DNA of 64,000 bases from Alteraurantiacibacter aestuarii. GTDB lineage: Bacteria > Pseudomonadota > Alphaproteobacteria > Sphingomonadales > Sphingomonadaceae. Below the pieces are notes generated by a model that ran no database searches, was not told where the DNA came from, and saw only the letters and a program-made list of their open reading frames with translations. The DNA lies in NCBI RefSeq assembly GCF_009827405.1, contig NZ_WTYY01000002.1, positions 62,001-126,000 on the forward strand, in the 5' to 3' direction. This document shows, in pieces, positions 1 to 64,000 of this stretch; the stretch's first letter is position 1; every line of letters starts with the position of its first letter. The position numbers and the translations under genes were made by a program.

Positions 1-1
1 G

Positions 2-688
2 GTGGTGGTGGGCGTGGTGATGTTCGCCACCATGGCGCTGCTGCCGCCGATGTTGCAGCAATTGTTCGGCTATGACGTGATCGATACCGGGCTGGTGCTG
101 ATGCCGCGCGGCGTGGGCGTGCTGGTATCGATGCAATTGTCCGGCCTGCTGATGAAGCGCGGGGTGGATGCGCGCTGGCTGGTGGCGCTGGGCTTCCTGA
201 CAGGCGCATGGTCGCTGCATGAGATGGCCGCGTGGTCGCTGGAGGCGGACCGCATGCATTTCATCATAACCGGACTGGTACAGGGACTGGGCATCGGGCT
301 GGTGTTCATCCCGCTCAACGCCACGGCCTTTTCCACCCTGCCCCCGCATCTGCGCACCGATGGATCGAGCCTGCTCAACCTGATGCGCTCGGTCGGCTCA
401 TCAATCGGCATTTCGGTGGTGATGACCTTGCTGGCGCGCGGCATTCAGCGCAACCATGAACAACTGGCCGCCCACGTCACACCGCAGTTGTCGACCGCGC
501 TCGATCTGTCCTCGCTCGACCGTTTCCAGCAATATGGCCAGGCGGCGCTGAGCGTGGCGGATATGGAAGTCACCAGGCAGGCGGCGATGATCGCCTATCT
601 CAATGATTTCGAGATGATGAAATGGCTCAGCCTGGCCGCCGTGCCGCTGGTGCTGCTGATGCGCAAATCGCCGCGATACGGGCGCTGA
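2..688 (+). CDS. MFS drug efflux transporter, DHA2 (EmrB/QacA) type, C-terminal part
   Basis: This is the 3' part of an inner-membrane major facilitator permease; the gene enters from the left edge, so its true start is not visible. The 228 visible residues contain about five hydrophobic helices. The stretch with LMPRGVGVLVS and the later NLMRSVGSSIGISVVMTLL resemble the second half of 14-helix DHA2 proton/drug antiporters, which normally run to about 500 residues and often pair with a HlyD/EmrA membrane-fusion protein. No partner gene is visible here because the upstream side is outside the window. The substrate cannot be deduced. It ends 48 bp before the convergent asd gene. I am fairly sure of the family and unsure of the subtype. 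Confidence 0.8.
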   Translation: MVVGVVMFATMALLPPMLQQLFGYDVIDTGLVLMPRGVGVLVSMQLSGLLMKRGVDARWLVALGFLTGAWSLHEMAAWSLEADRMHFIITGLVQGLGIGLVFIPLNATAFSTLPPHLRTDGSSLLNLMRSVGSSIGISVVMTLLARGIQRNHEQLAAHVTPQLSTALDLSSLDRFQQYGQAALSVADMEVTRQAAMIAYLNDFEMMKWLSLAAVPLVLLMRKSPRYGR

Positions 689-736
689 CCCGCCCTCCCC
701 GCCAGTTGCGGCGGGAAGAGCGGTCAGTTGCGCCGC

Positions 737-1762
737 TCAGCCCTTCTTCAGGTGCCTGCGGCCCAGCAATTCGGCGATCTGCACGGCGTTGAGCGCGGCG
801 CCCTTGCGCAGATTGTCGGACACGCACCACAGGGCGATACCGTTCTCCACGGTCGGGTCTTCGCGCACGCGGCTGATGTAGGTGGCGCCATCGCCGACGC
901 ATTCCACCGGGGTGATGTAGCCCCCGTCTTCGCGCTTATCGACCAGCATCAGGCCGGGTGCCTCGCGCAGGATATCCTGTGCCTGCTCGGCAGTGATTTC
1001 CTTCTCGAATTCGATGGTGATCGATTCGGAATGGCCGACAAACACCGGCACGCGCACGCAGGTGGCCTGAACCTTGATCCTGGGATCGAGGATCTTCTTG
1101 GTTTCCACCACCATCTTCCATTCTTCCTTGGTCGATCCATCGTCCAGGAAAACATCGATGTGCGGAATCACGTTGAAGGCGATCGGCTTGGTGAACTTGC
1201 TCGGCTCAATCTTGTCACCCACGAAGATGGCACGGCTCTGTTCGAAAAGCTCGTCCATGCCCGCCTTGCCCGCGCCGGAGACCGACTGATAGGTGGACAC
1301 GACCACGCGCTTGATCGTGGCGAAATCATGCAGCGGCTTGAGCGCCACCACCATCTGCGCGGTGGAGCAGTTGGGATTGGCGATGATGTTGCGCTTCTTG
1401 TAGCCGTCAATCGCGTCCGGGTTCACTTCCGGCACGATCAGCGGCACATCGGGGTCCATGCGGTAGAGCGAGCTGTTATCGATCACCACGCAGCCCGCAG
1501 CCGCCGCCTTGGGGGCATATTCCTTGGCCGGGCCGGAGCCGGCGGCAAACAGGGCAATATCCCACCCTGCCCAGTCAAAATGTTCGATGTTGCGGCACTT
1601 GAGCATCTTGCCGGTATCACCCAGCTCAACTTCCGTCCCATGGCTGCGCGGGCTGGCCACGGCCGCCACTTCGTCCATCGGGAATTCGCGCTCGGCCAGA
1701 ATTGCGAGCATTTCACGCCCGACATTCCCCGTCGCTCCAACCACTGCCACACGATAACCCAC
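737..1762 (-). CDS. asd: Aspartate-semialdehyde dehydrogenase
   Basis: A cytoplasmic enzyme that reduces aspartyl-4-phosphate to aspartate semialdehyde with NADPH, the branch point to lysine/diaminopimelate, threonine and methionine. The N-terminus has the Rossmann motif VAVVGATGNVG and the active-site cysteine lies in NPNCSTAQ near residue 115. Length from the chosen start is 341 residues, normal for the family. I chose the GTG at 1762 because a GGAG box lies about 8 bases upstream and translation then begins immediately before the nucleotide-binding motif; the ATG at 1813 would add 17 unlikely residues. It stands alone, convergent with the MFS gene. Identification is firm. Confidence 0.95.
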   Translation of the reverse strand: MGYRVAVVGATGNVGREMLAILAEREFPMDEVAAVASPRSHGTEVELGDTGKMLKCRNIEHFDWAGWDIALFAAGSGPAKEYAPKAAAAGCVVIDNSSLYRMDPDVPLIVPEVNPDAIDGYKKRNIIANPNCSTAQMVVALKPLHDFATIKRVVVSTYQSVSGAGKAGMDELFEQSRAIFVGDKIEPSKFTKPIAFNVIPHIDVFLDDGSTKEEWKMVVETKKILDPRIKVQATCVRVPVFVGHSESITIEFEKEITAEQAQDILREAPGLMLVDKREDGGYITPVECVGDGATYISRVREDPTVENGIALWCVSDNLRKGAALNAVQIAELLGRRHLKKG

Positions 1763-1957
1763 ACGCGTTCTCCGTCCTGGTTCAAGGTGCGGGCAGCAAC
1801 AGCGGCCTGACACCTATGGTCTTGTTAATTCCCCGTTTTCTTTAAAACTTCCACGGGCCTTAATGCTTGTTAGCTAATAGATATCTCGCAGGCCGATACA
1901 GACACCCTGGTCCCTGTTCTAAGTCCCTGGGCCTGCACAGGATCGATACTCGAGACA

Positions 1958-2001
1958 CAAGAAAGGGGCGGCTCCGCTAGCGCGGAACCGCCCCTTTTTC
2001 T
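1958..2001. terminator. Intrinsic terminator downstream of rplS
   Basis: A GC-rich inverted repeat with arms GGGGCGG(C/T)TCCGC around a short CTAG centre, flanked by A/T tracts on both sides, lies 30 bp past the rplS stop. It can end the ffh-rpsP-rimM-trmD-rplS transcript on the minus strand. The T-run is better on the plus strand, so it may act in both directions. Confidence 0.75.
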
Positions 2002-2029
2002 ATTCCGCTTGTCGCAGCGAAATGGGCGA

Positions 2030-2401
2030 TTACTGGCTAACGTTCTCGCGACGCTCTGCAATACGTGCACGTTTGCCGGTACGGCCGCGCAGGTAATAGA
2101 GCTTGGCACGCCGCACAATACCACGGCGTACCACGGTAATGCTTTCAATGTTCGGCGAGTACAGGGGGAACACGCGTTCCACGCCTTCACCAAAGCTCAT
2201 CTTGCGGACGGTGAAATTGCTGTTGATGCTGCGGTTCGACCGAGCGATCACAACGCCTTCGAAATTCTGTACACGGGTACGCTGTCCTTCGACAACACGC
2301 ACACCGACACGCACGGTATCACCGGCGCGGAATTCGGGGATGGTCTTCCCCTCGCTAAGTGCTCCGATGGCTTCTGCCTCGAGCTCCTGAATCAGACCCA
2401 T
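2030..2401 (-). CDS. rplS: 50S ribosomal protein L19
   Basis: A structural protein of the large ribosomal subunit at the interface with the 30S subunit. The protein begins [12 protein letters not shown] and contains the family hallmark [16 protein letters not shown] followed by [11 protein letters not shown] and the C-terminal [15 protein letters not shown]. It is 123 residues, the usual length. I chose the ATG at 2401, which has a GAGG box 9 bases upstream, rather than in-frame codons up to 2587, because homologues start at this point. It is last in the ffh-rpsP-rimM-trmD-rplS operon, 4 bp after trmD, and is followed by an intrinsic terminator. Confidence 0.96.
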
Positions 2402-2405
2402 GGTC

Positions 2406-3143
2406 TCAATCCTCATTATCGCGCTGCGCACCAGAGGCAGGCTGGTCCCGAACATCATTATGACGTTCCCAAAGGTCCGGCCTGCGTGATCGTGTGTCTT
2501 CTTCGGCCCTGTGCTTTCGCCAGGCCGAAATCTTCGCATGATCCCCCGATCGCAGCACTTCAGGGATCGTGCGCCCTTCCCATTCAACGGGCCGGGTATA
2601 TTGCGGATATTCCAGAAGCCCCGTTTCGAAGCTCTCGTCCATGCCGCTTGAAGGCGCGCCCATTACGCCGGGAAGCAGGCGAATGCAAGCATCTAATATG
2701 GCCAGAGCGGCAGGTTCTCCGCCCGACAGAACGATATCGGCGAGCGATACTTCCTCCACCGCCCTGCCCTCGAAAATGCGCTCGTCAAATCCCTCGAACC
2801 GTCCGCACAAAATGGTCACGCCGGGACCTTGGGCAAGCTGGCGGATGCGGGCCTGGGTGATCGGCTTGCCGCGCGGGGTCATCACCAGCACCGGACAGGC
2901 CGGATGGCGGGCCACGGCATGGTCTATGACCGCGCCCAGCACATCAGCCTTCAGCACCATGCCTGCGCCGCCGCCAGCGGGTGTATCATCCACCGTACGG
3001 TGCTTGTCGGTGGCAAAATCGCGGATCTGCACCGTATCGAGCGACCAGCGCTGTTCCTCCAGCGCGCGGCCGGCCAGCGAAATACCCAACGGCCCGGGAA
3101 ACATCTCCGGATACAGCGTGAGGACGGTGGCGGCGAAGGTCAT
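2406..3143 (-). CDS. trmD: tRNA (guanine-N1)-methyltransferase TrmD
   Basis: This SPOUT-class enzyme methylates G37 of tRNAs next to the anticodon using S-adenosylmethionine and so prevents +1 frameshifting. The deep trefoil-knot region is recognisable: [11 protein letters not shown] at residues 52-62, [10 protein letters not shown] at 113-122 and [13 protein letters not shown] from residue 140. Length is 245 residues, as expected. The ATG start overlaps the rimM stop in an ATGA arrangement, suggesting translational coupling, and rplS follows after 4 bp. The rimM-trmD-rplS order is conserved in many bacteria. Confidence 0.96.
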
Positions 3144-3646
3144 TCGTCGACGTAGTCCGCGCTGATCACCAGACGCTCGTCATTCCATTGAGGAACGGCA
3201 ACGGGGTTCATCGGGACCATGAAGCGCTTGCCTTTGGCACCGTCTTGCGCGGGGCGCTCAATCTCGATCACGTCGCCCGCGCCAAAATTCTGCACATCGA
3301 CGACCTTGCCCAGCGCTTCTCCGGTGTCGGAGACGGCGGCGAGGCCGATCAGGTCCATGTGGTAATATTCGCCCTCCTCCAGCGGAGGCAGGGCAGAGCG
3401 CGGCACGCTGAGCGTGGTTCCGCGCAGGGCTTCGGCGCCGTTGCGATCGGTGACCTGTTCCAGGCGGGCAATCGCGCCGCCCTTCTTGTCATCGCGCAGA
3501 TTGGTGATGGTCAGCGCGCCATCATTGAAAACTGTATGCTGTTTGAGCGCGGACAGCCCGTCTCCAAACAGCTTCAGGCGGACTTCGCCCGTCACGCCAT
3601 GCGCGCCGCTGATGGCGGCAAGGGTGACGGGCTTATCGCGTGCCAA
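3140..3646 (-). CDS. rimM: Ribosome maturation factor RimM
   Basis: RimM helps mature the 30S head by binding S19. The 168 residues include the N-terminal beta-barrel start [19 protein letters not shown] and a PRC-barrel half with [13 protein letters not shown], both diagnostic. The C-terminus [16 protein letters not shown] matches the usual ending. It lies 6 bp downstream of rpsP, with which it usually travels, and overlaps trmD by 4 bp. Confidence 0.94.
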
Positions 3647-3652
3647 GGGGGA

Positions 3653-4189
3653 TTAATCCTCGGACTTGTCTTCGTCAGCAGGCTTTTCGTCCGCTGCCGG
3701 TGCTTCGTCAGCAGCAGGTGCTTCCTCGGCGGGAGTTTCCTCGGCGGGTGCTTCCTCGGCGGGTGCTTCTTCAGCCGGAGCTTCTTCAGGAGCGGGAGCA
3801 GCGGCAGCAGCCTTGGCTTCTTCTTCGGCGGCCTTGGCAGCTTCTTCGGCTTCGGCAGCCTTGGTGGCCTTCTCTTCAGCGCGGGCCTTGGCGTTTTCGC
3901 CCGGCTCACCCTTCACGGGGTTGTTGCGTGCTTCACGTTCACGAATGCCGGCAACATCGAGGAAGCGCGCCACGCGGTCGCTCGGCTGGGCGCCAACGCT
4001 CAACCAGTAACGGATGCGGTCTTCGTTCAGCTTCACACGCTCGGGATCGTCCTTGGCCAGCAGCGGGTTGTAGGTGCCGATCTGCTCCAGATATTTGCCA
4101 TCGCGAGCACGGCGGCTGTCAGCAGCCACGATGCGGTAATAGGGGCGCTTCTTGGCGCCGCCACGCGAAAGACGAAGAGAAATTGCCAT
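3653..4189 (-). CDS. rpsP: 30S ribosomal protein S16 with a long Ala/Glu/Pro-rich C-terminal extension
   Basis: Residues 1-85 are a normal S16 ([20 protein letters not shown] at the N-terminus, [20 protein letters not shown] in the middle). Residues 86-178 form an extra tail. It is first a charged Ala/Glu/Lys stretch likely to be helical, then repeats of the type APAEE, probably disordered and strongly acidic. Typical S16 proteins are 80-90 residues and alphaproteobacterial ones often have some extension, so doubling the length is notable but not unique. The tail DNA at about 3720-3794 is a tandem array of 15-bp units. The gene lies between ffh and rimM, the usual place. The core is certain; the role of the tail is unknown. 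Confidence 0.95.
3720..3794 (-). repeat. Five-copy 15-bp tandem array coding the S16 tail
   Basis: On the plus strand the unit reads close to GCTTCCTCGGCGGGT and recurs about five times with a 15-bp period, keeping the reading frame and coding APAEE-type pentapeptides. The first three copies are nearly identical and the last two have diverged, as expected from successive slippage duplications. Confidence 0.8.
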
Positions 4190-4222
4190 TTAGTATAACC
4201 TTTCGAAATTAAATCTTTGAAA

Positions 4223-5695
4223 TCACTTTTTATTCAGGAAATTCTGTAAGTCAGGTGGGAGGCCGCCTGCACCGCCGCCCGGCAGGCCGGGAAGCCCGCC
4301 GCCGCCCATTCCGCCTGGGCCACCGGGACCGCCGCCGCCGCCAGCGCCGAACATTGCTGCCAGGCCCTTCATGCCGCCCATCTTGCGCAGCTGCTTCATG
4401 GCGCGGCCCATTTCCTGGTGCATCTTGAGCAGCTTGTTCACTTCCTGCACCGACGTGCCGGACCCGGCCGCCACGCGCTTCTTGCGCTTGGCATTCATCA
4501 GTTCGGGGCGCTTGCGTTCCTTGGGCGTCATCGAACCGATGATCGCATCCATGTGCACCAGCACCTTGTCGTCCACGCCGCTGCTGGCCATTGCCGCCTT
4601 GGCCTTCTTCATGCCGGGCATCATGCCCGCCAGCATGCCAAGGCCGCCCATCTTCTGCATTTGCGCAAGCTGGCTGCGAAGGTCGTTCATATCGAACTGC
4701 CCCTTCATCATCCGCTCGGCCAGCTTCTCGGCGTCTTCCTTGTTGACGACCTCTGCGGCCTTTTCGACCAGCGAGACGACATCGCCCATGCCAAGGATGC
4801 GGTCGGCCACGCGTGAGGGGTGGAAGCGTTCGATCGCGTCCAGCTTCTCACCCGTACCGGCGAACTTGATCGGCTTGCCGGTGACTGCGCGCATCGAAAG
4901 CGCCGCGCCGCCGCGGGCATCGCCATCCATGCGGGTCAGCATCACGCCGGTCAGCGGCACTTCATCGCTGAAGCTCTGCGCCACGTTGACCGCGTCCTGC
5001 CCGGTCAGCGCATCGACCACCAGCAGCACTTCTGCGGGGGTGGAGACGCTGGCGACAGCCTTCATTTCCGCCATCAGCGCTTCATCGACATGCAGGCGGC
5101 CTGCGGTATCGAGAAGCAGCACGTCGACGTTCTGCAATCTGGCGGCTTCCAGCGCGCGGCGGGCGATATCGACCGGCTGCTGGCCTTCGATGATAGGCAG
5201 AGTGGCCACGCCAACCTGCTCACCCAGAACCTTGAGCTGTTCCTGCGCCGCGGGACGGTTGACGTCGAGCGAAGCCATCATCGGCTTCTTGCCGCTCTTG
5301 TCCTTCAGCAGCTTGGCAATCTTGGCGGTGCTGGTGGTCTTGCCCGAACCCTGCAGGCCGACCATCATGATCACCGCCGGAGGGCGCACATCCAGATTGA
5401 GCGGCACTGCATCGCCCGAATCAGCCTCATCCCCGCCAAGCATGGCGACCAGCTCGTCATTGACGATCTTGACGACCTGCTGGCCGGGCTTGACCGATTT
5501 GAGCACCGATGCACCCACGGCCTTTTCGGTAACGCGGGCAATGAAATCGCGCGCAACGCTGAGCGCCACGTCCGCTTCGAGGAGCGCCACGCGCACTTCG
5601 CGCATGGCATCGCGCACATCCTGCTCGCTGAGCGCACCGCGCCCGCGCAGACGATCGAAAACGCTGTTCAGATTATCAGAAAGCGTATCGAACAT
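4223..5695 (-). CDS. ffh: Signal recognition particle protein Ffh
   Basis: Ffh is the GTPase of the bacterial signal recognition particle; with SRP RNA it takes nascent inner-membrane proteins to FtsY. The 490 residues show the N-domain helices, the G1 loop GLQGSGKT at 113-120, the DTAGR motif, and an M domain that ends in a methionine- and glycine-rich tail (GGMGGGGLPGLPGG). I chose the ATG at 5695, giving the standard MFDTLSDNLN start, rather than codons 42 bases further upstream. It heads the operon ffh-rpsP-rimM-trmD-rplS. The SRP RNA gene itself was not found in the window. Confidence 0.96.
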   Translation of the reverse strand: MFDTLSDNLNSVFDRLRGRGALSEQDVRDAMREVRVALLEADVALSVARDFIARVTEKAVGASVLKSVKPGQQVVKIVNDELVAMLGGDEADSGDAVPLNLDVRPPAVIMMVGLQGSGKTTSTAKIAKLLKDKSGKKPMMASLDVNRPAAQEQLKVLGEQVGVATLPIIEGQQPVDIARRALEAARLQNVDVLLLDTAGRLHVDEALMAEMKAVASVSTPAEVLLVVDALTGQDAVNVAQSFSDEVPLTGVMLTRMDGDARGGAALSMRAVTGKPIKFAGTGEKLDAIERFHPSRVADRILGMGDVVSLVEKAAEVVNKEDAEKLAERMMKGQFDMNDLRSQLAQMQKMGGLGMLAGMMPGMKKAKAAMASSGVDDKVLVHMDAIIGSMTPKERKRPELMNAKRKKRVAAGSGTSVQEVNKLLKMHQEMGRAMKQLRKMGGMKGLAAMFGAGGGGGPGGPGGMGGGGLPGLPGGGAGGLPPDLQNFLNKK

Positions 5696-5805
5696 GTGCC
5701 TCGTGTCACTCCTTTGCGCTGTCCTTGCGGACAGCAAATGCGAAAAACGCCGGCGGACGAAACCTCGTCAGCCAGCGTGGGACTTTCACCCAGTTGTCAG
5801 TTGAA

Positions 5806-5881
5806 TGGTGGAGCCTAGCGGGATCGAACCGCTGACCTCAACACTGCCAGTGTTGCGCTCTCCCAGCTGAGCTAAGGCCCC
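5806..5881 (-). tRNA. tRNA-Ala (anticodon GGC)
   Basis: The minus strand folds as a full cloverleaf of 76 nt. The acceptor stem GGGGCCT pairs with AGGCTCC with one G-U pair, the D arm is GCTC/GAGC, the anticodon stem CAACA/TGTTG encloses loop CTGGCAG with anticodon GGC, and the T arm is AGCGG-TTCGATC-CCGCT. The 3' CCA is encoded. It lies about 110 bp upstream of ffh. Confidence 0.96.
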
Positions 5882-6230
5882 GTACCATTCATATTGCGGT
5901 GCTTGTAACACAAGACACCACCCTTGCGGGAGGGGCCATTTATTGGCCTTGCCCCTGCGGTGCAAGTCTTTTGTTTGCCTCATTCGCCGGCAGCGGCATT
6001 CACCGCCTTGGCTATCCTCGCAAAAGCTCGGGCGGCCGCTTGGCCTTGCGGTCCGCTGACAGCGGAACCGACCGTTCAAGACCGGCCAGTCAGTCCCCGA
6101 GTTCCTGGTCGCACCAATACTCCTGGACGCGGAAGCCAGAGCGCGAACGCGCGTCGGGCATTAGCCCGGCAGCCAAGCGCGCGGATGCGCGCGCCCGGCG
6201 CCTGAGGTGAAGCAAACAAATATCGTTAAA
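5882..6230. other. 349-bp gap without a recognisable gene
   Basis: Between tRNA-Ala and the TIGR02300 gene I see no reading frame with a convincing protein: frames of 60-100 residues exist but are Arg/Ala/Ser-rich and lack a Shine-Dalgarno box. A small hairpin GGTCCGCTGACAGCGGAACC lies near 6050. The stretch nearest 5882 presumably holds the tRNA promoter. Nothing else can be supported. Confidence 0.5.
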
Positions 6231-6554
6231 TCAGCTATCGCTGTCGTCATCGTCCTTCTTGGCGGGTGCAACGCCCAGATCGTCGTCACCGCCCAGGTCG
6301 ACATCGTTGTCCGGCGAATCATCGTCGTCGTCGATATCTTCCAGATCGTCATCGGCGAGATCCGTATCGGGAGCCTCGTCCTCTTTCTTCTTCTCTTCCT
6401 CGAAGGGAATCGGCTGCTTGGACTTGAGCACGGGCTCCGGCGTCCACACGTTGCCGCAATCGATGCAGGTGACCGGATCTTCCTGACCCAGATCGTAAAA
6501 GCGTTCACCGCATTTGGGGCAGGTGCGCTTAGAGCCCCATTCTGGCTTGACCAT
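6231..6554 (-). CDS. TIGR02300 / FYDLN-acid family protein
   Basis: A 107-residue protein of unknown function found across Alphaproteobacteria. The N-terminal half has two CxxC knuckles (CPKCGERFYDLG and CIDCGNVW) that probably bind zinc, and the name-giving FYDLG/FYDLN motif. The second half is an extremely acidic Asp/Glu tail ending DDDDSDS. I chose the ATG at 6554, with GAGG 8 bases upstream, because homologues begin MVKPEWGSKR; an in-frame ATG at 6635 would add 27 unrelated residues. It is divergent from aroA, a conserved neighbourhood in this group. No biochemical role is established to my knowledge. Confidence 0.88.
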   Translation of the reverse strand: MVKPEWGSKRTCPKCGERFYDLGQEDPVTCIDCGNVWTPEPVLKSKQPIPFEEEKKKEDEAPDTDLADDDLEDIDDDDDSPDNDVDLGGDDDLGVAPAKKDDDDSDS

Positions 6555-6718
6555 ATTGATGTCCTCGTATTGCCCGCCCTTTGGCGGACAGAATAAATCT
6601 GGTGACTTGATGGATGCCGCCCATCCCCGATTCAAGTGGGCAAATCAAGGGGCCAGCGTCAAGAGCGCGCGCGCCTTGCCATAGGGCCATGCCGCTGTCA
6701 AAAGCCCGCGCACTTTAA

Positions 6719-8351
<1,633 letters not shown>

Positions 8352-8355
<4 letters not shown>

Positions 8356-8987
8356 TCATCGCCGTCGATGGGCCAACCGCCTCTGGCAAGGGCACGATTG
8401 CCAAGGCGCTGGCTCGGCATTTCCGCCTGCCACATCTCGATACCGGGCTGCTCTACCGCGCGGTAGGTTATCAGGTGTCGCTCTATAATGGCGATCCCGA
8501 TGATCCTGCGGATGCTCTGGCGGCGACCAATTTTCCCGATGAACTGCTCGGCCATCCTGACTTGCGCAGCGAGGCCACCGGCGGGCTGGCCAGCCGCGTC
8601 TCGGTGCACCCCGCTGTGCGGCAGGCGCTGTTTGAGCGCCAGCGCAGCTTTGCCACGCAGAGCGCGGGCGCGGTGCTGGACGGGCGCGATATCGGCACGG
8701 TGATTGCGCCCGATGCCGATGTGAAGCTGTTCGTCACCGCCAGCGTGGAGGCGCGCGCGCATCGTCGCTGGATGGAGATGACGCGGCGCGGAGAAAGCCA
8801 CACTCTGGCCCAGATCGAGGACGACCTGCGCCGCCGTGATGAGCGCGACACCGCGCGCAAGGATGCCCCGCTGGTGGCCGCGCCCGATGCGATCATGCTG
8901 GACACGTCAGACATGGACAAGGATGCCGCAATTGCCGCTGCGCTGGCGATCGTCAATGATCTGACCGGGCAGACGCCCTGCCCCTGA
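8352..8987 (+). CDS. cmk: Cytidylate kinase
   Basis: Phosphorylates CMP and dCMP with ATP in pyrimidine nucleotide recycling. The P-loop GPTASGKGT is at residues 7-15. The middle carries LDGRDIGTVIAPDADVKLFV and then RRxDERDxxRKDAPL, all typical of Cmk. It is 211 residues, normal length. The ATG at 8352 overlaps the preceding stop (ATGA); an earlier in-frame codon at 8325 would place nine extra residues before the canonical MIIAVDGP start. In many alphaproteobacteria cmk is directly followed by rpsA; here an acyltransferase and a peroxiredoxin separate them. Confidence 0.95.
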
Positions 8988-9012
8988 GAACTGCGCCCGA
9001 AAGAGACCCCGC

Positions 9013-10005
9013 TCAGGTGGCGGCGGGCTGCGGGGCGCGCAGCCGCAACCCTTCCAGCACCAGCCTGCGCCAACGCGGATCCACCGCCATGCCCAGCACT
9101 GCGGCAATGATCAGGCTGGCGGCGAGCGTCGGCATCCAGCCCAGTTCCAGCCGGGCAATGCCGAATTGGACCGGGTAATGGATCGCATAGAGCGGGAAGG
9201 AATAGGCGCCCAGCCACAGCGCCAGCCTGCCCCTGTCCAGTGACAGCGCCGCCAGCAGCACCAGCGGATGGACCAGCAGCACGAATGCCACTTCCACCGC
9301 GGTGGGAAGTCCGGCGGGAATCAGCACCAGCGCCAGTGCGTAGGCGGCCAGCGCCGGCCACACCAGGCGCGCCGGAAGCCACAGCCGGTCCCCATTGATA
9401 CGGTAGAGCAGCACGCCAAGAGTGTAGGACATCATCACCCGCGGAATGCCGAACCAGAACATCTCGCCATAGCCGACGTCGAGCCGCGCCTCACCCGTCC
9501 CAAGTGCCAGCACTATCGCACATGCGGCAACGATGGCGGCAAGCATCGGCTGTGACAGGCGGCGCAGCAGGGCGGCGTGGATGGCATTGGCGACCAGTTC
9601 GAAGAAGATCGACCAGGCGGGCGGATTCAACAGGATCGTGCCGCCGATCACCGGCAGGATCGCCAGCCCGGTGGCCAGAGCCATCACCATTCCGGTCCAG
9701 TCTCCATCGCCGATCACGCCCGAAACCGAAAGATAGAACGCACCCACCAGCACGCCGCAGGCAACAGGTGGCCACAGCCGCACATAGCGCTGCACGGCAA
9801 AGGTCGCGGTCGCAGGCATCCGCTGTTCGTAAGTGCGCGTCAGCACAAAGCCGGAAAGCAGGAAGAACAGGTCCACCGCCAGATAGGCAACGCCGAACAT
9901 CTCGTCCGCAGCGGCGGGAAAGGGCGCGACATTGTTCACATGATACGCCGCGACGATCAGCGCCGCGATGCCCCGGATGGCTTCAAGTCCGTAAATTCGC
10001 CCCAT
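9013..10005 (-). CDS. Acyltransferase 3 family membrane protein (OafA/YrhL-like)
   Basis: An inner-membrane acyltransferase of the OafA/YrhL/NolX type that O-acylates a surface or periplasmic glycan or a small molecule; the substrate cannot be read from sequence. The N-terminus LEAIRGIAALIVAAYHVNN has the conserved Arg and His of the family, followed by about ten hydrophobic helices and LFFLLSGFVLTRTYEQR. Length is 330 residues. I prefer the ATG at 10005 over the TTG at 10023; neither has a strong Shine-Dalgarno. It is opposite in strand to its neighbours cmk and the peroxiredoxin gene and so is an independent unit inserted into the cmk-rpsA neighbourhood. Confidence 0.87.
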   Translation of the reverse strand: MGRIYGLEAIRGIAALIVAAYHVNNVAPFPAAADEMFGVAYLAVDLFFLLSGFVLTRTYEQRMPATATFAVQRYVRLWPPVACGVLVGAFYLSVSGVIGDGDWTGMVMALATGLAILPVIGGTILLNPPAWSIFFELVANAIHAALLRRLSQPMLAAIVAACAIVLALGTGEARLDVGYGEMFWFGIPRVMMSYTLGVLLYRINGDRLWLPARLVWPALAAYALALVLIPAGLPTAVEVAFVLLVHPLVLLAALSLDRGRLALWLGAYSFPLYAIHYPVQFGIARLELGWMPTLAASLIIAAVLGMAVDPRWRRLVLEGLRLRAPQPAAT

Positions 10006-10280
10006 CAGCCCGACACTAGCCAACAGGGGTTACATTTGCGTCAATGCGGTTGGCTCCAGTGAGATTCACCGCACGTCTGCCAAGCGCCATCATATATCAA
10101 TAGTTGCAATTGAATTCGGCAATTTCGGCAATGCCCAGATCGATATCCGCCTCCTTACAGGCGTATGCGGATTTCTCGTTGAATGTGATCGGAAAGTTTC
10201 AATTACATTCTATCGGTAAATGATTATGTATTGCTCAGCCACTTCGGCTTCACATAATTTGACATTATGAGGTAAACACG

Positions 10281-10946
10281 ATGACCGAGATCGCTTCCCC
10301 GCCCGTCACCCACGGCCCGCGTTTGAACGAGCCCGCGCCGGATTTCACCGCCAAGACCACCGAAGGCACCAAGAGCCTTGCCGATTACCGCGGCAAGTGG
10401 CTGATCCTGTTTTCGCATCCGGCTGACTTCACCCCGGTGTGCACCACGGAATTCATTGGCTTTGCCCGCCATGCCGATGAATTTGCCGCGATGAATGCCG
10501 AACTGCTCGGCCTGTCGATCGATTCCAATTACGCCCATATCGCCTGGCTGCGCAGTATCGAGCAGAACTTCGGCGTGCGAATACCCTTCCCGATTATCGA
10601 GGATATCTCGATGAATGTGGCCAGCGCCTATGGCATGGTCCACCCCGGCGCATCGGACACGCAGGCAGTGCGCTCCACCTTCTTCATCGATCCGCACGGG
10701 ATCCTGCGCGCAATGGTGCATTATCCCATGTCGAACGGCCGCTCGATCCCGGAATTCGTGCGCCTGCTCACGGCGATGCAGACCAGCGACGAGCACAAGA
10801 TCGCCACGCCGGAGAACTGGCAGCCGGGCGAAGACGTGATCGTCCCGCCCCCGCAGACCGCCACCGCCGCGCGTGATCGCGAGAGTGAAAGCGATGGCGA
10901 AGGCTACAAATATACCGACTGGTATTTCAGCAAGAAGAGCCTCTGA
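10281..10946 (+). CDS. 1-Cys peroxiredoxin (Prx6/AhpC-TSA superfamily)
   Basis: Reduces hydrogen peroxide and organic hydroperoxides in the cytoplasm. The peroxidatic cysteine is Cys54 in the motif SHPADFTPVCTTE. It is the only cysteine in the 221 residues, so no intramolecular resolving cysteine exists, and the long C-terminal domain (GYKYTDWYFSKK ending) matches Prx6-type enzymes. The reductant is unknown. It is monocistronic, preceded by a 257-bp AT-richer spacer that must hold its promoter and followed by a clear terminator. Redox control is likely but I see no certain OxyR site. Confidence 0.93.
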   Translation: MTEIASPPVTHGPRLNEPAPDFTAKTTEGTKSLADYRGKWLILFSHPADFTPVCTTEFIGFARHADEFAAMNAELLGLSIDSNYAHIAWLRSIEQNFGVRIPFPIIEDISMNVASAYGMVHPGASDTQAVRSTFFIDPHGILRAMVHYPMSNGRSIPEFVRLLTAMQTSDEHKIATPENWQPGEDVIVPPPQTATAARDRESESDGEGYKYTDWYFSKKSL

Positions 10947-10978
10947 TCCCCCCTCCCATCCATGGAGGCTCTTTGACG

Positions 10979-11014
10979 AAGGCCCGGCCCTGCGAGCAGG
11001 TGCCGGGCCTTTTC
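10979..11014 (+). terminator. Intrinsic terminator of the peroxiredoxin gene
   Basis: The arms AAGGCCCGGC (from 10979) and GCCGGGCCTT (from 11002) pair perfectly around a 13-nt loop and run into TTT. It lies about 30 bp past the peroxiredoxin stop and isolates that gene from rpsA. Confidence 0.85.
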
Positions 11015-11349
11015 ATGCCGGAGCGCTTCCCGGGACTCATCCAGAGGCAGCGCGTTTCGCTTGCTTTTCGAACCGTTTTCGCCTAGCTGCGCCCCGTTCG
11101 ATGGACAGGAACATGTCTGCGGCACGCTAACCTTGCATGGTCGGCATTCCACCGGGGCGCAACGTCGCCTTTTGCCATGCCTGTTTGCTGCTGCTGAGAT
11201 GCCCTGTTCAAGGAACGCCTGTGCGGCATGCGGCCACACGGGCAGATCGGCCCCTTTTGGCCCGCCAAGGCAATTCCGCCAAGGTGGAGAAAAGACCCCG
11301 GAAAACAACCCGGTGGCCGGAATACAACTGAAACAGGAAACTGTCTTTT
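11015..11349 (+). promoter_or_regulatory. 335-bp rpsA leader region with a possible promoter
   Basis: No protein gene is seen here. TTGCTT at 11061 and TAGCTG at 11084 are 17 bp apart and would make a sigma-70-like promoter with a leader of roughly 260 nt. Long rpsA leaders are known in other bacteria to mediate S1 autoregulation; whether that holds here is inference. The ribosome-binding region before ATG 11350 is weak (GGAAAC), consistent with an S1-type start. Confidence 0.35.
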
Positions 11350-13056
11350 ATGGCATCTACAGCCAATCCGACCCGCGATGATTTCGCGGCAATGCTCGAC
11401 GAACAGCTCGGCGGCGCCGATGGCGGCTTTGAAGGCCGCGTGGTCAAGGGCACCGTTACCGCAATTGAAAACGGCATGGCCGTTGTCGACGTAGGCCTCA
11501 AGAGCGAAGGCCGCGTCTCCCTCAAGGAATTCTCGCGTGGCGATGACGACCACGGCCTGACCGTCGGCAGCGAAGTTGAAGTCTTCGTTGACCGCGTCGA
11601 AAATGCCGATGGCGAAGCCATGCTCAGCCGTGACCGCGCCCGCCGCGAAGCTGCCTGGGACAAGCTGGAAAGCGAATTTGGCGAAGGCAAGCGCGTCGAA
11701 GGCCGTATCTTCGGCCGCGTGAAGGGCGGCTTCACTGTCGACCTCGACGGCGCCGTGGCCTTCCTGCCCGGCAGCCAGGTCGATATCCGCCCCGTGCGCG
11801 ATGTTACCCCGCTGATGGAAATGCCGCAGCCGTTCCAGATCCTGAAGATGGATCGCCGCCGCGGCAATATCGTGGTATCACGCCGCGCCGTGCTGGAAGA
11901 GACCCGCGCCGAACAGCGCAGCGAGCTGATCGAAGGCCTGGCAGAAGGCCAGGTTACCGAAGGCGTGGTCAAGAACATCACCGATTACGGTGCGTTCGTG
12001 GACCTGGGCGGTATCGACGGCCTGCTGCATGTCACCGACATGAGCTACAAGCGCGTCAACCACCCCAGCGAAGTGATCGAGATCGGCCAGACCGTGAAGG
12101 TCCAGATCATCCGCATCAATGCCGATACGCAGCGCATCTCGCTGGGCATGAAGCAGCTGGAAAGCGATCCGTGGGAAGGCGTCGCCGCCAAGTACCCGAT
12201 TGGCATGAAGGTCAGCGGCAACGTCACCAACATCACTGAATATGGCGCATTCGTGGAACTGGAAGCGGGCATCGAAGGCCTGGTCCATGTTTCCGAAATG
12301 AGCTGGACCAAGAAGAACGTCCACCCCGGCAAGATCGTCTCCACCTCGCAGGAAGTGGAAGTCGTGGTTCTGGAAGTGGATTCGGAAAAGCGCCGCATCT
12401 CGCTCGGCCTCAAGCAGGCCCAGCGCAATCCGTGGGAAGAATTCGCCGAAACGCATCCGGTCGGCTCGACCGTGTCGGGCGAAGTCAAGAACGCCACCGA
12501 ATTCGGCCTGTTCATCGGCCTGCCCGGCGATGTGGACGGCATGGTTCACATGTCCGACATCGCGTGGGGCATTTCGGGCGAAGACGCACTGGCACTTCAC
12601 CGCAAGGGTGAAGAGGTCAATGCCGTGGTGCTCGATGTCGATGTCGAGAAGGAGCGTATCTCGCTCGGCATGAAGCAGCTTGAAAAGGGTGCTCCTGCCG
12701 AAGGCGGTTCCACTTCCGGTGCGCACAAGCGCGGCGATGTGGTTACCGTTACCGTGCTCGAAGTTCGCGATGGCGGCCTCGAAGTGCAGGTGGGCGACGA
12801 TGGCGCAACCGGCTTCATCAAGCGTTCTGACCTTGGCCGTGATCGTGACGAACAGCGTCCCGATCGCTTCCAGACCGGTCAGAAGGTCGATGCGATGGTT
12901 ACCGGCTTCGATCGTTCGAAGAAGCCCAACTTCTCCATCAAGGCCCGCCAGATCTCGGAAGAGAAGGAAGCAGTGGCACAGTTCGGTTCGTCCGATTCGG
13001 GTGCTTCGCTGGGTGACATCCTCGGCGCCGCTCTCAAGAAGGGCGAAGGCGAGTAA
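11350..13056 (+). CDS. rpsA: 30S ribosomal protein S1
   Basis: S1 binds mRNA and unfolds leaders at the 30S platform. The 568 residues contain six S1/OB repeats; the repeated signatures DYGAFVDLGGIDGLLHVTDM, EYGAFVELEAGIEGLVHVSE and EFGLFIGLPGDVDGMVHMSD mark repeats three to five. The length fits the alphaproteobacterial protein (about 560-570). The ATG at 11350 is the only sensible start. A strong intrinsic terminator follows, so the gene appears to be its own unit although cmk-rpsA linkage is the common arrangement elsewhere. Confidence 0.96.
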   Translation: MASTANPTRDDFAAMLDEQLGGADGGFEGRVVKGTVTAIENGMAVVDVGLKSEGRVSLKEFSRGDDDHGLTVGSEVEVFVDRVENADGEAMLSRDRARREAAWDKLESEFGEGKRVEGRIFGRVKGGFTVDLDGAVAFLPGSQVDIRPVRDVTPLMEMPQPFQILKMDRRRGNIVVSRRAVLEETRAEQRSELIEGLAEGQVTEGVVKNITDYGAFVDLGGIDGLLHVTDMSYKRVNHPSEVIEIGQTVKVQIIRINADTQRISLGMKQLESDPWEGVAAKYPIGMKVSGNVTNITEYGAFVELEAGIEGLVHVSEMSWTKKNVHPGKIVSTSQEVEVVVLEVDSEKRRISLGLKQAQRNPWEEFAETHPVGSTVSGEVKNATEFGLFIGLPGDVDGMVHMSDIAWGISGEDALALHRKGEEVNAVVLDVDVEKERISLGMKQLEKGAPAEGGSTSGAHKRGDVVTVTVLEVRDGGLEVQVGDDGATGFIKRSDLGRDRDEQRPDRFQTGQKVDAMVTGFDRSKKPNFSIKARQISEEKEAVAQFGSSDSGASLGDILGAALKKGEGE

Positions 13057-13080
13057 GCCTTTCGCTTCACAGCGACCAGA

Positions 13081-13118
13081 AAAAGGCCCGTCCGCGACAT
13101 TCGCGGGCGGGCCTTTTC
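13081..13118 (+). terminator. Intrinsic terminator of rpsA
   Basis: A stem of about 14 bp, AAAAGGCCCGTCCGCG against CGCGGGCGGGCCTTTT with a 5-nt loop, followed by a T-rich run, lies 25 bp past the rpsA stop. Confidence 0.9.
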
Positions 13119-13150
13119 TTTTGCCGGCAGGAAAGCATAGACTGCGCGCC

Positions 13151-13555
13151 ATGAGAGCAAGCTGCCAATGCGGAAAGCTGAGCGCCAGCGTGGCGGACAG
13201 GACGGACGCGGCCACCGTGCTGTGCCATTGCAGCGACTGCCGCAAACGCAGCGGGTCGCCCTTTGGCGCGATGGCCTATTTCCCCAGAGATGCGGTCAGT
13301 GTGGAGGGTGAGGCGCGCGAATTCACCCGGCCAAGCGACAACGGTTTCACGTTTACCACCGGTTTTTGCCCCGATTGCGGCAGCACCGTGTATGGCCTTG
13401 CAAGCCGCATGCCCCAGATCATGGGGCTGACGCTGGGAACGCTGGAGGAAGGGGCACAGCTTGCGCCCACCCGGTCCGTGTATGAACAGGGCCGCTTCGA
13501 CTGGGTTCAGGTGCCCGGCGGCATCCCCCGCCACCAACAGGGACGAGGAAGCTGA
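13151..13555 (+). CDS. GFA (glutathione-dependent formaldehyde-activating) / CENP-V domain protein
   Basis: A 134-residue zinc protein. The cysteine pattern CQCG, CHCSDCRKRSG and CPDCGS is the GFA/CENP-V zinc-binding signature. The family is named after an enzyme thought to assist glutathione-formaldehyde adduct formation, but most members have no proven reaction. It ends one base before the gloB start, so it forms a two-gene unit with glyoxalase II, a glutathione-thioester hydrolase. A shared role in glutathione-linked aldehyde detoxification is reasonable but inferred. The ATG at 13151 follows the rpsA terminator closely. Confidence 0.88.
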   Translation: MRASCQCGKLSASVADRTDAATVLCHCSDCRKRSGSPFGAMAYFPRDAVSVEGEAREFTRPSDNGFTFTTGFCPDCGSTVYGLASRMPQIMGLTLGTLEEGAQLAPTRSVYEQGRFDWVQVPGGIPRHQQGRGS

Positions 13556-13556
13556 T

Positions 13557-14321
13557 ATGAGCCAGATTGAAATCCACCAATTCCCCTGCCTGTCGGACAA
13601 TTACGGCTATCTGGTGCACGATCCGGCCAGCGGCGAGACGACCTGCATCGATACGCCCGATGCCGATGAGTACCTGCGCCAGGCGGCGCTGAAGGGGTGG
13701 ACGATCACGCAGATCTGGAACACCCACTGGCATCCCGATCACGCCGGCGGCAATGAAGCGATCAAGGCCGCGACCGGATGCACCATCACCGCCCCGCTGG
13801 GCGATGCCGAGAAGATCGCCGGGATTGACCGCACCGTGCGCGATGGCGACCTGGTGAAGCTGGGAGATCACACAGCGCAGGTGATCGACGTGAGCGGCCA
13901 CACCATGGGCCACATCGCCTATCACCTGCCCGGCAGCGACATGGCTTTCGTGGGCGACAGCGTGTTTGCGCTGGGCTGCGGGCGGATGTTCGAAGGCACC
14001 GCCCCGCAATTCTGGGATTCGCTGGTGCGGGTGCGTTCGCTGCCGCCGCAGACCGTGCTTTATTGCGCGCACGAATATACCGCATCCAACGCCCGTTTCG
14101 CGCTCCACGCCGATCCTGAGAATGAGGCGCTGCGGGCCTATGCGGATGAGATCGCCGACAAGCGCAGCCGCGATGAGCCGACGGTTCCCTTTGTGCTGGA
14201 GCGTGAATTGCACACCAACCCGTTCCTGCGCGCAGACGATCCATCGTTGCAAGCCCGCTGGGGCGGCGATCTGCCGTACCAGACTTTCGCCGCACTCAGG
14301 GCCGCGAAGGACAGTTTCTGA
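13557..14321 (+). CDS. gloB: Hydroxyacylglutathione hydrolase (glyoxalase II)
   Basis: Hydrolyses S-lactoylglutathione to D-lactate and glutathione, the second step of methylglyoxal detoxification. The metallo-beta-lactamase motif THWHPDH is at residues 56-62, with later GDSVFALGCGR and YCAHEYT. Both the 254-residue length and the C-terminal ending NPFLR typical of glyoxalase II are present. The ATG at 13557 has a GAGG box about 9 bases upstream, better than in-frame codons from 13461 that overlap the GFA gene. Downstream, TGA triplets recur at 11-bp spacing (14319, 14330, 14341), placing a stop in each frame. Confidence 0.94.
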   Translation: MSQIEIHQFPCLSDNYGYLVHDPASGETTCIDTPDADEYLRQAALKGWTITQIWNTHWHPDHAGGNEAIKAATGCTITAPLGDAEKIAGIDRTVRDGDLVKLGDHTAQVIDVSGHTMGHIAYHLPGSDMAFVGDSVFALGCGRMFEGTAPQFWDSLVRVRSLPPQTVLYCAHEYTASNARFALHADPENEALRAYADEIADKRSRDEPTVPFVLERELHTNPFLRADDPSLQARWGGDLPYQTFAALRAAKDSF

Positions 14322-14333
14322 TCCGCGCCTGAT

Positions 14334-15212
14334 TTACGGCTGACGGGGCGCCATCAGCCCGCGATCGACCATCCAGTCCTCGATCCGTCCGGGCCAGCGC
14401 TGGAGCGAGACCAGATCGCTCGCCTCGCCCATGTTATAGGCGTGGCCGCCCTCCTGGTAGATGTGCAGTTCGGCAGAACCGCCAGCGGCGCGGTAGGCGA
14501 GGAAGATGTCGATGACGGGCTGCGAACAGCATTCATCGTCGGCAGCGGCGGATAGCAGCAAGGGCGGCGCGCCGGGCCCGGTATCCTCCACATCGCCGTG
14601 CATCGGGCCGGGAAATACCAGTATGCCGAAATCGGGCCGCGCATCGCCCCGGTCCAGCGCATCGCCTGCCCCTTCGGGCGGCACGGGCGGACTGAGCAGC
14701 GTCATGCGCGCCAGTTCCCCGCCTGCCGAAAAGCCCATCACGCCGATCTTGTGCGGATCGAGCGCAAATTGATCGGCCCGCGCGCGGATCAGTCGCACGG
14801 CGCGTTCTGCATCCTGGCGCGCATCTTCAATATCCCACGGCGACACCTCCTCATTGGCAAGGCGGTAATAGAGCACGAAGGCGCTCACTCCGCGGGCGGC
14901 GAACCAGCGCGCCACATCAGTGCCTTCGGTCGTGGTGACGAGGAATTCATGCGCCCCGCCCGGCATGATCACGACAGAAGCGCCGGTGCCCGTTCCGGCG
15001 GCAGCGGGGAAATGGACGATGGCCGGATCGTTGACCTGCCGCGTCCAGTATTCTCGCGAGACCTGGGCGATCTCTCGCCGCTCCTCATGGCCGGGAACGC
15101 CATTGTCCCACAGCGCGATGCGCGTGCCGGGGTCCTCTGCATCCTGAGCCACAGCGCTTGCGGCCGGCAGCAACAACAGCGCCGGCAACAGGCCGCGCAC
15201 ACATCTCATCAT
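14334..15212 (-). CDS. Exported alpha/beta hydrolase (esterase, BD-FAE/acetyl-xylan-esterase-like)
   Basis: A secreted or periplasmic serine esterase. A signal peptide covers residues 1-22 (hydrophobic core LLPALLLLPAASA, cleavage after AVAQ). The mature part has the oxyanion motif MPGGAHEF, the nucleophile elbow GFSAGG with Ser162, an acidic residue in AAADDE and a C-terminal His in EGGHAYNMG. Length is 292 residues. Similar proteins de-esterify plant polysaccharides or feruloyl esters, but the substrate cannot be inferred. The start has a good GGAGAGG box. It is convergent with gloB and upstream of the ATP synthase block, without operon partners. Confidence 0.85.
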   Translation of the reverse strand: MMRCVRGLLPALLLLPAASAVAQDAEDPGTRIALWDNGVPGHEERREIAQVSREYWTRQVNDPAIVHFPAAAGTGTGASVVIMPGGAHEFLVTTTEGTDVARWFAARGVSAFVLYYRLANEEVSPWDIEDARQDAERAVRLIRARADQFALDPHKIGVMGFSAGGELARMTLLSPPVPPEGAGDALDRGDARPDFGILVFPGPMHGDVEDTGPGAPPLLLSAAADDECCSQPVIDIFLAYRAAGGSAELHIYQEGGHAYNMGEASDLVSLQRWPGRIEDWMVDRGLMAPRQP

Positions 15213-15276
15213 CCACCCTCTCCCACAGTGAGCGGATGGTGCTGTGCGCGGGTGCTGCCGTCAAGCAGCGCACGGT

Positions 15277-15858
15277 TTATAGTTCGGAGATGACCTTGTC
15301 GGCCAGCGCTGCATCGGCAGCAGCATCATGCTTTTCGGCAATCAGCGCGGCAGCCGCAGCGGTGGAGGCATCGGCCGCGCGGGCGCGCAGGTGATCGATA
15401 GCCAGACGTTCGGCAGCGGCGATCTTCTCGCCCGCCATCTTCTCACGCCGGGCGATCATGGCCGCGGTGTCGCTTTCGGCCTTGGCGATGATCGAATCCG
15501 CCTCAACCTGGGCGTTCTCGATCATCGATGCTGCGTCCTTTTCCGCATTGGCGATCTTGGCCGCATATTCGGCGCGCAGCGCTTCGGCTTCTTCGCGCAG
15601 CTTGCGGGCTTCATCCAGCTGTTCGCGGATGGTGGCGATCTTGGCGTCAAGACCGCCGGCAATGGTCTTGTGCACCTTGGCGCCGAAAATGGCGATCAGG
15701 ATCAGCACCAGCATGGCCAGCGAAACCCACTGGAACGGCACCAGGCCGAGCAGCTCGGGTTCGGCATGCTCCACTGTTCCGCCGTGGCCTTCTTCGACGA
15801 AGGTCTGGGCGGCTTCGGTTTCAAAAACCTGCGGCAGAGGAGTTTCCGGATTAGCCAT
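15277..15858 (-). CDS. atpF: ATP synthase F0 subunit b
   Basis: The peripheral stalk subunit of the F0F1 ATP synthase. One membrane helix (about residues 42-60, FQWVSLAMLVLILIAIFGA) is followed by a long Ala/Glu/Lys coiled coil to residue 193. It overlaps the b' gene by 8 bp. Paired b and b' genes are typical for Alphaproteobacteria, where one copy of each builds a heterodimeric stalk. It is the last gene of the F0 block; the F1 genes are not in the window, as usual for this class. Confidence 0.92.
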   Translation of the reverse strand: MANPETPLPQVFETEAAQTFVEEGHGGTVEHAEPELLGLVPFQWVSLAMLVLILIAIFGAKVHKTIAGGLDAKIATIREQLDEARKLREEAEALRAEYAAKIANAEKDAASMIENAQVEADSIIAKAESDTAAMIARREKMAGEKIAAAERLAIDHLRARAADASTAAAAALIAEKHDAAADAALADKVISEL

Positions 15859-16348
15859 TGGCCATCATCGCCTTCTTAACAGCGGCACCAGCCACAGACT
15901 TGGTCACTTTGACACCAGCAAGGCGGGCCACGATATCCTGCGCCGCTTCGCTGGCGACAGCTTCGATCTCGGCCGCAGCAGCATGGCTGGCAGCGGCAAT
16001 GCGCGCTTCGGCCTCAGCTGCCTGTGTGTCGATCGCAGCCTGTACGGTTGCGAGTTTCGCTTCTGCAGAAGTTGCGGCCTTGGCCTTGGCTTCATGCACC
16101 AGAGCCTGCGCGGCGGCACGATTTTCATTCTCGCGCTTGCGCCAGGCATCTTCCTGTTCGTCCGCAGCATCACGGGCGGCCTGCGCTGCGGCAAGGTCGT
16201 CGGCAATCTGCTTGTCGCGCATGCCGATGTTATCCATCACACGCGGCACCATGCCCCGTCCGATGACGAAGAACACCGCGCCAAACACGACCAGCAACCA
16301 GAAAACCTGGCTGGACCATGTCTCGAGGATTTGGGCAATCTGGGGCAT
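15851..16348 (-). CDS. ATP synthase F0 subunit b'
   Basis: The second, diverged b-type stalk subunit, 165 residues. It starts MPQIAQILETWSSQVFWLL, has a single N-terminal helix (about 12-28) and a coiled-coil body, with the short KQIADDLAAAQ region seen in b' proteins. It lies 82 bp after atpE and overlaps atpF. Naming differs between databases (atpF', atpG, atpF2), so I leave the symbol empty. Confidence 0.9.
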   Translation of the reverse strand: MPQIAQILETWSSQVFWLLVVFGAVFFVIGRGMVPRVMDNIGMRDKQIADDLAAAQAARDAADEQEDAWRKRENENRAAAQALVHEAKAKAATSAEAKLATVQAAIDTQAAEAEARIAAASHAAAAEIEAVASEAAQDIVARLAGVKVTKSVAGAAVKKAMMANG

Positions 16349-16430
16349 GGACGGATTCCGTCTGTCAACAGGAGAACAGGTTCAAACCCCGGCCAGACGA
16401 TGATCGCCCGGCCGGGAAGGATTTGGTCGA

Positions 16431-16658
16431 TCAGGCGACGAAGATCAGGATCATCGCGACGACGAAGGCCAGCAGGCCGAGCAGCTCGGCAGCGGCGAAG
16501 CCGATGAACAGGCGGCCCTGCTGGCCGTCTGCCGCACCCGGATTGCGCAGTGCGCTTTCAAGGAACGAGCCGAATACGTTACCCACACCGATGGCGGCCA
16601 TGCCGGCACCGATAGCAGCGAGACCCGCACCAACGAGCTTTGCAGCTTCTGCGTCCAT
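16431..16658 (-). CDS. atpE: ATP synthase F0 subunit c
   Basis: The c-ring proteolipid, 75 residues and two transmembrane helices joined by the polar loop RNPGAADGQQ. The proton-carrying carboxylate is Glu58 in GFAAAELLGLL. Nothing in the ion site suggests sodium coupling. It sits between atpB and the b' gene and has a spacer of 44 bp to atpB and 82 bp to b', as commonly seen for this abundantly translated gene. Confidence 0.96.
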   Translation of the reverse strand: MDAEAAKLVGAGLAAIGAGMAAIGVGNVFGSFLESALRNPGAADGQQGRLFIGFAAAELLGLLAFVVAMILIFVA

Positions 16659-16702
16659 TATTATAACTCCTTTGTGTAAATTCTATTGGTCGAAACAGGC
16701 GA

Positions 16703-17494
16703 TTAGTGAAGGTTCTCGGCGTCGTTTATATACAGCGACGAGAGCAGTGCGAAGACATAGGCCTGGATGCCCGCAACGAGGATTTCCAGGGCGCAGATGC
16801 CAATCATCAGGATGAAGCTGAGCACGCCGACCACAGGGCCGATGCCACTGGAAAAGGCGTTCATGCCATCGATCACGAAGCTGGACAGCACTTCAAGCAG
16901 CACGTGTCCGGCCATCATGGCCACGAACAGTCGCAGGCCGAGGCTGAAGGGACGCACGAGGAAGGAAATCAGTTCGATCGGGAAGATGATCGGGATCATC
17001 GGCAGCGGCGTGCCCTGCGGCACGAACAGGCTGAAGAAATGCAGGCCATGCTTCCAGAAACCGACGATCAGCACGATCGAAAAGCTCATGATCGCGAGCA
17101 CGCCGGTGACGGTGAAGTGGCTGGTGAAGGTGAACGGGTGCACGCCGACAACGCCCAGCGGCATCAGCCCCAGCAGGTTGGCGAACAGGATGAACATGAA
17201 CAGGCTGAAGATATAAGGCACATATTTGCGCCCCGCCTTGCCCACATTGGCTTCCAGCATGTCATCGACAAAACCGGTGAAGCTTTCCACAGCCATCTGC
17301 CAGCGGCCGGGCACCAGCTCGCGCTTCATGCCGCCAAACATGAAAACCCACAGCGCGATGGCAGAGATCGCCATCCACAGCGCACTGTTGGTAAAGGCAA
17401 TGTTGTAGCCTGCCAGTTCCCAACCACCGGAGCCGAAAAGCGGCTCGATGGTGAACTGGTGCATAGGATCGACCTTGGCCGTTTCGCCTGCCAC
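16703..17494 (-). CDS. atpB: ATP synthase F0 subunit a
   Basis: The stator subunit forming the proton half-channels, 263 residues with about six membrane helices. The essential arginine is Arg188 in RPFSLGLRLFVAMMAGH. It begins MAGETAKVDPMHQFTIEP, matching alphaproteobacterial homologues. It follows atpI by about 50 bp and precedes atpE. Confidence 0.95.
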   Translation of the reverse strand: MAGETAKVDPMHQFTIEPLFGSGGWELAGYNIAFTNSALWMAISAIALWVFMFGGMKRELVPGRWQMAVESFTGFVDDMLEANVGKAGRKYVPYIFSLFMFILFANLLGLMPLGVVGVHPFTFTSHFTVTGVLAIMSFSIVLIVGFWKHGLHFFSLFVPQGTPLPMIPIIFPIELISFLVRPFSLGLRLFVAMMAGHVLLEVLSSFVIDGMNAFSSGIGPVVGVLSFILMIGICALEILVAGIQAYVFALLSSLYINDAENLH

Positions 17495-17547
17495 TGTGTT
17501 TCGCTTCCCTAAACCTGCCAGAACCTTGAAAACCGCTCGCCCGAAAA

Positions 17548-17865
17548 TCAGTCCGGGCGGCGGTTCGAAATTCGTATTATGTTCCTGAAGGCGACAATTA
17601 TCCCGAAGAACAACATCACCAACAGACCCCAGGGGCTGGTACCGGCAAGCCTGTCTATGGCCCAGCCGATAACGGCCCCTCCAAGAGGCCCACCGATTAG
17701 CTGCGCAAGCACCTGGTTACCGAGCCGGTAATTGGCATCGGCACCCTGGACCTGCGGCCGGTTGCGCTGTTCTTCCCGCTCGCGTGCAGCCTTGAGCCGC
17801 TCTTCGAGCGCGTCGATCCGCGCATCCTCACCGATGGGTTCCCGTGCGGGACTTTCTTCGCTCAT
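17548..17865 (-). CDS. atpI: AtpI/AtpZ-type F0 assembly protein
   Basis: A 105-residue membrane protein with a charged N-terminal region (about residues 1-45, likely coiled coil EERLKAAREREEQ) and two helices around GGPLGGAVIGWAIDRL and GLLVMLFFGIIVAFRNI. This matches AtpI/AtpZ, which assists c-ring assembly or magnesium handling next to ATP synthase genes. I chose the ATG at 17865 with AGGAG 7 bases upstream; the earlier ATG at 17916 adds an Arg/Cys-rich stretch unlikely to be real. First gene of the F0 operon. Confidence 0.85.
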   Translation of the reverse strand: MSEESPAREPIGEDARIDALEERLKAAREREEQRNRPQVQGADANYRLGNQVLAQLIGGPLGGAVIGWAIDRLAGTSPWGLLVMLFFGIIVAFRNIIRISNRRPD

Positions 17866-17981
17866 GCCTACTCCTCTTGCAAGGCGACGGCACGGGCAAC
17901 GAAAGGTGCCCGCCAAGGGCGCCGCCCCCTTAGGCGGGGGTCATATTCGAGTCAACCGGTGGGGTAGCAATCTTCCCGCTT

Positions 17982-18377
17982 TTAGGGGCAACGCGCATCG
18001 CGCAACGGGGGCGCAGAGGTGCGCCTTTGCCAGCTGCCATCGGGCGCCTGATACATCTCGCCCACTTCCGTGCGGGAAATGGCGAGACAGCCGGCGGTCA
18101 GCGCGTAGCTTTCCAGCGTGGCATTTTCTGCCTGCGCACGCTCGGTATAAACGGCGCGGCGGCGATTGTTGAGATCATTGACCATGGCCTGCAATTCGGG
18201 CGTGGCATTGCCGACGATGCCCAGATAGCCATCCATCTTCTCGCCTATCTGGCCATTGGCGCGCGCCGCCGCATAGGCGGGATCGCGCTGTGCCGAAGCT
18301 GGCACGGCCAATGTGCCCACCATCATGGCGGCCATCGCGGCATGCAGGGCAAATCGGCGGATCGGGTTATTGTTCAT
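17982..18377 (-). CDS. ydbL: YdbL family (DUF1318) exported protein
   Basis: A 131-residue protein with a signal peptide (cleavage after ASAQ, about residue 30) and the DUF1318 core in which short motifs ARANGQIGEKMDGYLG and LNNRRRAVYTERA are recognisable. YdbL is the chaperone-like periplasmic partner in the ydbH-ynbE-ydbL envelope operon. It lies 12 bp downstream of ynbE here. A C-terminal extension with two cysteines (GCLAIS and DARCP) is present, which may form a disulphide. Confidence 0.85.
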   Translation of the reverse strand: MNNNPIRRFALHAAMAAMMVGTLAVPASAQRDPAYAAARANGQIGEKMDGYLGIVGNATPELQAMVNDLNNRRRAVYTERAQAENATLESYALTAGCLAISRTEVGEMYQAPDGSWQRRTSAPPLRDARCP

Positions 18378-18389
18378 GTTTCGGCTCCG

Positions 18390-18599
18390 TCAGAAAATGT
18401 CGGCGTTTTCATCAATCGCATTCCCGGCGTCCTCTGCCAGGCGGTAAATCACTTCCTGCGTGATGTTGATGTTGAGTTCGATCACGATCGGTTCTGACGG
18501 CGCGTTCACCGTTATACAGCCCGATAGCGCCAGCAAACCCGCCAGCAAGCCTGGCAACAACACCGCGCTCCGCGTTGGAAATGCCTTAAGGTCCCTCAT
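18390..18599 (-). CDS. ynbE: YnbE family outer-membrane lipoprotein
   Basis: A 69-residue lipoprotein: the signal peptide ends in lipobox LSGC, so Cys27 would be lipidated, followed by the short strand-forming TVNAPSEPIVIELNINITQE typical of YnbE. In E. coli YnbE completes the YdbH beta-groove bridge at the outer membrane. I chose ATG 18599 (AAGGA box nearby) over ATG 18650, which overlaps the ydbH stop; coupling from 18650 is an alternative giving 86 residues. Confidence 0.85.
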   Translation of the reverse strand: MRDLKAFPTRSAVLLPGLLAGLLALSGCITVNAPSEPIVIELNINITQEVIYRLAEDAGNAIDENADIF

Positions 18600-18646
18600 C
18601 GGGTCCTTATGCGCTCCGCAGCGTTGGTTGGTCAATTTGACGGTGT

Positions 18647-21600
18647 TCATGGCATTGCCTCGCTTTCGGGGGGCTGAATATCGGATTCATCTGGAAGTGT
18701 GGCTGGACGTTGCCTGTTGCCGGGCACGAACCGTGTGCCGTCATCGCTCATCAGGCCCAGAGTGCGCGGATCGCGCACGGCGGAAGGATCATACAAGGAA
18801 CGCAGGTCTGTCATCATCTGGTAGAACGGCGCGCGCACGTTGACGATGAAGCGGATCGGCAGGTTGGCGATGCGCCGGGTGATGAAATTGCTCTGAGTCC
18901 CCTGGCCCTGGCTGACCCCGTCAAAGCGCACGCGGGTGACCAGTTCGCCGGTCAGCGGGCCATTCATGGCAATGCTCATTTCCCGGTAATCGAGGCTGCG
19001 TAGCGCGGCGAAGGCGAAATTCACCATCGGCGTCATGTCCTCATAGGTCAGCTCCCCGACATAGGAGACATTGCCACCGGGCGGCCGCGCCACAAGTTGC
19101 CCGCCTTCCAGCTGGCCATTGCCCATTGCGTCAAACACAATCGGTATGGTGCCGTCAAACATGCCCGACGCGCTGAGATTGTTGAGGTCCATGTGATCGA
19201 TGAAGCGGGATGCTTCCAGACCCCTGAGATCGAAAACATAGCGCCGCACTTCCTCCACCCCGATGGACATGGTGAGCGGCCGCATGGTCAGTTCCCCGCC
19301 CATGAACGGCCAGCGCGCTTCCTCCAGCTCCAGCAGCGTGCCGCCGCGCAGGGAGAAGGCGACCTCGCCATCATAGACCTCGATCCCCGGGTTGATGGCG
19401 TCGATGTAGATGCGCTGGCCGGGCGCGGTGGTCAGGCCCAGCAGATCGGTGAAAACCACCGTCCCGCGCGCGCCCTTTACCGGGCCGAAGGCTGCGGCAA
19501 GATCGAGCCTGTCGCTGGAGAATGTGCCGGTGCTGGTGATCGCCTGTGCATCCCAGTCTATCCGCCCGCGCCCGGTGACCGTGCCATCCACCAGGCTGAC
19601 CACGCCATAGGAAAGTTCGGAAAGGTCGCGGGGCTGAAAATCCGGGCGGAAGGTCAGCGCATTGACCAGCAGGTCCGCATGGCCCGCCGCCGTGCCAAGG
19701 TCATGCGCCATCGTCACGTTCACCACTCTGGCATCGCTGGCCGGATGATGCAGTTCGAAGGCGCTGGTGATGCGGTTGTCTGCCAGTGAGAGCGTGGCAC
19801 CTTGGGCGGTGAGCGGGTTGAAGCGGTCTACCGCCTGGCGATCTTCCAGCGTGAAGCGCGCGTCCGATATGTCCAGCCTGCCAGCGGTAAAGCGCCAGTT
19901 GCCACTGGCCCGCAGGACATCCAGCGGTACGGCATCGAGCAGCACGTCCACGCCGGTGAATATCCCCGAAATCTCCTCTCCCAACTGGGCCGAAACATCT
20001 TCCAGCACGAACTTCATCGGCGACGCTACTGGCCCCATCTCGATATCGAGGTTGCGCGCCGACAGGGCGCCTGGATAGGCGATTCCCACCGGCCCGCTGG
20101 CAATGCGGATCGGCGTTTCCCCCAGCATACCCGCCAGTTGCAGCGAGGGCGTGCCCGCCGCCAGTGCCAGTCCGCCCGGTCCATAGCTCAGGATGGGGGA
20201 GCCGGACGGCGGACATAGCGTCACCTGCTGGCGGCCCAGTTCAAGGCTGGAGACAACCAGCCGGTCAAAGCGAACAGCGGTGCAGCCATCCCACATCGAC
20301 AGCGCGCCGGAGGAGGATATTCTGCCCGTCAGCGGCACGGCCAGATCGCTGGCAAAGCCACCGGGCAAGGCTCCGCTCGCCACCAGATTGCCGGTGAAGG
20401 TCAGGGCACCATTGCGGCTTTGCGTCAAATGCAGGTCCGGCAGCGCCAGATGCGCATCGCCGGCGGCATAATCGGGCATCTGCATGCGCAGTTCCAGCGC
20501 GCCACTTGCGCCTTGCTCCATCCGCCCGGAAATGCGCGGCAGTCCGGTGCCGCCGGTGATGAAATTGCCCGAGAACAGCGGCAGGCCGGAATCGCCGCCA
20601 GAATCCGGGCCAGAATCCGGTCCAGTTTCAGGAAACGCCAGCTGCGCGCGGGAGAGCGCCAGCAGGCTGGCTCCGCTGCGTCCGCGCAGATTCGCTTGCG
20701 GCACGGTCAGGCTCAGCCGGTCATCCTTGCGCCGGGCGATGAGACTGGCCGAGAACGTGCTGCCGCGCGTTTCTGCCGCCAGTTGCCGCCCCAATTTGCC
20801 CAGCAGCGGGGCAATCAGCGTGCCCTCTGCCGCCTGCGCGCTGTCTGCCAGCGTCTGCATCAGCGCGGCGCCGGGGATGATATTGGTGCCGCTGGCCTGC
20901 GCCTCCACATCCACCATGGCGAATTGATCGCGCCCGCGCACGGTGCCTTCGATCGCCAGCGCGGCGATGCGCGCGGCAGGCGTGGTAATGTCGCGCCCCT
21001 GCACGTCGTAGCTGGCGATCAGATTGCCGTCGCGCCAGGCGAAATCGCCCTCGCCCTGCATCGCGGCGATGCGATTGCCGACCAGGTCGCTCTGACCCAG
21101 CCGCATGCCCACCTCGCCCTCCAGATCGGCCAGATTGCGATCAGCGCGCAGAGTCAGGGCGATGGCCCCATCCTGCATCGCCAGACCGCCATCGGCGCAG
21201 GATAGCGCATCGAAGCGCACCGGCCCTTCAAACTGCGGGCGCTCGGCATCTATCTCCAACGCGCCGAATATGGTCGCCTGCCGCGCTTCACAGCCGGGCA
21301 GGTGCAGCATGGGGGCCACGCCCGCCAGTTCGCCGGCAAAGCCGCCGCGCAAGTGCCCCGCCCCTTCCAGCCGCAGCGCCAGCGGGCCATAATCGCCTTC
21401 CACCAGTGCGCGGCCATCATGCACGGTCAGGCGCATGTCGGGAAATTCGAACGGTCCCTCTTCGCCGGTGAACACCAGCGGGTCGAGCGCGCCGAAGCTC
21501 AGCTCGCCATCGATGATGGTGCCGAACAGGCGCGGCTGGTCGAGGATCAGATGGCTGACGCTGGGAAGGCCAAGGCGCGGCTCCAGGCGGATCTCGGCGC

Positions 21601-21877
21601 GCTCAATGGTCAGGTCAGGCGCGGCGGGATCACCGATCACGATATTGGTCAGAACCTGCGCGCCCGGCTCTATACTCTCGATATCGTAGGTCGCCTCCAC
21701 CCCGTAGCCATCCAGCATATCGGTGATCAGCTGCTGGGCGATCTGCTCCCGCCTGATCCACGCAAGCGCCAGCGCGACCACCAGTGCCAGCAGCAGAAGC
21801 AGGGCAATAGCGCGGCCAATGCGCCGCTTTCGGCGCGGTGCGACCTCTGGGGCTGCGTGGGAACTTTCATGCGCCAT
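18647..21877 (-). CDS. ydbH: YdbH-type AsmA-like intermembrane lipid transport protein
   Basis: A 1076-residue protein with a single N-terminal membrane anchor (about residues 20-42 after a basic RRKRRIGRA stretch) and a long repetitive beta-rich body typical of AsmA-like/TamB-YdbH proteins, which span the periplasm and move phospholipids to the outer membrane. The C-terminal third, with GMFDGTIPIVFDAMGNGQLEG, is the conserved YdbH region. An in-frame PDSG repeat lies around residues 420-432. The start is uncertain: ATG 21877 has no clear Shine-Dalgarno and ATG 21922 would add 15 residues. It leads the ydbH-ynbE-ydbL operon and is divergent from radC. Confidence 0.88.
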   Translation of the reverse strand: MAHESSHAAPEVAPRRKRRIGRAIALLLLLALVVALALAWIRREQIAQQLITDMLDGYGVEATYDIESIEPGAQVLTNIVIGDPAAPDLTIERAEIRLEPRLGLPSVSHLILDQPRLFGTIIDGELSFGALDPLVFTGEEGPFEFPDMRLTVHDGRALVEGDYGPLALRLEGAGHLRGGFAGELAGVAPMLHLPGCEARQATIFGALEIDAERPQFEGPVRFDALSCADGGLAMQDGAIALTLRADRNLADLEGEVGMRLGQSDLVGNRIAAMQGEGDFAWRDGNLIASYDVQGRDITTPAARIAALAIEGTVRGRDQFAMVDVEAQASGTNIIPGAALMQTLADSAQAAEGTLIAPLLGKLGRQLAAETRGSTFSASLIARRKDDRLSLTVPQANLRGRSGASLLALSRAQLAFPETGPDSGPDSGGDSGLPLFSGNFITGGTGLPRISGRMEQGASGALELRMQMPDYAAGDAHLALPDLHLTQSRNGALTFTGNLVASGALPGGFASDLAVPLTGRISSSGALSMWDGCTAVRFDRLVVSSLELGRQQVTLCPPSGSPILSYGPGGLALAAGTPSLQLAGMLGETPIRIASGPVGIAYPGALSARNLDIEMGPVASPMKFVLEDVSAQLGEEISGIFTGVDVLLDAVPLDVLRASGNWRFTAGRLDISDARFTLEDRQAVDRFNPLTAQGATLSLADNRITSAFELHHPASDARVVNVTMAHDLGTAAGHADLLVNALTFRPDFQPRDLSELSYGVVSLVDGTVTGRGRIDWDAQAITSTGTFSSDRLDLAAAFGPVKGARGTVVFTDLLGLTTAPGQRIYIDAINPGIEVYDGEVAFSLRGGTLLELEEARWPFMGGELTMRPLTMSIGVEEVRRYVFDLRGLEASRFIDHMDLNNLSASGMFDGTIPIVFDAMGNGQLEGGQLVARPPGGNVSYVGELTYEDMTPMVNFAFAALRSLDYREMSIAMNGPLTGELVTRVRFDGVSQGQGTQSNFITRRIANLPIRFIVNVRAPFYQMMTDLRSLYDPSAVRDPRTLGLMSDDGTRFVPGNRQRPATLPDESDIQPPESEAMP
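20597..20620 (-). repeat. Exact 12-bp tandem duplication inside ydbH
   Basis: The 12-mer GCCAGAATCCGG occurs twice back to back, with degenerate copies on both sides, coding PDSG tetrapeptides in the YdbH body without breaking frame. Confidence 0.8.
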
Positions 21878-21945
21878 GAAGCGCAACACTTGCGCGAGGC
21901 GGGCGGCAAAGGCAATGCACATCAATCGATAAAGGGAGCGCCCGA

Positions 21946-22653
21946 TTGCCGGAGAAACAGCCAGAAGCCGCTGAAAATCAGCAGCATGGCGGGATTGGCC
22001 ACCGCGCGCGCCTGCGCGATCGGCTGCTGAGCGGCGGGGCAGAGGCGCTGGCCGATTACGAAGTGCTGGAATATCTGCTGTTCGGTGCACGCGCACGCGG
22101 TGACACCAAGCCGCAGGCCAAGGCGCTGCTGGCGCGCTTTGGCACGCTGGCGGGCGTGCTGAATGCCGAACCGGAAGCGTTGAAACAGGTCAAGGGCCTG
22201 TCCGATGCCAGCGTGGGCGCGCTGAAGATTGCCGCACTGGCGGCACGGCGTATGGCCCGTAGCGAAGTCTCGCAGAATGCCATTCTGGGCAGCTGGCAGG
22301 CGCTGCTGGACTATCTCGCCATCGACATGGCGCATCTGAACCATGAGCGGGTGCGCGTGCTCTATCTCAATACGCGGAACCGGCTGCTGCTGGACCACCT
22401 TGTGCATGACGGCACGATTGACGAGGCATCGATACACCCGCGCGAAGTGATCAAGCGCGGGCTGGATATCGGCGCCAGCGCGCTGATCCTGGTGCACAAC
22501 CACCCCAGCGGCAATCCCGAACCCAGCCGCGAGGATATCCGCATGACGCACCGCATTGCCGAGGCCGGACAGCTGCTGGGCATCACCGTGCACGACCATG
22601 TGATCGTGGGCAGCGAAGGGCAGGTCTCGCTGCGCGCCAAGGGCCTGCTCTAG
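21946..22653 (+). CDS. radC: RadC family protein (JAB/MPN domain)
   Basis: A 235-residue RadC. The N-terminal helix-hairpin-helix half (RDRLLSGGAEALADYEVLE) is followed by a JAB1/MPN metalloprotease-like domain with HNHPSGNPEPSRED, the metal-binding His/His/Asp motif, intact. Historically linked to DNA repair, but its true role is unsettled. The start is TTG at 21946, with GGGAG about 7 bases upstream. It is divergent from ydbH and convergent with the DUF3857 gene; their shared 3' region contains a three-copy tandem repeat. Confidence 0.9.
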   Translation: MPEKQPEAAENQQHGGIGHRARLRDRLLSGGAEALADYEVLEYLLFGARARGDTKPQAKALLARFGTLAGVLNAEPEALKQVKGLSDASVGALKIAALAARRMARSEVSQNAILGSWQALLDYLAIDMAHLNHERVRVLYLNTRNRLLLDHLVHDGTIDEASIHPREVIKRGLDIGASALILVHNHPSGNPEPSREDIRMTHRIAEAGQLLGITVHDHVIVGSEGQVSLRAKGLL

Positions 22654-22660
22654 CGCGCCA

Positions 22661-22700
22661 CTATCAACGCGCCCCTATCAACGCGCCAAAATCAACGCGG
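22661..22700. repeat. Three-copy 14-bp tandem repeat carrying stop codons
   Basis: The core ATCAACGCG begins at 22663, 22677 and 22691, an exact 14-bp period. On the minus strand this repeats the TGA stop of the DUF3857 gene at 22694, 22680 and 22666, so stops occur in all three frames. Confidence 0.85.
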
Positions 22701-25487
22701 CGGTATTACCCCGTGGCGGGCGTAGAATTCCGCCAGTTGCGGCAACATGCGCAGGGCAGTGGTGATATCGTTCGATCCATCCTCGTCCCCCGCAGTCAGA
22801 CGCACGACCCCCCGCAGATACATTGACGGCGCCAGACCCGGCGCCACTTCCAGCGCTGCGTCCAGATCATCTATCGCCTGTTGCAGATCGCCCAGTCGAA
22901 AGCGCACCAGCGCCCGGCTATCCAGCGCAGGCGCGGAATTGCTCGAGCGCTCGACAGCGCGGGTGCACTGGTCCACCGCATCGTCCAGAGCGACGTTGAA
23001 CAGGCCGCGATACCAGCAATCGGCATTGAGCGCGGTACCATTGGTGGGCTTGTCCGCCACCTCATCCGCGATCAGCGACAGGCCGCTTTCAACATCGCCA
23101 TCAAGCCCGGATACGGTTGCCATCACGTCTGTCAGGCTCAGCCGGTCCTCTTCGCCCACGGGCAGGAATTCGAGCAGTTCGTTGGCCTCTGCGGTGTGGC
23201 CATCATAGGCCATCATCCGCGCGAGCGAGAAGGCCGTGCCATTTTGCGGATCGAGGTCATAGGCGGCCTGAAGGTCGGCAATCGCCTCCTCGCGCCGCCC
23301 CAGCGCTTCCAGCACGGAACTGCGGTTGTGCAAGGCCCACGCAGAGGGTGTTTCCTCCACCAGCAGGTCAAAATCGGCCAGCGCCTGTTCGAATTCATAG
23401 ATATTCATCAGGAACATCGCGCGCGCTTGCAGCGGGCCGTAATCATCCTTGTCGGCAAAATCGATGGCAGCTTCATATGCAGCCAGGATCGGCGCGGCGC
23501 GGCGGCGGCGCTCCTCTTCAGAAAGGTCCCAGCGCCAGGTCACCTGAGTGGGCGTGGCGAGCGAGACGATATCGCTTTCCAGCCGCCTGGCCGCGCGCTT
23601 GGCCGCGCCCAGTTCGGAGGCGGGGATTTCTCCCAGGGCGAGGAAATTCTCCGCCTGCACATGCAGCACACCGTCTTCGATCCGGGCATCGCGGGTGATC
23701 CGCAGATTGCCAAAACCGCTATCCATCTGCGCATCGCCGGTCAGCGAATAGCCTGCGCCGCCATCGGGCAGCGTGAGGTTGGTTTCAAACCGCTGGCGGC
23801 CCGGACCCGGCGTGGCAACGGGAATTTCACGCCAGCTTGGCCGGGCACGGTCGGGGTTGAAGCCGGAAGGATCAATGCCCGAAGTAACGTCCATTTCCAT
23901 GCGTCCGTCGCGCCATTCGAACAAGGTCGAGGCGACGCCTTCCAGATGCACGGTGCCGATGGCCTTCTCGGCATCATAGGTCACATCGATGGCGGATATG
24001 CGCACGCCCTCCAGCCCGTTGCCGGGTCCAAAGCGCGCTGCCAGCTGGCGAAGAACTTCAGGACTGTCGGCATCGACAATTGCCCGCAAGGGCACGCCGC
24101 CGGGACCGAAAATGCGCATGTCGCCGGTGAACAGCACGGGGAAATCGGCACCGGCGGAATGATCCACATTCATGGTCATGATCATTTGCGGACTGGCCAG
24201 ATCGCGCTGCTCCATCGGCATCAGGCCAGAGCCGCCTTCGCGCAGCGGCAGGGCGTAGAAGAACGGCGGCACGTCGGCGATATTGGCCAGACGCGTGGCG
24301 GCGCTGGTCCCGTCGAGCCAGTAATCCGTGCCATTCAGCTCCGCATGCACAATCATGTGGTTGAAGGCCGCGGGCAGCGGCAGCAGTTCAGGAATGGCAT
24401 CGCCGCCCTGCGTGGTGACCAGCACCACTTCCGACGTAATGCCCATTTCGCGCAGCAGCGACAGCAGCAGCACGGATTTGGCCTTGCAGTCGCCGTAGCG
24501 CTTTTCCCAGGTATCCTCGGCCGCCTGCGGCAGGTAATTGCCGCCGTCCAGCCCATCAAGAAGATAGCTCACTTCGTCCTGCACCAGCCGCACGGCCAGC
24601 GCCATGCGCTCCAAAGGATCGCTTGTGCGGGCCATGATATCGGCGGCCTGCCGTGCCACGGCGGAGCCGGGTTCAAGGCGGGCTGCCTCCTCGAAATGCG
24701 GGGTCATCACCGCGGACAGGTCCTGCCAGCTGGCAAAACTGCCCACGCGCAACACTTCGGGCCGGCGATAGCGGGTGGGCGCATCGCGCGGCACGGGATC
24801 GCGCTGAGACAGCGGAAGGTCTATATCAAGAACGAGGTAGTCGCCGCGCTCGAAAGGCTCACCCAGATTGATGCGGTCCTCTGCGCGGAAATAGATATCT
24901 TCGTCCTTGGGCCAGCTGACGATGGCGCGGGCCATGCCCACCTGCCACGGCGCGGAGGGCAGGAACTGGGTGACCTGCACGTCCTCTCCCAACGCCTGAT
25001 CGTCAGTGGTGATGGTGTAGGCAATGCGCAGCACATCGCCTTCGCGCAGGCCCGGCACCGCCAGCGTGGCAGTCAGCGCGCCATCGAGCAGACGCTGTTC
25101 CAGCCCCTGTTCGCGCCGCAGCACATCGAAGGTCACACCCTGCCCCACCAGATCGAGCACCGTGCCATCGCGGTGAATCTCCAGCCGGTGAATGGTGATA
25201 TCGCCCTTGTCGGGCATCCACTGGAAAGTCAGCGTGCCCTGCTGCATCAGCGCCTGCGGATTCTCTATGCGCACCGCATGATCGGTATAGGCATGGACCA
25301 CCCCGCCCTCGATCCGGTGCTGCCAGTCATACAGCAGTTCCGGAGGGCCGTTTTCTTCCAGCGCCATGTCGAAATCAGCCTGATCCACCCAGTCGGGGAC
25401 ATCGCCGTAAAGCACTTCGTCGCCAGCATAAGCAGGCGCGGCCATGATCACGGCCGAACAGAACAGGGCGGCGCGCAGACTTTTCAT
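22692..25487 (-). CDS. Exported DUF3857 / transglutaminase-like / TPR protein
   Basis: A 931-residue exported protein. The signal peptide spans residues 1-22 (LFCSAVIMAAPAYA). A DUF3857 beta domain follows to about 240, then a transglutaminase-like cysteine-peptidase fold with Cys near 334 in YGDCKAKS, His near 377 in FNHMIV and Asp in WLDGT, so the triad looks intact. The C-terminal part (about 680-900) has TPR-like helical repeats such as PSAWALHNRSSVLEALGRRE. Related genes are common in Bacteroidetes and sphingomonads; function is unknown. The ATG at 25487 has GAGG 8 bases upstream. It is monocistronic and divergent from purB. Confidence 0.88.
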   Translation of the reverse strand: MKSLRAALFCSAVIMAAPAYAGDEVLYGDVPDWVDQADFDMALEENGPPELLYDWQHRIEGGVVHAYTDHAVRIENPQALMQQGTLTFQWMPDKGDITIHRLEIHRDGTVLDLVGQGVTFDVLRREQGLEQRLLDGALTATLAVPGLREGDVLRIAYTITTDDQALGEDVQVTQFLPSAPWQVGMARAIVSWPKDEDIYFRAEDRINLGEPFERGDYLVLDIDLPLSQRDPVPRDAPTRYRRPEVLRVGSFASWQDLSAVMTPHFEEAARLEPGSAVARQAADIMARTSDPLERMALAVRLVQDEVSYLLDGLDGGNYLPQAAEDTWEKRYGDCKAKSVLLLSLLREMGITSEVVLVTTQGGDAIPELLPLPAAFNHMIVHAELNGTDYWLDGTSAATRLANIADVPPFFYALPLREGGSGLMPMEQRDLASPQMIMTMNVDHSAGADFPVLFTGDMRIFGPGGVPLRAIVDADSPEVLRQLAARFGPGNGLEGVRISAIDVTYDAEKAIGTVHLEGVASTLFEWRDGRMEMDVTSGIDPSGFNPDRARPSWREIPVATPGPGRQRFETNLTLPDGGAGYSLTGDAQMDSGFGNLRITRDARIEDGVLHVQAENFLALGEIPASELGAAKRAARRLESDIVSLATPTQVTWRWDLSEEERRRRAAPILAAYEAAIDFADKDDYGPLQARAMFLMNIYEFEQALADFDLLVEETPSAWALHNRSSVLEALGRREEAIADLQAAYDLDPQNGTAFSLARMMAYDGHTAEANELLEFLPVGEEDRLSLTDVMATVSGLDGDVESGLSLIADEVADKPTNGTALNADCWYRGLFNVALDDAVDQCTRAVERSSNSAPALDSRALVRFRLGDLQQAIDDLDAALEVAPGLAPSMYLRGVVRLTAGDEDGSNDITTALRMLPQLAEFYARHGVIPPR

Positions 25488-25657
25488 CAACAAATCCTCA
25501 ATCGCCGCAGCAACGGCTGGTTTTGCAAGAGACTATAGCACAAGCACAATTATGCAATCGGAGCTGCAGCGCGGGAAATCACCGGTGCGCCCCCTTGCCA
25601 TCGGGCCGCGCGCGTCCTAGCCGCGCGGCTTACCCCATTTGCGCAAGAGAGATATCC

Positions 25658-26968
25658 ATGGTCCCCCGTTATGCCCGCCCTGCCATGACCGCGATCTGGG
25701 ATCCGGAGGCGAAGTATCGCATCTGGTTCGAGATCGAGGCCCACGCCACTCAGAAACTGGGTGAGCTGGGCGTGGTCCCCGAAAGCGGGCCAAAGGCGCT
25801 GTGGGACTGGTGGAACACCAATCCCAAGGTCGACGTGGAAGCGATCGATGCCAAGGAAGCCATCCTCAAGCATGACGTTATCGCCTTTCTTGACTGGGTG
25901 GCAGAACAGGTCGGCCCCGAAGCGCGCTTCATGCATCAGGGCATGACCAGTTCGGACGTGCTCGACACCACTCTGGCGGTGCAGCTGGTGCGCGCCACCG
26001 ATCTGCTGCTGGAAGACATGGACGCGCTGCTGGCCGCCATCAAGCGCCGCGCGCTGGAGCATAAATACACCCCCACCATCGGCCGCAGCCACGGCATTCA
26101 TGCGGAGCCGACCACTTTCGGCCTCAAGCTGGCGCAGGCCTATGTCGAGTTCGAACGCGGCAGGAAGCGTCTGGTCGCAGCGCGTGAGGAGATCGCCACC
26201 TGCGCCATTTCCGGCGCGGTCGGCACCTTCGCCAATATCGATCCCAGCGTTGAGGAATATGTCGCCGAGAAGCTGGGGCTGGCGGTGGAGCCGGTCTCCA
26301 CCCAGGTAATCCCGCGGGACAGGCATGCGGCATATTTCGCCACGCTGGCGGTAGTCGCCAGCTCGATTGAGCGGGTAGCGGTGGAAATCCGCCACCTGCA
26401 GCGCACCGAAGTGCTGGAGGCGGAGGAATATTTTGCGCCCGGCCAGAAGGGCAGCTCGGCCATGCCGCACAAGCGCAATCCGATCCTGACCGAAAACCTT
26501 ACCGGACAGGCGCGCATGATCCGCGCCTACGCCCTGCCCGCGATGGAAAACGTGGCGCTTTGGCATGAGCGGGATATCTCCCACTCCTCGGTCGAGCGGT
26601 TCATCGGCCCCGACGCCACCATCACGCTGGACTTCGCTCTCGCCCGCCTGACAGGCGTGATCGACAAGCTGCTGATCTATCCCGAACGGATGCAGAAGAA
26701 CCTCGATAAGATGGGCGGGCTGGTCCATTCGCAGCGCGTGCTGCTGGCGCTGACGCAGGCGGGTATCACCCGCGACAACGCCTATCGCCTGGTTCAGCGC
26801 AATGCGATGAAGGTGTGGGAATCGGATGGCGCTCTGTCGCTGCTGGAACTGCTCAAGGCCGATCCTGAAGTGGCCGCCGCGATGAGCGAGCAGGAGCTGG
26901 AGGAGAAGTTCAACCTCGATTACCACTTCAAGCATGTGGATACGGTGTTTACCCGCGTGTTTGGCTAA
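25658..26968 (+). CDS. purB: Adenylosuccinate lyase
   Basis: Catalyses two fumarate eliminations in purine synthesis: SAICAR to AICAR and adenylosuccinate to AMP. The superfamily signature [11 protein letters not shown] (near residue 266) is intact, along with the catalytic His in [13 protein letters not shown]. Length is 436 residues. I chose the ATG at 25658 ([14 protein letters not shown]), which matches homologues; in-frame codons to 25523 would add an unlikely 45 residues. Just after the stop there are two copies of CTTCACAAGG with a 15-bp period. Confidence 0.95.
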
Positions 26969-26972
26969 GCGG

Positions 26973-26997
26973 CTTCACAAGGCCGGACTTCACAAGG
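26973..26997. repeat. Two-copy 15-bp tandem repeat after the purB stop
   Basis: CTTCACAAGG occurs at 26973 and 26988, 15 bp apart, beginning 4 bases after the purB TAA. Confidence 0.7.
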
Positions 26998-27047
26998 GGA
27001 AACATTGCCCCTAGCATCGCCGAAGAGGTATTGAGGAGGAGAGAGCC

Positions 27048-27392
27048 ATGCAAATCGTACGCACAGTCATATGGGTGCTGCTGCTGGTTGCATTGATGGT
27101 GTTTTCCTATGCCAACTGGCAGCCGATATCGGTGCGGATCTGGGATAACCTGCTGATCGATACGGTGCTGCCGGCCATCGTGGTGGTCTCCTTCGTGATC
27201 GGCTTCCTGCCGATGTGGCTGTATCACCGCGCCGGGAAATGGCAGCTCAAGCGCCGCATCGCCGCGCTGGAAAGCGCCGCGCGCACCGCCGCTGCCACGC
27301 CCATCGTGCAGCCGGTGGTGGACGAGGAGCCGACACCGCTTTCGGCAGACAGCGATACGCGCGACACCACGCCGGGCATGCCGCCGATATGA
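27048..27392 (+). CDS. LapA (DUF1049) family membrane protein
   Basis: A 114-residue protein with two membrane helices (about residues 4-22 and 41-60) around a short polar stretch containing FSYANWQPISVRIW, characteristic of the LapA/YciS (DUF1049) family, then a basic/coiled segment and a Pro-rich tail. In E. coli LapA (YciS) works with LapB in tuning lipopolysaccharide synthesis, but a matching LapB is not visible here. An AGGAGGAG box precedes the ATG. It overlaps pyrF by 4 bp, so the two are co-expressed. Confidence 0.86.
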   Translation: MQIVRTVIWVLLLVALMVFSYANWQPISVRIWDNLLIDTVLPAIVVVSFVIGFLPMWLYHRAGKWQLKRRIAALESAARTAAATPIVQPVVDEEPTPLSADSDTRDTTPGMPPI

Positions 27393-28063
27393 GCAACCCG
27401 GTCTATCTGGCGCTCGACCTGCCGCAGCTCGATGCGGCAAAGGCCCTGGCCGAGAAGGTCAAGGGCCACGTCGGCGGCCTGAAACTGGGGCTGGAGTTCT
27501 TCTGCGCCCACGGTGCGCATGGCGTGCATGAAATTGCCCACGTCGGCCTGCCGATCTTCCTCGACCTGAAACTGCATGACATCCCCAACACCGTGGCCGG
27601 CGCGATGCAGGCGCTGCACGTGCTGGAACCCGCCATCGTCACCGTTCATGCCGGCGGCGGGCGGGCGATGATGGAAGATGCCAAGGCCGCTGCGGGCGAA
27701 AACTGCAAGGTTGTGGGCGTGACCATGCTCACCAGCATGGATGAGCGCGATCTGCTGCGCACCGGCGTATCGGGCACTCCGCATGACCATGTGATGCGGC
27801 TGGCAGAGCTGGCACAGGATTCGGGCCTCGATGGGATCGTGTGTTCCGGGCAGGAAGTGAAAGCGGTGCACAAGCAGTGGAAGAACGGCTTTTTCGTCGT
27901 CCCCGGCCTGCGCCCCGCAGGATCCGCGGTGGGCGACCAGAAGCGCGTCGTCACCCCGCGCGCCGCACGCGATGATGGTGCATCGGTGCTGGTCATCGGC
28001 CGCCCGATCAGCCGCGCGGAAGATCCCGCACAGGCCGCAAGGGATATTGAGGCGACGCTGTAA
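27389..28063 (+). CDS. pyrF: Orotidine 5'-phosphate decarboxylase
   Basis: Decarboxylates OMP to UMP, the last step of pyrimidine synthesis. The 224 residues form a TIM barrel with the catalytic Asp-Lys-Asp array DLKLHDIPNTV and the C-terminal VVPGLRPAG phosphate-binding region. ATG 27389 overlaps the lapA-like stop (ATGA). It is followed by the VOC gene after 8 bp. Confidence 0.95.
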   Translation: MSNPVYLALDLPQLDAAKALAEKVKGHVGGLKLGLEFFCAHGAHGVHEIAHVGLPIFLDLKLHDIPNTVAGAMQALHVLEPAIVTVHAGGGRAMMEDAKAAAGENCKVVGVTMLTSMDERDLLRTGVSGTPHDHVMRLAELAQDSGLDGIVCSGQEVKAVHKQWKNGFFVVPGLRPAGSAVGDQKRVVTPRAARDDGASVLVIGRPISRAEDPAQAARDIEATL

Positions 28064-28071
28064 GCGCGCCC

Positions 28072-28455
28072 ATGGCCGACCACGCCACGCCCAACCTGCC
28101 CGCGCGCGATTTCCTCAAGGCAGAGCGATTTTATGCCAAACTGGGCTTTCGCGCATCCTTCCGCTCCGGCCACTGGCTGATCCTGAAGAATGGCGGCGTG
28201 AGCATGGAATTCTTCCCCTGGCCCGATCTCGACCCGGCAGAAAATTCACATGGTTGCTGCATCCGGCTGGATGATCTGCACGCGATGGTAGCGCAGGCCA
28301 GCGCCGCCGGGGTTCCCGAAGCGCGTACCGGCATACCGCGCCTCGTCCCGCCGCAGCGCGATATCAGCGGGCTGACCATCGCCTATCTGGTCGATCCGGA
28401 CGGAAACCTGCTGCGGCTGGTGCAGAACCCGCCGGAGAAGGGGCCGGAGAAGTGA
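28072..28455 (+). CDS. VOC superfamily protein (glyoxalase/bleomycin-resistance fold)
   Basis: A 127-residue single-domain VOC protein with two beta-alpha-beta-beta-beta modules: NLPARDFLKAERFYAKLGF at the N-terminus and IAYLVDPDGNLLRLVQN at the end, the latter resembling the Ble family. It may bind a small hydrophobic drug or a metal-chelated substrate; resistance cannot be claimed. The last codons contain a tandem duplication CCGGAGAAG with 12-bp spacing, giving the ending PEKGPEK. It sits between pyrF and trpF. Confidence 0.8.
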   Translation: MADHATPNLPARDFLKAERFYAKLGFRASFRSGHWLILKNGGVSMEFFPWPDLDPAENSHGCCIRLDDLHAMVAQASAAGVPEARTGIPRLVPPQRDISGLTIAYLVDPDGNLLRLVQNPPEKGPEK

Positions 28456-28467
28456 TTGCCGTCCCCT

Positions 28468-28574
28468 CGTCACCCTGAACTTGTTTCAGGGTCCATTTGA
28501 CGGCAAGGAAGCGCATCCCATGTAAGGCGCAGCTTTTCATGCCCGGTGGATGCTGAAACGAGTTCGGCATGACG
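28468..28574. repeat. Inverted pair of REP-like elements (family A) upstream of trpF
   Basis: The left half starts CGTCACCCTGAAC (28468) and the right half, read in reverse complement, starts CGTCATGCCGAAC. Over 28 positions the halves match at most sites, and where they differ in the stem both stem strands change together (CCCTGAA/TTCAGGG versus ATGC/GCAT). This is the pattern of palindromic extragenic repeats widespread in alphaproteobacterial genomes. The pair fills the spacer between the VOC gene and trpF. Confidence 0.8.
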
Positions 28575-28598
28575 CGATCGGGATCAACCGGATTTTGT

Positions 28599-29234
28599 AT
28601 GCAAGACACTTTGATCAAGATTTGCGGCCTATCCAGCCGGGAGAGCATCGATGCCGCCGCTGCTGCGGGCGCAACGCATGTGGGCTTTGTCCATTATGAA
28701 CCCAGCCCGCGCCATCTCTCGCTTGCCGATGCCCGCGCGCTGAGTGAAACCGTGCCCGATCCGCTGCTGACGGTGCTGCTGCTGGTGAGCATGGGTCCCG
28801 ACGAAACCGCCCGCGCGATTGATGCCGTGCAACCCGATGTTGTGCAGCTCCACGGCGCGGAAACGCCCGAATGGTGCGCCGCGCTGAAACAGGCGCTGCC
28901 GATCGAGATATGGAAGGCCGTGGGGGTCAGGGACCAGGCCGGTATGGAGCACGCCCAGCGCTATGTCGGCGCGGTCGACCGCATTTTGTACGATGCCCCC
29001 GCTGGCGCGCTGCCGGGCGGCAATGGGCTGGCGCTGGACTGGTCGCTGCTGTCAGGCTTCACGCACAATGCGCCGTGGGGCCTTGCGGGCGGTCTGACTC
29101 CTGCCAATGTGGCCGATGCAATCAGGCAGACCAAAGCCCCCCTTGTGGATACCTCCAGCGGCGTGGAAAGCGCGCCCGGCATCAAGGATATCGACAAGAT
29201 ACGGGCCTTCTGCCAAGCGGCCCGAAACGGCTGA
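28599..29234 (+). CDS. trpF: Phosphoribosylanthranilate isomerase
   Basis: Isomerises phosphoribosylanthranilate to CdRP in tryptophan synthesis. It begins MQDTLIKICGLSS; the KICG motif carries the catalytic Cys near residue 9, and the DTSSGVESAPGIKD near the end is the phosphate-binding loop with the family signature. Length is 211 residues. ATG 28599 was chosen over ATG 28569 because it matches homologues; the 28569 codon lies inside the REP element. trpB follows after 21 bp. Confidence 0.95.
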   Translation: MQDTLIKICGLSSRESIDAAAAAGATHVGFVHYEPSPRHLSLADARALSETVPDPLLTVLLLVSMGPDETARAIDAVQPDVVQLHGAETPEWCAALKQALPIEIWKAVGVRDQAGMEHAQRYVGAVDRILYDAPAGALPGGNGLALDWSLLSGFTHNAPWGLAGGLTPANVADAIRQTKAPLVDTSSGVESAPGIKDIDKIRAFCQAARNG

Positions 29235-29255
29235 ACCGAAAGCCAGAGTGGAAAC

Positions 29256-30491
29256 ATGACCGAACAACAGCCCAACTCCTTCCGCAACCAGCCTGACGAG
29301 CGCGGCCATTTCGGCCAGTTCGGCGGTCGCTATGTGGCCGAAACGCTGATGCCGCTCGTGCTCGATCTGGAGCGTGAGTATAAGGCCGCCAAGGCAGACC
29401 CAGCCTTCAAGGCGCAGTTTGACGATCTGCTGGAGCATTACGTGGGTCGCCCAAGCCCGATGTATTATGCCGAGCGGCTGACCGAGGAACTGCGCAAGGA
29501 CGCTCCGGCAGGAAAAGGCGCGCAAATCTGGTTCAAGCGCGATGAGCTGAACCACACCGGCGCGCACAAGATCAACAATTGCATCGGGCAGATCCTGCTC
29601 GCCATGCGCATGGGCAAGACGCGCATCATTGCCGAGACCGGCGCGGGCCAGCACGGCGTGGCCACCGCCACCGTGTGCGCGCGCTTTGGCCTGCCCTGCG
29701 TGATCTACATGGGCGCGACCGACGTTGCCCGCCAGCAGCCCAATGTGTTCCGCATGAAGCTGCTGGGCGCAGAAGTCGTCCCCGTCACCAGCGGCGCGGC
29801 CACGCTGAAGGATGCGATGAACGAAGGCCTGCGCGACTGGGTCGCCAATGTGCATGACACGTTCTACATCATCGGCACCGCCGCCGGCCCGCATCCCTAT
29901 CCTGAACTGGTGCGCGATTTTCAGAGCGTGATCGGCACCGAAGCGCGCGCGCAACTGCTCGCCCGCACTGGCCGCCTGCCCGATCTGCTGGTGGCAGCCA
30001 TCGGCGGCGGCAGCAACGCCATCGGCCTGTTCCATCCCTTCCTGGATGATCCGGATGTGAAAATGCTTGGCGTGGAAGCGGCAGGACATGGGCTGGACAA
30101 GGAACACGCAGCCAGCCTCGCAGGCGGCTTCCCCGGCATCCTGCACGGCAACAAGACCTATCTGCTGCAGGACGAGGACGGCCAGATTACCGAAGCGCAT
30201 TCAATCAGCGCCGGTCTCGATTACCCCGGCATCGGCCCCGAACATGCATGGCTGAAGGAAACGGGCCGCGTGGATTATACGGCGGTCACCGACACCGAGG
30301 CTCTGGACGCCTTCCAGCTGCTGTGCCGCACCGAAGGCATCATCCCCGCGCTGGAACCCAGCCACGCGATTGCTGCTGTGGCGAAGGTTGCGCCGACCAT
30401 GGACCGCGACGCGATCATCTGCGCCAACCTTTGCGGACGCGGCGACAAGGACATCTTCACCGTGGCGGAAGCTCTGGGGACGCAAATATGA
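29256..30491 (+). CDS. trpB: Tryptophan synthase beta subunit
   Basis: Condenses indole and serine to tryptophan with PLP, in complex with TrpA. The 411 residues carry the PLP lysine in [10 protein letters not shown], the tunnel/active region [12 protein letters not shown] and the phosphate loop GGGSNAIG. It begins with [11 protein letters not shown] in line with alphaproteobacterial homologues. It is separated from trpA by a 97-bp spacer filled with REP-like repeats, which is unusual for this normally tightly coupled pair. Confidence 0.97.
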
Positions 30492-30499
30492 ACCTCATT

Positions 30500-30580
30500 C
30501 GTCATTCCGGCGAAGGCCGGAATCCATCCTTCTATCCTGCGCTGCTGGCCCAATGGGTCCCGGCCTTCGCCGGGATGACG
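30500..30580. repeat. Inverted pair of REP-like elements (family B) between trpB and trpA
   Basis: The left half starts CGTCATTCCGGCGAAGG (30500) and the right half in reverse complement starts CGTCATCCCGGCGAAGG; each also forms its own hairpin CCGGCgaaGGCCGG. The pair is a common GC-rich extragenic repeat type in alphaproteobacteria and is a different family from the one before trpF. Confidence 0.82.
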
Positions 30581-30588
30581 AGAGTAAA

Positions 30589-31380
30589 ATGACCCGCTTC
30601 CAGACCGCCTTCTCACCCACCCGCTCCGCGCTCGTCTGCTTTATCACGGCTGGCGACGGCGACACTGCGGCCAATCTTGACGCGCTGGTCGAAGGCGGCG
30701 CCGATGTGATCGAGCTGGGCATGCCGTTTACCGATCCGATGGCCGATGGTCCGGCAATCCAGGCGGCGAATCTTCGCTCGCTGGCGGCTGGCACCAAGAC
30801 CAAAGACATTTTCGCCATCGCCACCGCATTTCGCGCGCGGCATCCGAATGTACCGCTCGTGCTGATGGGTTATGCCAATCCGATGGTACGGCGCGGGCCG
30901 GAATGGTTCGCGGTTGAGGCCGAGAAGGCGGGCGTGGACGGGGTGATCTGCGTCGACCTCGCGCCGGAGGAAGACCCCGATCTGGGGCCGAACCTGCGCG
31001 CGCATGGCATTTCGCCTATCCGCCTTGCCACCCCGACGACTGATGCCAGGCGGCTGCCCACCGTGCTCGATGGCTCGTCAGGGTTCCTCTATTACGTCTC
31101 CGTCGCCGGGATCACCGGCAAACAGCAGGCCGCGCTCGCTTCGATTGAGGAAAACGTGGCCCGCATCAAGCAATCGAGCGACCTGCCCATCGTGGTCGGC
31201 TTTGGCGTGCGCACACCCGAACAGGCCGAGCAGATCGCCCGCGTGGCAGACGGCGTCGTGGTCGGCTCTGCCTTCGTGGAAATCGTCGGCAAATACGGCA
31301 ATGACGCACCCGAATACCTGCGCGAATATACGGCGAGCCTTGCCAAGGCAGTGCATAATGCGCGAGAGACAGCCGCATGA
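30589..31380 (+). CDS. trpA: Tryptophan synthase alpha subunit
   Basis: Cleaves indole-3-glycerol phosphate to indole, which tunnels to TrpB. The 263 residues have the catalytic Glu in [18 protein letters not shown] and catalytic Asp in [10 protein letters not shown]. The ATG at 30589 lies just past the REP pair; in-frame codons to 30370 lie within trpB. The gene overlaps accD by 4 bp (ATGA). Confidence 0.96.
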
Positions 31381-32225
31381 GCTGGATTTCCCGTGTACGC
31401 AATGCGCTGCCCTTTGGGTCCAAGCGCGAAACGCCTGACAATCTGTGGGTCAAATGCCCGCGTTGCCAGGAGATGTTGTTCGCCAAGGAATATGAGGCGA
31501 ACCTGTCCGTCTGTCCGCGTTGCGAGCATCACGGGCGGATCGGCGCCGATGCACGTCTGGAGCAATTGCTGGACGCCGGGTTCGAACTTCTGCCCGCCCC
31601 GGTTGTGGCCGAAGACCCGCTGAAATTCCGCGATACCAAGCGCTATACGGACAGGCTGAAAGCCGCCCGCGCCGCCAATCCGCATCCCGATGCCTTCACC
31701 GCTGCCGTGGGCACGATTGAAGGCAACAAGGCCGTGGTGGGCGTGCAGGATTTCATGTTCATGGGCGGATCGATGGGTATGGCGGTGGGCAATGCCTTCT
31801 GCGCCGCAGCCCAGCGCGCTCTGGACGAAAAATGCGGCTATATCGCCGTTACCGCCGCTGGCGGGGCGCGCATGCAGGAGGGCATCTTGTCCCTGATGCA
31901 GATGCCGCGCGCCACGGTGATGACGCGCCGCCTGAAGGAAGCCGGCCTGCCCTATATCGTGGTACTGGCCGATCCCACCACCGGCGGCGTTACCGCATCC
32001 TATGCCATGCTGGGCGATGTCCAAATTGCCGAACCCGGCGCATTGATCGGCTTTGCCGGACAGCGGGTGATTCAGGAAACCATTCGCGAGAAACTTCCCG
32101 AAGGCTTCCAGCGCGCCGAATATCTGCACAAGCACGGCATGGTGGACATGGTGGTGAAGCGTGCCGACCTGCGCCCCACGCTGGCCCGCCTGCTCGATTA
32201 TCTGAGCGGCGCCAAGGCCGCCTGA
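31377..32225 (+). CDS. accD: Acetyl-CoA carboxylase carboxyltransferase beta subunit
   Basis: Half of the carboxyltransferase component that makes malonyl-CoA for fatty-acid synthesis. The zinc ribbon is Cys27/Cys30 and Cys46/Cys49 (KCPRCQE and VCPRCEH), and the crotonase-fold core has [19 protein letters not shown]. Length is 282 residues. Coupled to trpA by a 4-bp overlap and followed by folC 19 bp later, the arrangement seen in many alphaproteobacteria. The alpha subunit accA is not in the window. Confidence 0.96.
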
Positions 32226-32244
32226 TTCCAGGACACGCAGCAGC

Positions 32245-33591
32245 ATGAAGGACTTCGCCTCTTCCGGGGACCCCGAGGTTCAGGCGCAGCTTGATCGCCT
32301 GTCCGCCCTGTCTTTGCCGCAGGGCCGCATCGGGCTGGAGGTGATCCACGAAATTCTGAACCGGCTGGGCAATCCGGAGCGTGACCTGCCGCCGGTGTTC
32401 CACGTTGCCGGGACCAATGGCAAAGGCTCCACCTGCGCCTTTTTGCGCGCCATGCTGGAGGCGCAAGGGCTGACAGTCCATGTCGCCACCAAGCCGCATC
32501 TGGTGCGCTATAACGAGCGGATTCGCGTTGCCGGTTCGCTGATCTCCGATGATCTTCTGGCACAGTTGCTCAAGGAAGTTCTCGATATTTCCGAGGACCT
32601 TGGCCCCAGCTTCTTTGAAGTGACCACAGCGGCCACACTGCTCGCCTTCGCGCGCATTCCGGCCGATGCCTGCGTGATCGAGGTTGGCCTTGGCGGCCGG
32701 TTCGATGCCACCAATGTGATGGTCAGGCCCGCCGCATGCGGCATCTCGTCTCTCGGCGTCGATCATCACCAGTTCCTGCTGAACGAAGACCCGAGCGCCC
32801 CTTCTCCCGGCAATCCCGAAGTGCGCATCGCCTTCGAGAAAGTGGGCATTGTCCGCGCCGGATCACCGATGGTGACGCAGAATTACCGCGCCGACATGGA
32901 AGCCATGATCGCCCAGCGCTGCACGCAAGAAGGTGCGCCGCTGTTCATGCGCGGCAAGGCGTGGTTTGCCGATGTGAGCGCGGACGGCATTGCCTATCGT
33001 GACGCGCAAGGCGAACTGTCCCTGCCCCTGCCGCAAATGCCCGGCAGCCATCAGGGCGATAATGCCGCGCTGGCCGTGGCCATGCTACGCCATCAGGACG
33101 CGGTGACGGTTTCAACCGAGGCGATGGCGAGCGGAATCCGTTCCACCGTGTGGCCCGCGCGATTGCAGCTTCTGGCCGATGGCCCGCTGACGCAGCTTCT
33201 GCCCGGTGCGACTTTCCTGCTGGACGGCGGTCACAATCCCAATGCCGCGCTGGCAATGGCGAAATATCTCGAAACGCAGGCGCAAAAGCCGGTGCATGCG
33301 ATCATCGGCATGCTCAGCGCCAAGGATGCGCGCACCACGCTGACGACCATCGCGCCGCATCTGGCCAGCCTGACCGCCATTCCCATCGACGGCAGCGAAT
33401 ATCATCCGCTGGAGGATCTGGCAGCAATCGCCCGCGATGCCGGCGTGGCCGAAACCACCACCGCACCCAGCCTGGAAGACGCAGTCCGCGCCCTCGCCCC
33501 GCATGCGCAGGACGGCGGCACGATACTGATCGCGGGATCGCTCTATCTGGCGGGGCAGGTGCTCAAGGCCAACGGCGAAGTGCCAAACTGA
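32245..33591 (+). CDS. folC: Bifunctional folylpolyglutamate / dihydrofolate synthase
   Basis: Adds glutamate to dihydropteroate and to reduced folates. The Mur-ligase-type P-loop GTNGKGST is at residues 56-63, followed by TKPHLVRYNERI and the glutamate-ligase motif LLDGGHNPNAALAMAKYL. Length is 448 residues. Last gene in the trpF-trpB-trpA-accD-folC run. Its stop region is tandemly duplicated with a 15-bp period so a second in-frame TGA follows at 33604, and it is convergent with the AmpG-like gene. Confidence 0.94.
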   Translation: MKDFASSGDPEVQAQLDRLSALSLPQGRIGLEVIHEILNRLGNPERDLPPVFHVAGTNGKGSTCAFLRAMLEAQGLTVHVATKPHLVRYNERIRVAGSLISDDLLAQLLKEVLDISEDLGPSFFEVTTAATLLAFARIPADACVIEVGLGGRFDATNVMVRPAACGISSLGVDHHQFLLNEDPSAPSPGNPEVRIAFEKVGIVRAGSPMVTQNYRADMEAMIAQRCTQEGAPLFMRGKAWFADVSADGIAYRDAQGELSLPLPQMPGSHQGDNAALAVAMLRHQDAVTVSTEAMASGIRSTVWPARLQLLADGPLTQLLPGATFLLDGGHNPNAALAMAKYLETQAQKPVHAIIGMLSAKDARTTLTTIAPHLASLTAIPIDGSEYHPLEDLAAIARDAGVAETTTAPSLEDAVRALAPHAQDGGTILIAGSLYLAGQVLKANGEVPN

Positions 33592-33612
33592 TCAGCTCCG
33601 GACTGATCAGCT
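33587..33612. repeat. Two-copy 15-bp tandem repeat spanning the folC stop
   Basis: ACTGATCAGCT occurs at 33587 and at 33602. The unit includes the folC TGA, and since TGATCA is palindromic it also supplies TGA triplets on the minus strand after the TAG of the convergent ampG-like gene. Confidence 0.82.
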
Positions 33613-34948
33613 AGGGATCGGCCCGCGCGTCGCCCTCACCCACTTCACCCGCCGTGCCCATTGCGGCATCGACCAGCCCCGTCCGCATCATCCACCAGAA
33701 CAGCACGATGCCCGGCAGCGCTGCGACGGTGGTGAGGACGTAGAAATTGAAATAGCCGATCCCCTCTATCAGCGCGCCCGCCGTGGTGCCGGTGAGAAAA
33801 CGCCCGACCACGCTCGCGCCCGCTGAAATCAGCGCATATTGCGCGGCGGTGAAGCGCAGGTCGCACAGTGCAGAGAAGTATGCGACGACCACTACGCCGC
33901 CATAACCGCTGGCGAAATTCTCGAACCCGATGGCGCCCGCCATGCCCAGATTGCTCTTCCCCGAAGCGGCGAGGAAGGCGAAGCTGAGGTTGGAAACTGC
34001 CATCAGCACCAGCGAGATCAGCACCGATTTCTTCAGGCCAAGGCGGGCATAGATGATGCCGCCCACAAACACGCCGATGATCAGCGCCCAGAAGCCCACG
34101 CCCACATCGTACAGTGCGATTTCGTCATTGGTGTAGCCCATGTCATCGAACAGCAGGCGGAAGGTGAGGTTGGCCAGCGTGTCCCCGATCTTGTGAACAA
34201 GGATGAACAGCAACACCATCATGGCTCCGCTGCGCTGGAAGAATTCGGCGAATGGCCCGGAAACGGACTTCCACATCTCGGCCAGACCCTTGCGGGCTAT
34301 TTCCACCTTGCGGCGCGGCGGTTCGCCCAGGATCAGCGCCGTCAGCATCGCTGGCAGCGCAAACACCGCGCAGGCAATATAGGCAATGGACCAGCCATAT
34401 CGCGCCGCCATCACCAGCGCCAGGGCAGCCGCAGCGCCTGCACCGATACGCCAGCCATACTGGCTCATCCCCGAACCCGTGCCCAGCTGGTAGGGCTTGA
34501 GCGTCTCGATCCGGTAGGCATCGATAACAATATCGAAAGTCGCGCCCGCAATGCCGACCATCACCGCGCTGGTGGCGGTCCACACAATGTCTGCGCCGGG
34601 ATCCGCCAGCGCCAGATTGACGACGGCGGCGATGACGAAACAGCCAGCGACCAGCATCCACGAAACGCGCTGCCCCAGCCTGCCAAGCACCGGAATGCGC
34701 ACGCCATCGACGACCCAGGCCCACAGGAATTTCAGATTATAGACCAGAAATGCCAGGCTGAAGGCGGTGACCGTGCTCTTTTCGATGCCGTCCTGCGCCA
34801 GCCTTGTGGTCAGCGTGGCGGCGATCATGGCGAAGGGAAAGCCGGATGAGACACCCAGGAAAAAGGCCGCCAGCGACTCCTTTTCGAAATAGGGAGCCAC
34901 CGATTGCCAGATACTGCGCCGGCCCCCTGCGGTGTGTGCTTCAGCCAT
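33611..34948 (-). CDS. ampG: AmpG-like MFS permease (muropeptide / signal transducer)
   Basis: A 445-residue permease with about 12-14 helices; the region EKESLAAFFLGVSSGFPFAM and WVDDxVD-like WAWVVDGVRIP match the AmpG subfamily, which imports anhydro-muropeptides for peptidoglycan recycling and for beta-lactamase induction. The start ATG 34948 has GAGG 9 bases upstream; a longer frame from 35014 has no such box. No beta-lactamase or AmpR gene is near, so recycling is the safer role. Subfamily assignment is by reading only. Confidence 0.82.
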   Translation of the reverse strand: MAEAHTAGGRRSIWQSVAPYFEKESLAAFFLGVSSGFPFAMIAATLTTRLAQDGIEKSTVTAFSLAFLVYNLKFLWAWVVDGVRIPVLGRLGQRVSWMLVAGCFVIAAVVNLALADPGADIVWTATSAVMVGIAGATFDIVIDAYRIETLKPYQLGTGSGMSQYGWRIGAGAAAALALVMAARYGWSIAYIACAVFALPAMLTALILGEPPRRKVEIARKGLAEMWKSVSGPFAEFFQRSGAMMVLLFILVHKIGDTLANLTFRLLFDDMGYTNDEIALYDVGVGFWALIIGVFVGGIIYARLGLKKSVLISLVLMAVSNLSFAFLAASGKSNLGMAGAIGFENFASGYGGVVVVAYFSALCDLRFTAAQYALISAGASVVGRFLTGTTAGALIEGIGYFNFYVLTTVAALPGIVLFWWMMRTGLVDAAMGTAGEVGEGDARADP

Positions 34949-35078
34949 CCAATGTCCCTCGTCCCAAATAATGGTCAACCGGAAGTCTATGAACCAATAC
35001 CTATTGGGGTCCAATGCCGGTCAGTGGTAGAAGGGAGTTGTTAGAGGATAGCTGAAGGCGAGCCAACGGAGTCTCGCA

Positions 35079-35270
35079 ATGTTGAACAAAATGATCTGTG
35101 CATTGGTCAGTCATTCGATCAACCGCAACCGGGTGTGGCATGATGGCCTTGATTTCCGGACCAAATGTGCGCGATGCGGCAGGCCGCTTGTGCGTACGGA
35201 ACATGGCTGGCGACAATTCAGTGATCAGGAAGATGAGGATTCGCGGCGTCAGCCGCATCCGGAACACTGA
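35079..35270 (+). CDS. Small CxxC protein, unknown function
   Basis: A 63-residue protein with a CGGAG box 8 bases before the ATG. It begins MLNKMICALVSHSINRNRVW and has one CARCGRPL zinc-knuckle-like motif followed by a hydrophilic tail. The N-terminal SH-N-x-W arrangement plus CxxC resembles small uncharacterised proteins of sphingomonads. A minus-strand frame (35001-35267) overlaps it but has no Shine-Dalgarno or motif. No function is suggested by its position between ampG (divergent) and rluB. Confidence 0.6.
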   Translation: MLNKMICALVSHSINRNRVWHDGLDFRTKCARCGRPLVRTEHGWRQFSDQEDEDSRRQPHPEH

Positions 35271-35367
35271 TTCGCCGAGCAGCCCAATGGCAACGCCAGT
35301 CTGTGCCTGCCTCTCGCAGGTGCTGATGATTGTTGCGCCCGAGGCTCCCAGCCCCTAGCTGCGGGGC

Positions 35368-36156
35368 ATGTCACCACCCGACCATAAGAACAGCGACGAT
35401 CTCCCCCCGCGCAGCGGCGACCGGATCGCCAAATTGCTCGCCCGCGCAGGCATTGCCAGCCGCCGAGAGGTGGAGCGGATGATTGAGGCGGGCCGCATCA
35501 AGATCAATGGCGAGGTGCTGACCACGCCCGCCACCGTGCTGACCAGCCTTGCCGGTGTGACCGTGGATGACCAGCCGGTGGGCAAGGCAGAGCGCACGCG
35601 CCTGTTCCGCTTTCACAAGCCGCCCGGCCTGCTGACTGCGGAGCGCGATTTTTCCGGTCGCCCGACGATCTATTCCGCGCTGCGCAATTGCCTGCCCGCC
35701 GATGCCCCGCGGCTGATGCCGGTGGGACGGCTCGATCTCAATACCGAAGGCCTGTTGATGCTGACCAATGACGGGGAGCTGAAGCGGGCGATGGAATTGC
35801 CGTCCAGCCAGATAGAACGGACTTACCGCGCGCGCACCTTTGGCGATATCAGCCAGGCGCAGCTGGAGGAACTGATCCACGGCATCACCATCGAAGGCGT
35901 GCGCTATGGCAAGATCGACGCCAATCTGGAGCGGCGGACAGGCCGCAACCAGTGGGTCGAGATGACGCTGACCGAAGGCAAGAACCGCGAAGTGCGCCGT
36001 GTGCTGGAGCATCTGGGCCTCAAGGTCTCACGCCTGATCCGCACCGCCTATGGACCCTTCCAGCTGGGCGATCTGCCGCGCGGGCGTGCCGATGAAGTCA
36101 TGAAGCATGAGCTGCAACCGTTCGAAAGCTCGCTGAAAAAGGGCGGCCATCTGTGA
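35368..36156 (+). CDS. rluB: 23S rRNA pseudouridine synthase (RluB/RsuA family)
   Basis: Isomerises a uridine in rRNA to pseudouridine. The N-terminal S4 RNA-binding domain (LLARAGIASRREVERMIEAG, about residues 16-60) is followed by a catalytic domain with the catalytic Asp in GRLDLNTEGLLMLTNDG and the C-terminal EGKNREVRRVLEHLGL. The 262-residue length fits RluB better than RsuA, but RluE/F-type specificity cannot be excluded by reading. It overlaps rsmD by 4 bp (GTGA). Confidence 0.9.
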   Translation: MSPPDHKNSDDLPPRSGDRIAKLLARAGIASRREVERMIEAGRIKINGEVLTTPATVLTSLAGVTVDDQPVGKAERTRLFRFHKPPGLLTAERDFSGRPTIYSALRNCLPADAPRLMPVGRLDLNTEGLLMLTNDGELKRAMELPSSQIERTYRARTFGDISQAQLEELIHGITIEGVRYGKIDANLERRTGRNQWVEMTLTEGKNREVRRVLEHLGLKVSRLIRTAYGPFQLGDLPRGRADEVMKHELQPFESSLKKGGHL

Positions 36157-36707
36157 GGATCATCGCTGGCGAATGGAAGAGGCGGCCCGTGCGCACGCCT
36201 GCCGGTGACGTCACCCGCCCTACCGCAGACCGCGTGCGCGAAACGCTGTTTTCCATGCTCGCCAGCCGTCTTGGCTCTTTCGAGGAGCTGAAAGTAGCCG
36301 ACCTGTTCGCCGGGTCGGGCGCGCTGGGGCTGGAGGCGCTTTCCCGGGGCGCAGCGCATTGCCTGTTCGTGGAACAGGATGCCGCCGCCATCCGCTCTCT
36401 GAGAGAAAATATCGCCGCCTTTCGCGCGCAGCCGCGCTGTGACGTGCGCGCCGCATCGGTGATGACACTGGGCAAAGCTCCGGCTCCGCTCGACCTGATC
36501 ATGCTCGATCCGCCCTATGGCACGGGCGCGGGACAGGTCGCGCTAGACAAACTGGGCCGCCTTGGCTGGATTGGCCCTGCCACGTGGATATCGCTGGAAA
36601 CAGAGCGCGATGAGGAGCTGAAACTGCGCGGCCTCTCGCTCGAGGCCGAGCGAAAGGTGGGCAAGGCCAAATTGTCGCTGCTGCGGCTGGATGAAAGCGA
36701 AGACTGA
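36153..36707 (+). CDS. rsmD: 16S rRNA (guanine(966)-N2)-methyltransferase
   Basis: Methylates G966 of 16S rRNA with SAM. The 184 residues include VADLFAGSGALGLEALSRGA for SAM binding and the catalytic LDPPYG motif near residue 117. The start is GTG at 36153, overlapping the rluB stop. The pairing with an rRNA pseudouridine synthase in one operon makes a small rRNA-modification unit. Confidence 0.93.
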   Translation: MRIIAGEWKRRPVRTPAGDVTRPTADRVRETLFSMLASRLGSFEELKVADLFAGSGALGLEALSRGAAHCLFVEQDAAAIRSLRENIAAFRAQPRCDVRAASVMTLGKAPAPLDLIMLDPPYGTGAGQVALDKLGRLGWIGPATWISLETERDEELKLRGLSLEAERKVGKAKLSLLRLDESED

Positions 36708-36733
36708 CTGCGGCAGCCTTGCGCGCCGCGTTC

Positions 36734-39064
36734 ATGTTCCCTAACTGTTCACAAGTGAACACCGCCCCTCTTCCGACCTCCGGCCTCACCGCCGGACAGG
36801 TTCCAGAATGGCTGGCGCGGCTTAACGATCCGCAGCGCGAAGCCGTGCTGACGACGGAGGGGCCGGTGCTGATGCTGGCAGGTGCAGGCACGGGCAAGAC
36901 CGCCGCGCTGACGCACCGCATGGCGCATCTGATCCGCGAGCGGATGGCATGGCCCAGTGAAATCCTGTGCGTCACCTTCACCAACAAGGCCGCGCGCGAA
37001 ATGCGCCACCGCGTGGGCCAGCTGATCGGCGATGCGGTGGAAGGCATGCCGTTCCTTGGCACCTTCCATTCAATCTGCGCCAAGATGCTGCGCCGCCATG
37101 CCGAACTGGCGGGGCTGCAAAGCAATTACACCATCATCGATACGGACGATCAGCTGCGCCTGATCAAGCAGCTGATCCGCGATCAGGATCTGGATGAAAA
37201 GCGCTGGCCGCCCAAGCAGCTGGCGGGCCTGATCGACGGGTGGAAGAACCGCGGGCTCAACCCCGGTGAGCTGGAGCCTATCGACAATGAGGCCTATGCC
37301 AATGGCAAGGGCCAGCAGATGTATGCGCTGTACCAGGCACGGCTCAAAGCGCTCAACGCCTGCGATTTTGGCGATCTGCTGCTGCACATGCTCAACATAT
37401 TTCGCCAGCATCGCGATATTCTGGAGCAGTACCAGACGCGCTTCAAATATGTGCTGGTGGACGAATATCAGGATACCAACGCGGTCCAGTACCTGTGGCT
37501 GCGGCTGATCGCCCAGAATCGCAAGAACATCTGCGTGGTGGGTGACGATGACCAGTCGATCTATTCCTGGCGCGGCGCGGAAGTGGCCAACATCCTGCGG
37601 TTTGAAAAGGATTTTCCCGGCGCGAAAGTGATCCGGCTGGAGCAGAATTATCGCTCCACTCCGCAGATCCTGGCAGCTGCATCGGGGCTGATTGCGGCCA
37701 ATTCGCAGCGCCTCGGCAAGACGCTGTGGACACAGATCAATGCTGGCGAAAAAGTCCGCGTGATCGGCGTGTGGGACGCACCAGAAGAAGCGCGCCGCGT
37801 GGGCGAGGAGATCGAACGGCTGGAAAGCGAAGGTGCCGACCTTGAACAGGTGGCAATCCTGGTGCGAGCGCAATATCAGACGCGCGAGTTTGAGGACCGC
37901 TTCATCCAGATCGGCCTCAATTACCGCATCATCGGCGGCTTCCGCTTCTATGAACGCGCCGAAATCCGCGATGCCCTCGCCTATCTGCGGGTGATCGCGC
38001 AACCGGCGGACGATCTGGCTTTCGAGCGGATCTATAACCAGCCCAAGCGCGGCCTGGGGGCAAAGGCGCTGGAGAAGATGTACCAGCACGCCCGCCGCCG
38101 CCAGATGCCGCTGGCCGCCGCCGCGCTGGAACTGGCCGACAGCGATGAACTGGCCGCCCGCGCGCGGCGGACGATTGCCGATCTGATGGGGGATTTCCTG
38201 CGCTGGCGCGAACTGTCCGAACAGGTCACCCCGTCGGAATTGCTGCGCACGGTGCTGGAGGAGAGCGGCTATGACGATATGCTCAAGGCCGATCGCTCGG
38301 CAGAGAGCGCAGGTCGCTCCGAAAACCTGACCGAACTGGCGCGCGCGATGGAGGAGTATGAAACGCTCGGCGATTTCCTCGAACATGTGTCGCTGGTGAT
38401 GGACAATGAAGCCGCCAGCGATGGCGAGAAGATCACCATCATGACCATGCACGGCGCCAAGGGGCTGGAATTCAACCACGTGTTCCTGCCCGGCTGGGAA
38501 GAAGGCGTGTTCCCCAGCCAGCGCTCGCTCGACGAAGGCGGGCTGGCATCGCTGGAGGAAGAGCGCCGCCTGGCCTATGTCGCCATCACCCGCGCACGGC
38601 GGCGCTGCACCATATTGCATGCCGCCAACCGGCGCATTTACGGCCAGTGGACCAGCTCCATCCCCAGCCGCTTCGTGGAAGAACTGCCCGAGGATACGGT
38701 GGAGGTGGAAACCACGCTGACCGGCGGCGCCAGCATGTGGCGCGCCAACTGGAGCGAGAGCGAAGACCCCTTCGCCCACGTCTCCACCAGCCGCCCCGAG
38801 CGCTCGCAGCAGCGCGGCCCGGGCTGGCAAAGGGCGCTCGCTACAGGATATGACAACAAGCCAAAGCGCCTGGCCGAACCCGGCCGCAGCGCCGCCAGCT
38901 TCGCCGCCAAGCCGCGCAGCGATGTCGCCATCGGCGCGCGCGTGTTCCACGACAAGTTCGGCTATGGCACGGTCATGGGCCAGGACGGCAACAAGCTGGA
39001 AATCGAGTTCGAGAAATCGGGCACCAAGCGCGTGATCGACAGCTTTGTGCAGACCGCCGATTGA
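36734..39064 (+). CDS. uvrD: UvrD/PcrA-type ATP-dependent DNA helicase
   Basis: A superfamily 1A 3'-5' DNA helicase for nucleotide-excision and mismatch repair. Motifs are all visible: Q-motif LNDPQREAV (30-38), Walker A AGAGTGKT (49-56), DEYQDTN, GDDDQSIYSWRGA, QNYRS and the late MTMHGAKGLEFNHVF. The C-terminus has the short UvrD/PcrA RNAP-binding region GxxVFHDKFGYGTVMGQDGNKLEIEFE. The N-terminus is uncertain: ATG 36734 gives 776 residues, but a LexA-type box at 36736-36750 overlaps it, so GTG 36755 is also possible. It follows rsmD by 26 bp. Confidence 0.94.
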   Translation: MFPNCSQVNTAPLPTSGLTAGQVPEWLARLNDPQREAVLTTEGPVLMLAGAGTGKTAALTHRMAHLIRERMAWPSEILCVTFTNKAAREMRHRVGQLIGDAVEGMPFLGTFHSICAKMLRRHAELAGLQSNYTIIDTDDQLRLIKQLIRDQDLDEKRWPPKQLAGLIDGWKNRGLNPGELEPIDNEAYANGKGQQMYALYQARLKALNACDFGDLLLHMLNIFRQHRDILEQYQTRFKYVLVDEYQDTNAVQYLWLRLIAQNRKNICVVGDDDQSIYSWRGAEVANILRFEKDFPGAKVIRLEQNYRSTPQILAAASGLIAANSQRLGKTLWTQINAGEKVRVIGVWDAPEEARRVGEEIERLESEGADLEQVAILVRAQYQTREFEDRFIQIGLNYRIIGGFRFYERAEIRDALAYLRVIAQPADDLAFERIYNQPKRGLGAKALEKMYQHARRRQMPLAAAALELADSDELAARARRTIADLMGDFLRWRELSEQVTPSELLRTVLEESGYDDMLKADRSAESAGRSENLTELARAMEEYETLGDFLEHVSLVMDNEAASDGEKITIMTMHGAKGLEFNHVFLPGWEEGVFPSQRSLDEGGLASLEEERRLAYVAITRARRRCTILHAANRRIYGQWTSSIPSRFVEELPEDTVEVETTLTGGASMWRANWSESEDPFAHVSTSRPERSQQRGPGWQRALATGYDNKPKRLAEPGRSAASFAAKPRSDVAIGARVFHDKFGYGTVMGQDGNKLEIEFEKSGTKRVIDSFVQTAD
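36736..36750. promoter_or_regulatory. Candidate LexA box at the 5' end of uvrD
   Basis: GTTC at 36736 and GTTC at 36747 are separated by exactly 7 bases, the GTTC-N7-GTTC operator of alphaproteobacterial LexA. A matching GAAC follows at 36756 after GTTCACAAGTGAAC. One chance match of eight fixed bases is expected in a window this size, but the position next to a DNA-repair gene favours a real site. Confidence 0.5.
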
Positions 39065-39141
39065 GCCGCTGATCGCACCGGGTTGCGGCGCCGTTGCAGC
39101 CCGGTTGCGGACACAATATCTTCGGCTTGCCGGATTTCCAG

Positions 39142-39173
39142 TTCAGGTGTATTACTCACCCAATACACCTGAA
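39142..39173. promoter_or_regulatory. Perfect 12-bp-arm palindrome upstream of the DUF5694 gene
   Basis: TTCAGGTGTATT (39142-39153) and AATACACCTGAA (39162-39173) are exact reverse complements around an 8-bp centre, ending 13 bp before the start codon and touching the AAAGGAC ribosome-binding site. There is no T-run, so it is not a terminator; an operator or an mRNA hairpin sequestering the start is more likely. Confidence 0.7.
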
Positions 39174-39186
39174 AGGACTCTGTTTC

Positions 39187-40023
39187 ATGATTGCCAGGCT
39201 TTGTGCGTTGCTGCTCGCGATGGGAACCATGACCGCAAGCCACGCAACCGCTACCGCGCAAGATCAGACGGCCCCGGAACCTCAGGTGATGTTGCTTGGG
39301 ACCTACCACCTCGCCAGCAGTAATCGCGACCTCATCAACCTGCCTGTCGAGGACGTTCTCGTCCCAGAGCGACAACAGGAAATTGAGCGTCTGGTTGACG
39401 GGCTTGCACGGTGGCAGCCCACGCGCGTGGCCATCGAATGGGAGCGTTCCGATCAGGCAGGTCTGGACCGGCGCTATGCAGATTATCTGGCGGGCGACCT
39501 GGATGTTAGCGCGAATGAACGCGATCAGATCGCCTTTCGTCTCGCCAGAAAGCTAGGCTTCACAAAGATTTATGCGCTCGACTGGAACGGACAGGCTCCG
39601 GGCGATCCAGCGGAATATGATTTCATCGATTGGGCCGAACGCAACGGCCAGAGCGACCGGTTCGATGCATTTGTCACCAATGGGCAGGCGCAAGCCGACC
39701 AGACTGCATCAGCCATGAGCGCACAGACGGTTGGCGAATGGTATTATGATCTGAACGGACCGGCAGCGCGCCTGCGGCAACATGAACCGTATTTCGAGAT
39801 GGCCGCCATTGGCTCCAACGATGACAATCCCGGCGCTGCCTGGGTGGGCACGTGGTACGCACGCAACTTGCGTATCTTCAACAATCTGCGTGAAACGCTG
39901 GGGCCAGGCGAGCGGGTCTTCGTGCTCTACGGCGCCGGACATGTTTACCTGCTTGAGCAGTTCCTGCGCGAAAGCGGCGCGGCGGCCTCTGTCGATCCGC
40001 GCCCGTATATTCAACGCCAGTAA
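39187..40023 (+). CDS. Exported DUF5694 protein (Tiki/TraB/GumN superfamily)
   Basis: A 278-residue exported protein. The signal peptide ends near residue 25 (HATATAQ). The core has the two GxxH-type motifs of the Tiki/TraB/GumN metalloprotease-like fold: GTYHLAS (about 38-44) and YGAGHVYLLEQFL near the end, with a Trp/Glu motif VAIEWERS. Whether it is a peptidase is unproven. The ATG at 39187 was chosen for its AAAGGAC box; a frame from 39094 lacks one and runs through the palindrome. It stands alone between uvrD and the rhlE gene, which is convergent. Confidence 0.82.
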   Translation: MIARLCALLLAMGTMTASHATATAQDQTAPEPQVMLLGTYHLASSNRDLINLPVEDVLVPERQQEIERLVDGLARWQPTRVAIEWERSDQAGLDRRYADYLAGDLDVSANERDQIAFRLARKLGFTKIYALDWNGQAPGDPAEYDFIDWAERNGQSDRFDAFVTNGQAQADQTASAMSAQTVGEWYYDLNGPAARLRQHEPYFEMAAIGSNDDNPGAAWVGTWYARNLRIFNNLRETLGPGERVFVLYGAGHVYLLEQFLRESGAAASVDPRPYIQRQ

Positions 40024-40155
40024 TCGGCACGGCGACGGTCGGCATCCCGCCGACAGCCCACCGCCCCATCGCGGCGGCTCCATGTGACCCTTGGCTCCCT
40101 CACACGCAGGCGCGTGTGCCGGGGGCCAGCGTCACGTTTCGCTAGCGGGTCCGAA

Positions 40156-41706
40156 TCAATCGAAGCCGAAGTTCAGAAAGCTGGGCTTGGGGCCGTTCCA
40201 TTCGCCTGCATCGCCCTTTTCGCCTTCGTCGGCGGACTTGCGAGGCTTGCGGGCGGGCTTTTCAGCGCGGGGCTTTTCCTCACGCGGAGCAGCTTCGCGG
40301 GGAGCAGCCTCACGGGGCTTGTCTTCCCGAGCGCGTTCCGGGCGGGCCTGCCTTGCGCGCGGCTCATCCTGAGCGGCTTCTTCCTCGCGCGGGGCAGCTT
40401 CAGCCCTGGGTTCGTCCGCCTTCTTGCGGCGCGAACGCCTGGGCTTCTCGTCCCGCTCGCTATCACGGCCAGAATCGCGAGCTGAGTCACGGCCAGAATC
40501 GCGACCTGAGTCCTTCGCGGCCTTGGCCTTGGCTTCGATCTCGGCTTCCTTGACGCCTTCCTGGCGGCCTTCGTCGCGCTGGGGCGAGGTTGCGCTCCAG
40601 TCGAACGGAGGCACCTTGATGCCGGTCAGCTTCTCGACATTGGCCAGCGCCTCGGCGTCTTCCGGGGTAACCAGAGTGATCGCGCGGCCCTTGGCCCCGG
40701 CACGGCCGGTGCGGCCGATGCGGTGGACGTAATCGTCCGGGTGCCATGGCGTATCGTAATTGAACACGTGGCTCACGCCCTTGATGTCCAGTCCGCGTGC
40801 GGCAACGTCTGATGCGACGAGGATGTTGACTTCGCCCGACTTGAACAGGTCAAGCTCGGCAATGCGGCTGGACTGGTCCATGTCACCATGAATCTCGCCG
40901 CTGCGGAAACCAGCCTTGCGCAGTTCCTTGTTCAGCTCACGCACGGTCGTCTTGCGGTTGGCGAAGATGATCGCGGTGGAGACATTGTCCACTTCCAGCA
41001 GATACTTCAGCGCCTGCTTCTTCTTGCGCGGGCTGATTTCCACCTTGAACTGGGCGATATTGACGTTGGCCGTGGCTGCGCGGGCAACCTCGATCGACTT
41101 GGGATTGGTCAGGAACCTGTCCGCCAGCTTCTTGATCGGCGGCGGCATGGTGGCACTGAACAGCAGCGTCTGGCGCTGGGCGGGAAGTTTTTCGCAGATG
41201 AATTCGATATCGGGGATGAAGCCCATGTCGAGCATGCGGTCAGCTTCATCGATCACCAGCAGGTCGCAGCCGGTCAGCAGGATCTTGCCGCGTTCGAACA
41301 GGTCCATCAGGCGGCCCGGCGTGGCGATCAGCACGTCAACGCCCTCGTCCAGTTCCTTCAGCTGCGTGCCCATCTGCACACCACCGATAAGCAGCGCCAT
41401 GTTGAGGTTGTGGTTCTTGCCGTATTTCTCGAAATTCTCGGCAACCTGCATCGCCAGTTCGCGCGTCGGCTCCAGAATCAGGCTGCGCGGCATGCGCGCA
41501 CGGCGCCGGCCATTGGCGAGAATGTCGATCATCGGCAGCACGAAGCTGGCGGTCTTGCCCGTACCCGTTTGCGCGATGGCAATCAGGTCGCGCATCATCT
41601 GCACCTGCGGGATTGCTTCCGCCTGGATCGGGGTCGGCTCGGTATAACCGGCGTCTTCCACGGCTTTGAGCAATTCGTCGGAAAGGCCGAGATCGGCAAA
41701 CTTCAT
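40156..41706 (-). CDS. rhlE: DEAD-box RNA helicase (RhlE/DbpA type) with a long charged tail
   Basis: A 516-residue ATP-dependent RNA helicase. It begins MKFADLGLSDELLKAV; motifs are AQTGTGKT (45-52), PTRELA, TPGR, VIDEADRMLDMGF, SATMP and HRIGRTGRAG. After about residue 400 the protein turns into a disordered Arg/Glu/Asp/Ser tail with repeats DSGRDSGRDSARDSGRDS and REAAPREAAPREEK, likely RNA binding. The ATG at 41706 gives the normal start; the frame extends upstream but without family similarity. Homologues act in cold adaptation and ribosome assembly or RNA decay; the exact role is unknown. Confidence 0.9.
   Translation of the reverse strand: MKFADLGLSDELLKAVEDAGYTEPTPIQAEAIPQVQMMRDLIAIAQTGTGKTASFVLPMIDILANGRRRARMPRSLILEPTRELAMQVAENFEKYGKNHNLNMALLIGGVQMGTQLKELDEGVDVLIATPGRLMDLFERGKILLTGCDLLVIDEADRMLDMGFIPDIEFICEKLPAQRQTLLFSATMPPPIKKLADRFLTNPKSIEVARAATANVNIAQFKVEISPRKKKQALKYLLEVDNVSTAIIFANRKTTVRELNKELRKAGFRSGEIHGDMDQSSRIAELDLFKSGEVNILVASDVAARGLDIKGVSHVFNYDTPWHPDDYVHRIGRTGRAGAKGRAITLVTPEDAEALANVEKLTGIKVPPFDWSATSPQRDEGRQEGVKEAEIEAKAKAAKDSGRDSGRDSARDSGRDSERDEKPRRSRRKKADEPRAEAAPREEEAAQDEPRARQARPERAREDKPREAAPREAAPREEKPRAEKPARKPRKSADEGEKGDAGEWNGPKPSFLNFGFD
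40463..40510 (-). repeat. Two-copy 24-bp tandem repeat in the RhlE tail
   Basis: A 24-bp unit starting TCACGGCCAGAATCGCGA occurs at 40463-40486 and 40487-40510 with one difference; it codes DSGRD-type repeats in frame. Confidence 0.75.
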
Positions 41707-41855
41707 ATGTATCGCAATGTCCGGATCAATGGCCTGCCACTGGGGTCGCAGGCGAATGGAGGTGGGCAAACGGCCCAACCTTAACTGCTGCGCCCTATGC
41801 AGCAACAGGGGAAAAAGTCAAGAAATGCGGCCTGACGCGGCAGGCGCAGCACGCT

Positions 41856-42503
41856 TTAATCGCCAGCAGCGACAATCCGTGTCAATCCGGCAACTTCGCA
41901 GGAGGCCCCGGCGCGCGATTGCAGGCGGTCACGGCCGATGCACAGGCGGCCATCGTCGCTGCGCTCGACATAGAAACCGGAATAGAAGGCGCGCGCGGTG
42001 CAGCTGTCCTCCAGCGCTGCCGCCAGCACGTGCCGGTTGCGCATGAACAGCAGCAGGCGGTTGTCCTGCGTGGCGGTTACTCCGGCAATATCGTCAATCT
42101 CGACGCAGTCATCATGCGCCACTTCCTCGAACGCGTCTTGCGAGGCGCGGCGCGGCAAGGTTGCCAGCATCCTCTCGCGCGTATCGGGCGTGCTGGGAGA
42201 GATGCGGATGATCACCCGCTGGCGAATGCGCATCTGTTCAAGATCGTCGGTATGGCGGGCATTCTGCAACACCCGCAGCGGCGGAGTGGCGATGCCCTGC
42301 AGGCCCAGTTCAGGCCGCTGGCGTTCTGGCTGCGCGCTCAGATTCACCTCTGCCGATTGCGCGCGCAGAGGTGCCTCTGCGGCCAGGGCAGGCAGCAGCA
42401 GGACCGGTGCGACGAGAAGAAAGGCGAGACGTTTGTTCAAGCTTTTGCTCTGGTGCAGGCGCTTGATGCGGCCTGCTTTCCCGTCCCCAATACCAGCTGA
42501 CAT
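41856..42503 (-). CDS. Exported protein of unknown function
   Basis: An unrecognised 215-residue protein. A hydrophobic stretch LAFLLVAPVLLLPALAAEA is a clear signal peptide. The mature part has conserved-looking RIRQRVIIRIS and, near the end, a cysteine-rich region with CVEIDDIAGV, CTARAFYSGFYVE and CIGRDRLQSRAG, so two disulphides are possible. ATG 42503 has no good Shine-Dalgarno, and TTG 42440 would start exactly at the signal peptide basic residues (NKRLAF) and may be the true start. It is divergent from the FAD dehydrogenase. I cannot name a function. Confidence 0.6.
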   Translation of the reverse strand: MSAGIGDGKAGRIKRLHQSKSLNKRLAFLLVAPVLLLPALAAEAPLRAQSAEVNLSAQPERQRPELGLQGIATPPLRVLQNARHTDDLEQMRIRQRVIIRISPSTPDTRERMLATLPRRASQDAFEEVAHDDCVEIDDIAGVTATQDNRLLLFMRNRHVLAAALEDSCTARAFYSGFYVERSDDGRLCIGRDRLQSRAGASCEVAGLTRIVAAGD

Positions 42504-42557
42504 TGAATAGTGGCTTAACCTGCAGTTTGCCCTTTGCAAGCTTGTGGCTGCGCTGGC

Positions 42558-44018
42558 ATGAGCGGCGCCATGAGCAAGAGACCCGAATTTTGCGATGCCG
42601 CGCGCCAGTTGCTGGGCGAGCGCGGCTTCACGCAGGACCCCGAACTGGTCGATCCGTGGCTGACGGACTGGCGCGGACGCTACACCGGCCGCGCGCTGGG
42701 CATGGCCTCGCCCGCCACCACGCAGGAAGTTTCCGCACTGGTGAAACTGTGCGCGGCGCATGGCGTGCCGCTGGTCCCGCAAGGGGGCAACAGCGGCATG
42801 TCCGGCGGTGCCACGCCCGATGACAGCGGCGATGCGCTGGTAATTTCACTGCGGCGGATGAACCGCATCACCAGGCTGGACGAGGATGCCCGCGAGGTCA
42901 CCTGCGAGGCGGGCGTGATCCTGCAAACGCTGCATGAGGCGGCAGAGGCTGTGGGCCTGCGCTTCCCGCTGACTTTGGGCGGAAAGGGCTCTGCCACCAT
43001 CGGCGGGCTGATTTCCACCAATGCCGGGGGCACGCAGGTGCTGCGCCACGGCTCCATGCGCGCGCAGGTGCTGGGCATAGAGGCGGTGATGGCGGACGGG
43101 TCGGTGTTCGATTCGCTGGTTCCGCTGAAGAAGGACAATCGCGGATTCGACCTCAAGCAATTACTGATCGGTTCCGAAGGCACTCTGGGCGTGATCACCG
43201 GCGCCACTTTGCGGCTGCTGCCTGCACTGGCTGACCGCGCCGTGCTGTGGGCGGGGCTTGATGACATTCGCGCTGCCCGGCGGCTGCTGGTGCACACGCA
43301 AAAACAGGCGGGCGATGCGCTGGAAGGGTTCGAAGTGATGCCGCGCCACAGCCTGGACGCCGTGCTGGCGCACAAGCCCGGAGCGCGCGCTCCGCTGCAG
43401 CAGGCGCATGAATGGCACGCGCTGATTGAACTCGCCGCCGATGCCTCTGACGTCGATACGCTGCATGACCGGGCGCAGGCGCTGCTGGAAAGCGCGTTCG
43501 AGGCCGGGCTGGTCGAGGATGCGACCATCGCCATGAATGAGACGCAAGCGGAGGAATTCTGGACCTTGCGCGATGAAATTGCCCCAGCAGAGCGTGCGCT
43601 TGGCCCGGCGATGCAACACGATATCTCCGTCCCAGTGGCGCAGATGGCCGAATTCGTGGCGGAAACCGTGCCGCAGGTCGAGGCGCACTTTCCCGGCGTG
43701 CGCGCGGTTGCCTTTGGCCATCTGGGCGATGGCAATGTGCATTACCATGTGCTGGCGCCCGCCGGCGCGGTTCCGGGAGAATGGGAAGCCAGCCAGGGCA
43801 AGGACATCAGCGCCTATGTGCATGACCTGGTGACCCGCTGGGGCGGATCGATCAGCGCCGAACATGGCATCGGGCAATTGAAGCGCGATGAGCTGGGCAG
43901 GCTGGGTGATCCGGTGCAGCTGGCGATCATGCGGCAGGTGAAACAGGCGCTCGATCCCCGCGGCCTGCTCAATCCGGGCAAGCTCGTGCCGCTTGCACGA
44001 GAGGCGCACAGCCACTAA
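42558..44018 (+). CDS. FAD-linked D-2-hydroxyacid dehydrogenase (GlcD/D-LDH/D2HGDH type)
   Basis: Oxidises a D-2-hydroxyacid such as D-lactate, glycolate or D-2-hydroxyglutarate and passes electrons to quinone. The VAO-type FAD-binding domain has VPQGGNSGMSGG at about 80, then STNAGGTQVLRHGSMR and DLKQLLIGSEGTLGVIT; the C-terminal domain has HLGDGNVHYH and the ending EHGIGQLKRDE. Length is 486 residues. Starts 42558 and 42570 are both possible. Since gloB makes D-lactate, a D-lactate role would fit, but the window does not prove it. Confidence 0.87.
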   Translation: MSGAMSKRPEFCDAARQLLGERGFTQDPELVDPWLTDWRGRYTGRALGMASPATTQEVSALVKLCAAHGVPLVPQGGNSGMSGGATPDDSGDALVISLRRMNRITRLDEDAREVTCEAGVILQTLHEAAEAVGLRFPLTLGGKGSATIGGLISTNAGGTQVLRHGSMRAQVLGIEAVMADGSVFDSLVPLKKDNRGFDLKQLLIGSEGTLGVITGATLRLLPALADRAVLWAGLDDIRAARRLLVHTQKQAGDALEGFEVMPRHSLDAVLAHKPGARAPLQQAHEWHALIELAADASDVDTLHDRAQALLESAFEAGLVEDATIAMNETQAEEFWTLRDEIAPAERALGPAMQHDISVPVAQMAEFVAETVPQVEAHFPGVRAVAFGHLGDGNVHYHVLAPAGAVPGEWEASQGKDISAYVHDLVTRWGGSISAEHGIGQLKRDELGRLGDPVQLAIMRQVKQALDPRGLLNPGKLVPLAREAHSH

Positions 44019-44108
44019 AGCCCGCGCGCATCAAACTGGTGTATCGCTGCGGGAGGGGCTCGCTACCGATTGCGCCAGACAGGAAAATCCAGATTCGGAG
44101 AGAATGAA

Positions 44109-44903
44109 ATGGCCACCGCGCCGAAGCAAGGTTTGCCCGTCCTTTACAAGGACCTCGTCCCGCTCAACAGCGCAGATCATGGTAGCTGGAAGTCCATCAG
44201 CGTGGACAAGGCCCCGTGGGTCGCCAAGCAGCATGCCATTCCGCTGACGGTGGAGGAATTCCCGCAGGCACAGCGCGATTTCCCGATCGTGTTTTCCGCT
44301 GGTGACAATCCCGTGCCGCTGGCGCTGATGGGCCTGAATGACGGCGTGAACGTGTTTTTCGATGACGACGGCTCGCCGCTCGACACCTCCGCCTATATGC
44401 CGGCCTATATCCGCCGCTATCCGTTCCTGCTGGCAAAGCTGGACCGCGATACCACCAATCTTTCGCTGTGCTTCGATCCGACCAGCGGCCTGCTGGGCGA
44501 ATTCGAAGAAGGTCGCCCGATGTTCGAGGCGGACAAGCAGCCTACGCAGCACACCACCGAACTGTTGCAGTTCTGCGAGAAGTTCGAGGAAGCGGGTGCC
44601 AAGACCCAGCTGTTCATGGAAGAAATCCAGAAGGCCGGCCTGCTGATGGACGGCGAAGTTGCCATCAACCGCAATGACAACCCCGGCCAGCCGTACATCT
44701 ATCGCGGCTTCCAGATGATCAATCAGGAAAAGCTGCGTGAATTGCGCGGTGACCAGCTGCGCAAGTGGAACGAAAACGGCCTGCTGCCGCTGATCCACGC
44801 CCATCTGTTCTCACTCGACCTGATGCGCTTCATTTTTTCCAAGCAGTCTGCACAGGGCAAGGGTCCCTCGCTCCCCGCCGGGACCGCTGCCGCCGCCAAT
44901 TGA
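44109..44903 (+). CDS. SapC family protein
   Basis: A 264-residue SapC-domain protein. After a short N-terminus it carries LVPLNSADHGSWKS and PAYIRRYPFLLAKLD typical of the family. SapC was named from an S-layer-linked gene of Campylobacter; in sphingomonads SapC genes frequently sit beside TonB-dependent receptors and tryptophan halogenases, neither of which is present here. It has no signal peptide. The ATG at 44109 has GGAGAG about 8 bases upstream. A GC hairpin lies after the stop. Confidence 0.85.
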   Translation: MATAPKQGLPVLYKDLVPLNSADHGSWKSISVDKAPWVAKQHAIPLTVEEFPQAQRDFPIVFSAGDNPVPLALMGLNDGVNVFFDDDGSPLDTSAYMPAYIRRYPFLLAKLDRDTTNLSLCFDPTSGLLGEFEEGRPMFEADKQPTQHTTELLQFCEKFEEAGAKTQLFMEEIQKAGLLMDGEVAINRNDNPGQPYIYRGFQMINQEKLRELRGDQLRKWNENGLLPLIHAHLFSLDLMRFIFSKQSAQGKGPSLPAGTAAAAN

Positions 44904-44934
44904 GGCCAGCGCGCCTGACAGGTGAAAAAATCTG

Positions 44935-44962
44935 GAAGGGGTCGGCATGTCCGGCCCCTTCT
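44935..44962 (+). terminator. Hairpin after the SapC gene
   Basis: GAAGGGGTCGG and CCGGCCCCTTC pair around a CATGT loop about 30 bp past the SapC stop. It is not followed by a long T-run, so termination would be weak. Confidence 0.5.
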
Positions 44963-45000
44963 GCACTTGAAAGGCCCTGAACCGCACTTATTTTGGAGAA

Positions 45001-45102
45001 GTCCCGTGGGCTGCCCTCATGGCCCGCCGGATAAGTGCACTTTGGTGTACTTCCTCCCAGAACCTTGGCCACCTCGTACCTTTGTGTACGGGGTGGCTTT
45101 TT
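45001..45102 (+). ncRNA. Candidate trans-acting small RNA with CCUCCC anti-Shine-Dalgarno loop
   Basis: This spacer between the SapC gene and the convergent amidohydrolase gene holds three consecutive hairpins on the plus strand: GTGGGCT/GGCCCGC near the 5' end; AAGTGCAC-TTTG-GTGTACTT at 45033-45052; and a 12-bp stem GCCACCTCGTAC/GTACGGGGTGGC at 45068-45097 that runs into TTTTT, a textbook intrinsic terminator. The single-stranded stretch between hairpins two and three reads CCTCCCAGAACCTT, an anti-Shine-Dalgarno sequence. TTGAAA at 44967 and TATTTT at 44989, 16 bp apart, form a possible promoter. The architecture is that of Hfq-type sRNAs; the exact 5' end is inferred. Confidence 0.55.
45068..45102 (+). 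terminator. Intrinsic terminator at the 3' end of the candidate sRNA
   Basis: The 12-bp stem GCCACCTCGTAC/GTACGGGGTGGC with a CTTTGT loop, followed by five T residues. The T-run exists only on the plus strand. Confidence 0.85.
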
Positions 45103-45121
45103 CATGTGGGCATTGGGGTGC

Positions 45122-46066
45122 CTATTCGGCCGCCTGCGCCAGATTGCCCGATCCGGCGAGCAGGTCCTCCGCCAGTCGCCTGACCAGGCCCGACAGGACA
45201 TTGACCACGTTGCCCAGCCCGTCTCCCGCCTCACGCAAGGCCGGCTCCAGATAGGTGGTTCGGCAGATCTCCACCTGCATTGCATGCAAGCCGCGCGCCG
45301 GAGAAGCGTGGCGATCGAGCACATAGCCGCCGGCATAGGGGCGGTTATGCGCCGCGCGCCGCCCGCAGCTGGCGAAATGGTTGAAGGCCGCAAGGCTGAG
45401 GTGAGCGCTGCAGGCAGAGCCATAGCGATCGCCGATCACGAAATCGGGTGATGGGTCCTGGCCAGACTTGGGGCCAAGCGGCGGCATGGAATGCAGATCG
45501 ATCAGCAGCGCCGATCCCCAGCGATCGCGCAGGCTTTCCAGCATGTGCGCCAGCGTGGAATGATAGGGGCGATGAACCAGGTCCAGCCGCGCGGCCAGGT
45601 CTTGCGAGCTCATCCGTCCCTTCCACAATTCGCCCATGCCCGGCAGGCGGCGCGGCACCAGCCCCAGCCCGCTGCGTGCGCGCCGCCCGGCGGCAAAGCG
45701 GGTCAGGCCCGGTGGCGGATCGCCTGCCACCATGTCCCAGTCCATGTCCTCCGGCGCGCGGTTGAGATCGATCATCGCGCGCGGAGCATGGGCCACCAGC
45801 AGAGCGGCCCCGGTCTCTCGCGCCACGTCGCGCGCCACCAGATCGGCCAGGCGATCCTCCAGCCGCACGCAGGCATCATCGGGAAAGCGCATGCGGGCGA
45901 GCAGGGCTTCTGGATAGGTTCGCCCGGCATGGGGCACGGCAATCAGCACCGGAATAGGCGAAGGCCTGCGCGCAAGCATCTCGAATGCGGGCTTGCCCTC
46001 ATCCCCCGGCAAGTGACCGCCGTGGCTGCCACCCGAATCGCGCGCCTGTGCTGCCTCATCGACCAT
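45122..46066 (-). CDS. N-formylglutamate amidohydrolase
   Basis: Hydrolyses N-formylglutamate to formate and glutamate in some histidine-degradation pathways; close relatives act on other N-acyl amino acids or on peptidoglycan, so the substrate is open. The 314 residues show VPHAGRTYPEALL with a metal His at the N-terminus, a DLHSMPP motif, HNRPYAGGYV and a C-terminal EICRTTYLEP, all characteristic. No hut genes are near. I chose the ATG at 46066; GTG 46093 would add nine residues. It is divergent from cpdR. Confidence 0.85.
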   Translation of the reverse strand: MVDEAAQARDSGGSHGGHLPGDEGKPAFEMLARRPSPIPVLIAVPHAGRTYPEALLARMRFPDDACVRLEDRLADLVARDVARETGAALLVAHAPRAMIDLNRAPEDMDWDMVAGDPPPGLTRFAAGRRARSGLGLVPRRLPGMGELWKGRMSSQDLAARLDLVHRPYHSTLAHMLESLRDRWGSALLIDLHSMPPLGPKSGQDPSPDFVIGDRYGSACSAHLSLAAFNHFASCGRRAAHNRPYAGGYVLDRHASPARGLHAMQVEICRTTYLEPALREAGDGLGNVVNVLSGLVRRLAEDLLAGSGNLAQAAE

Positions 46067-46198
46067 CCATGCTTGCTGGCCTCGATTATCCACGAAGTCA
46101 AAATTCCTGTTTCAAAGCTGGGCACATCCAAATCGGCACGGGAAGTTAACGGCTTTGTGGTTTAGGCCGCGACCTGCACCAAAAGAGGGGACCGCAAC

Positions 46199-46573
46199 AT
46201 GATCCGTATCCTGCTGGCCGAAGACGATCAGGCTATGCGCACATATCTGGCGCGCGCGCTTGAAAATGCAGGATTCTCGGTGGTTCCCGTTAGCAGTGGC
46301 ATCGAGGCCCTGCCCTATATGCAGACCGAGATTTTCGACCTGCTGCTGTCCGACATCGTGATGCCGGAAATGGACGGGATCGAACTGGCCCAGCGCTGCA
46401 ACGAGATCAGCCCCTCCACCAAGGTGATGTTCATCACCGGCTTTGCCGCCGTGACGCTGCGCGCCAGCCGCGAAGCACCCCATGCCAAGATGCTGTCAAA
46501 GCCCTTCCACCTGAAAGACCTGGTGCTGGAAGTGGAGCGCATTTTCGAGGATGCCATCCCCGTCCGGATGTAA
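46199..46573 (+). CDS. cpdR: CpdR-type single-domain response regulator
   Basis: A 124-residue receiver without output domain. The acidic pocket Asp9/Asp10, phosphoacceptor Asp52 in LLLSDIVMPEMDG, Thr80 and Lys101 are all present. The N-terminus MIRILLAEDDQAMRTYLARAL and the GFAAVTL segment match CpdR, which in Caulobacter targets ClpXP to degrade CtrA and other cell-cycle proteins when unphosphorylated. A GAGGGG box precedes the ATG. It stands alone, as CpdR usually does. Confidence 0.87.
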   Translation: MIRILLAEDDQAMRTYLARALENAGFSVVPVSSGIEALPYMQTEIFDLLLSDIVMPEMDGIELAQRCNEISPSTKVMFITGFAAVTLRASREAPHAKMLSKPFHLKDLVLEVERIFEDAIPVRM

Positions 46574-46644
46574 GGCCTTGCAAGGCAGCCGGGGCGGCGC
46601 TAGATGGCCCGCCTGCCGCAACCATACGGCGTGAAGAATGGCTC

Positions 46645-46719
46645 GGGCGTATAGCTCAGTGGTAGAGCACTATGTTGACATCGTAGGGGTCGCAAGTTCA
46701 ATCCTTGCTACGCCCACCA
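46645..46719 (+). tRNA. tRNA-Val (anticodon GAC)
   Basis: A 75-nt cloverleaf: acceptor GGGCGTA/TACGCCC, D arm GCTC/GAGC, anticodon stem CTATG/CGTAG around TTGACAT with anticodon GAC, T arm GCAAG-TTCAATC-CTTGC, and encoded CCA. It sits downstream of cpdR. Confidence 0.95.
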
Positions 46720-46740
46720 TTCTTGAACACTGAATACGGG

Positions 46741-46767
46741 ACCCGTCGCAATTGCGGCGGGTTTTTC
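46741..46767 (+). terminator. Intrinsic terminator after tRNA-Val
   Basis: ACCCGTCGC and GCGGCGGGT pair (one T-G) around AATT and are followed by a run of five Ts. It is 22 bp past the tRNA 3' end. Confidence 0.85.
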
Positions 46768-46880
46768 GTATCGGCCCCGGATCGTCTTCCGATCATCTGG
46801 CCCCGCGATGCCCCCGCTTTGGCCCACCATAGTCAAAGAGCCATCTTCCTATTGCGGGGGGCAGTCCCTATCTTGCCCGA

Positions 46881-47951
46881 ATGCAAACATTGCGGCCCGT
46901 CCCGCGCATCAACGCGATTGCGACCGCCCTGCCCGACGGTGAGATAGACAGCCACTATCGCAACTGGGCGCAGGCCCAGCTGCGGCAGGACAAGCAGAGG
47001 CGTGTATTTGCGCGCATGTCCGCCCGCGGCGGCATAGACCGGCGCTTCAGCGTGCTGGGCGCTGGCCAGTCGCACTTCGATGCCGGCAGCTTTTACGGCG
47101 GCGATCAGGCCCCCGGCACGGCGCAGCGCATGGCGATCTATGCCAGCGAGGCGCCCCGTCTGGCGCTGTCTGCCATCGCCCGCCTGCCCGATATTGCCGG
47201 TGTCACCCATATCGTGGTGGCCAGTTGCACCGGCTTTCTTGCGCCGGGGCTGGACCAGATCATTGCCCGCCAGCTGGGCCTCTCCGCCGATGTGGAGCGA
47301 ATCTCCATCGGCTTCATGGGCTGCTATGCCGGAATCACCGCGCTGCGCACCGCCGCCCATATTGCCCGGTCGGACCCCGATGCCCGGGTGCTGACGCTGG
47401 CGGTGGAGCTGTGCACGCTGCATTTACAGGAAACCGAAGATCTGGAAGCCTTGCTGGCCATGGGGCAATTTGCCGATGGTGCGGCGGCTGCCATCATCTC
47501 CACCAGCGGAGCGGGCCTGGCCATGGGCGAAGGGATTTCCGCCGCGCTGGAGGAAAGCAGCGACCTGATCACCTGGACCATTGGCGATACCGGCTTTGCC
47601 ATGCATCTTTCGGGCGCAGTGCCGGGCCGTTTCGGCGCCGCGCTGGAGGATAGCGACCTGGTTTCCCGGCTGGGCAATGGCACCCCGCTCGACCGGATAG
47701 ACGCGTGGGCAGTCCATCCCGGCGGCAGATCGGTGCTGGATGCGGTGGAACGCGGCCTGAGCCTGCCCGAAGACCGCCTGCAAGTGTCCCGCACCATACT
47801 GCGCGAATGCGGCAACATGTCCTCTGCCACCGTGCTGTTCGTGCTCGAACAGATACTCAAACAGCGGCCCGAGACCGGGCTTGCGCTGGCATTCGGGCCG
47901 GGACTTGCGCTGGAAGGTTTCCGCTTCGGCTGGACCGGCGATGCTGGATAA
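46881..47951 (+). CDS. Type III polyketide synthase (chalcone/stilbene synthase superfamily)
   Basis: A homodimeric ketosynthase that extends acyl-CoA starters with malonyl-CoA and cyclises the product. The catalytic triad is intact: Cys116 in VASCTGFLAPGLD, His279 in AVHPGGR and Asn312 in CGNMSS. Length is 356 residues. Bacterial relatives make alkylresorcinols, alkylpyrones or tetrahydroxynaphthalene; the product is not predictable from reading. It overlaps the methyltransferase gene by 11 bp, which overlaps the flavoprotein gene by 22 bp, so the three form one unit with order PKS-methyltransferase-flavoprotein. Confidence 0.93.
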   Translation: MQTLRPVPRINAIATALPDGEIDSHYRNWAQAQLRQDKQRRVFARMSARGGIDRRFSVLGAGQSHFDAGSFYGGDQAPGTAQRMAIYASEAPRLALSAIARLPDIAGVTHIVVASCTGFLAPGLDQIIARQLGLSADVERISIGFMGCYAGITALRTAAHIARSDPDARVLTLAVELCTLHLQETEDLEALLAMGQFADGAAAAIISTSGAGLAMGEGISAALEESSDLITWTIGDTGFAMHLSGAVPGRFGAALEDSDLVSRLGNGTPLDRIDAWAVHPGGRSVLDAVERGLSLPEDRLQVSRTILRECGNMSSATVLFVLEQILKQRPETGLALAFGPGLALEGFRFGWTGDAG

Positions 47952-48627
47952 ACGCCGCCTGTGCGATGAACTGATGGATGACCCCGCGCTGGATGCGACC
48001 ATTTATGGCGCGGTGCTGCGCGATCTGTCTCAGGTCAACCGCCTGACGCTGGCATACCGCCCCACGCTGAACTTCCTGCAACGCGCCATTGGCGACAGGC
48101 AGAGCTTCACCCTGCTCGATGTCGGTTTTGGCTGCGGTGATACGCTGCGCGTCATTGCCCGCTGGGCGAAGAAACGCGGGATATCGGCGCATCTGGTGGG
48201 CATTGACCTCAATTCCCGCAGCGCAGGCGTGGCCCGCGAGGCCACACCCGCCGATTACCCAATCGAATATCGCACCGGCGATTATGCCGATCTGGCGGGC
48301 GAGAATTTCGATATCGTCATCTCCAACCTCGTCGCCCATCACATGACGCAGCAGCAATTGCTGGAATTCCTGCGCTTCATGGAGAGTGAGGCGCGCGCGG
48401 GATGGTTCATCAACGATCTGCATCGCCATACGCTGAGCTATGTCGGCTATCCGTGGCTGGCCCGGATCATGCGCTGGCATCCCATCGTGCGCAGCGATGG
48501 CCAGACTTCGATTGCCCGCTCCTTCCGCCCCGATGACTGGCAGCGCCTGCTTGGCGATGCCGGCATCACTGCGGCACGAATCGAGCGCTTCTTCCCCTTC
48601 CGGCTATGCGTTTCGCGGACCCGCTGA
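47941..48627 (+). CDS. Class I SAM-dependent methyltransferase in the type III PKS cluster
   Basis: A 228-residue methyltransferase. The SAM-binding motif LLDVGFGCGDTL lies around residue 57 and the motif IVISNLVAHHMTQQQLLEFL resembles small-molecule O- or C-methyltransferases. The start ATG 47941 gives MLDKRRLCDEL and overlaps the PKS gene by 11 bp. It most likely modifies the polyketide; the position of methylation is unknown. Confidence 0.85.
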   Translation: MLDKRRLCDELMDDPALDATIYGAVLRDLSQVNRLTLAYRPTLNFLQRAIGDRQSFTLLDVGFGCGDTLRVIARWAKKRGISAHLVGIDLNSRSAGVAREATPADYPIEYRTGDYADLAGENFDIVISNLVAHHMTQQQLLEFLRFMESEARAGWFINDLHRHTLSYVGYPWLARIMRWHPIVRSDGQTSIARSFRPDDWQRLLGDAGITAARIERFFPFRLCVSRTR

Positions 48628-49706
48628 TCATCGGCGCAGGGCCTGCGGGATGTGCCGCAGCCATCGTGCTGGCGCAGGGCGGCGGCGTGCCAACTTTGCT
48701 GGACCGTGACCGGCAGGTGGGTGATCCGCTGTGCGGCGGGTTCCTGAGCTGGAAGACGGCGCAGCAATTGCGCGCACTGGGGGTCGACCCAGACCAGATC
48801 GGCGCGCATGGCGTGCACCAATTGCGGTTGTTTACCGGGCAGCGAGAGGCGCGCATCGCCCTGCCCGCGCCTGCCTATGGCCTGTCACGCCATGCGCTGG
48901 ACACCGCCATGCGCCAGCGAGCGCAGGATCTGGGCGCGGTGCTGGTTCATGACACCATCCGCCACATCGAAGGCACGATTGCCACCGGGCAGGACAGGAC
49001 GTGGCAGGCGGAGACTATCTTTCTCGCAAGCGGCAAGCACGATGTGCGCGGCCATTCACGCCCGCGTCAGGCGCGCGATCCGGCCATTGGCCTGCGCCTG
49101 CGCCTGCCTTCCACTCCGCAACAGAGCCTGCTGCTGGCCGGAGCGATCGAGCTGCACCTGTTCGATGCAGGCTATGCCGGGATCATCATGCAGGAGGATG
49201 GCAGCGCCAACATCTGCCTGGCGGTGCGCAAATCCATGCTGGCACGCGCCGGTGGCGATCCGGCCAGACTGCTGGAGATGCTGGCCGGGCAATCGGCGCA
49301 TTTTGCCGCGCGTCTGTCTGGCGATTGGCAATCGGGCCGAATCGATAGCATTGGCGCTGTGCCCTATGGCTGGATCGCGCGCACCACGTCCCCCGGCCTC
49401 TACCGGCTGGGAGACCAGGCCGCAGTGATCCCCTCGCTTGCCGGAGAAGGCATATCCATCGCGCTTGCCAGCGGTCTTGCCGCCGCCAGCCACTGGATGG
49501 CCCACGGTCCGCAGGGGGCGGCGCAATTTCAGGCCCGGTTCGCCAGTCAGGCGGCAGCCCCGGTGGCGATGGCCCGCATTGCCCGCAGACTGGCGGAAAC
49601 GGGCACGGGGCATGATATTGCCATGGCGCTGGCCCGTGTTGCACCGCGCCTTGTCACGCTTTTGATGCATCAGACGCGGATCAGTGTTTCGCCTGCCCTT
49701 GCGTGA
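48606..49706 (+). CDS. FAD-dependent oxidoreductase in the type III PKS cluster
   Basis: A 366-residue flavoprotein of the geranylgeranyl-reductase/aromatic-monooxygenase type. The Rossmann motif PLIIGAGPAGCAAA starts at residue 6, and the second FAD site is YRLGDQAAVIPSLAGEGISIAL. It overlaps the methyltransferase gene by 22 bp. In the phenolic-lipid cluster of Streptomyces a PKS, a methyltransferase and a flavoprotein hydroxylase also occur together, so a similar hydroxylation or reduction of the polyketide is likely but unproven. Confidence 0.86.
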   Translation: MRFADPLIIGAGPAGCAAAIVLAQGGGVPTLLDRDRQVGDPLCGGFLSWKTAQQLRALGVDPDQIGAHGVHQLRLFTGQREARIALPAPAYGLSRHALDTAMRQRAQDLGAVLVHDTIRHIEGTIATGQDRTWQAETIFLASGKHDVRGHSRPRQARDPAIGLRLRLPSTPQQSLLLAGAIELHLFDAGYAGIIMQEDGSANICLAVRKSMLARAGGDPARLLEMLAGQSAHFAARLSGDWQSGRIDSIGAVPYGWIARTTSPGLYRLGDQAAVIPSLAGEGISIALASGLAAASHWMAHGPQGAAQFQARFASQAAAPVAMARIARRLAETGTGHDIAMALARVAPRLVTLLMHQTRISVSPALA

Positions 49707-49771
49707 GCCGCTTTGACTGCTAAGACCCGCCCCAAATTCCCTTCAGAATCCAGACAACACAGGAAGCCCCG

Positions 49772-51001
49772 ATGGCAAAAATTCAGGTCATAAACCCGAT
49801 TGTGGAAATCGATGGCGATGAGATGACGAGAATCATCTGGCAGTGGATCCGCGAACGGCTGATCCTGCCCTACCTCGATGTTGACCTGAAGTATTACGAT
49901 CTCTCGGTCGAAAAGCGCGATGAGACCGATGACCAGATCACCATCGATTCGGCCAATGCCATCAAGAAGTATGGCGTGGGCGTGAAGTGCGCCACCATCA
50001 CTCCTGACGAAGCGCGCGTTGAGGAGTTTGACCTCAAGCAGATGTGGCGCAGCCCCAACGGCACGATCCGCAACATTCTGGGCGGAACGATTTTCCGTGA
50101 GCCGATCGTGATTTCCAACGTGCCCCGCCTGGTGCCCGGCTGGACCGATCCCATCGTGGTTGGCCGCCATGCCTTTGGCGATCAGTACCGCGCCACCGAC
50201 ACGCTGATTCCCGGTGCGGGCAAGCTGCGGCTGGTTTTCGAAGGTGCCGACGGCAAGAAGATCGACCTCGACGTGTACGAGTTCGAAGCCCCCGGCGTGG
50301 CCATGGCGATGTACAATCTGGACGAATCCATCCGCGATTTCGCCCGTGCCAGCTTCAATTACGGGCTCGACCGTGGCTGGCCGGTGTATCTTTCCACCAA
50401 GAACACCATCCTCAAGCGCTATGATGGCCGCTTCAAGGACCTGTTCCAGGAAGTGTTCGACACCGAAGGCTTCGATGCCAAGTTCAAGGAAGCCGGAATC
50501 TTCTACGAACACCGCCTGATCGACGACATGGTTGCCGCCGCCCTCAAGTGGAGCGGAAAGTTCGTCTGGGCCTGCAAGAACTACGATGGAGACGTGCAGT
50601 CCGATATCGTGGCGCAGGGCTTCGGCTCGCTGGGCCTGATGACGTCCGTGCTGATGACGCCAGACGGCAAGACCGTGGAAGCCGAAGCCGCGCATGGCAC
50701 GGTTACCCGCCATTACCGCCAGCATCAGCAGGGCAAGGCCACTTCGACCAATCCCATCGCCAGCATCTTCGCGTGGACGCGCGGCCTGATGTATCGCGGC
50801 CGTTTCGACAACACGCCCGATGTGGTGGCCTTTGCCGAAACGCTGGAGCGGGTCTGCATCAAATGCGTGGAAGAAGGCAAGATGACCAAGGATCTGGCGC
50901 TGCTGATCGGCCCCGACCAGGCATGGATGACCACCGAGCAGTTCTTCGAAGCCATTGTCGATGGTCTGGAAGCGGAAATGGCTGCGCAGGGCCTGGGTTG
51001 A
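49772..51001 (+). CDS. icd: NADP-dependent isocitrate dehydrogenase
   Basis: Oxidises isocitrate to 2-oxoglutarate in the TCA cycle with NADP. The 409-residue protein begins [20 protein letters not shown]; this plus [20 protein letters not shown] marks the eukaryote-like homodimeric IDH subfamily typical of Alphaproteobacteria. The C-terminal half has [18 protein letters not shown] and [16 protein letters not shown]. The ATG has an AGGA-type box. The three nucleotides of the stop recur twice with 13-bp spacing downstream. Confidence 0.96.
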
Positions 51002-51038
51002 GGTTCTGGGTTGAAGTTCTGGGCTGATCAGGTTCTGG
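50994..51038. repeat. Three-copy 13-bp tandem repeat spanning the icd stop
   Basis: TGA occurs at 50999, 51012 and 51025, each within a TTCTGGG(T/C)TGA-like 13-bp unit. Since 13 is not a multiple of three, the three stops fall in the three different reading frames. Confidence 0.8.
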
Positions 51039-51140
51039 ACTTTCCAGAGCTTGTCAAAAACTGCCCGCGTACCGTCTGTTCCCGGTTGCATCGCCTGTGC
51101 GATGGCCTGACTCTCGTCCAATGATCAATCAGGAGCATAT

Positions 51141-52739
51141 ATGAGCAAGGCCCGTCTCGAAATCCGCCAGGCAGCACCGTCTGACATTGCCGCCATCGGC
51201 GCGCTGGTGCGCCGGGTGTATGACGAGTTCGCGCCCTATCCGCGGCGCAAGCTGGTGGGTCAGCTCAACAATTATCCCGAGGGCTGCTTTGTGGCCATTC
51301 TGGATGGCACGGTGGTCGGCTATTGCGCCACCATGCGGATCGGCGGCGAAAAGGCGCTCAAGCCGCACAGCTGGAGCGAGATTACCGGCGATGGATACGG
51401 CAGCCGCCACGATCCCACCGGCAACTGGCTGTACGGCTATGAGATGTGCGTCGATCCCAAGGTGCGCGGCACGCGCATCGGGCGTCGCCTGTATGAAGAG
51501 CGCCGCAAGCTGGCGGAACGGCTGGAACTGAAAGGCATCGTGTTTGGCGGACGCATGCCCAATCTCAAGAAGAACTGGCGCCGGGTCAAGGGCTTCCAGG
51601 ACTATGTCGATCAGGTGGTGGCCGGCAAGTTGCACGATCCGGTGATCCGCTTCCAGCTGGCCAACGGGTTTGAGCCTATCGGCATTCTGGAAGACTATCT
51701 GCCAGATGACGTGCAGAGCCGCGCCGCATCTGTCCACATGGTCTGGCGCAATCCGTTCGTGGATCAGGAAGACGATGCCCGCCACAAGGTTCCGCGCGGC
51801 GTGGAAGGTGTGCGCATTGCCACCTGCCAGATGCAGGCGCGGGCGGTGAAGGATTACGAGGAATTCATCGGCCAGGTGCAATATTTCGTCGATGTTGCAA
51901 GTAATTACGAATCGGACTTCATACTTTTTCCCGAACTCTTCACGCTCATGTTGCTGAGCGCGGAGGAGGAAGAACTGTCTCCCATCGAAGCCATCGAATG
52001 CCTCAGCAATTACACGCCGCGCATTCGCCAGTCGCTTTCGGACATGGCGCTCAAGTTCAACATCAACATCATCGGCGGATCGCACCCCACACGCATGGCG
52101 GACGGCGACATTCACAATGTCGCCATGGTCTGCCTGCGCGATGGATCTGTGCATGAGCAGGAGAAGATCCACCCCACCCCGAACGAAGCCTATTGGTGGA
52201 ACATCAAGGGCGGCGATTCGATCGACGTGATCCAGACCGATTGCGGCCCCATCGGCGTGCAGATCTGCTACGATTCAGAATTCCCCGAACTCACCCGCCG
52301 CCTGGTGGATGAAGGCGCGCGGATCATCTTCGTGCCGTTCTGCACCGATAGCCGTCAGGGTTATCTGCGCGTGCGCTATTGCTCGGCCGCAAGGGCAATC
52401 GAGAACCAATGTTTCGTGGTGCTCAGCGGCAATGTCGGCAATCTGCCCAATGTCGCCAACATGGACATTCAGTATGCGCAAAGCTGCATCCTGACGCCTT
52501 GCGACTTCCCCTTCGCGCGTGACGGCATTGCCGCCGAGGCGACCGAGAATGTCGAGACGCTGACCATCAGCGACGTGAACCTGGCTGACCTCAGCTGGGC
52601 GCGCGCCGAAGGCACCGTGCGCAATCTGGCAGATCGCCGGTTCGACCTTTACCGCATTGAATGGGCAGACAACGCATCGGGCAGCACAGAACCCGATGGC
52701 CCTCCCCCGGTCCGCCAGCATGGTCCCGGCGGCGGCTAG
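51141..52739 (+). CDS. GNAT N-acetyltransferase fused to a carbon-nitrogen hydrolase
   Basis: A 532-residue two-domain enzyme. The N-terminal GNAT domain (about 1-215) has the acetyl-CoA motif YEMCVDPKVRGTRIGRRLYEE. The C-terminal nitrilase/amidase domain (about 230-510) carries the catalytic triad Glu in ILFPELF, Lys in QEKIHPTP and Cys in VQICYDSEFPE. Similar fusions (for example B. subtilis YhcX) are conserved but their substrate is unknown; acetylating and hydrolysing an amide metabolite is a guess. It starts 139 bp after icd and overlaps the convergent FAD gene by 4 bp. Confidence 0.88.
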   Translation: MSKARLEIRQAAPSDIAAIGALVRRVYDEFAPYPRRKLVGQLNNYPEGCFVAILDGTVVGYCATMRIGGEKALKPHSWSEITGDGYGSRHDPTGNWLYGYEMCVDPKVRGTRIGRRLYEERRKLAERLELKGIVFGGRMPNLKKNWRRVKGFQDYVDQVVAGKLHDPVIRFQLANGFEPIGILEDYLPDDVQSRAASVHMVWRNPFVDQEDDARHKVPRGVEGVRIATCQMQARAVKDYEEFIGQVQYFVDVASNYESDFILFPELFTLMLLSAEEEELSPIEAIECLSNYTPRIRQSLSDMALKFNINIIGGSHPTRMADGDIHNVAMVCLRDGSVHEQEKIHPTPNEAYWWNIKGGDSIDVIQTDCGPIGVQICYDSEFPELTRRLVDEGARIIFVPFCTDSRQGYLRVRYCSAARAIENQCFVVLSGNVGNLPNVANMDIQYAQSCILTPCDFPFARDGIAAEATENVETLTISDVNLADLSWARAEGTVRNLADRRFDLYRIEWADNASGSTEPDGPPPVRQHGPGGG

Positions 52740-54013
52740 TCTGCCCCAAAGGCGTTGGGTGACTGCACGCTCTCGCGCCGCACGCCCAGCCCGATAATCC
52801 TGCCGGGAATACGCCGCAGCAGCGGAACCGCACCGAGCAGGCGCACCGGCCATGGCGCGCGCGTGATCGGTCTGCCGGAAAGCACCGCGCCGATGATCGT
52901 ATCCTGCGCCGCCTTTTGCCCGCGCTGGATCACCCGCGTGGGAAACAGGCGCCGCTCCTGCACCAGATGCAGCATGTCATCGACATTGCGCCCCTGCGCC
53001 AAGGGCGTGGCCAGAATATTCGCGGCGGCGACAGCGTCCTGAATCGCCAGATTTATGCCGATCCCGCCAATCGGGCTCATCGCATGGGCGGCATCGCCAA
53101 TCGCCAGCAGGCCGGGCCTGCACCATTCCTCCAGCCGGTCGAGCGACACGCGCAGCAGGAACAGATCGTCGAGGCTGGAAAGGCCACCCTGCCCACCGCT
53201 GCCCTGCCCGCCGCCGCCCTGCCCGCCGCCACCCTGCCCGCCAAGGTCCAGCTCCGGGAATGCCGCCTGCACTTGCGCCTTTATCCAGCCCACACCCTTT
53301 GCGCGCACCTCATCGGCGCTGCCCTTGGGAATGAGGAATGCCGCCTGCCAATAGGTGCGCCGGTCGATCAGCACGATCATCCGCCCGGTATCGATCGCGC
53401 CGCGTAGCGCCTCGCCATTGTGCGGGGCCTTGGGCAGGTGGAACCAGAACACGTCCATCGGCGCACCGATCTGGCAAAGCGGCAGCAGCTTGCGCTTGCG
53501 CACCAGTGACCCGCGGCCATCGCACATCAGAGTCAGCAGGCGCGGCCGCAGTTGCCGGCCATCTGCCATCGTGACCCCGGCGATCCGGCCATCCTCCTCG
53601 ATGAAACCGGTCGCTTCGGCCTCCATTGCCAGCGTGAAGCCGGGATATTTCTCGGCCTCATCGCGCAGAAAATCGAGGAATTCCCACTGCGGCATCATGG
53701 CGATGAAGGGAGCCGCCACGTTCAGGTGCGAAAGATCGCCAATCGTATAATCGATCCCGGCAATGCGAATTTGCGCGCTGGCGACCTTTTCGTGCGGGCG
53801 CTGGAGGAATTTCTCCAGCAGACCCAGCTCATGCAGCGCCTCCATCGTCGAGGGATGGACAGTGTCGCCGCGAAAATCGCGCAGGAAATCACCGTGCTTT
53901 TCCAGCACCGTCACGCTGACCCCAGCCCGCGCCAGCAGCAGCGCGCACATCATTCCGGCCGGGCCGCCCCCAACAATTATGACATCTGGCGAATTGTGCG
54001 TTGCAGCGTTCAT
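52736..54013 (-). CDS. FAD-dependent monooxygenase (UbiH/PHBH family) with a Gly/Gln-rich insertion
   Basis: A 425-residue aromatic-hydroxylase-type flavoprotein: DVIIVGGGPAGMMCALLLAR at residues 10-29, the DG motif LMCDGRGSLVRKRK and the GDAAHAMSPIGGIGINLA FAD motif. Between the last two lies a low-complexity insert of GGQGG repeats around residues 258-276, encoded by 15-bp tandem units at 53189-53242. Substrate unknown; the fold hydroxylates aromatic rings or quinones. It is divergent from the Kef-type gene with a 26-bp gap, suggesting shared control. Confidence 0.86.
   Translation of the reverse strand: MNAATHNSPDVIIVGGGPAGMMCALLLARAGVSVTVLEKHGDFLRDFRGDTVHPSTMEALHELGLLEKFLQRPHEKVASAQIRIAGIDYTIGDLSHLNVAAPFIAMMPQWEFLDFLRDEAEKYPGFTLAMEAEATGFIEEDGRIAGVTMADGRQLRPRLLTLMCDGRGSLVRKRKLLPLCQIGAPMDVFWFHLPKAPHNGEALRGAIDTGRMIVLIDRRTYWQAAFLIPKGSADEVRAKGVGWIKAQVQAAFPELDLGGQGGGGQGGGGQGSGGQGGLSSLDDLFLLRVSLDRLEEWCRPGLLAIGDAAHAMSPIGGIGINLAIQDAVAAANILATPLAQGRNVDDMLHLVQERRLFPTRVIQRGQKAAQDTIIGAVLSGRPITRAPWPVRLLGAVPLLRRIPGRIIGLGVRRESVQSPNAFGAD
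53189..53242 (-). repeat. 15-bp tandem array coding the GGQGG insert
   Basis: On the plus strand the unit CTGCCCGCCGCCACC or near variants begins at 53189, 53204, 53219 and 53234, a period of 15 bp, keeping frame in the monooxygenase. Confidence 0.85.
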
Positions 54014-54039
54014 GTCCTATCTGACATAGTGAATTTGTA

Positions 54040-55803
54040 ATGCACGGTGAAGCAATCTCTCCCATGATGTCCGATGCCCTGGTGATCCTGGGCGCGGCTG
54101 GTCTTGTCATCCCGCTTTTTGCCCGCTTCCGGATCACGCCGATCATCGGCTTCATCCTGGTTGGTCTGCTGGTGGGTCCGTTTGGGCTGGGCCGGCTGGT
54201 CTATCAGTTTGAATGGCTGAGCTATTTCACCATCACCGATCCGGTGCGGCTGGAGCCTTTTGCTGAATTCGGCATCATCCTGCTGCTGTTTTCCATCGGG
54301 CTGGAGCTGAGCTTCAACCGCTTGTGGGAGCTGAGGCGGCTGGTCTTCGGGCTTGGCGCGCTGGAATTGCTGATCATCGGTTCGCTGCTGGCGGCCTTCC
54401 TGTCCATGCTCGGCCAATACTGGACCGGCGCGCTGGGCCTTGGCCTTGCGCTCGCCTTCTCCTCCACCGCACTGGTCCTGCCCATGTCCGGAACCACGAA
54501 CCCGGTCGGGCGCGCGGCGCTGTCCATGCTGCTGTTCGAAGACATCATGATCGTACCGATCATCTTCCTGCTCGGCGCGCTCGCCCCCTATGCGCAAAGC
54601 GACGGCATGACCGGCCTGTTCGATACGCTGTGGCAAGGCGCGCTGGTGGTGATCGCGATGATGGTTGTGGGCCGCTTTGCCCTGCCGCGCCTGTTCGCTC
54701 TGGCAGCGCGCGCGAAGAGCCCCGAACTGTTCCTGGCCGCCAGTATGCTGGTGGTGATCGGCGCCAGCCTGGCCACGGCTCTGGTGGGTCTTTCCCCCAT
54801 CGTGGGCGCGCTGATCGCCGGACTGCTGATCGCGGAAACTGAGTACCACACCGAAGTCGAAGGCATCATGGAGCCGTTCAAGGGCCTGGCGCTGGGCGTC
54901 TTCCTGATCACCGTTGGCATGGGAATCGACCTGACAACGATCTGGGCCAATCTGTGGACCATCACGGCTGCCGTTGTCGGCGTGCTGACATTGAAGGCGC
55001 TGGTCACCGGCGTGTTGCTGCGGATGATGGGTGCGCGGCGCAGCACGGCGACGGAGACCGGCATTTTGATGGCCAGCCCGTCGGAGACCACGCTGATCGT
55101 GCTGGCCGCGGCCACGCAGGCGCTGCTGATCCAGCCCGGCACGGCGCAGTTCTGGCAGATCGTCACAGCAATCGGCCTCACCATCACTCCGTTGCTGGCC
55201 AAGCTCGGCAAGCACATGGCGCGCCGGGTGGAGCCCGCACCCGACATGACGCAAGCCATGGCCCAGGATGGCAGGCCGCGCGTCATCATCGTCGGCCTTG
55301 GCCGTGTGGGGCGGCTTGTGGCGCAGATGCTCGACAAGCATGACCAGCCCTATATCGGCATCGATTCCGATTCAGACCTGATCGAAAGCGCCCGTCGCGA
55401 CGGCTATAACGCCATTTTCGGTAACGCGGCGCGCGGCGATATTCTCGACAAATTGGGAATGGCGGATTGCCCGGCGGTGATCCTGACCATGGACGAACAT
55501 ATCCTGGCGCAAAGTCTGGTGCGCAGATTGCGCACTGCCCACCCGGACCTGCCGATCATCGCCCGCGCGCGCGATTCCTATCACGCGGCGGAGCTTTATC
55601 GCAGCGGGGCAAGCACTGCCGTGCCCGAAACGCTGGAAAGCTCGCTGCAATTGTCAGAAGCGGTGCTGGTGGACCTGGGCGTACCGATGGGTCCGGTGAT
55701 CGCCTCGATCCATGAAAAGCGTGACGAATTCCGCGAACGCATCCAGCTGGAAGGCGCGCTTGAGCACAAGCCCAAGCTGCGCACATCCACGGCGGAAACC
55801 TGA
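54040..55803 (+). CDS. Kef-type monovalent cation:proton antiporter (CPA2) with RCK domain
   Basis: A 587-residue inner-membrane antiporter. About 12-13 helices include PIIGFILVGLLVGPFGLG and SSTALVLPMSG; the transported ion (K+ or Na+) cannot be read. The cytoplasmic C-terminus has an RCK/TrkA-N nucleotide-binding fold with VIIVGLGRVGRLVAQML, followed by a TrkA-C-like region. It resembles KefB/KefC/YbaL; KefB/C bind glutathione adducts but the regulatory partner KefF/G is absent here. After the stop the 15-bp unit with TGAAGTC recurs, placing in-frame TGA codons at 55816 and 55831. Confidence 0.88.
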   Translation: MHGEAISPMMSDALVILGAAGLVIPLFARFRITPIIGFILVGLLVGPFGLGRLVYQFEWLSYFTITDPVRLEPFAEFGIILLLFSIGLELSFNRLWELRRLVFGLGALELLIIGSLLAAFLSMLGQYWTGALGLGLALAFSSTALVLPMSGTTNPVGRAALSMLLFEDIMIVPIIFLLGALAPYAQSDGMTGLFDTLWQGALVVIAMMVVGRFALPRLFALAARAKSPELFLAASMLVVIGASLATALVGLSPIVGALIAGLLIAETEYHTEVEGIMEPFKGLALGVFLITVGMGIDLTTIWANLWTITAAVVGVLTLKALVTGVLLRMMGARRSTATETGILMASPSETTLIVLAAATQALLIQPGTAQFWQIVTAIGLTITPLLAKLGKHMARRVEPAPDMTQAMAQDGRPRVIIVGLGRVGRLVAQMLDKHDQPYIGIDSDSDLIESARRDGYNAIFGNAARGDILDKLGMADCPAVILTMDEHILAQSLVRRLRTAHPDLPIIARARDSYHAAELYRSGASTAVPETLESSLQLSEAVLVDLGVPMGPVIASIHEKRDEFRERIQLEGALEHKPKLRTSTAET

Positions 55804-55842
55804 AGTCGAACGACCTGAAGTCAGGCGAGCTGAAGTCCGGTC
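55799..55842. repeat. Three-copy 15-bp tandem repeat spanning the Kef gene stop
   Basis: CTGAAGTC begins at 55800, 55815 and 55830, exactly 15 bp apart, so the TGA stop is repeated twice more in frame. It ends next to the alaS stop of the convergent gene. Confidence 0.88.
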
Positions 55843-58497
55843 CTAGGCCAGCAGAGCTTTCGCAGCGGCAATCGCCTCATCGGCCTTGTCCCCATCGGGT
55901 CCGCCGCCCTGTGCCATGTCCGCGCGGCCACCGCCGCCCTTGCCGCCCAGCGCCTCGACACCCGCGCGCACGAAGTCGACCGCGCTGAAGCGATCGGTCA
56001 GGTCATCGGTCACTGCTGCGGCAAAGGCTGCCTTGCCATCATTGACCGCGCAGATTGCCGCGATGCCCGATCCCATGCGCTGCTTTGCTTCATCCAGCAG
56101 GCCGCGCAATTCCTTGGGATTCATGCCATGGAGGACCTGGCCGGAGAATTTCACCCCGCCCACTTCCTCGTCCGCAGCAGGCGCCGAACCGCCCCCGCCG
56201 CCAAGCGCGAGCTGCTTCTTCGCCTCGGCCAGTTCGCGTTCCATGCTCTTGCGCTCATCCATCAGCGCAGCAACGCGTTCGAGCACTTCATCGGGCGCGG
56301 TCTTGAGCGTGGCGGCGACAGCTTTCAGCGCATCCTCGCGGCCGACAACCCATTTGCGCGCGGCTTCACCCGTCAACGCCTCGATCCGGCGCACGCCCGA
56401 TGATACCGCGCTATCGGAGATGATCCGCAGCAGGCCGATATCGCCGGTCGCCTTCACATGGGTGCCGCCGCACAGCTCGACCGAGTAATTGCGGCCCGAA
56501 CCCTGCCAGTCGCCGCGGCCCATGGAGAGGACGCGCACTTCGTCGCCATATTTCTCGCCAAACAGCGCCATGGCTCCCGCCTCGATGGCGTCATCGGGGC
56601 TCATCAGGCGGGTGGAAACCGGTGCATTGTTGCGAATTTCGGCATTCACTTCGGCTTCGATCGCTTCCACTTCATCCGCATCGAGCGGCTTGGGATGCGA
56701 ATAATCGAAGCGCAGCCGGTCGTTCGCAACCAACGAACCCTTCTGCGTCACATGGTCACCCAGATGATTGCGCAAGGCGGCATGCAGCAGATGCGTGGCG
56801 GAGTGGTTGGCGCGGATGCAATCACGGCGCTCTGCATCGATCTGCATATGCACGGTGTCGCCCACTTCCACAGACCCGCCGGTGATCCGCCCATGGTGGG
56901 CATGCAGGCGGCCGAGAGGCTTGGAAGTGTCGCTGACAACCATCTCCAGACGGCGATCGCCACTGATCGTGCCGCTGTCACCGGTCTGGCCGCCGCTTTC
57001 GCCATAGAAGGGCGTCTGATTGGTGAGCAGGATCACTTCCTGCCCCGAATCGGCGCGCTGGACTTCCTTGCCATCAACGATCAGCGCCACCACACGGCCC
57101 TCGCCCTCGGTGGCGGCATAGCCGGTGAATTCGCTGGCGCCTTCGCGCTCGGCAATATCAAACCACAATTCGCCATCCGCAGCTGCGCCCGAACCCTTCC
57201 ACGCGGCACGGGCAGCGGCCTTCTGCTGCGCCATGGCGGCATCGAACCCGTCGCGGTCCACGGTGATGTTGCGTGCGCGCAGGGCATCCTCGGTCAGATC
57301 GTAGGGAAAGCCGAATGTGTCATACAGCTTGAAGGCGGTTTCGCCCGGCAGGCTGTCGCCATCGCCCAGCTGCGAGGTTTCCTCATCGAGCAGCCGCAGG
57401 CCCTTTTCCAGCGTCTGGCGGAAACGGGTTTCCTCACGCTCTAGAACTTCGGTGATGAGCGCTTCGGCGCGCGGCAATTCAGGATAGGCCTGGCCCATCT
57501 CGCCCACCAGAGCGGGCACCAGGCGGTGCATCAGCGGCTTGTCCGCACCCAGCAGATGCGCATGGCGCATGGCGCGGCGCATGATCCGCCGCAGCACATA
57601 GCCGCGCCCTTCGTTGGACGGCAGCACGCCATCGGCAATCAGGAAGCTGGTGGAACGCAGGTGATCGGCAATCACCCGGTGACTGGCGAGCTGCTCACCC
57701 TGCGCCTTGGCACCGGACATTTCCTCGCTGGCGGCGATCAGTTCGCGGAATGTGTCTGTCTCAAACACATTGTGCACGCCCTGCATCACGCTGGCGATAC
57801 GCTCCAGCCCCATGCCGGTGTCGATGCTGGGGCGCGGAAGGTCCCCGGTGATCTGGTCCGCTTCCTGCAGGTGCTGCATGAACACCAGGTTCCATATCTC
57901 GACGAAGCGGTCGCCATCCTCATCGGGCGATCCGGGCGGGCCACCGGCGATTTCAGGACCGTGATCCCAGAAAATTTCCGAACACGGGCCGCACGGTCCG
58001 TCCGAACCCATGGCCCAGAAATTGTCCTTGGTGGCGATGCGGATGATGCGGTCTTCGGGCAGGCCGGCGATCTTGCGCCACAGGTCGAACGCCTCATCAT
58101 CGGTGTGATAGACGGTGACTGAAAGGCGCTGCGGATCAAGGCCCAGTTCCTTGGTGATCATGCCCCAGGCGAGCTCTATCGCGCGCTCCTTGAAGTAATC
58201 GCCAAAGCTGAAATTGCCGAGCATTTCGAACAAGGTCAGGTGCCGCGCGGTATAGCCGACATTGTCCAGATCGTTGTGCTTGCCCCCGGCGCGCACGCAT
58301 TTCTGGCTGCTGGCAGCGCGCGGCGCGGGCGGTGTTTCCAGCCCGGTGAACACGTTCTTGAACGGCACCATGCCCGCATTCACGAACATCAGCGTCGGAT
58401 CATTATAGGGCACCAGTGGCGCGGATGGCACCACAAGGTGATCATTGGCCGCGAAATAGTCGAGAAACGCGCGGCGGATATCGTTGGTAGAATTCAT
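55843..58497 (-). CDS. alaS: Alanyl-tRNA synthetase
   Basis: Charges tRNA-Ala and edits mischarged Ser/Gly. The 884 residues include the catalytic core ([19 protein letters not shown] at the start, [21 protein letters not shown]), the editing domain with [12 protein letters not shown] and the metal-binding CGGTH, and the C-terminal C-Ala domain with a coiled stretch. ATG 58497 matches homologues; an in-frame codon at 58539 would add 14 residues. Convergent with the Kef-type gene. The tRNA-Ala gene in this window is one of its substrates. Confidence 0.95.
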
Positions 58498-58581
58498 GCC
58501 AGCCGAGTTAGGACGTGGCGGCGACCTCGACAAGCGCATTAAAGCGCTTGCAGCAATCGCCGCGTTCGATTTTGCACAGAG

Positions 58582-59403
58582 TCAGGCCCTGCGCGCGGTG
58601 ACGATCCACCCGGCGGCGGGCAGAGAGACGATGCCTTCCCGGCAATTGCGGCTGGCCAGATCGCGAATCCGGTCAAGGAAACGCTCCCTGTCACTCTCTT
58701 CCATCGCCCGCGCGGCGGTGGCTGCCGGGCCAATGGTGGAGAAATAGCCGACGGCATCTTCTACCGGATCCGGGCCAGCCCCGGTCACCATGGCAAAATC
58801 GAACGGATCGATGGCGATGGATTCCCAGCCACCGGCGGTCAGGATTGATGTCATGCGGTCCTTGTCGGCAAAGGCAAACGGGCCAGGAGTACCGGGTGGC
58901 GGAGGCGGCGGGGCCTGCGGCAGGAGACGTGCGACATCGGTGAAGAAAGGATTTTCCGCTGGCGAACGAAAGCATGAAAACAGCAGATTGGCGCCTGCAT
59001 CCGCGGCGCGCGCAAGATTGGCGAAAGCTGCCGGCGGATCATCGAAGAACATCACCCCGTGACGGGAGACGAGCAATTGCGGAGCGAATCCGGCAGGTGG
59101 TGCCCATGTGGCGGCATCGTGCAGATCAAAATCCACATTGGCGAGATTGACCGCGCGCGATCGGGCTGCCGTGACTAGCGCCGGTGAGACATCGACACCC
59201 AGCACGCGCACTTCCGGCCTGCCGCGACCAAGGGCAAGCGAAAGCTCCCCTGCCCCGCAGCCAATATCCAGCAGTTGGCTGAAATTGAAACTGCGTGTCC
59301 GCTCGATCAGCTTGTCGGTTACCGCGATAAAGCTGCGATCGGTTCTGCGCCATTCCGCCGCCCAGGTGTCACCAGCGCTGGTTTGCCATTCGCTCTTGTC
59401 CAT
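58582..59403 (-). CDS. SAM-dependent methyltransferase, class I
   Basis: A 273-residue methyltransferase. The SAM site is LLDIGCGAGELSLALGRG (about residue 41), followed by GVDVSPALVTAAR and a DLHDAATWAPP post-motif. A Pro-rich stretch PPPPPPGTPGPFAFADKDR in the middle is an insertion. It resembles ubiquinone/menaquinone-type or small-molecule methyltransferases but the substrate is unknown. ATG 59403 was chosen; it has a GGATGGACGG stretch upstream. It lies between recA and alaS in the same orientation. Confidence 0.82.
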   Translation of the reverse strand: MDKSEWQTSAGDTWAAEWRRTDRSFIAVTDKLIERTRSFNFSQLLDIGCGAGELSLALGRGRPEVRVLGVDVSPALVTAARSRAVNLANVDFDLHDAATWAPPAGFAPQLLVSRHGVMFFDDPPAAFANLARAADAGANLLFSCFRSPAENPFFTDVARLLPQAPPPPPPGTPGPFAFADKDRMTSILTAGGWESIAIDPFDFAMVTGAGPDPVEDAVGYFSTIGPAATAARAMEESDRERFLDRIRDLASRNCREGIVSLPAAGWIVTARRA

Positions 59404-59647
59404 TATCCGTCCATCCCCGCTGCCCGCTGGCAGCAAATTGTCAGTTGCAGCAGGTGGATAGCACCCAAGGCCTGCACAATTCCAGTGCAACGAATGGATC
59501 GGAATTGAAACTAGGCCAGCAGCACCGGCAGCGATTTCAGAACGAAAGAAGCCGACGCTCTGCCCGATTGGGGCATTGCGCCGGCTCCGTTTCCATAAGC
59601 GCACCCCAGGGACCGAAATCAACCGGCCGGGCGCAGCTTCTTGAGGA

Positions 59648-60712
59648 TCAGACTTCAGGCTCCGCGTCCGGGCCTGCCATCATTTCCTCGGCGACAACGT
59701 CGATTTTACCGCGAATGGCGGCTTCCAACCTGTCGCAAACCTCGGGATTTTCCTTCAGATACTGCTTGGAGTTCTCACGCCCCTGGCCAATGCGGATGCT
59801 GTCATAGCTGAACCAGCTACCCGATTTCTCCACCAGACCGGCCTTCACGCCCAGATCGAGGATTTCACCAAGCTTGGAGATGCCCTCGCCATACATGATG
59901 TCAAATTCGACCTGCTTGAACGGCGGGGCGACCTTGTTCTTGACCACTTTGACGCGGGTGGAATTGCCCACCACTTCGTCCCGGTCCTTGATCTGGCCGG
60001 TGCGGCGAATATCGAGGCGGACCGAAGCATAGAACTTGAGCGCATTGCCGCCGGTCGTGGTTTCCGGATTGCCGTACATCACGCCGATCTTCATGCGCAG
60101 CTGGTTGATGAAGATCACCATGCACTTGGAACGGTTGATCGAACCGGTCAGCTTGCGCAGGCTCTGCGACATCAGGCGGGCCTGCAGGCCGACATGGCTG
60201 TCACCCATCTCGCCTTCGATTTCTGCACGCGGCACCAGTGCCGCAACAGAATCGACCACCAGCACGTCAATCGCGTTAGAGCGCACCAGCGTATCGACGA
60301 TTTCCAGCGCCTGTTCGCCGGTATCGGGCTGCGAGATGATCAGTTCATCAATGTCCACGCCCAGCTTGCGGGCATAGACAGGATCGAGCGCATGTTCGGC
60401 ATCGACAAAAGCGACGGTGCCGCCATTCTTCTGCGCTTCGGCCAGCACATGCAGCGCCAGCGTGGTCTTGCCCGAACTTTCAGGGCCGTAAATCTCAATC
60501 ACCCGCCCTTTGGGCAGGCCGCCAATACCAAGCGCGATATCAAGGCCGAGCGATCCCGTGGAAATCGATTCCACGTTCATCGTTTCCTTGCTGCCCAGCT
60601 TCATGGCCGAGCCTTTGCCGAATGCGCGATCAATCTGCGCGAGCGCTGCGTCGAGAGCCTTCTGACGGTCCACCTTGGATTCCTTGTCTACCAATTTCAG
60701 ACTTGCAGCCAT
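59648..60712 (-). CDS. recA: RecA recombinase
   Basis: Central ATP-dependent strand exchange and LexA-coprotease protein. Residues 76-83 are Walker A GPESSGKT; the DNA-binding loops and the MAW-like region [22 protein letters not shown] are intact. Length is 354 residues with an acidic tail. ATG 60712 has GGAG about 10 bases upstream. A LexA box lies about 78 bp further upstream, so expression is SOS inducible. The window has no lexA or recX. Confidence 0.97.
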
Positions 60713-60778
60713 GACACGGCCCTCCAATCATTCCTAGCGTTGCATTCGATTCATCAACTGGAACACTATGTACCCACT

Positions 60779-60804
60779 TTGTTCTATTAGAACAAGAGCG
60801 GAAC
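60779..60804. promoter_or_regulatory. LexA box overlapping a 17-bp palindrome upstream of recA
   Basis: On the minus strand GTTC-N7-GTTC occupies 60804-60790 (GTTC at 60804-60801 and at 60793-60790), the alphaproteobacterial SOS operator. It shares its inner half with the perfect palindrome TTGTTCTATTAGAACAA at 60779-60795. Confidence 0.85.
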
Positions 60805-60845
60805 AGAATTTTTGTTGGATTTGCTGAAAAGGGTGGTTTTTGGCG

Positions 60846-62468
60846 CTATTCGGCCAGCGCCGGGCGGACCTGCCAGTCAATCACCCGCTCCCCATTGGCA
60901 GGGATTGTCACTTCGACGATTCGCCGGCCGTTCTTGACCGTGCTGCCCACTCCGCGCAGGTCCCATTCCACCGGACTGCCCAGGACAACCCGCATCGAAA
61001 CCGGCGCAGGATTGGCATTGGTGAGAGTGGTGCGCATCTGCGACCAGGTCTTTTCTTCATAGGGGTCATGGCTGGTCAGGCGCTGGCAGCGGGCAAAGAC
61101 CTGGCTGCTTTGCCCCAACCCGATCTCGACGTCCTGGCCGCTGGCATAATCGCGCAAATTCTCCTCCCCCACCAGCAGCTCACCCGTGGCGGAAGGTTCA
61201 AAGAAGGCGATGGAACCCGATGGCAGCGCAACGCCCAGCCCATGCTCCTCGTCATTCACCGTGGCGAACAGGATATCGGCCGCCTGTGCTTCTTCGGTCT
61301 CATAAAATGGCTGGCACGTGGTTTCATAGAGGAAGCGACCGGCCACCTCATCGCGGTCGAGGAAGGCGACCTGCTTGAGGCCCTGGGCAGAGACGGTGAC
61401 GTTTTCCGGGATGCGATAGAGCTTGAGGTCGCCCAGCTGCTCCTCCTCCGCCTTGAACTGCGGCATCTCGTTGGAGACATCGGCCATCCGCGCGCCGGTG
61501 ACCACGATGCTTTCGCGCATTGCCATCATCGGTGCGGGCGGAGGTGGAACGGCGTAGTCATAGCCGAAATAGGGTTCAGGCGATCCCGCTGCCGTGCTGC
61601 CGAAAGGGTAGCAGGTGAGTTGCAAGGGCCGCGCATCAGGCGGATCGGCCAGCTGCTGAAAATCGCTGACCACGTTGAGCGTGCCAGCCACCGCCATCAA
61701 CTCTGCGCCTTCAAAGCTCTGGTTGTTGTCGTTGAGGATGGTCAGCCAGCTCATCAACCGCATGCGCACATCATCGCCGCCGCCGCCCTCGCCAGCACCG
61801 CGCCCCTGGCCATTTTCGTGCAGGGTAGCGACATAATTGGCCTGCCAGTCGAAGCCCCAGGCAAGATAGGTGAGCGTGATCTGATAGGTGCCGCCAGCAG
61901 CGTCGCGCGTATCGATGGAGAACACCGGCTGCGCGGACAGGCCATCCGGCACGGCATCGAAGGTCAGCCTTTCGGGCAGGCCCGAACAGCGCACGGCTTC
62001 AAACCCTTGCGACGTCTGCAGCACCAGTCCGCCGTCGGCCCGCGTGCGGATGATGGCGCTTTCGCTGGCCTCCTGCCCGGTGCCGGGATTGGTGCGGGTG
62101 ATGCGCACGCGGTTGCCAAGCGTCCCGTCCACTAATGCAGCGGGGCTGAGCAGGTCGGCATTGCGGTTCTTCTCTATCGTCCCGCCCGGCAGGCCGGTGA
62201 CGATGGCGCTGACGGCCACCATGCCCTCTGCCACGCCGGTAAAGCGGATGGTGGATTCGCCCGGAGGCAGGGTAACCTGCCGCGTCTCGCTTATCATGGC
62301 GAAGCCTTGCGGCCAGTCCCGGTTCATTTCACCATAAAGGCCGCGGTTGGGATCGCGGTAGACGGTAACCGCCAGATCCTGCGGCGCGGAGGCATCCACC
62401 ACCTCGCGGGCACTTGCGCCGCCGCTCCACAACAGCAGCGGCAGGATCAATGTGTGGAGACGCGCCAC
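60846..62468 (-). CDS. DUF4139 exported protein with a TonB-box-like motif
   Basis: A 540-residue exported protein. It starts at GTG 62468, with GAGGAG 7 bases upstream; the in-frame ATG 62588 lies inside the preceding gene. The signal peptide spans residues 1-21 (ILPLLLWSGGASA). DUF4139 proteins consist of beta-rich domains; the core LAWGFDWQANYVATL and the C-terminal RVVLGSPVEWDL are family-like. A linker with VPPPPAPMMAMRESIVVTGAR ends in a TonB-box-like motif (residues 319-327). Function unknown. It is second in a two-gene unit, 10 bp after its paralogue. Confidence 0.82.
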   Translation of the reverse strand: MARLHTLILPLLLWSGGASAREVVDASAPQDLAVTVYRDPNRGLYGEMNRDWPQGFAMISETRQVTLPPGESTIRFTGVAEGMVAVSAIVTGLPGGTIEKNRNADLLSPAALVDGTLGNRVRITRTNPGTGQEASESAIIRTRADGGLVLQTSQGFEAVRCSGLPERLTFDAVPDGLSAQPVFSIDTRDAAGGTYQITLTYLAWGFDWQANYVATLHENGQGRGAGEGGGGDDVRMRLMSWLTILNDNNQSFEGAELMAVAGTLNVVSDFQQLADPPDARPLQLTCYPFGSTAAGSPEPYFGYDYAVPPPPAPMMAMRESIVVTGARMADVSNEMPQFKAEEEQLGDLKLYRIPENVTVSAQGLKQVAFLDRDEVAGRFLYETTCQPFYETEEAQAADILFATVNDEEHGLGVALPSGSIAFFEPSATGELLVGEENLRDYASGQDVEIGLGQSSQVFARCQRLTSHDPYEEKTWSQMRTTLTNANPAPVSMRVVLGSPVEWDLRGVGSTVKNGRRIVEVTIPANGERVIDWQVRPALAE

Positions 62469-62478
62469 CGGCGGCTCC

Positions 62479-63966
62479 TCAATACCTGGTTTCGTATGTG
62501 ACCCGCACAATGCGCGTCCCGTTGGCGGGAACGCTGACGACATAGCGGCGCGTTCCGGCATTGAGCTGCTCACCCGCCACATCCTCATTCACCACGCGGA
62601 AATCGCGGCTCCACCAGCCCCGGTCCAGGCCAGACTGGACAAGGTCCACGTCCACCGCCTCCGGCTTGGCGTTGGTGAAGGTGTAGCGCATGGTGGTACG
62701 ATAATAATCGACCGCACGCTCCACCTCCACGGTGCGGGTAACCTCGCCATCCTCGATCACGCGGTAACGCGCACTGCGTTCATATTCCGCCGCGGTGATG
62801 CGGTCGCGCTGCTCCACTTCGGCCTGGACGAAAATGTCGAAGGCATCGCCCGTGCGCAGGCTGAGCACGCTGCCCATCGGCGTGTGGCCAATGCCGTTCT
62901 CACCGATGAACTGCGGGGTACCCTGGCTGTCATTCTGGTAGAAACGCACCGTTCCCGCTGGCAGAGCATCGCCCAGCCCGCCCTCGCGGCTGGAGGAGAA
63001 GCTGATCGCGCTGGAGGCGTTGACCGGATCGGAATCGCTCGTCAGCCAGCCGACATTGCGGGTGTAGACGCGGCGCGCGGGCACGCCCTGCACATCCAGA
63101 AAGCTGACCTGCTTGGTCTGGTTGTTGGCGATCGTGGTGCGCTCCGCGATCGGATAGAGATAGAAGTCCCCCAGCCGCTCACGGTCCGCAGTTTCGGTGC
63201 CGGGCCGCACCAGATCGCGCCGCGCGGGGCTGAAACTGCCGCTGACATTGCCTGCCACCAACAGAGTGTCCGCCGCGTGAAAAGTCGTGCCGGTGGTGTT
63301 GGTCAGCGTGACCCAGCCCTGCATGTCCACCGTGCCGCGCTGTTCATCATAAAGCGCGACATAGTCAGACGACCAGCCAAGGCCGGGCGTGAGATAGCGA
63401 ATGGATGCAGGCCGCGTGCCCGACCGATTGCTTTCCAGCGTGACCGAAAGCGTAGGCCGTGCGCGCAGGTTTGGCGGCACTTCATCGAAGATCACCCGCA
63501 CCGGCAGGCCATCATCGCGCAGCACCTCTATGTGGCCATTGATCCGCACCACAACGCCGCCCACGGTGGAGAGCACTTCGGCCCGCTGCATCGTTTCTGC
63601 GCCAGTGGCCGGATTGGTGCGGATAAGCGTGACCGCCTGGCCAATCGCCTTCTCCATCAGTTTTTGCGGGGTCAGAAGGTCGAAATCGAAGTTCTGCTCG
63701 ACGATCGAGGTGTTGGCCGCGGCAAAACTGAGCGTTTCGGGCCGGATCATGGCGGAGACATCGGGAAATGTGACGACCGACCTGCCGTTGCGGATATCGA
63801 GCTGGCGGATATCCTGCACCAGCGACTGACCGTTGTTATAAATGGTGACCGAAACGTCCCCTTGCGATGTCTCGTCGCTGGCCGGGTCCGTCTGGGCAAA
63901 GCTGGCAGCAGAACCAAGCGTGGTGGCGGCAAGCAGGCCTGCCAGGGCAATAGCGTGCAGTTTCAT
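62479..63966 (-). CDS. DUF4139 exported protein, paralogue of the neighbouring gene
   Basis: A 495-residue exported protein with a signal peptide of about 25 residues (MKLHAIALAGLLAATTLG, then SFAQ). The core YLTPGLGWSSDYVALYDEQ parallels LAWGFDWQANYV of the next protein, and TIYNNGQSLVQDIRQLDI is the typical DUF4139 opening. A GGGGGGAGAGG box precedes the ATG at 63966. The gene is the first of the pair; only 34 bp upstream are in the window, so its promoter is not fully visible. Function unknown. Confidence 0.85.
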   Translation of the reverse strand: MKLHAIALAGLLAATTLGSAASFAQTDPASDETSQGDVSVTIYNNGQSLVQDIRQLDIRNGRSVVTFPDVSAMIRPETLSFAAANTSIVEQNFDFDLLTPQKLMEKAIGQAVTLIRTNPATGAETMQRAEVLSTVGGVVVRINGHIEVLRDDGLPVRVIFDEVPPNLRARPTLSVTLESNRSGTRPASIRYLTPGLGWSSDYVALYDEQRGTVDMQGWVTLTNTTGTTFHAADTLLVAGNVSGSFSPARRDLVRPGTETADRERLGDFYLYPIAERTTIANNQTKQVSFLDVQGVPARRVYTRNVGWLTSDSDPVNASSAISFSSSREGGLGDALPAGTVRFYQNDSQGTPQFIGENGIGHTPMGSVLSLRTGDAFDIFVQAEVEQRDRITAAEYERSARYRVIEDGEVTRTVEVERAVDYYRTTMRYTFTNAKPEAVDVDLVQSGLDRGWWSRDFRVVNEDVAGEQLNAGTRRYVVSVPANGTRIVRVTYETRY

Positions 63967-64000
63967 ATCGATCCTCTCCCCCCGATTGCGGGAATTCGAT

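Follow-up and report, generated by a model that had tools for sequence, protein, structure and literature searches.

A small RNA gene facing an FGase gene in Alteraurantiacibacter aestuarii, most likely a diverged orthologue of the alpha-r8 RNAs MmgR and SisA

The alpha-r8 small RNAs comprise MmgR of S. meliloti, SisA-D of C. crescentus and the Rfam family suhB/mmgR (RF00519), and are described here from excerpts of the papers cited. According to the excerpt of PMC12559287, most species have one alpha-r8 copy adjoining the gene for N-formylglutamate amidohydrolase (FGase), with the core UUUCCUCCCU. An older paper states, in the part quoted, that the suhB motif is not linked to particular neighbours (PMC1273637); the two statements can be compatible, given that multi-copy genomes exist. 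SisA is described as repressing many mRNAs by direct pairing, using an anti-Shine-Dalgarno (anti-SD) signature together with Hfq (PMC12559287), and is linked with the switch between feast and famine; the role given for MmgR lies in carbon storage (PMC7143759, in part). In Sphingopyxis granuli TFA, thnR is repressed by SuhB and Hfq, according to the excerpt of PMC6563040. Literature searches for mmgR in Sphingomonadales and for small RNAs with an anti-SD in Sphingomonadales returned no paper, although a sphingomonad copy may be included in Lagares 2016/2017.

The stretch of DNA analysed here (the window) is 64,000 nucleotides long and comes from contig NZ_WTYY01000002.1 of Alteraurantiacibacter aestuarii. 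The relevant features are as follows.

44109-44903, plus strand: gene of a SapC family protein (PF07277, by Pfam), upstream
44933-44963, plus strand: hairpin 3' of sapC and before the sRNA promoter, likely the sapC terminator (fold of 44904-44975, z = -3.46)
44967-44994, plus strand: promoter-like site TTGAAA-N16-TATTTT (CTTGAAA with the preceding base), from a consensus scan
45001-45102, plus strand: sRNA gene with putative ends, likely an FGase-linked alpha-r8 (MmgR/SisA/suhB) orthologue (fold, orthologues, covariation)
45001-45032, plus strand: hairpin 1 (SL1), from the predicted fold and double changes
45013-45020, plus strand: SL1 loop GCCCUCAU, conserved and C-rich, candidate second anti-SD seed (fold, conservation)
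45033-45052, plus strand: hairpin 2 (SL2), from the predicted fold and double changes
45051-45066, plus strand: alpha-r8 core UUCCUCCC with the single-stranded linker CCUCCCAGAACCUU
45067-45102, plus strand: intrinsic terminator, a 13-bp hairpin at 45067-45098 and a U-tract (consensus scan, fold)
45122-46093, minus strand: FGase gene (PF05013, by Pfam), convergent, the syntenic marker of alpha-r8
46199-46573, plus strand: gene of a single-domain response regulator (PF00072, by Pfam), beyond FGase, presumably CpdR

An earlier note, made from the letters of the sequence, had placed an sRNA at 45001-45102 with three adjacent hairpins, an intrinsic terminator and a promoter-like pair in front, and these elements were recovered. 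The fold of 45001-45110, which contains SL1, SL2 and the terminator hairpin, reaches -55.9 kcal/mol, whereas its shuffles average -35.64 (z = -6.07, with 0 of 200 as good). In a consensus scan of 44850-45250 the site at 44967-44994 was the single promoter-like one (shuffle mean 0.0), and the terminator of the sRNA was the single terminator-like one (shuffle mean 0.4). The exposed CCUCCC that the note had seen lies in the linker CCUCCCAGAACCUU (45053-45066), for which the predicted fold gives an unpaired probability of 0.82-1.0. There is also a second exposed C-rich stretch, absent from that note, namely CCCUC in the SL1 loop, where the unpaired probability is 0.66-1.0.

The spacer, bounded by the stop codons of sapC (44903) and of the convergent FGase gene (45122), had been taken to be free of genes. 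Five ORFs of at least 20 amino acids overlap 44985-45105, but length changes among the orthologues and covarying stems speak against coding, and a coding ORF running through the spacer was ruled out on these grounds. Fold and covariation thus support a probable gene, with its own promoter-like and terminator sequences, for a structured RNA of about 100 nt. The RNA might instead be a piece of the sapC 3' UTR, or an antisense RNA controlling only the facing FGase gene: it lies less than 100 nt from sapC and 20 nt from the FGase stop, and read-through of the FGase end could overlap it. However, a strong predicted hairpin (44933-44963) separates sapC from the sRNA gene and is followed by the promoter-like site, the sRNA terminator ends the RNA ahead of the FGase stop, and it is the open stretches that are conserved, not the overlap with FGase. 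We regard this explanation as extremely unlikely.

The CTTGAA of the promoter-like site resembles the -35 element of S. meliloti RpoH1 as given in the excerpt of PMC8844928. It is found in 33 of the 37 genus sequences, and many Novosphingobium orthologues have CTTGC instead. A pattern search before groES, meant as a yardstick for a possible RpoH promoter, found any such site in 3 of 20 loci only, too few to be of use. In all seven of the groES regions that were read (L302, L304, L308-L310, L318 and L319) there is an inverted repeat, GGCACTC...GAGTGCCA, which resembles CIRCE.

Orthologues of the sRNA were found in all 36 other genomes of the genus (BLAST, E <= 1.7e-5). Within the family, BLAST matches at E <= 0.001 occur in 91 of 149 genomes and 60 of 96 genera; in other families of the order, 10 of 24 genomes have a match at E <= 1, the best with E = 0.058. 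A covariance model was built on the genus set less one sequence (36 of 37). Run against 147 genomes of the order at E <= 0.01, it matched 89, of which 51 belong to the window's own family and 38 to other families (all of the latter at or below 43.3 bits), and it had no match in at least 13 genomes of the window's family. At the level of the class it had matches in 30 of 190 genomes; the 28 that lie outside the family score 45 bits or less. The window's own genome has one strong copy at 95.7 bits, and the next match scores 24.5. Named records among the matches listed include Novosphingobium, Qipengyuania, Tsuneonella, Croceicoccus and Altererythrobacter.

Covariation was assessed in a genus alignment (A1) made with MAFFT and not fitted to a structure, with the RNAalifold consensus of A1 as the structure. 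It takes in 36 of 37 sequences; the one omitted, L051, has a longer SL2 loop and is the same place as L111, which carries a CCCCUC loop. Double changes occur in 21 of 31 pairs and 94.9% of the cells pair. The covariation score of 0.370 is reached by 0 of 500 shuffles, whose mean is 0.206, and sliding the partners gives at most 0.102. Covarying base pairs in hairpins two and three among relatives were part of what the earlier note had staked its proposal on, and they are there: 7 of 7 core pairs of SL2 and 5 of 13 pairs of the terminator stem show double changes, as do 8 of 10 pairs in SL1. A family-wide set, which was chosen by pattern and fitted to the model, has double changes in 22 of 31 pairs. 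In alignment A2, also fitted to the model and including one partial match of 27 nt, the pattern demanded CCCTCATGG and CTCCCTGAACCTTGGCC and 80 of at least 119 loci were used, so that loop conservation in A2 is not evidence. Mean column identity is 67% in the outer stem of SL1 and 73% in the SL2 stem, against 98% in the inner part of SL1 with its loop and 99% in the linker. Because stems and open parts are conserved in opposite ways, the pattern fits pairing seeds carried on scaffolds.

The best Rfam match of the window sRNA is suhB/mmgR (RF00519), with 20.6 bits against a gathering score of 41. Among ten relatives scanned by Rfam, suhB was listed for eight (28.3-44.1 bits), and the scans of the other two, L106 and L114, listed no suhB match at E <= 0.5. 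Only two of the 37 genus orthologues pass the cut-off, those of G016 (44.1) and G004 (42.2). By Rfam's own cut-off the window sRNA is therefore a non-member, and it is filed here as a diverged positional orthologue. Two other matches were taken as chance, a SAM-III riboswitch in the window (13.5 of 45 bits) and a HepC_CRE in one relative (22.6 of 140 bits).

The case for alpha-r8 comes from the FGase-facing place, which is decisive, the order of the parts and the core. When the 10-nt core UUUCCUCCCU is compared with the window's UUCCUCCC (45051-45058), 8 of 10 positions match; the last U is an A and the first two U are paired in SL2. As is characteristic of alpha-r8, a hairpin precedes the core and a Rho-independent terminator follows it. 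UCCUCCC is present in 131 of 142 distinct family rows, in a set where 80 of 147 rows came from a pattern search. The FGase adjacency of the usual single alpha-r8 copy is found at the window locus and well beyond it: FGase is downstream and convergent at all 36 genus loci listed and at 30 of 30 loci of the order and family, four of these from the window's own genus. For RF00519 loci fetched across the class, FGase is present at 24 of 30 and faces the RNA in all 24; at the remaining six there is no FGase within the stretch examined. The statement of the earlier note that the sRNA is not tied to either flanking gene must accordingly be split. The sRNA is in the opposite orientation to FGase and is no part of it, but its FGase-facing place is kept far beyond the genus. 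Most genus loci share the wider gene order of 44109-46573 (SapC, sRNA, facing FGase, response regulator), and alpha-r8 loci of other families also have the pair of FGase and response regulator.

It could be argued that this is an unrelated sphingomonad sRNA that acquired its CCUCCC linker by convergence and stands beside FGase by chance, as its Rfam score is low and its linker continues as GAACCUUGG, not as the common GAACUUGGG. For chance to explain the FGase-facing place across many families, the identical order of parts and the orthologues that pass the cut-off, all three at once, is improbable, and we consider this origin very unlikely. Some copies from other families of the order (f2-f8) may be intermediate between this form and the rest of alpha-r8. 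The sequence comparisons suggest that the window sRNA is most likely a diverged FGase-linked orthologue of MmgR and SisA.

The same genome has two suhB-type RNAs elsewhere that pass the Rfam cut-off, with 51.8 and 51.0 bits.

G000:C1:68823-68901: suhB-type RNA L057
G000:C4:258519-258596: suhB-type RNA L058

Both carry AUCCUCUCCCAAAAACUUCC instead of CUUCCUCCCAGAACCUUGG. FGase was found near neither of the two in the stretches examined, nor near any of seven same-genus RF00519 loci fetched; among all 12 RF00519 loci of that Rfam search it is present at two, both from another family of the order. The two Rfam-named suhB copies of the window's genome are most likely paralogues. Since the cut-off misses the FGase-linked copies (that of the window and 35 of 37 genus orthologues), routine annotation would name dispersed paralogues 'suhB' and leave the FGase-linked gene blank. 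In three genus genomes, suhB-type RNAs that pass the Rfam cut-off stand in tandem arrays of 2-3 copies spaced about 230 nt apart (G019:C3:222982-223524, G025:C36:199062-199367 and G020:C65:7374-7670).

The second C-rich stretch deserves separate treatment. The SL1 loop reads CCCUC, CCCCUC or CCCCCU... in all 36 genus sequences and in all 28 sequences examined from the rest of the family. BLAST or the genus-built model had found them, and the motif played no part in their choice. The 28 are the best-scoring 26 outside the genus together with L070 and L133, and a sample found in this way with a model built on the genus leans towards the genus form. The FGase-linked copies of other families, of which 24 were compared, have a variable and mostly not C-rich loop: a run of at least three C is present in 7 of the 24 37-nt stretches, and CCCUC in two. 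Most of these copies have a 5' hairpin when folded (read by eye), and the idea that SL1 is a newly gained hairpin was ruled out, such a hairpin being usual there. The special feature of SL1 thus looks to be the C-rich loop only. From the sequences compared, this loop is apparently particular to Sphingomonadaceae, though not strictly confined there, because the hits L134 and L136, from two genomes that belong to a single other family of the class, show a C-rich 5' loop as well. By analogy with AbcR1/2, which use two independent anti-SD motifs according to the excerpt of PMC8844928, the SL1 loop may be a second anti-SD seed. A fuller version, which we put forward tentatively and with somewhat more doubt than belief, is that the FGase-linked alpha-r8 RNA of Sphingomonadaceae would be a two-seed regulator. 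In it, an SL1 loop with CCCUC or CCCCCU would have its own ribosome-binding sites beside those of the ancestral CCUCCC linker, an AbcR-like design would have been reached separately, and a two-domain Hfq would serve it in the genus. The loop lends itself to a simple test of the way in which a second seed might arise in an old sRNA.

By analogy with SisA, the likeliest mechanism would be Hfq-assisted pairing with ribosome-binding sites and a reduced translation of carbon and nutrient genes. The gene would be transcribed into an RNA of about 100 nt and bound by Hfq, and the CCUCCC of the linker would pair with several mRNAs at their purine-rich ribosome-binding sites, possibly joined in this by the CCCUC of the SL1 loop. 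Pairing would lower translation of these mRNAs and so tune carbon and nutrient metabolism, as SisA does in Caulobacter. A different partner, another RNA such as a sponge or antidote, is conceivable, since the Caulobacter sponge CrfA binds the alpha-r8 core by base pairing and each of the two RNAs reduces the level of the other. Against this, point mutants show that repression of mRNAs by SisA is direct (both from the excerpt of PMC12559287), and a main partner other than mRNAs seems barely credible. That the window sRNA is an FGase-linked alpha-r8 orthologue below the cut-off, and that it would be transcribed, bound by Hfq and paired with ribosome-binding sites, is something we hold with good confidence.

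Genes for Hfq were found in 7 of 9 genus genomes searched, and not in the window's own assembly G000 (69.7% complete) or in the incomplete G005. In the seven (G001-G004 and G006-G008) the open frame is 188-232 amino acids long and Pfam matches Hfq in it twice, at a distance of 240 nt (for example G003:C3:77034-77462); in G038-G040, from other families, there is a single match. A literature search on Hfq with tandem domains found nothing. A scan of the window's own genome for the pairing pattern TTYTGGGRGG found 5 sites, the sRNA itself included, and the reversed pattern, as a control, found 6, so that there is no excess. Of the four sites outside the sRNA, two lie 6-7 nt upstream of a start codon, before a 302-amino-acid protein without a Pfam match and a Pyr_redox/cNMP-binding protein, and are leads only. 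With the sRNA placed in alpha-r8, the knowledge on MmgR (carbon storage) and SisA (feast to famine) can be tried out in sphingomonads, which attract interest for pollutant breakdown.

Other known RNAs resemble the window sRNA in outline. AbcR1 and AbcR2 (alpha-r15) likewise have three stem-loops and two separate C/U-rich open stretches with anti-SD motifs (PMC7143759 and PMC8844928, in part), as the window sRNA has three hairpins and two C-rich open stretches, and NfeR1 (alpha-r14, cuckoo) has three hairpins with anti-SD motifs. The sRNA might then belong with one of these and not with alpha-r8, and for one relative, L115, the ar14 score of 32.8 bits exceeds that for suhB (28.3). That score, however, is far below the ar14 cut-off of 58.8, and the Rfam scan of the window lists neither ar14 nor an alpha-r15 family, in an output that hides same-clan overlaps. 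The motif CCUCCUCCC, found in all three hairpins of NfeR1, is absent from 45001-45102. As far as the excerpt of PMC7143759 goes, the AbcR genes are in tandem beside lsrB, whereas the window has one strong copy in its genome, between SapC and the facing FGase, and MmgR too is predicted to have three stem-loops. Membership in either group is thus very improbable. With alpha-r8 the window sRNA shares the FGase-facing place, a weak hairpin, a mostly open core resembling theirs (UUCCUCCC) and a terminator, and its genome has several copies, as in Caulobacter. It differs in a core that ends in A and not U, a linker reading GAACCUUGG, a conserved C-rich SL1 loop and 20.6 of 41 bits. SuhB of Sphingopyxis granuli TFA is likewise a sphingomonad RNA of the suhB group and, in the account excerpted from PMC6563040, acts on a 5' UTR with Hfq; at 61 nt it is shorter than the sRNA of the window.
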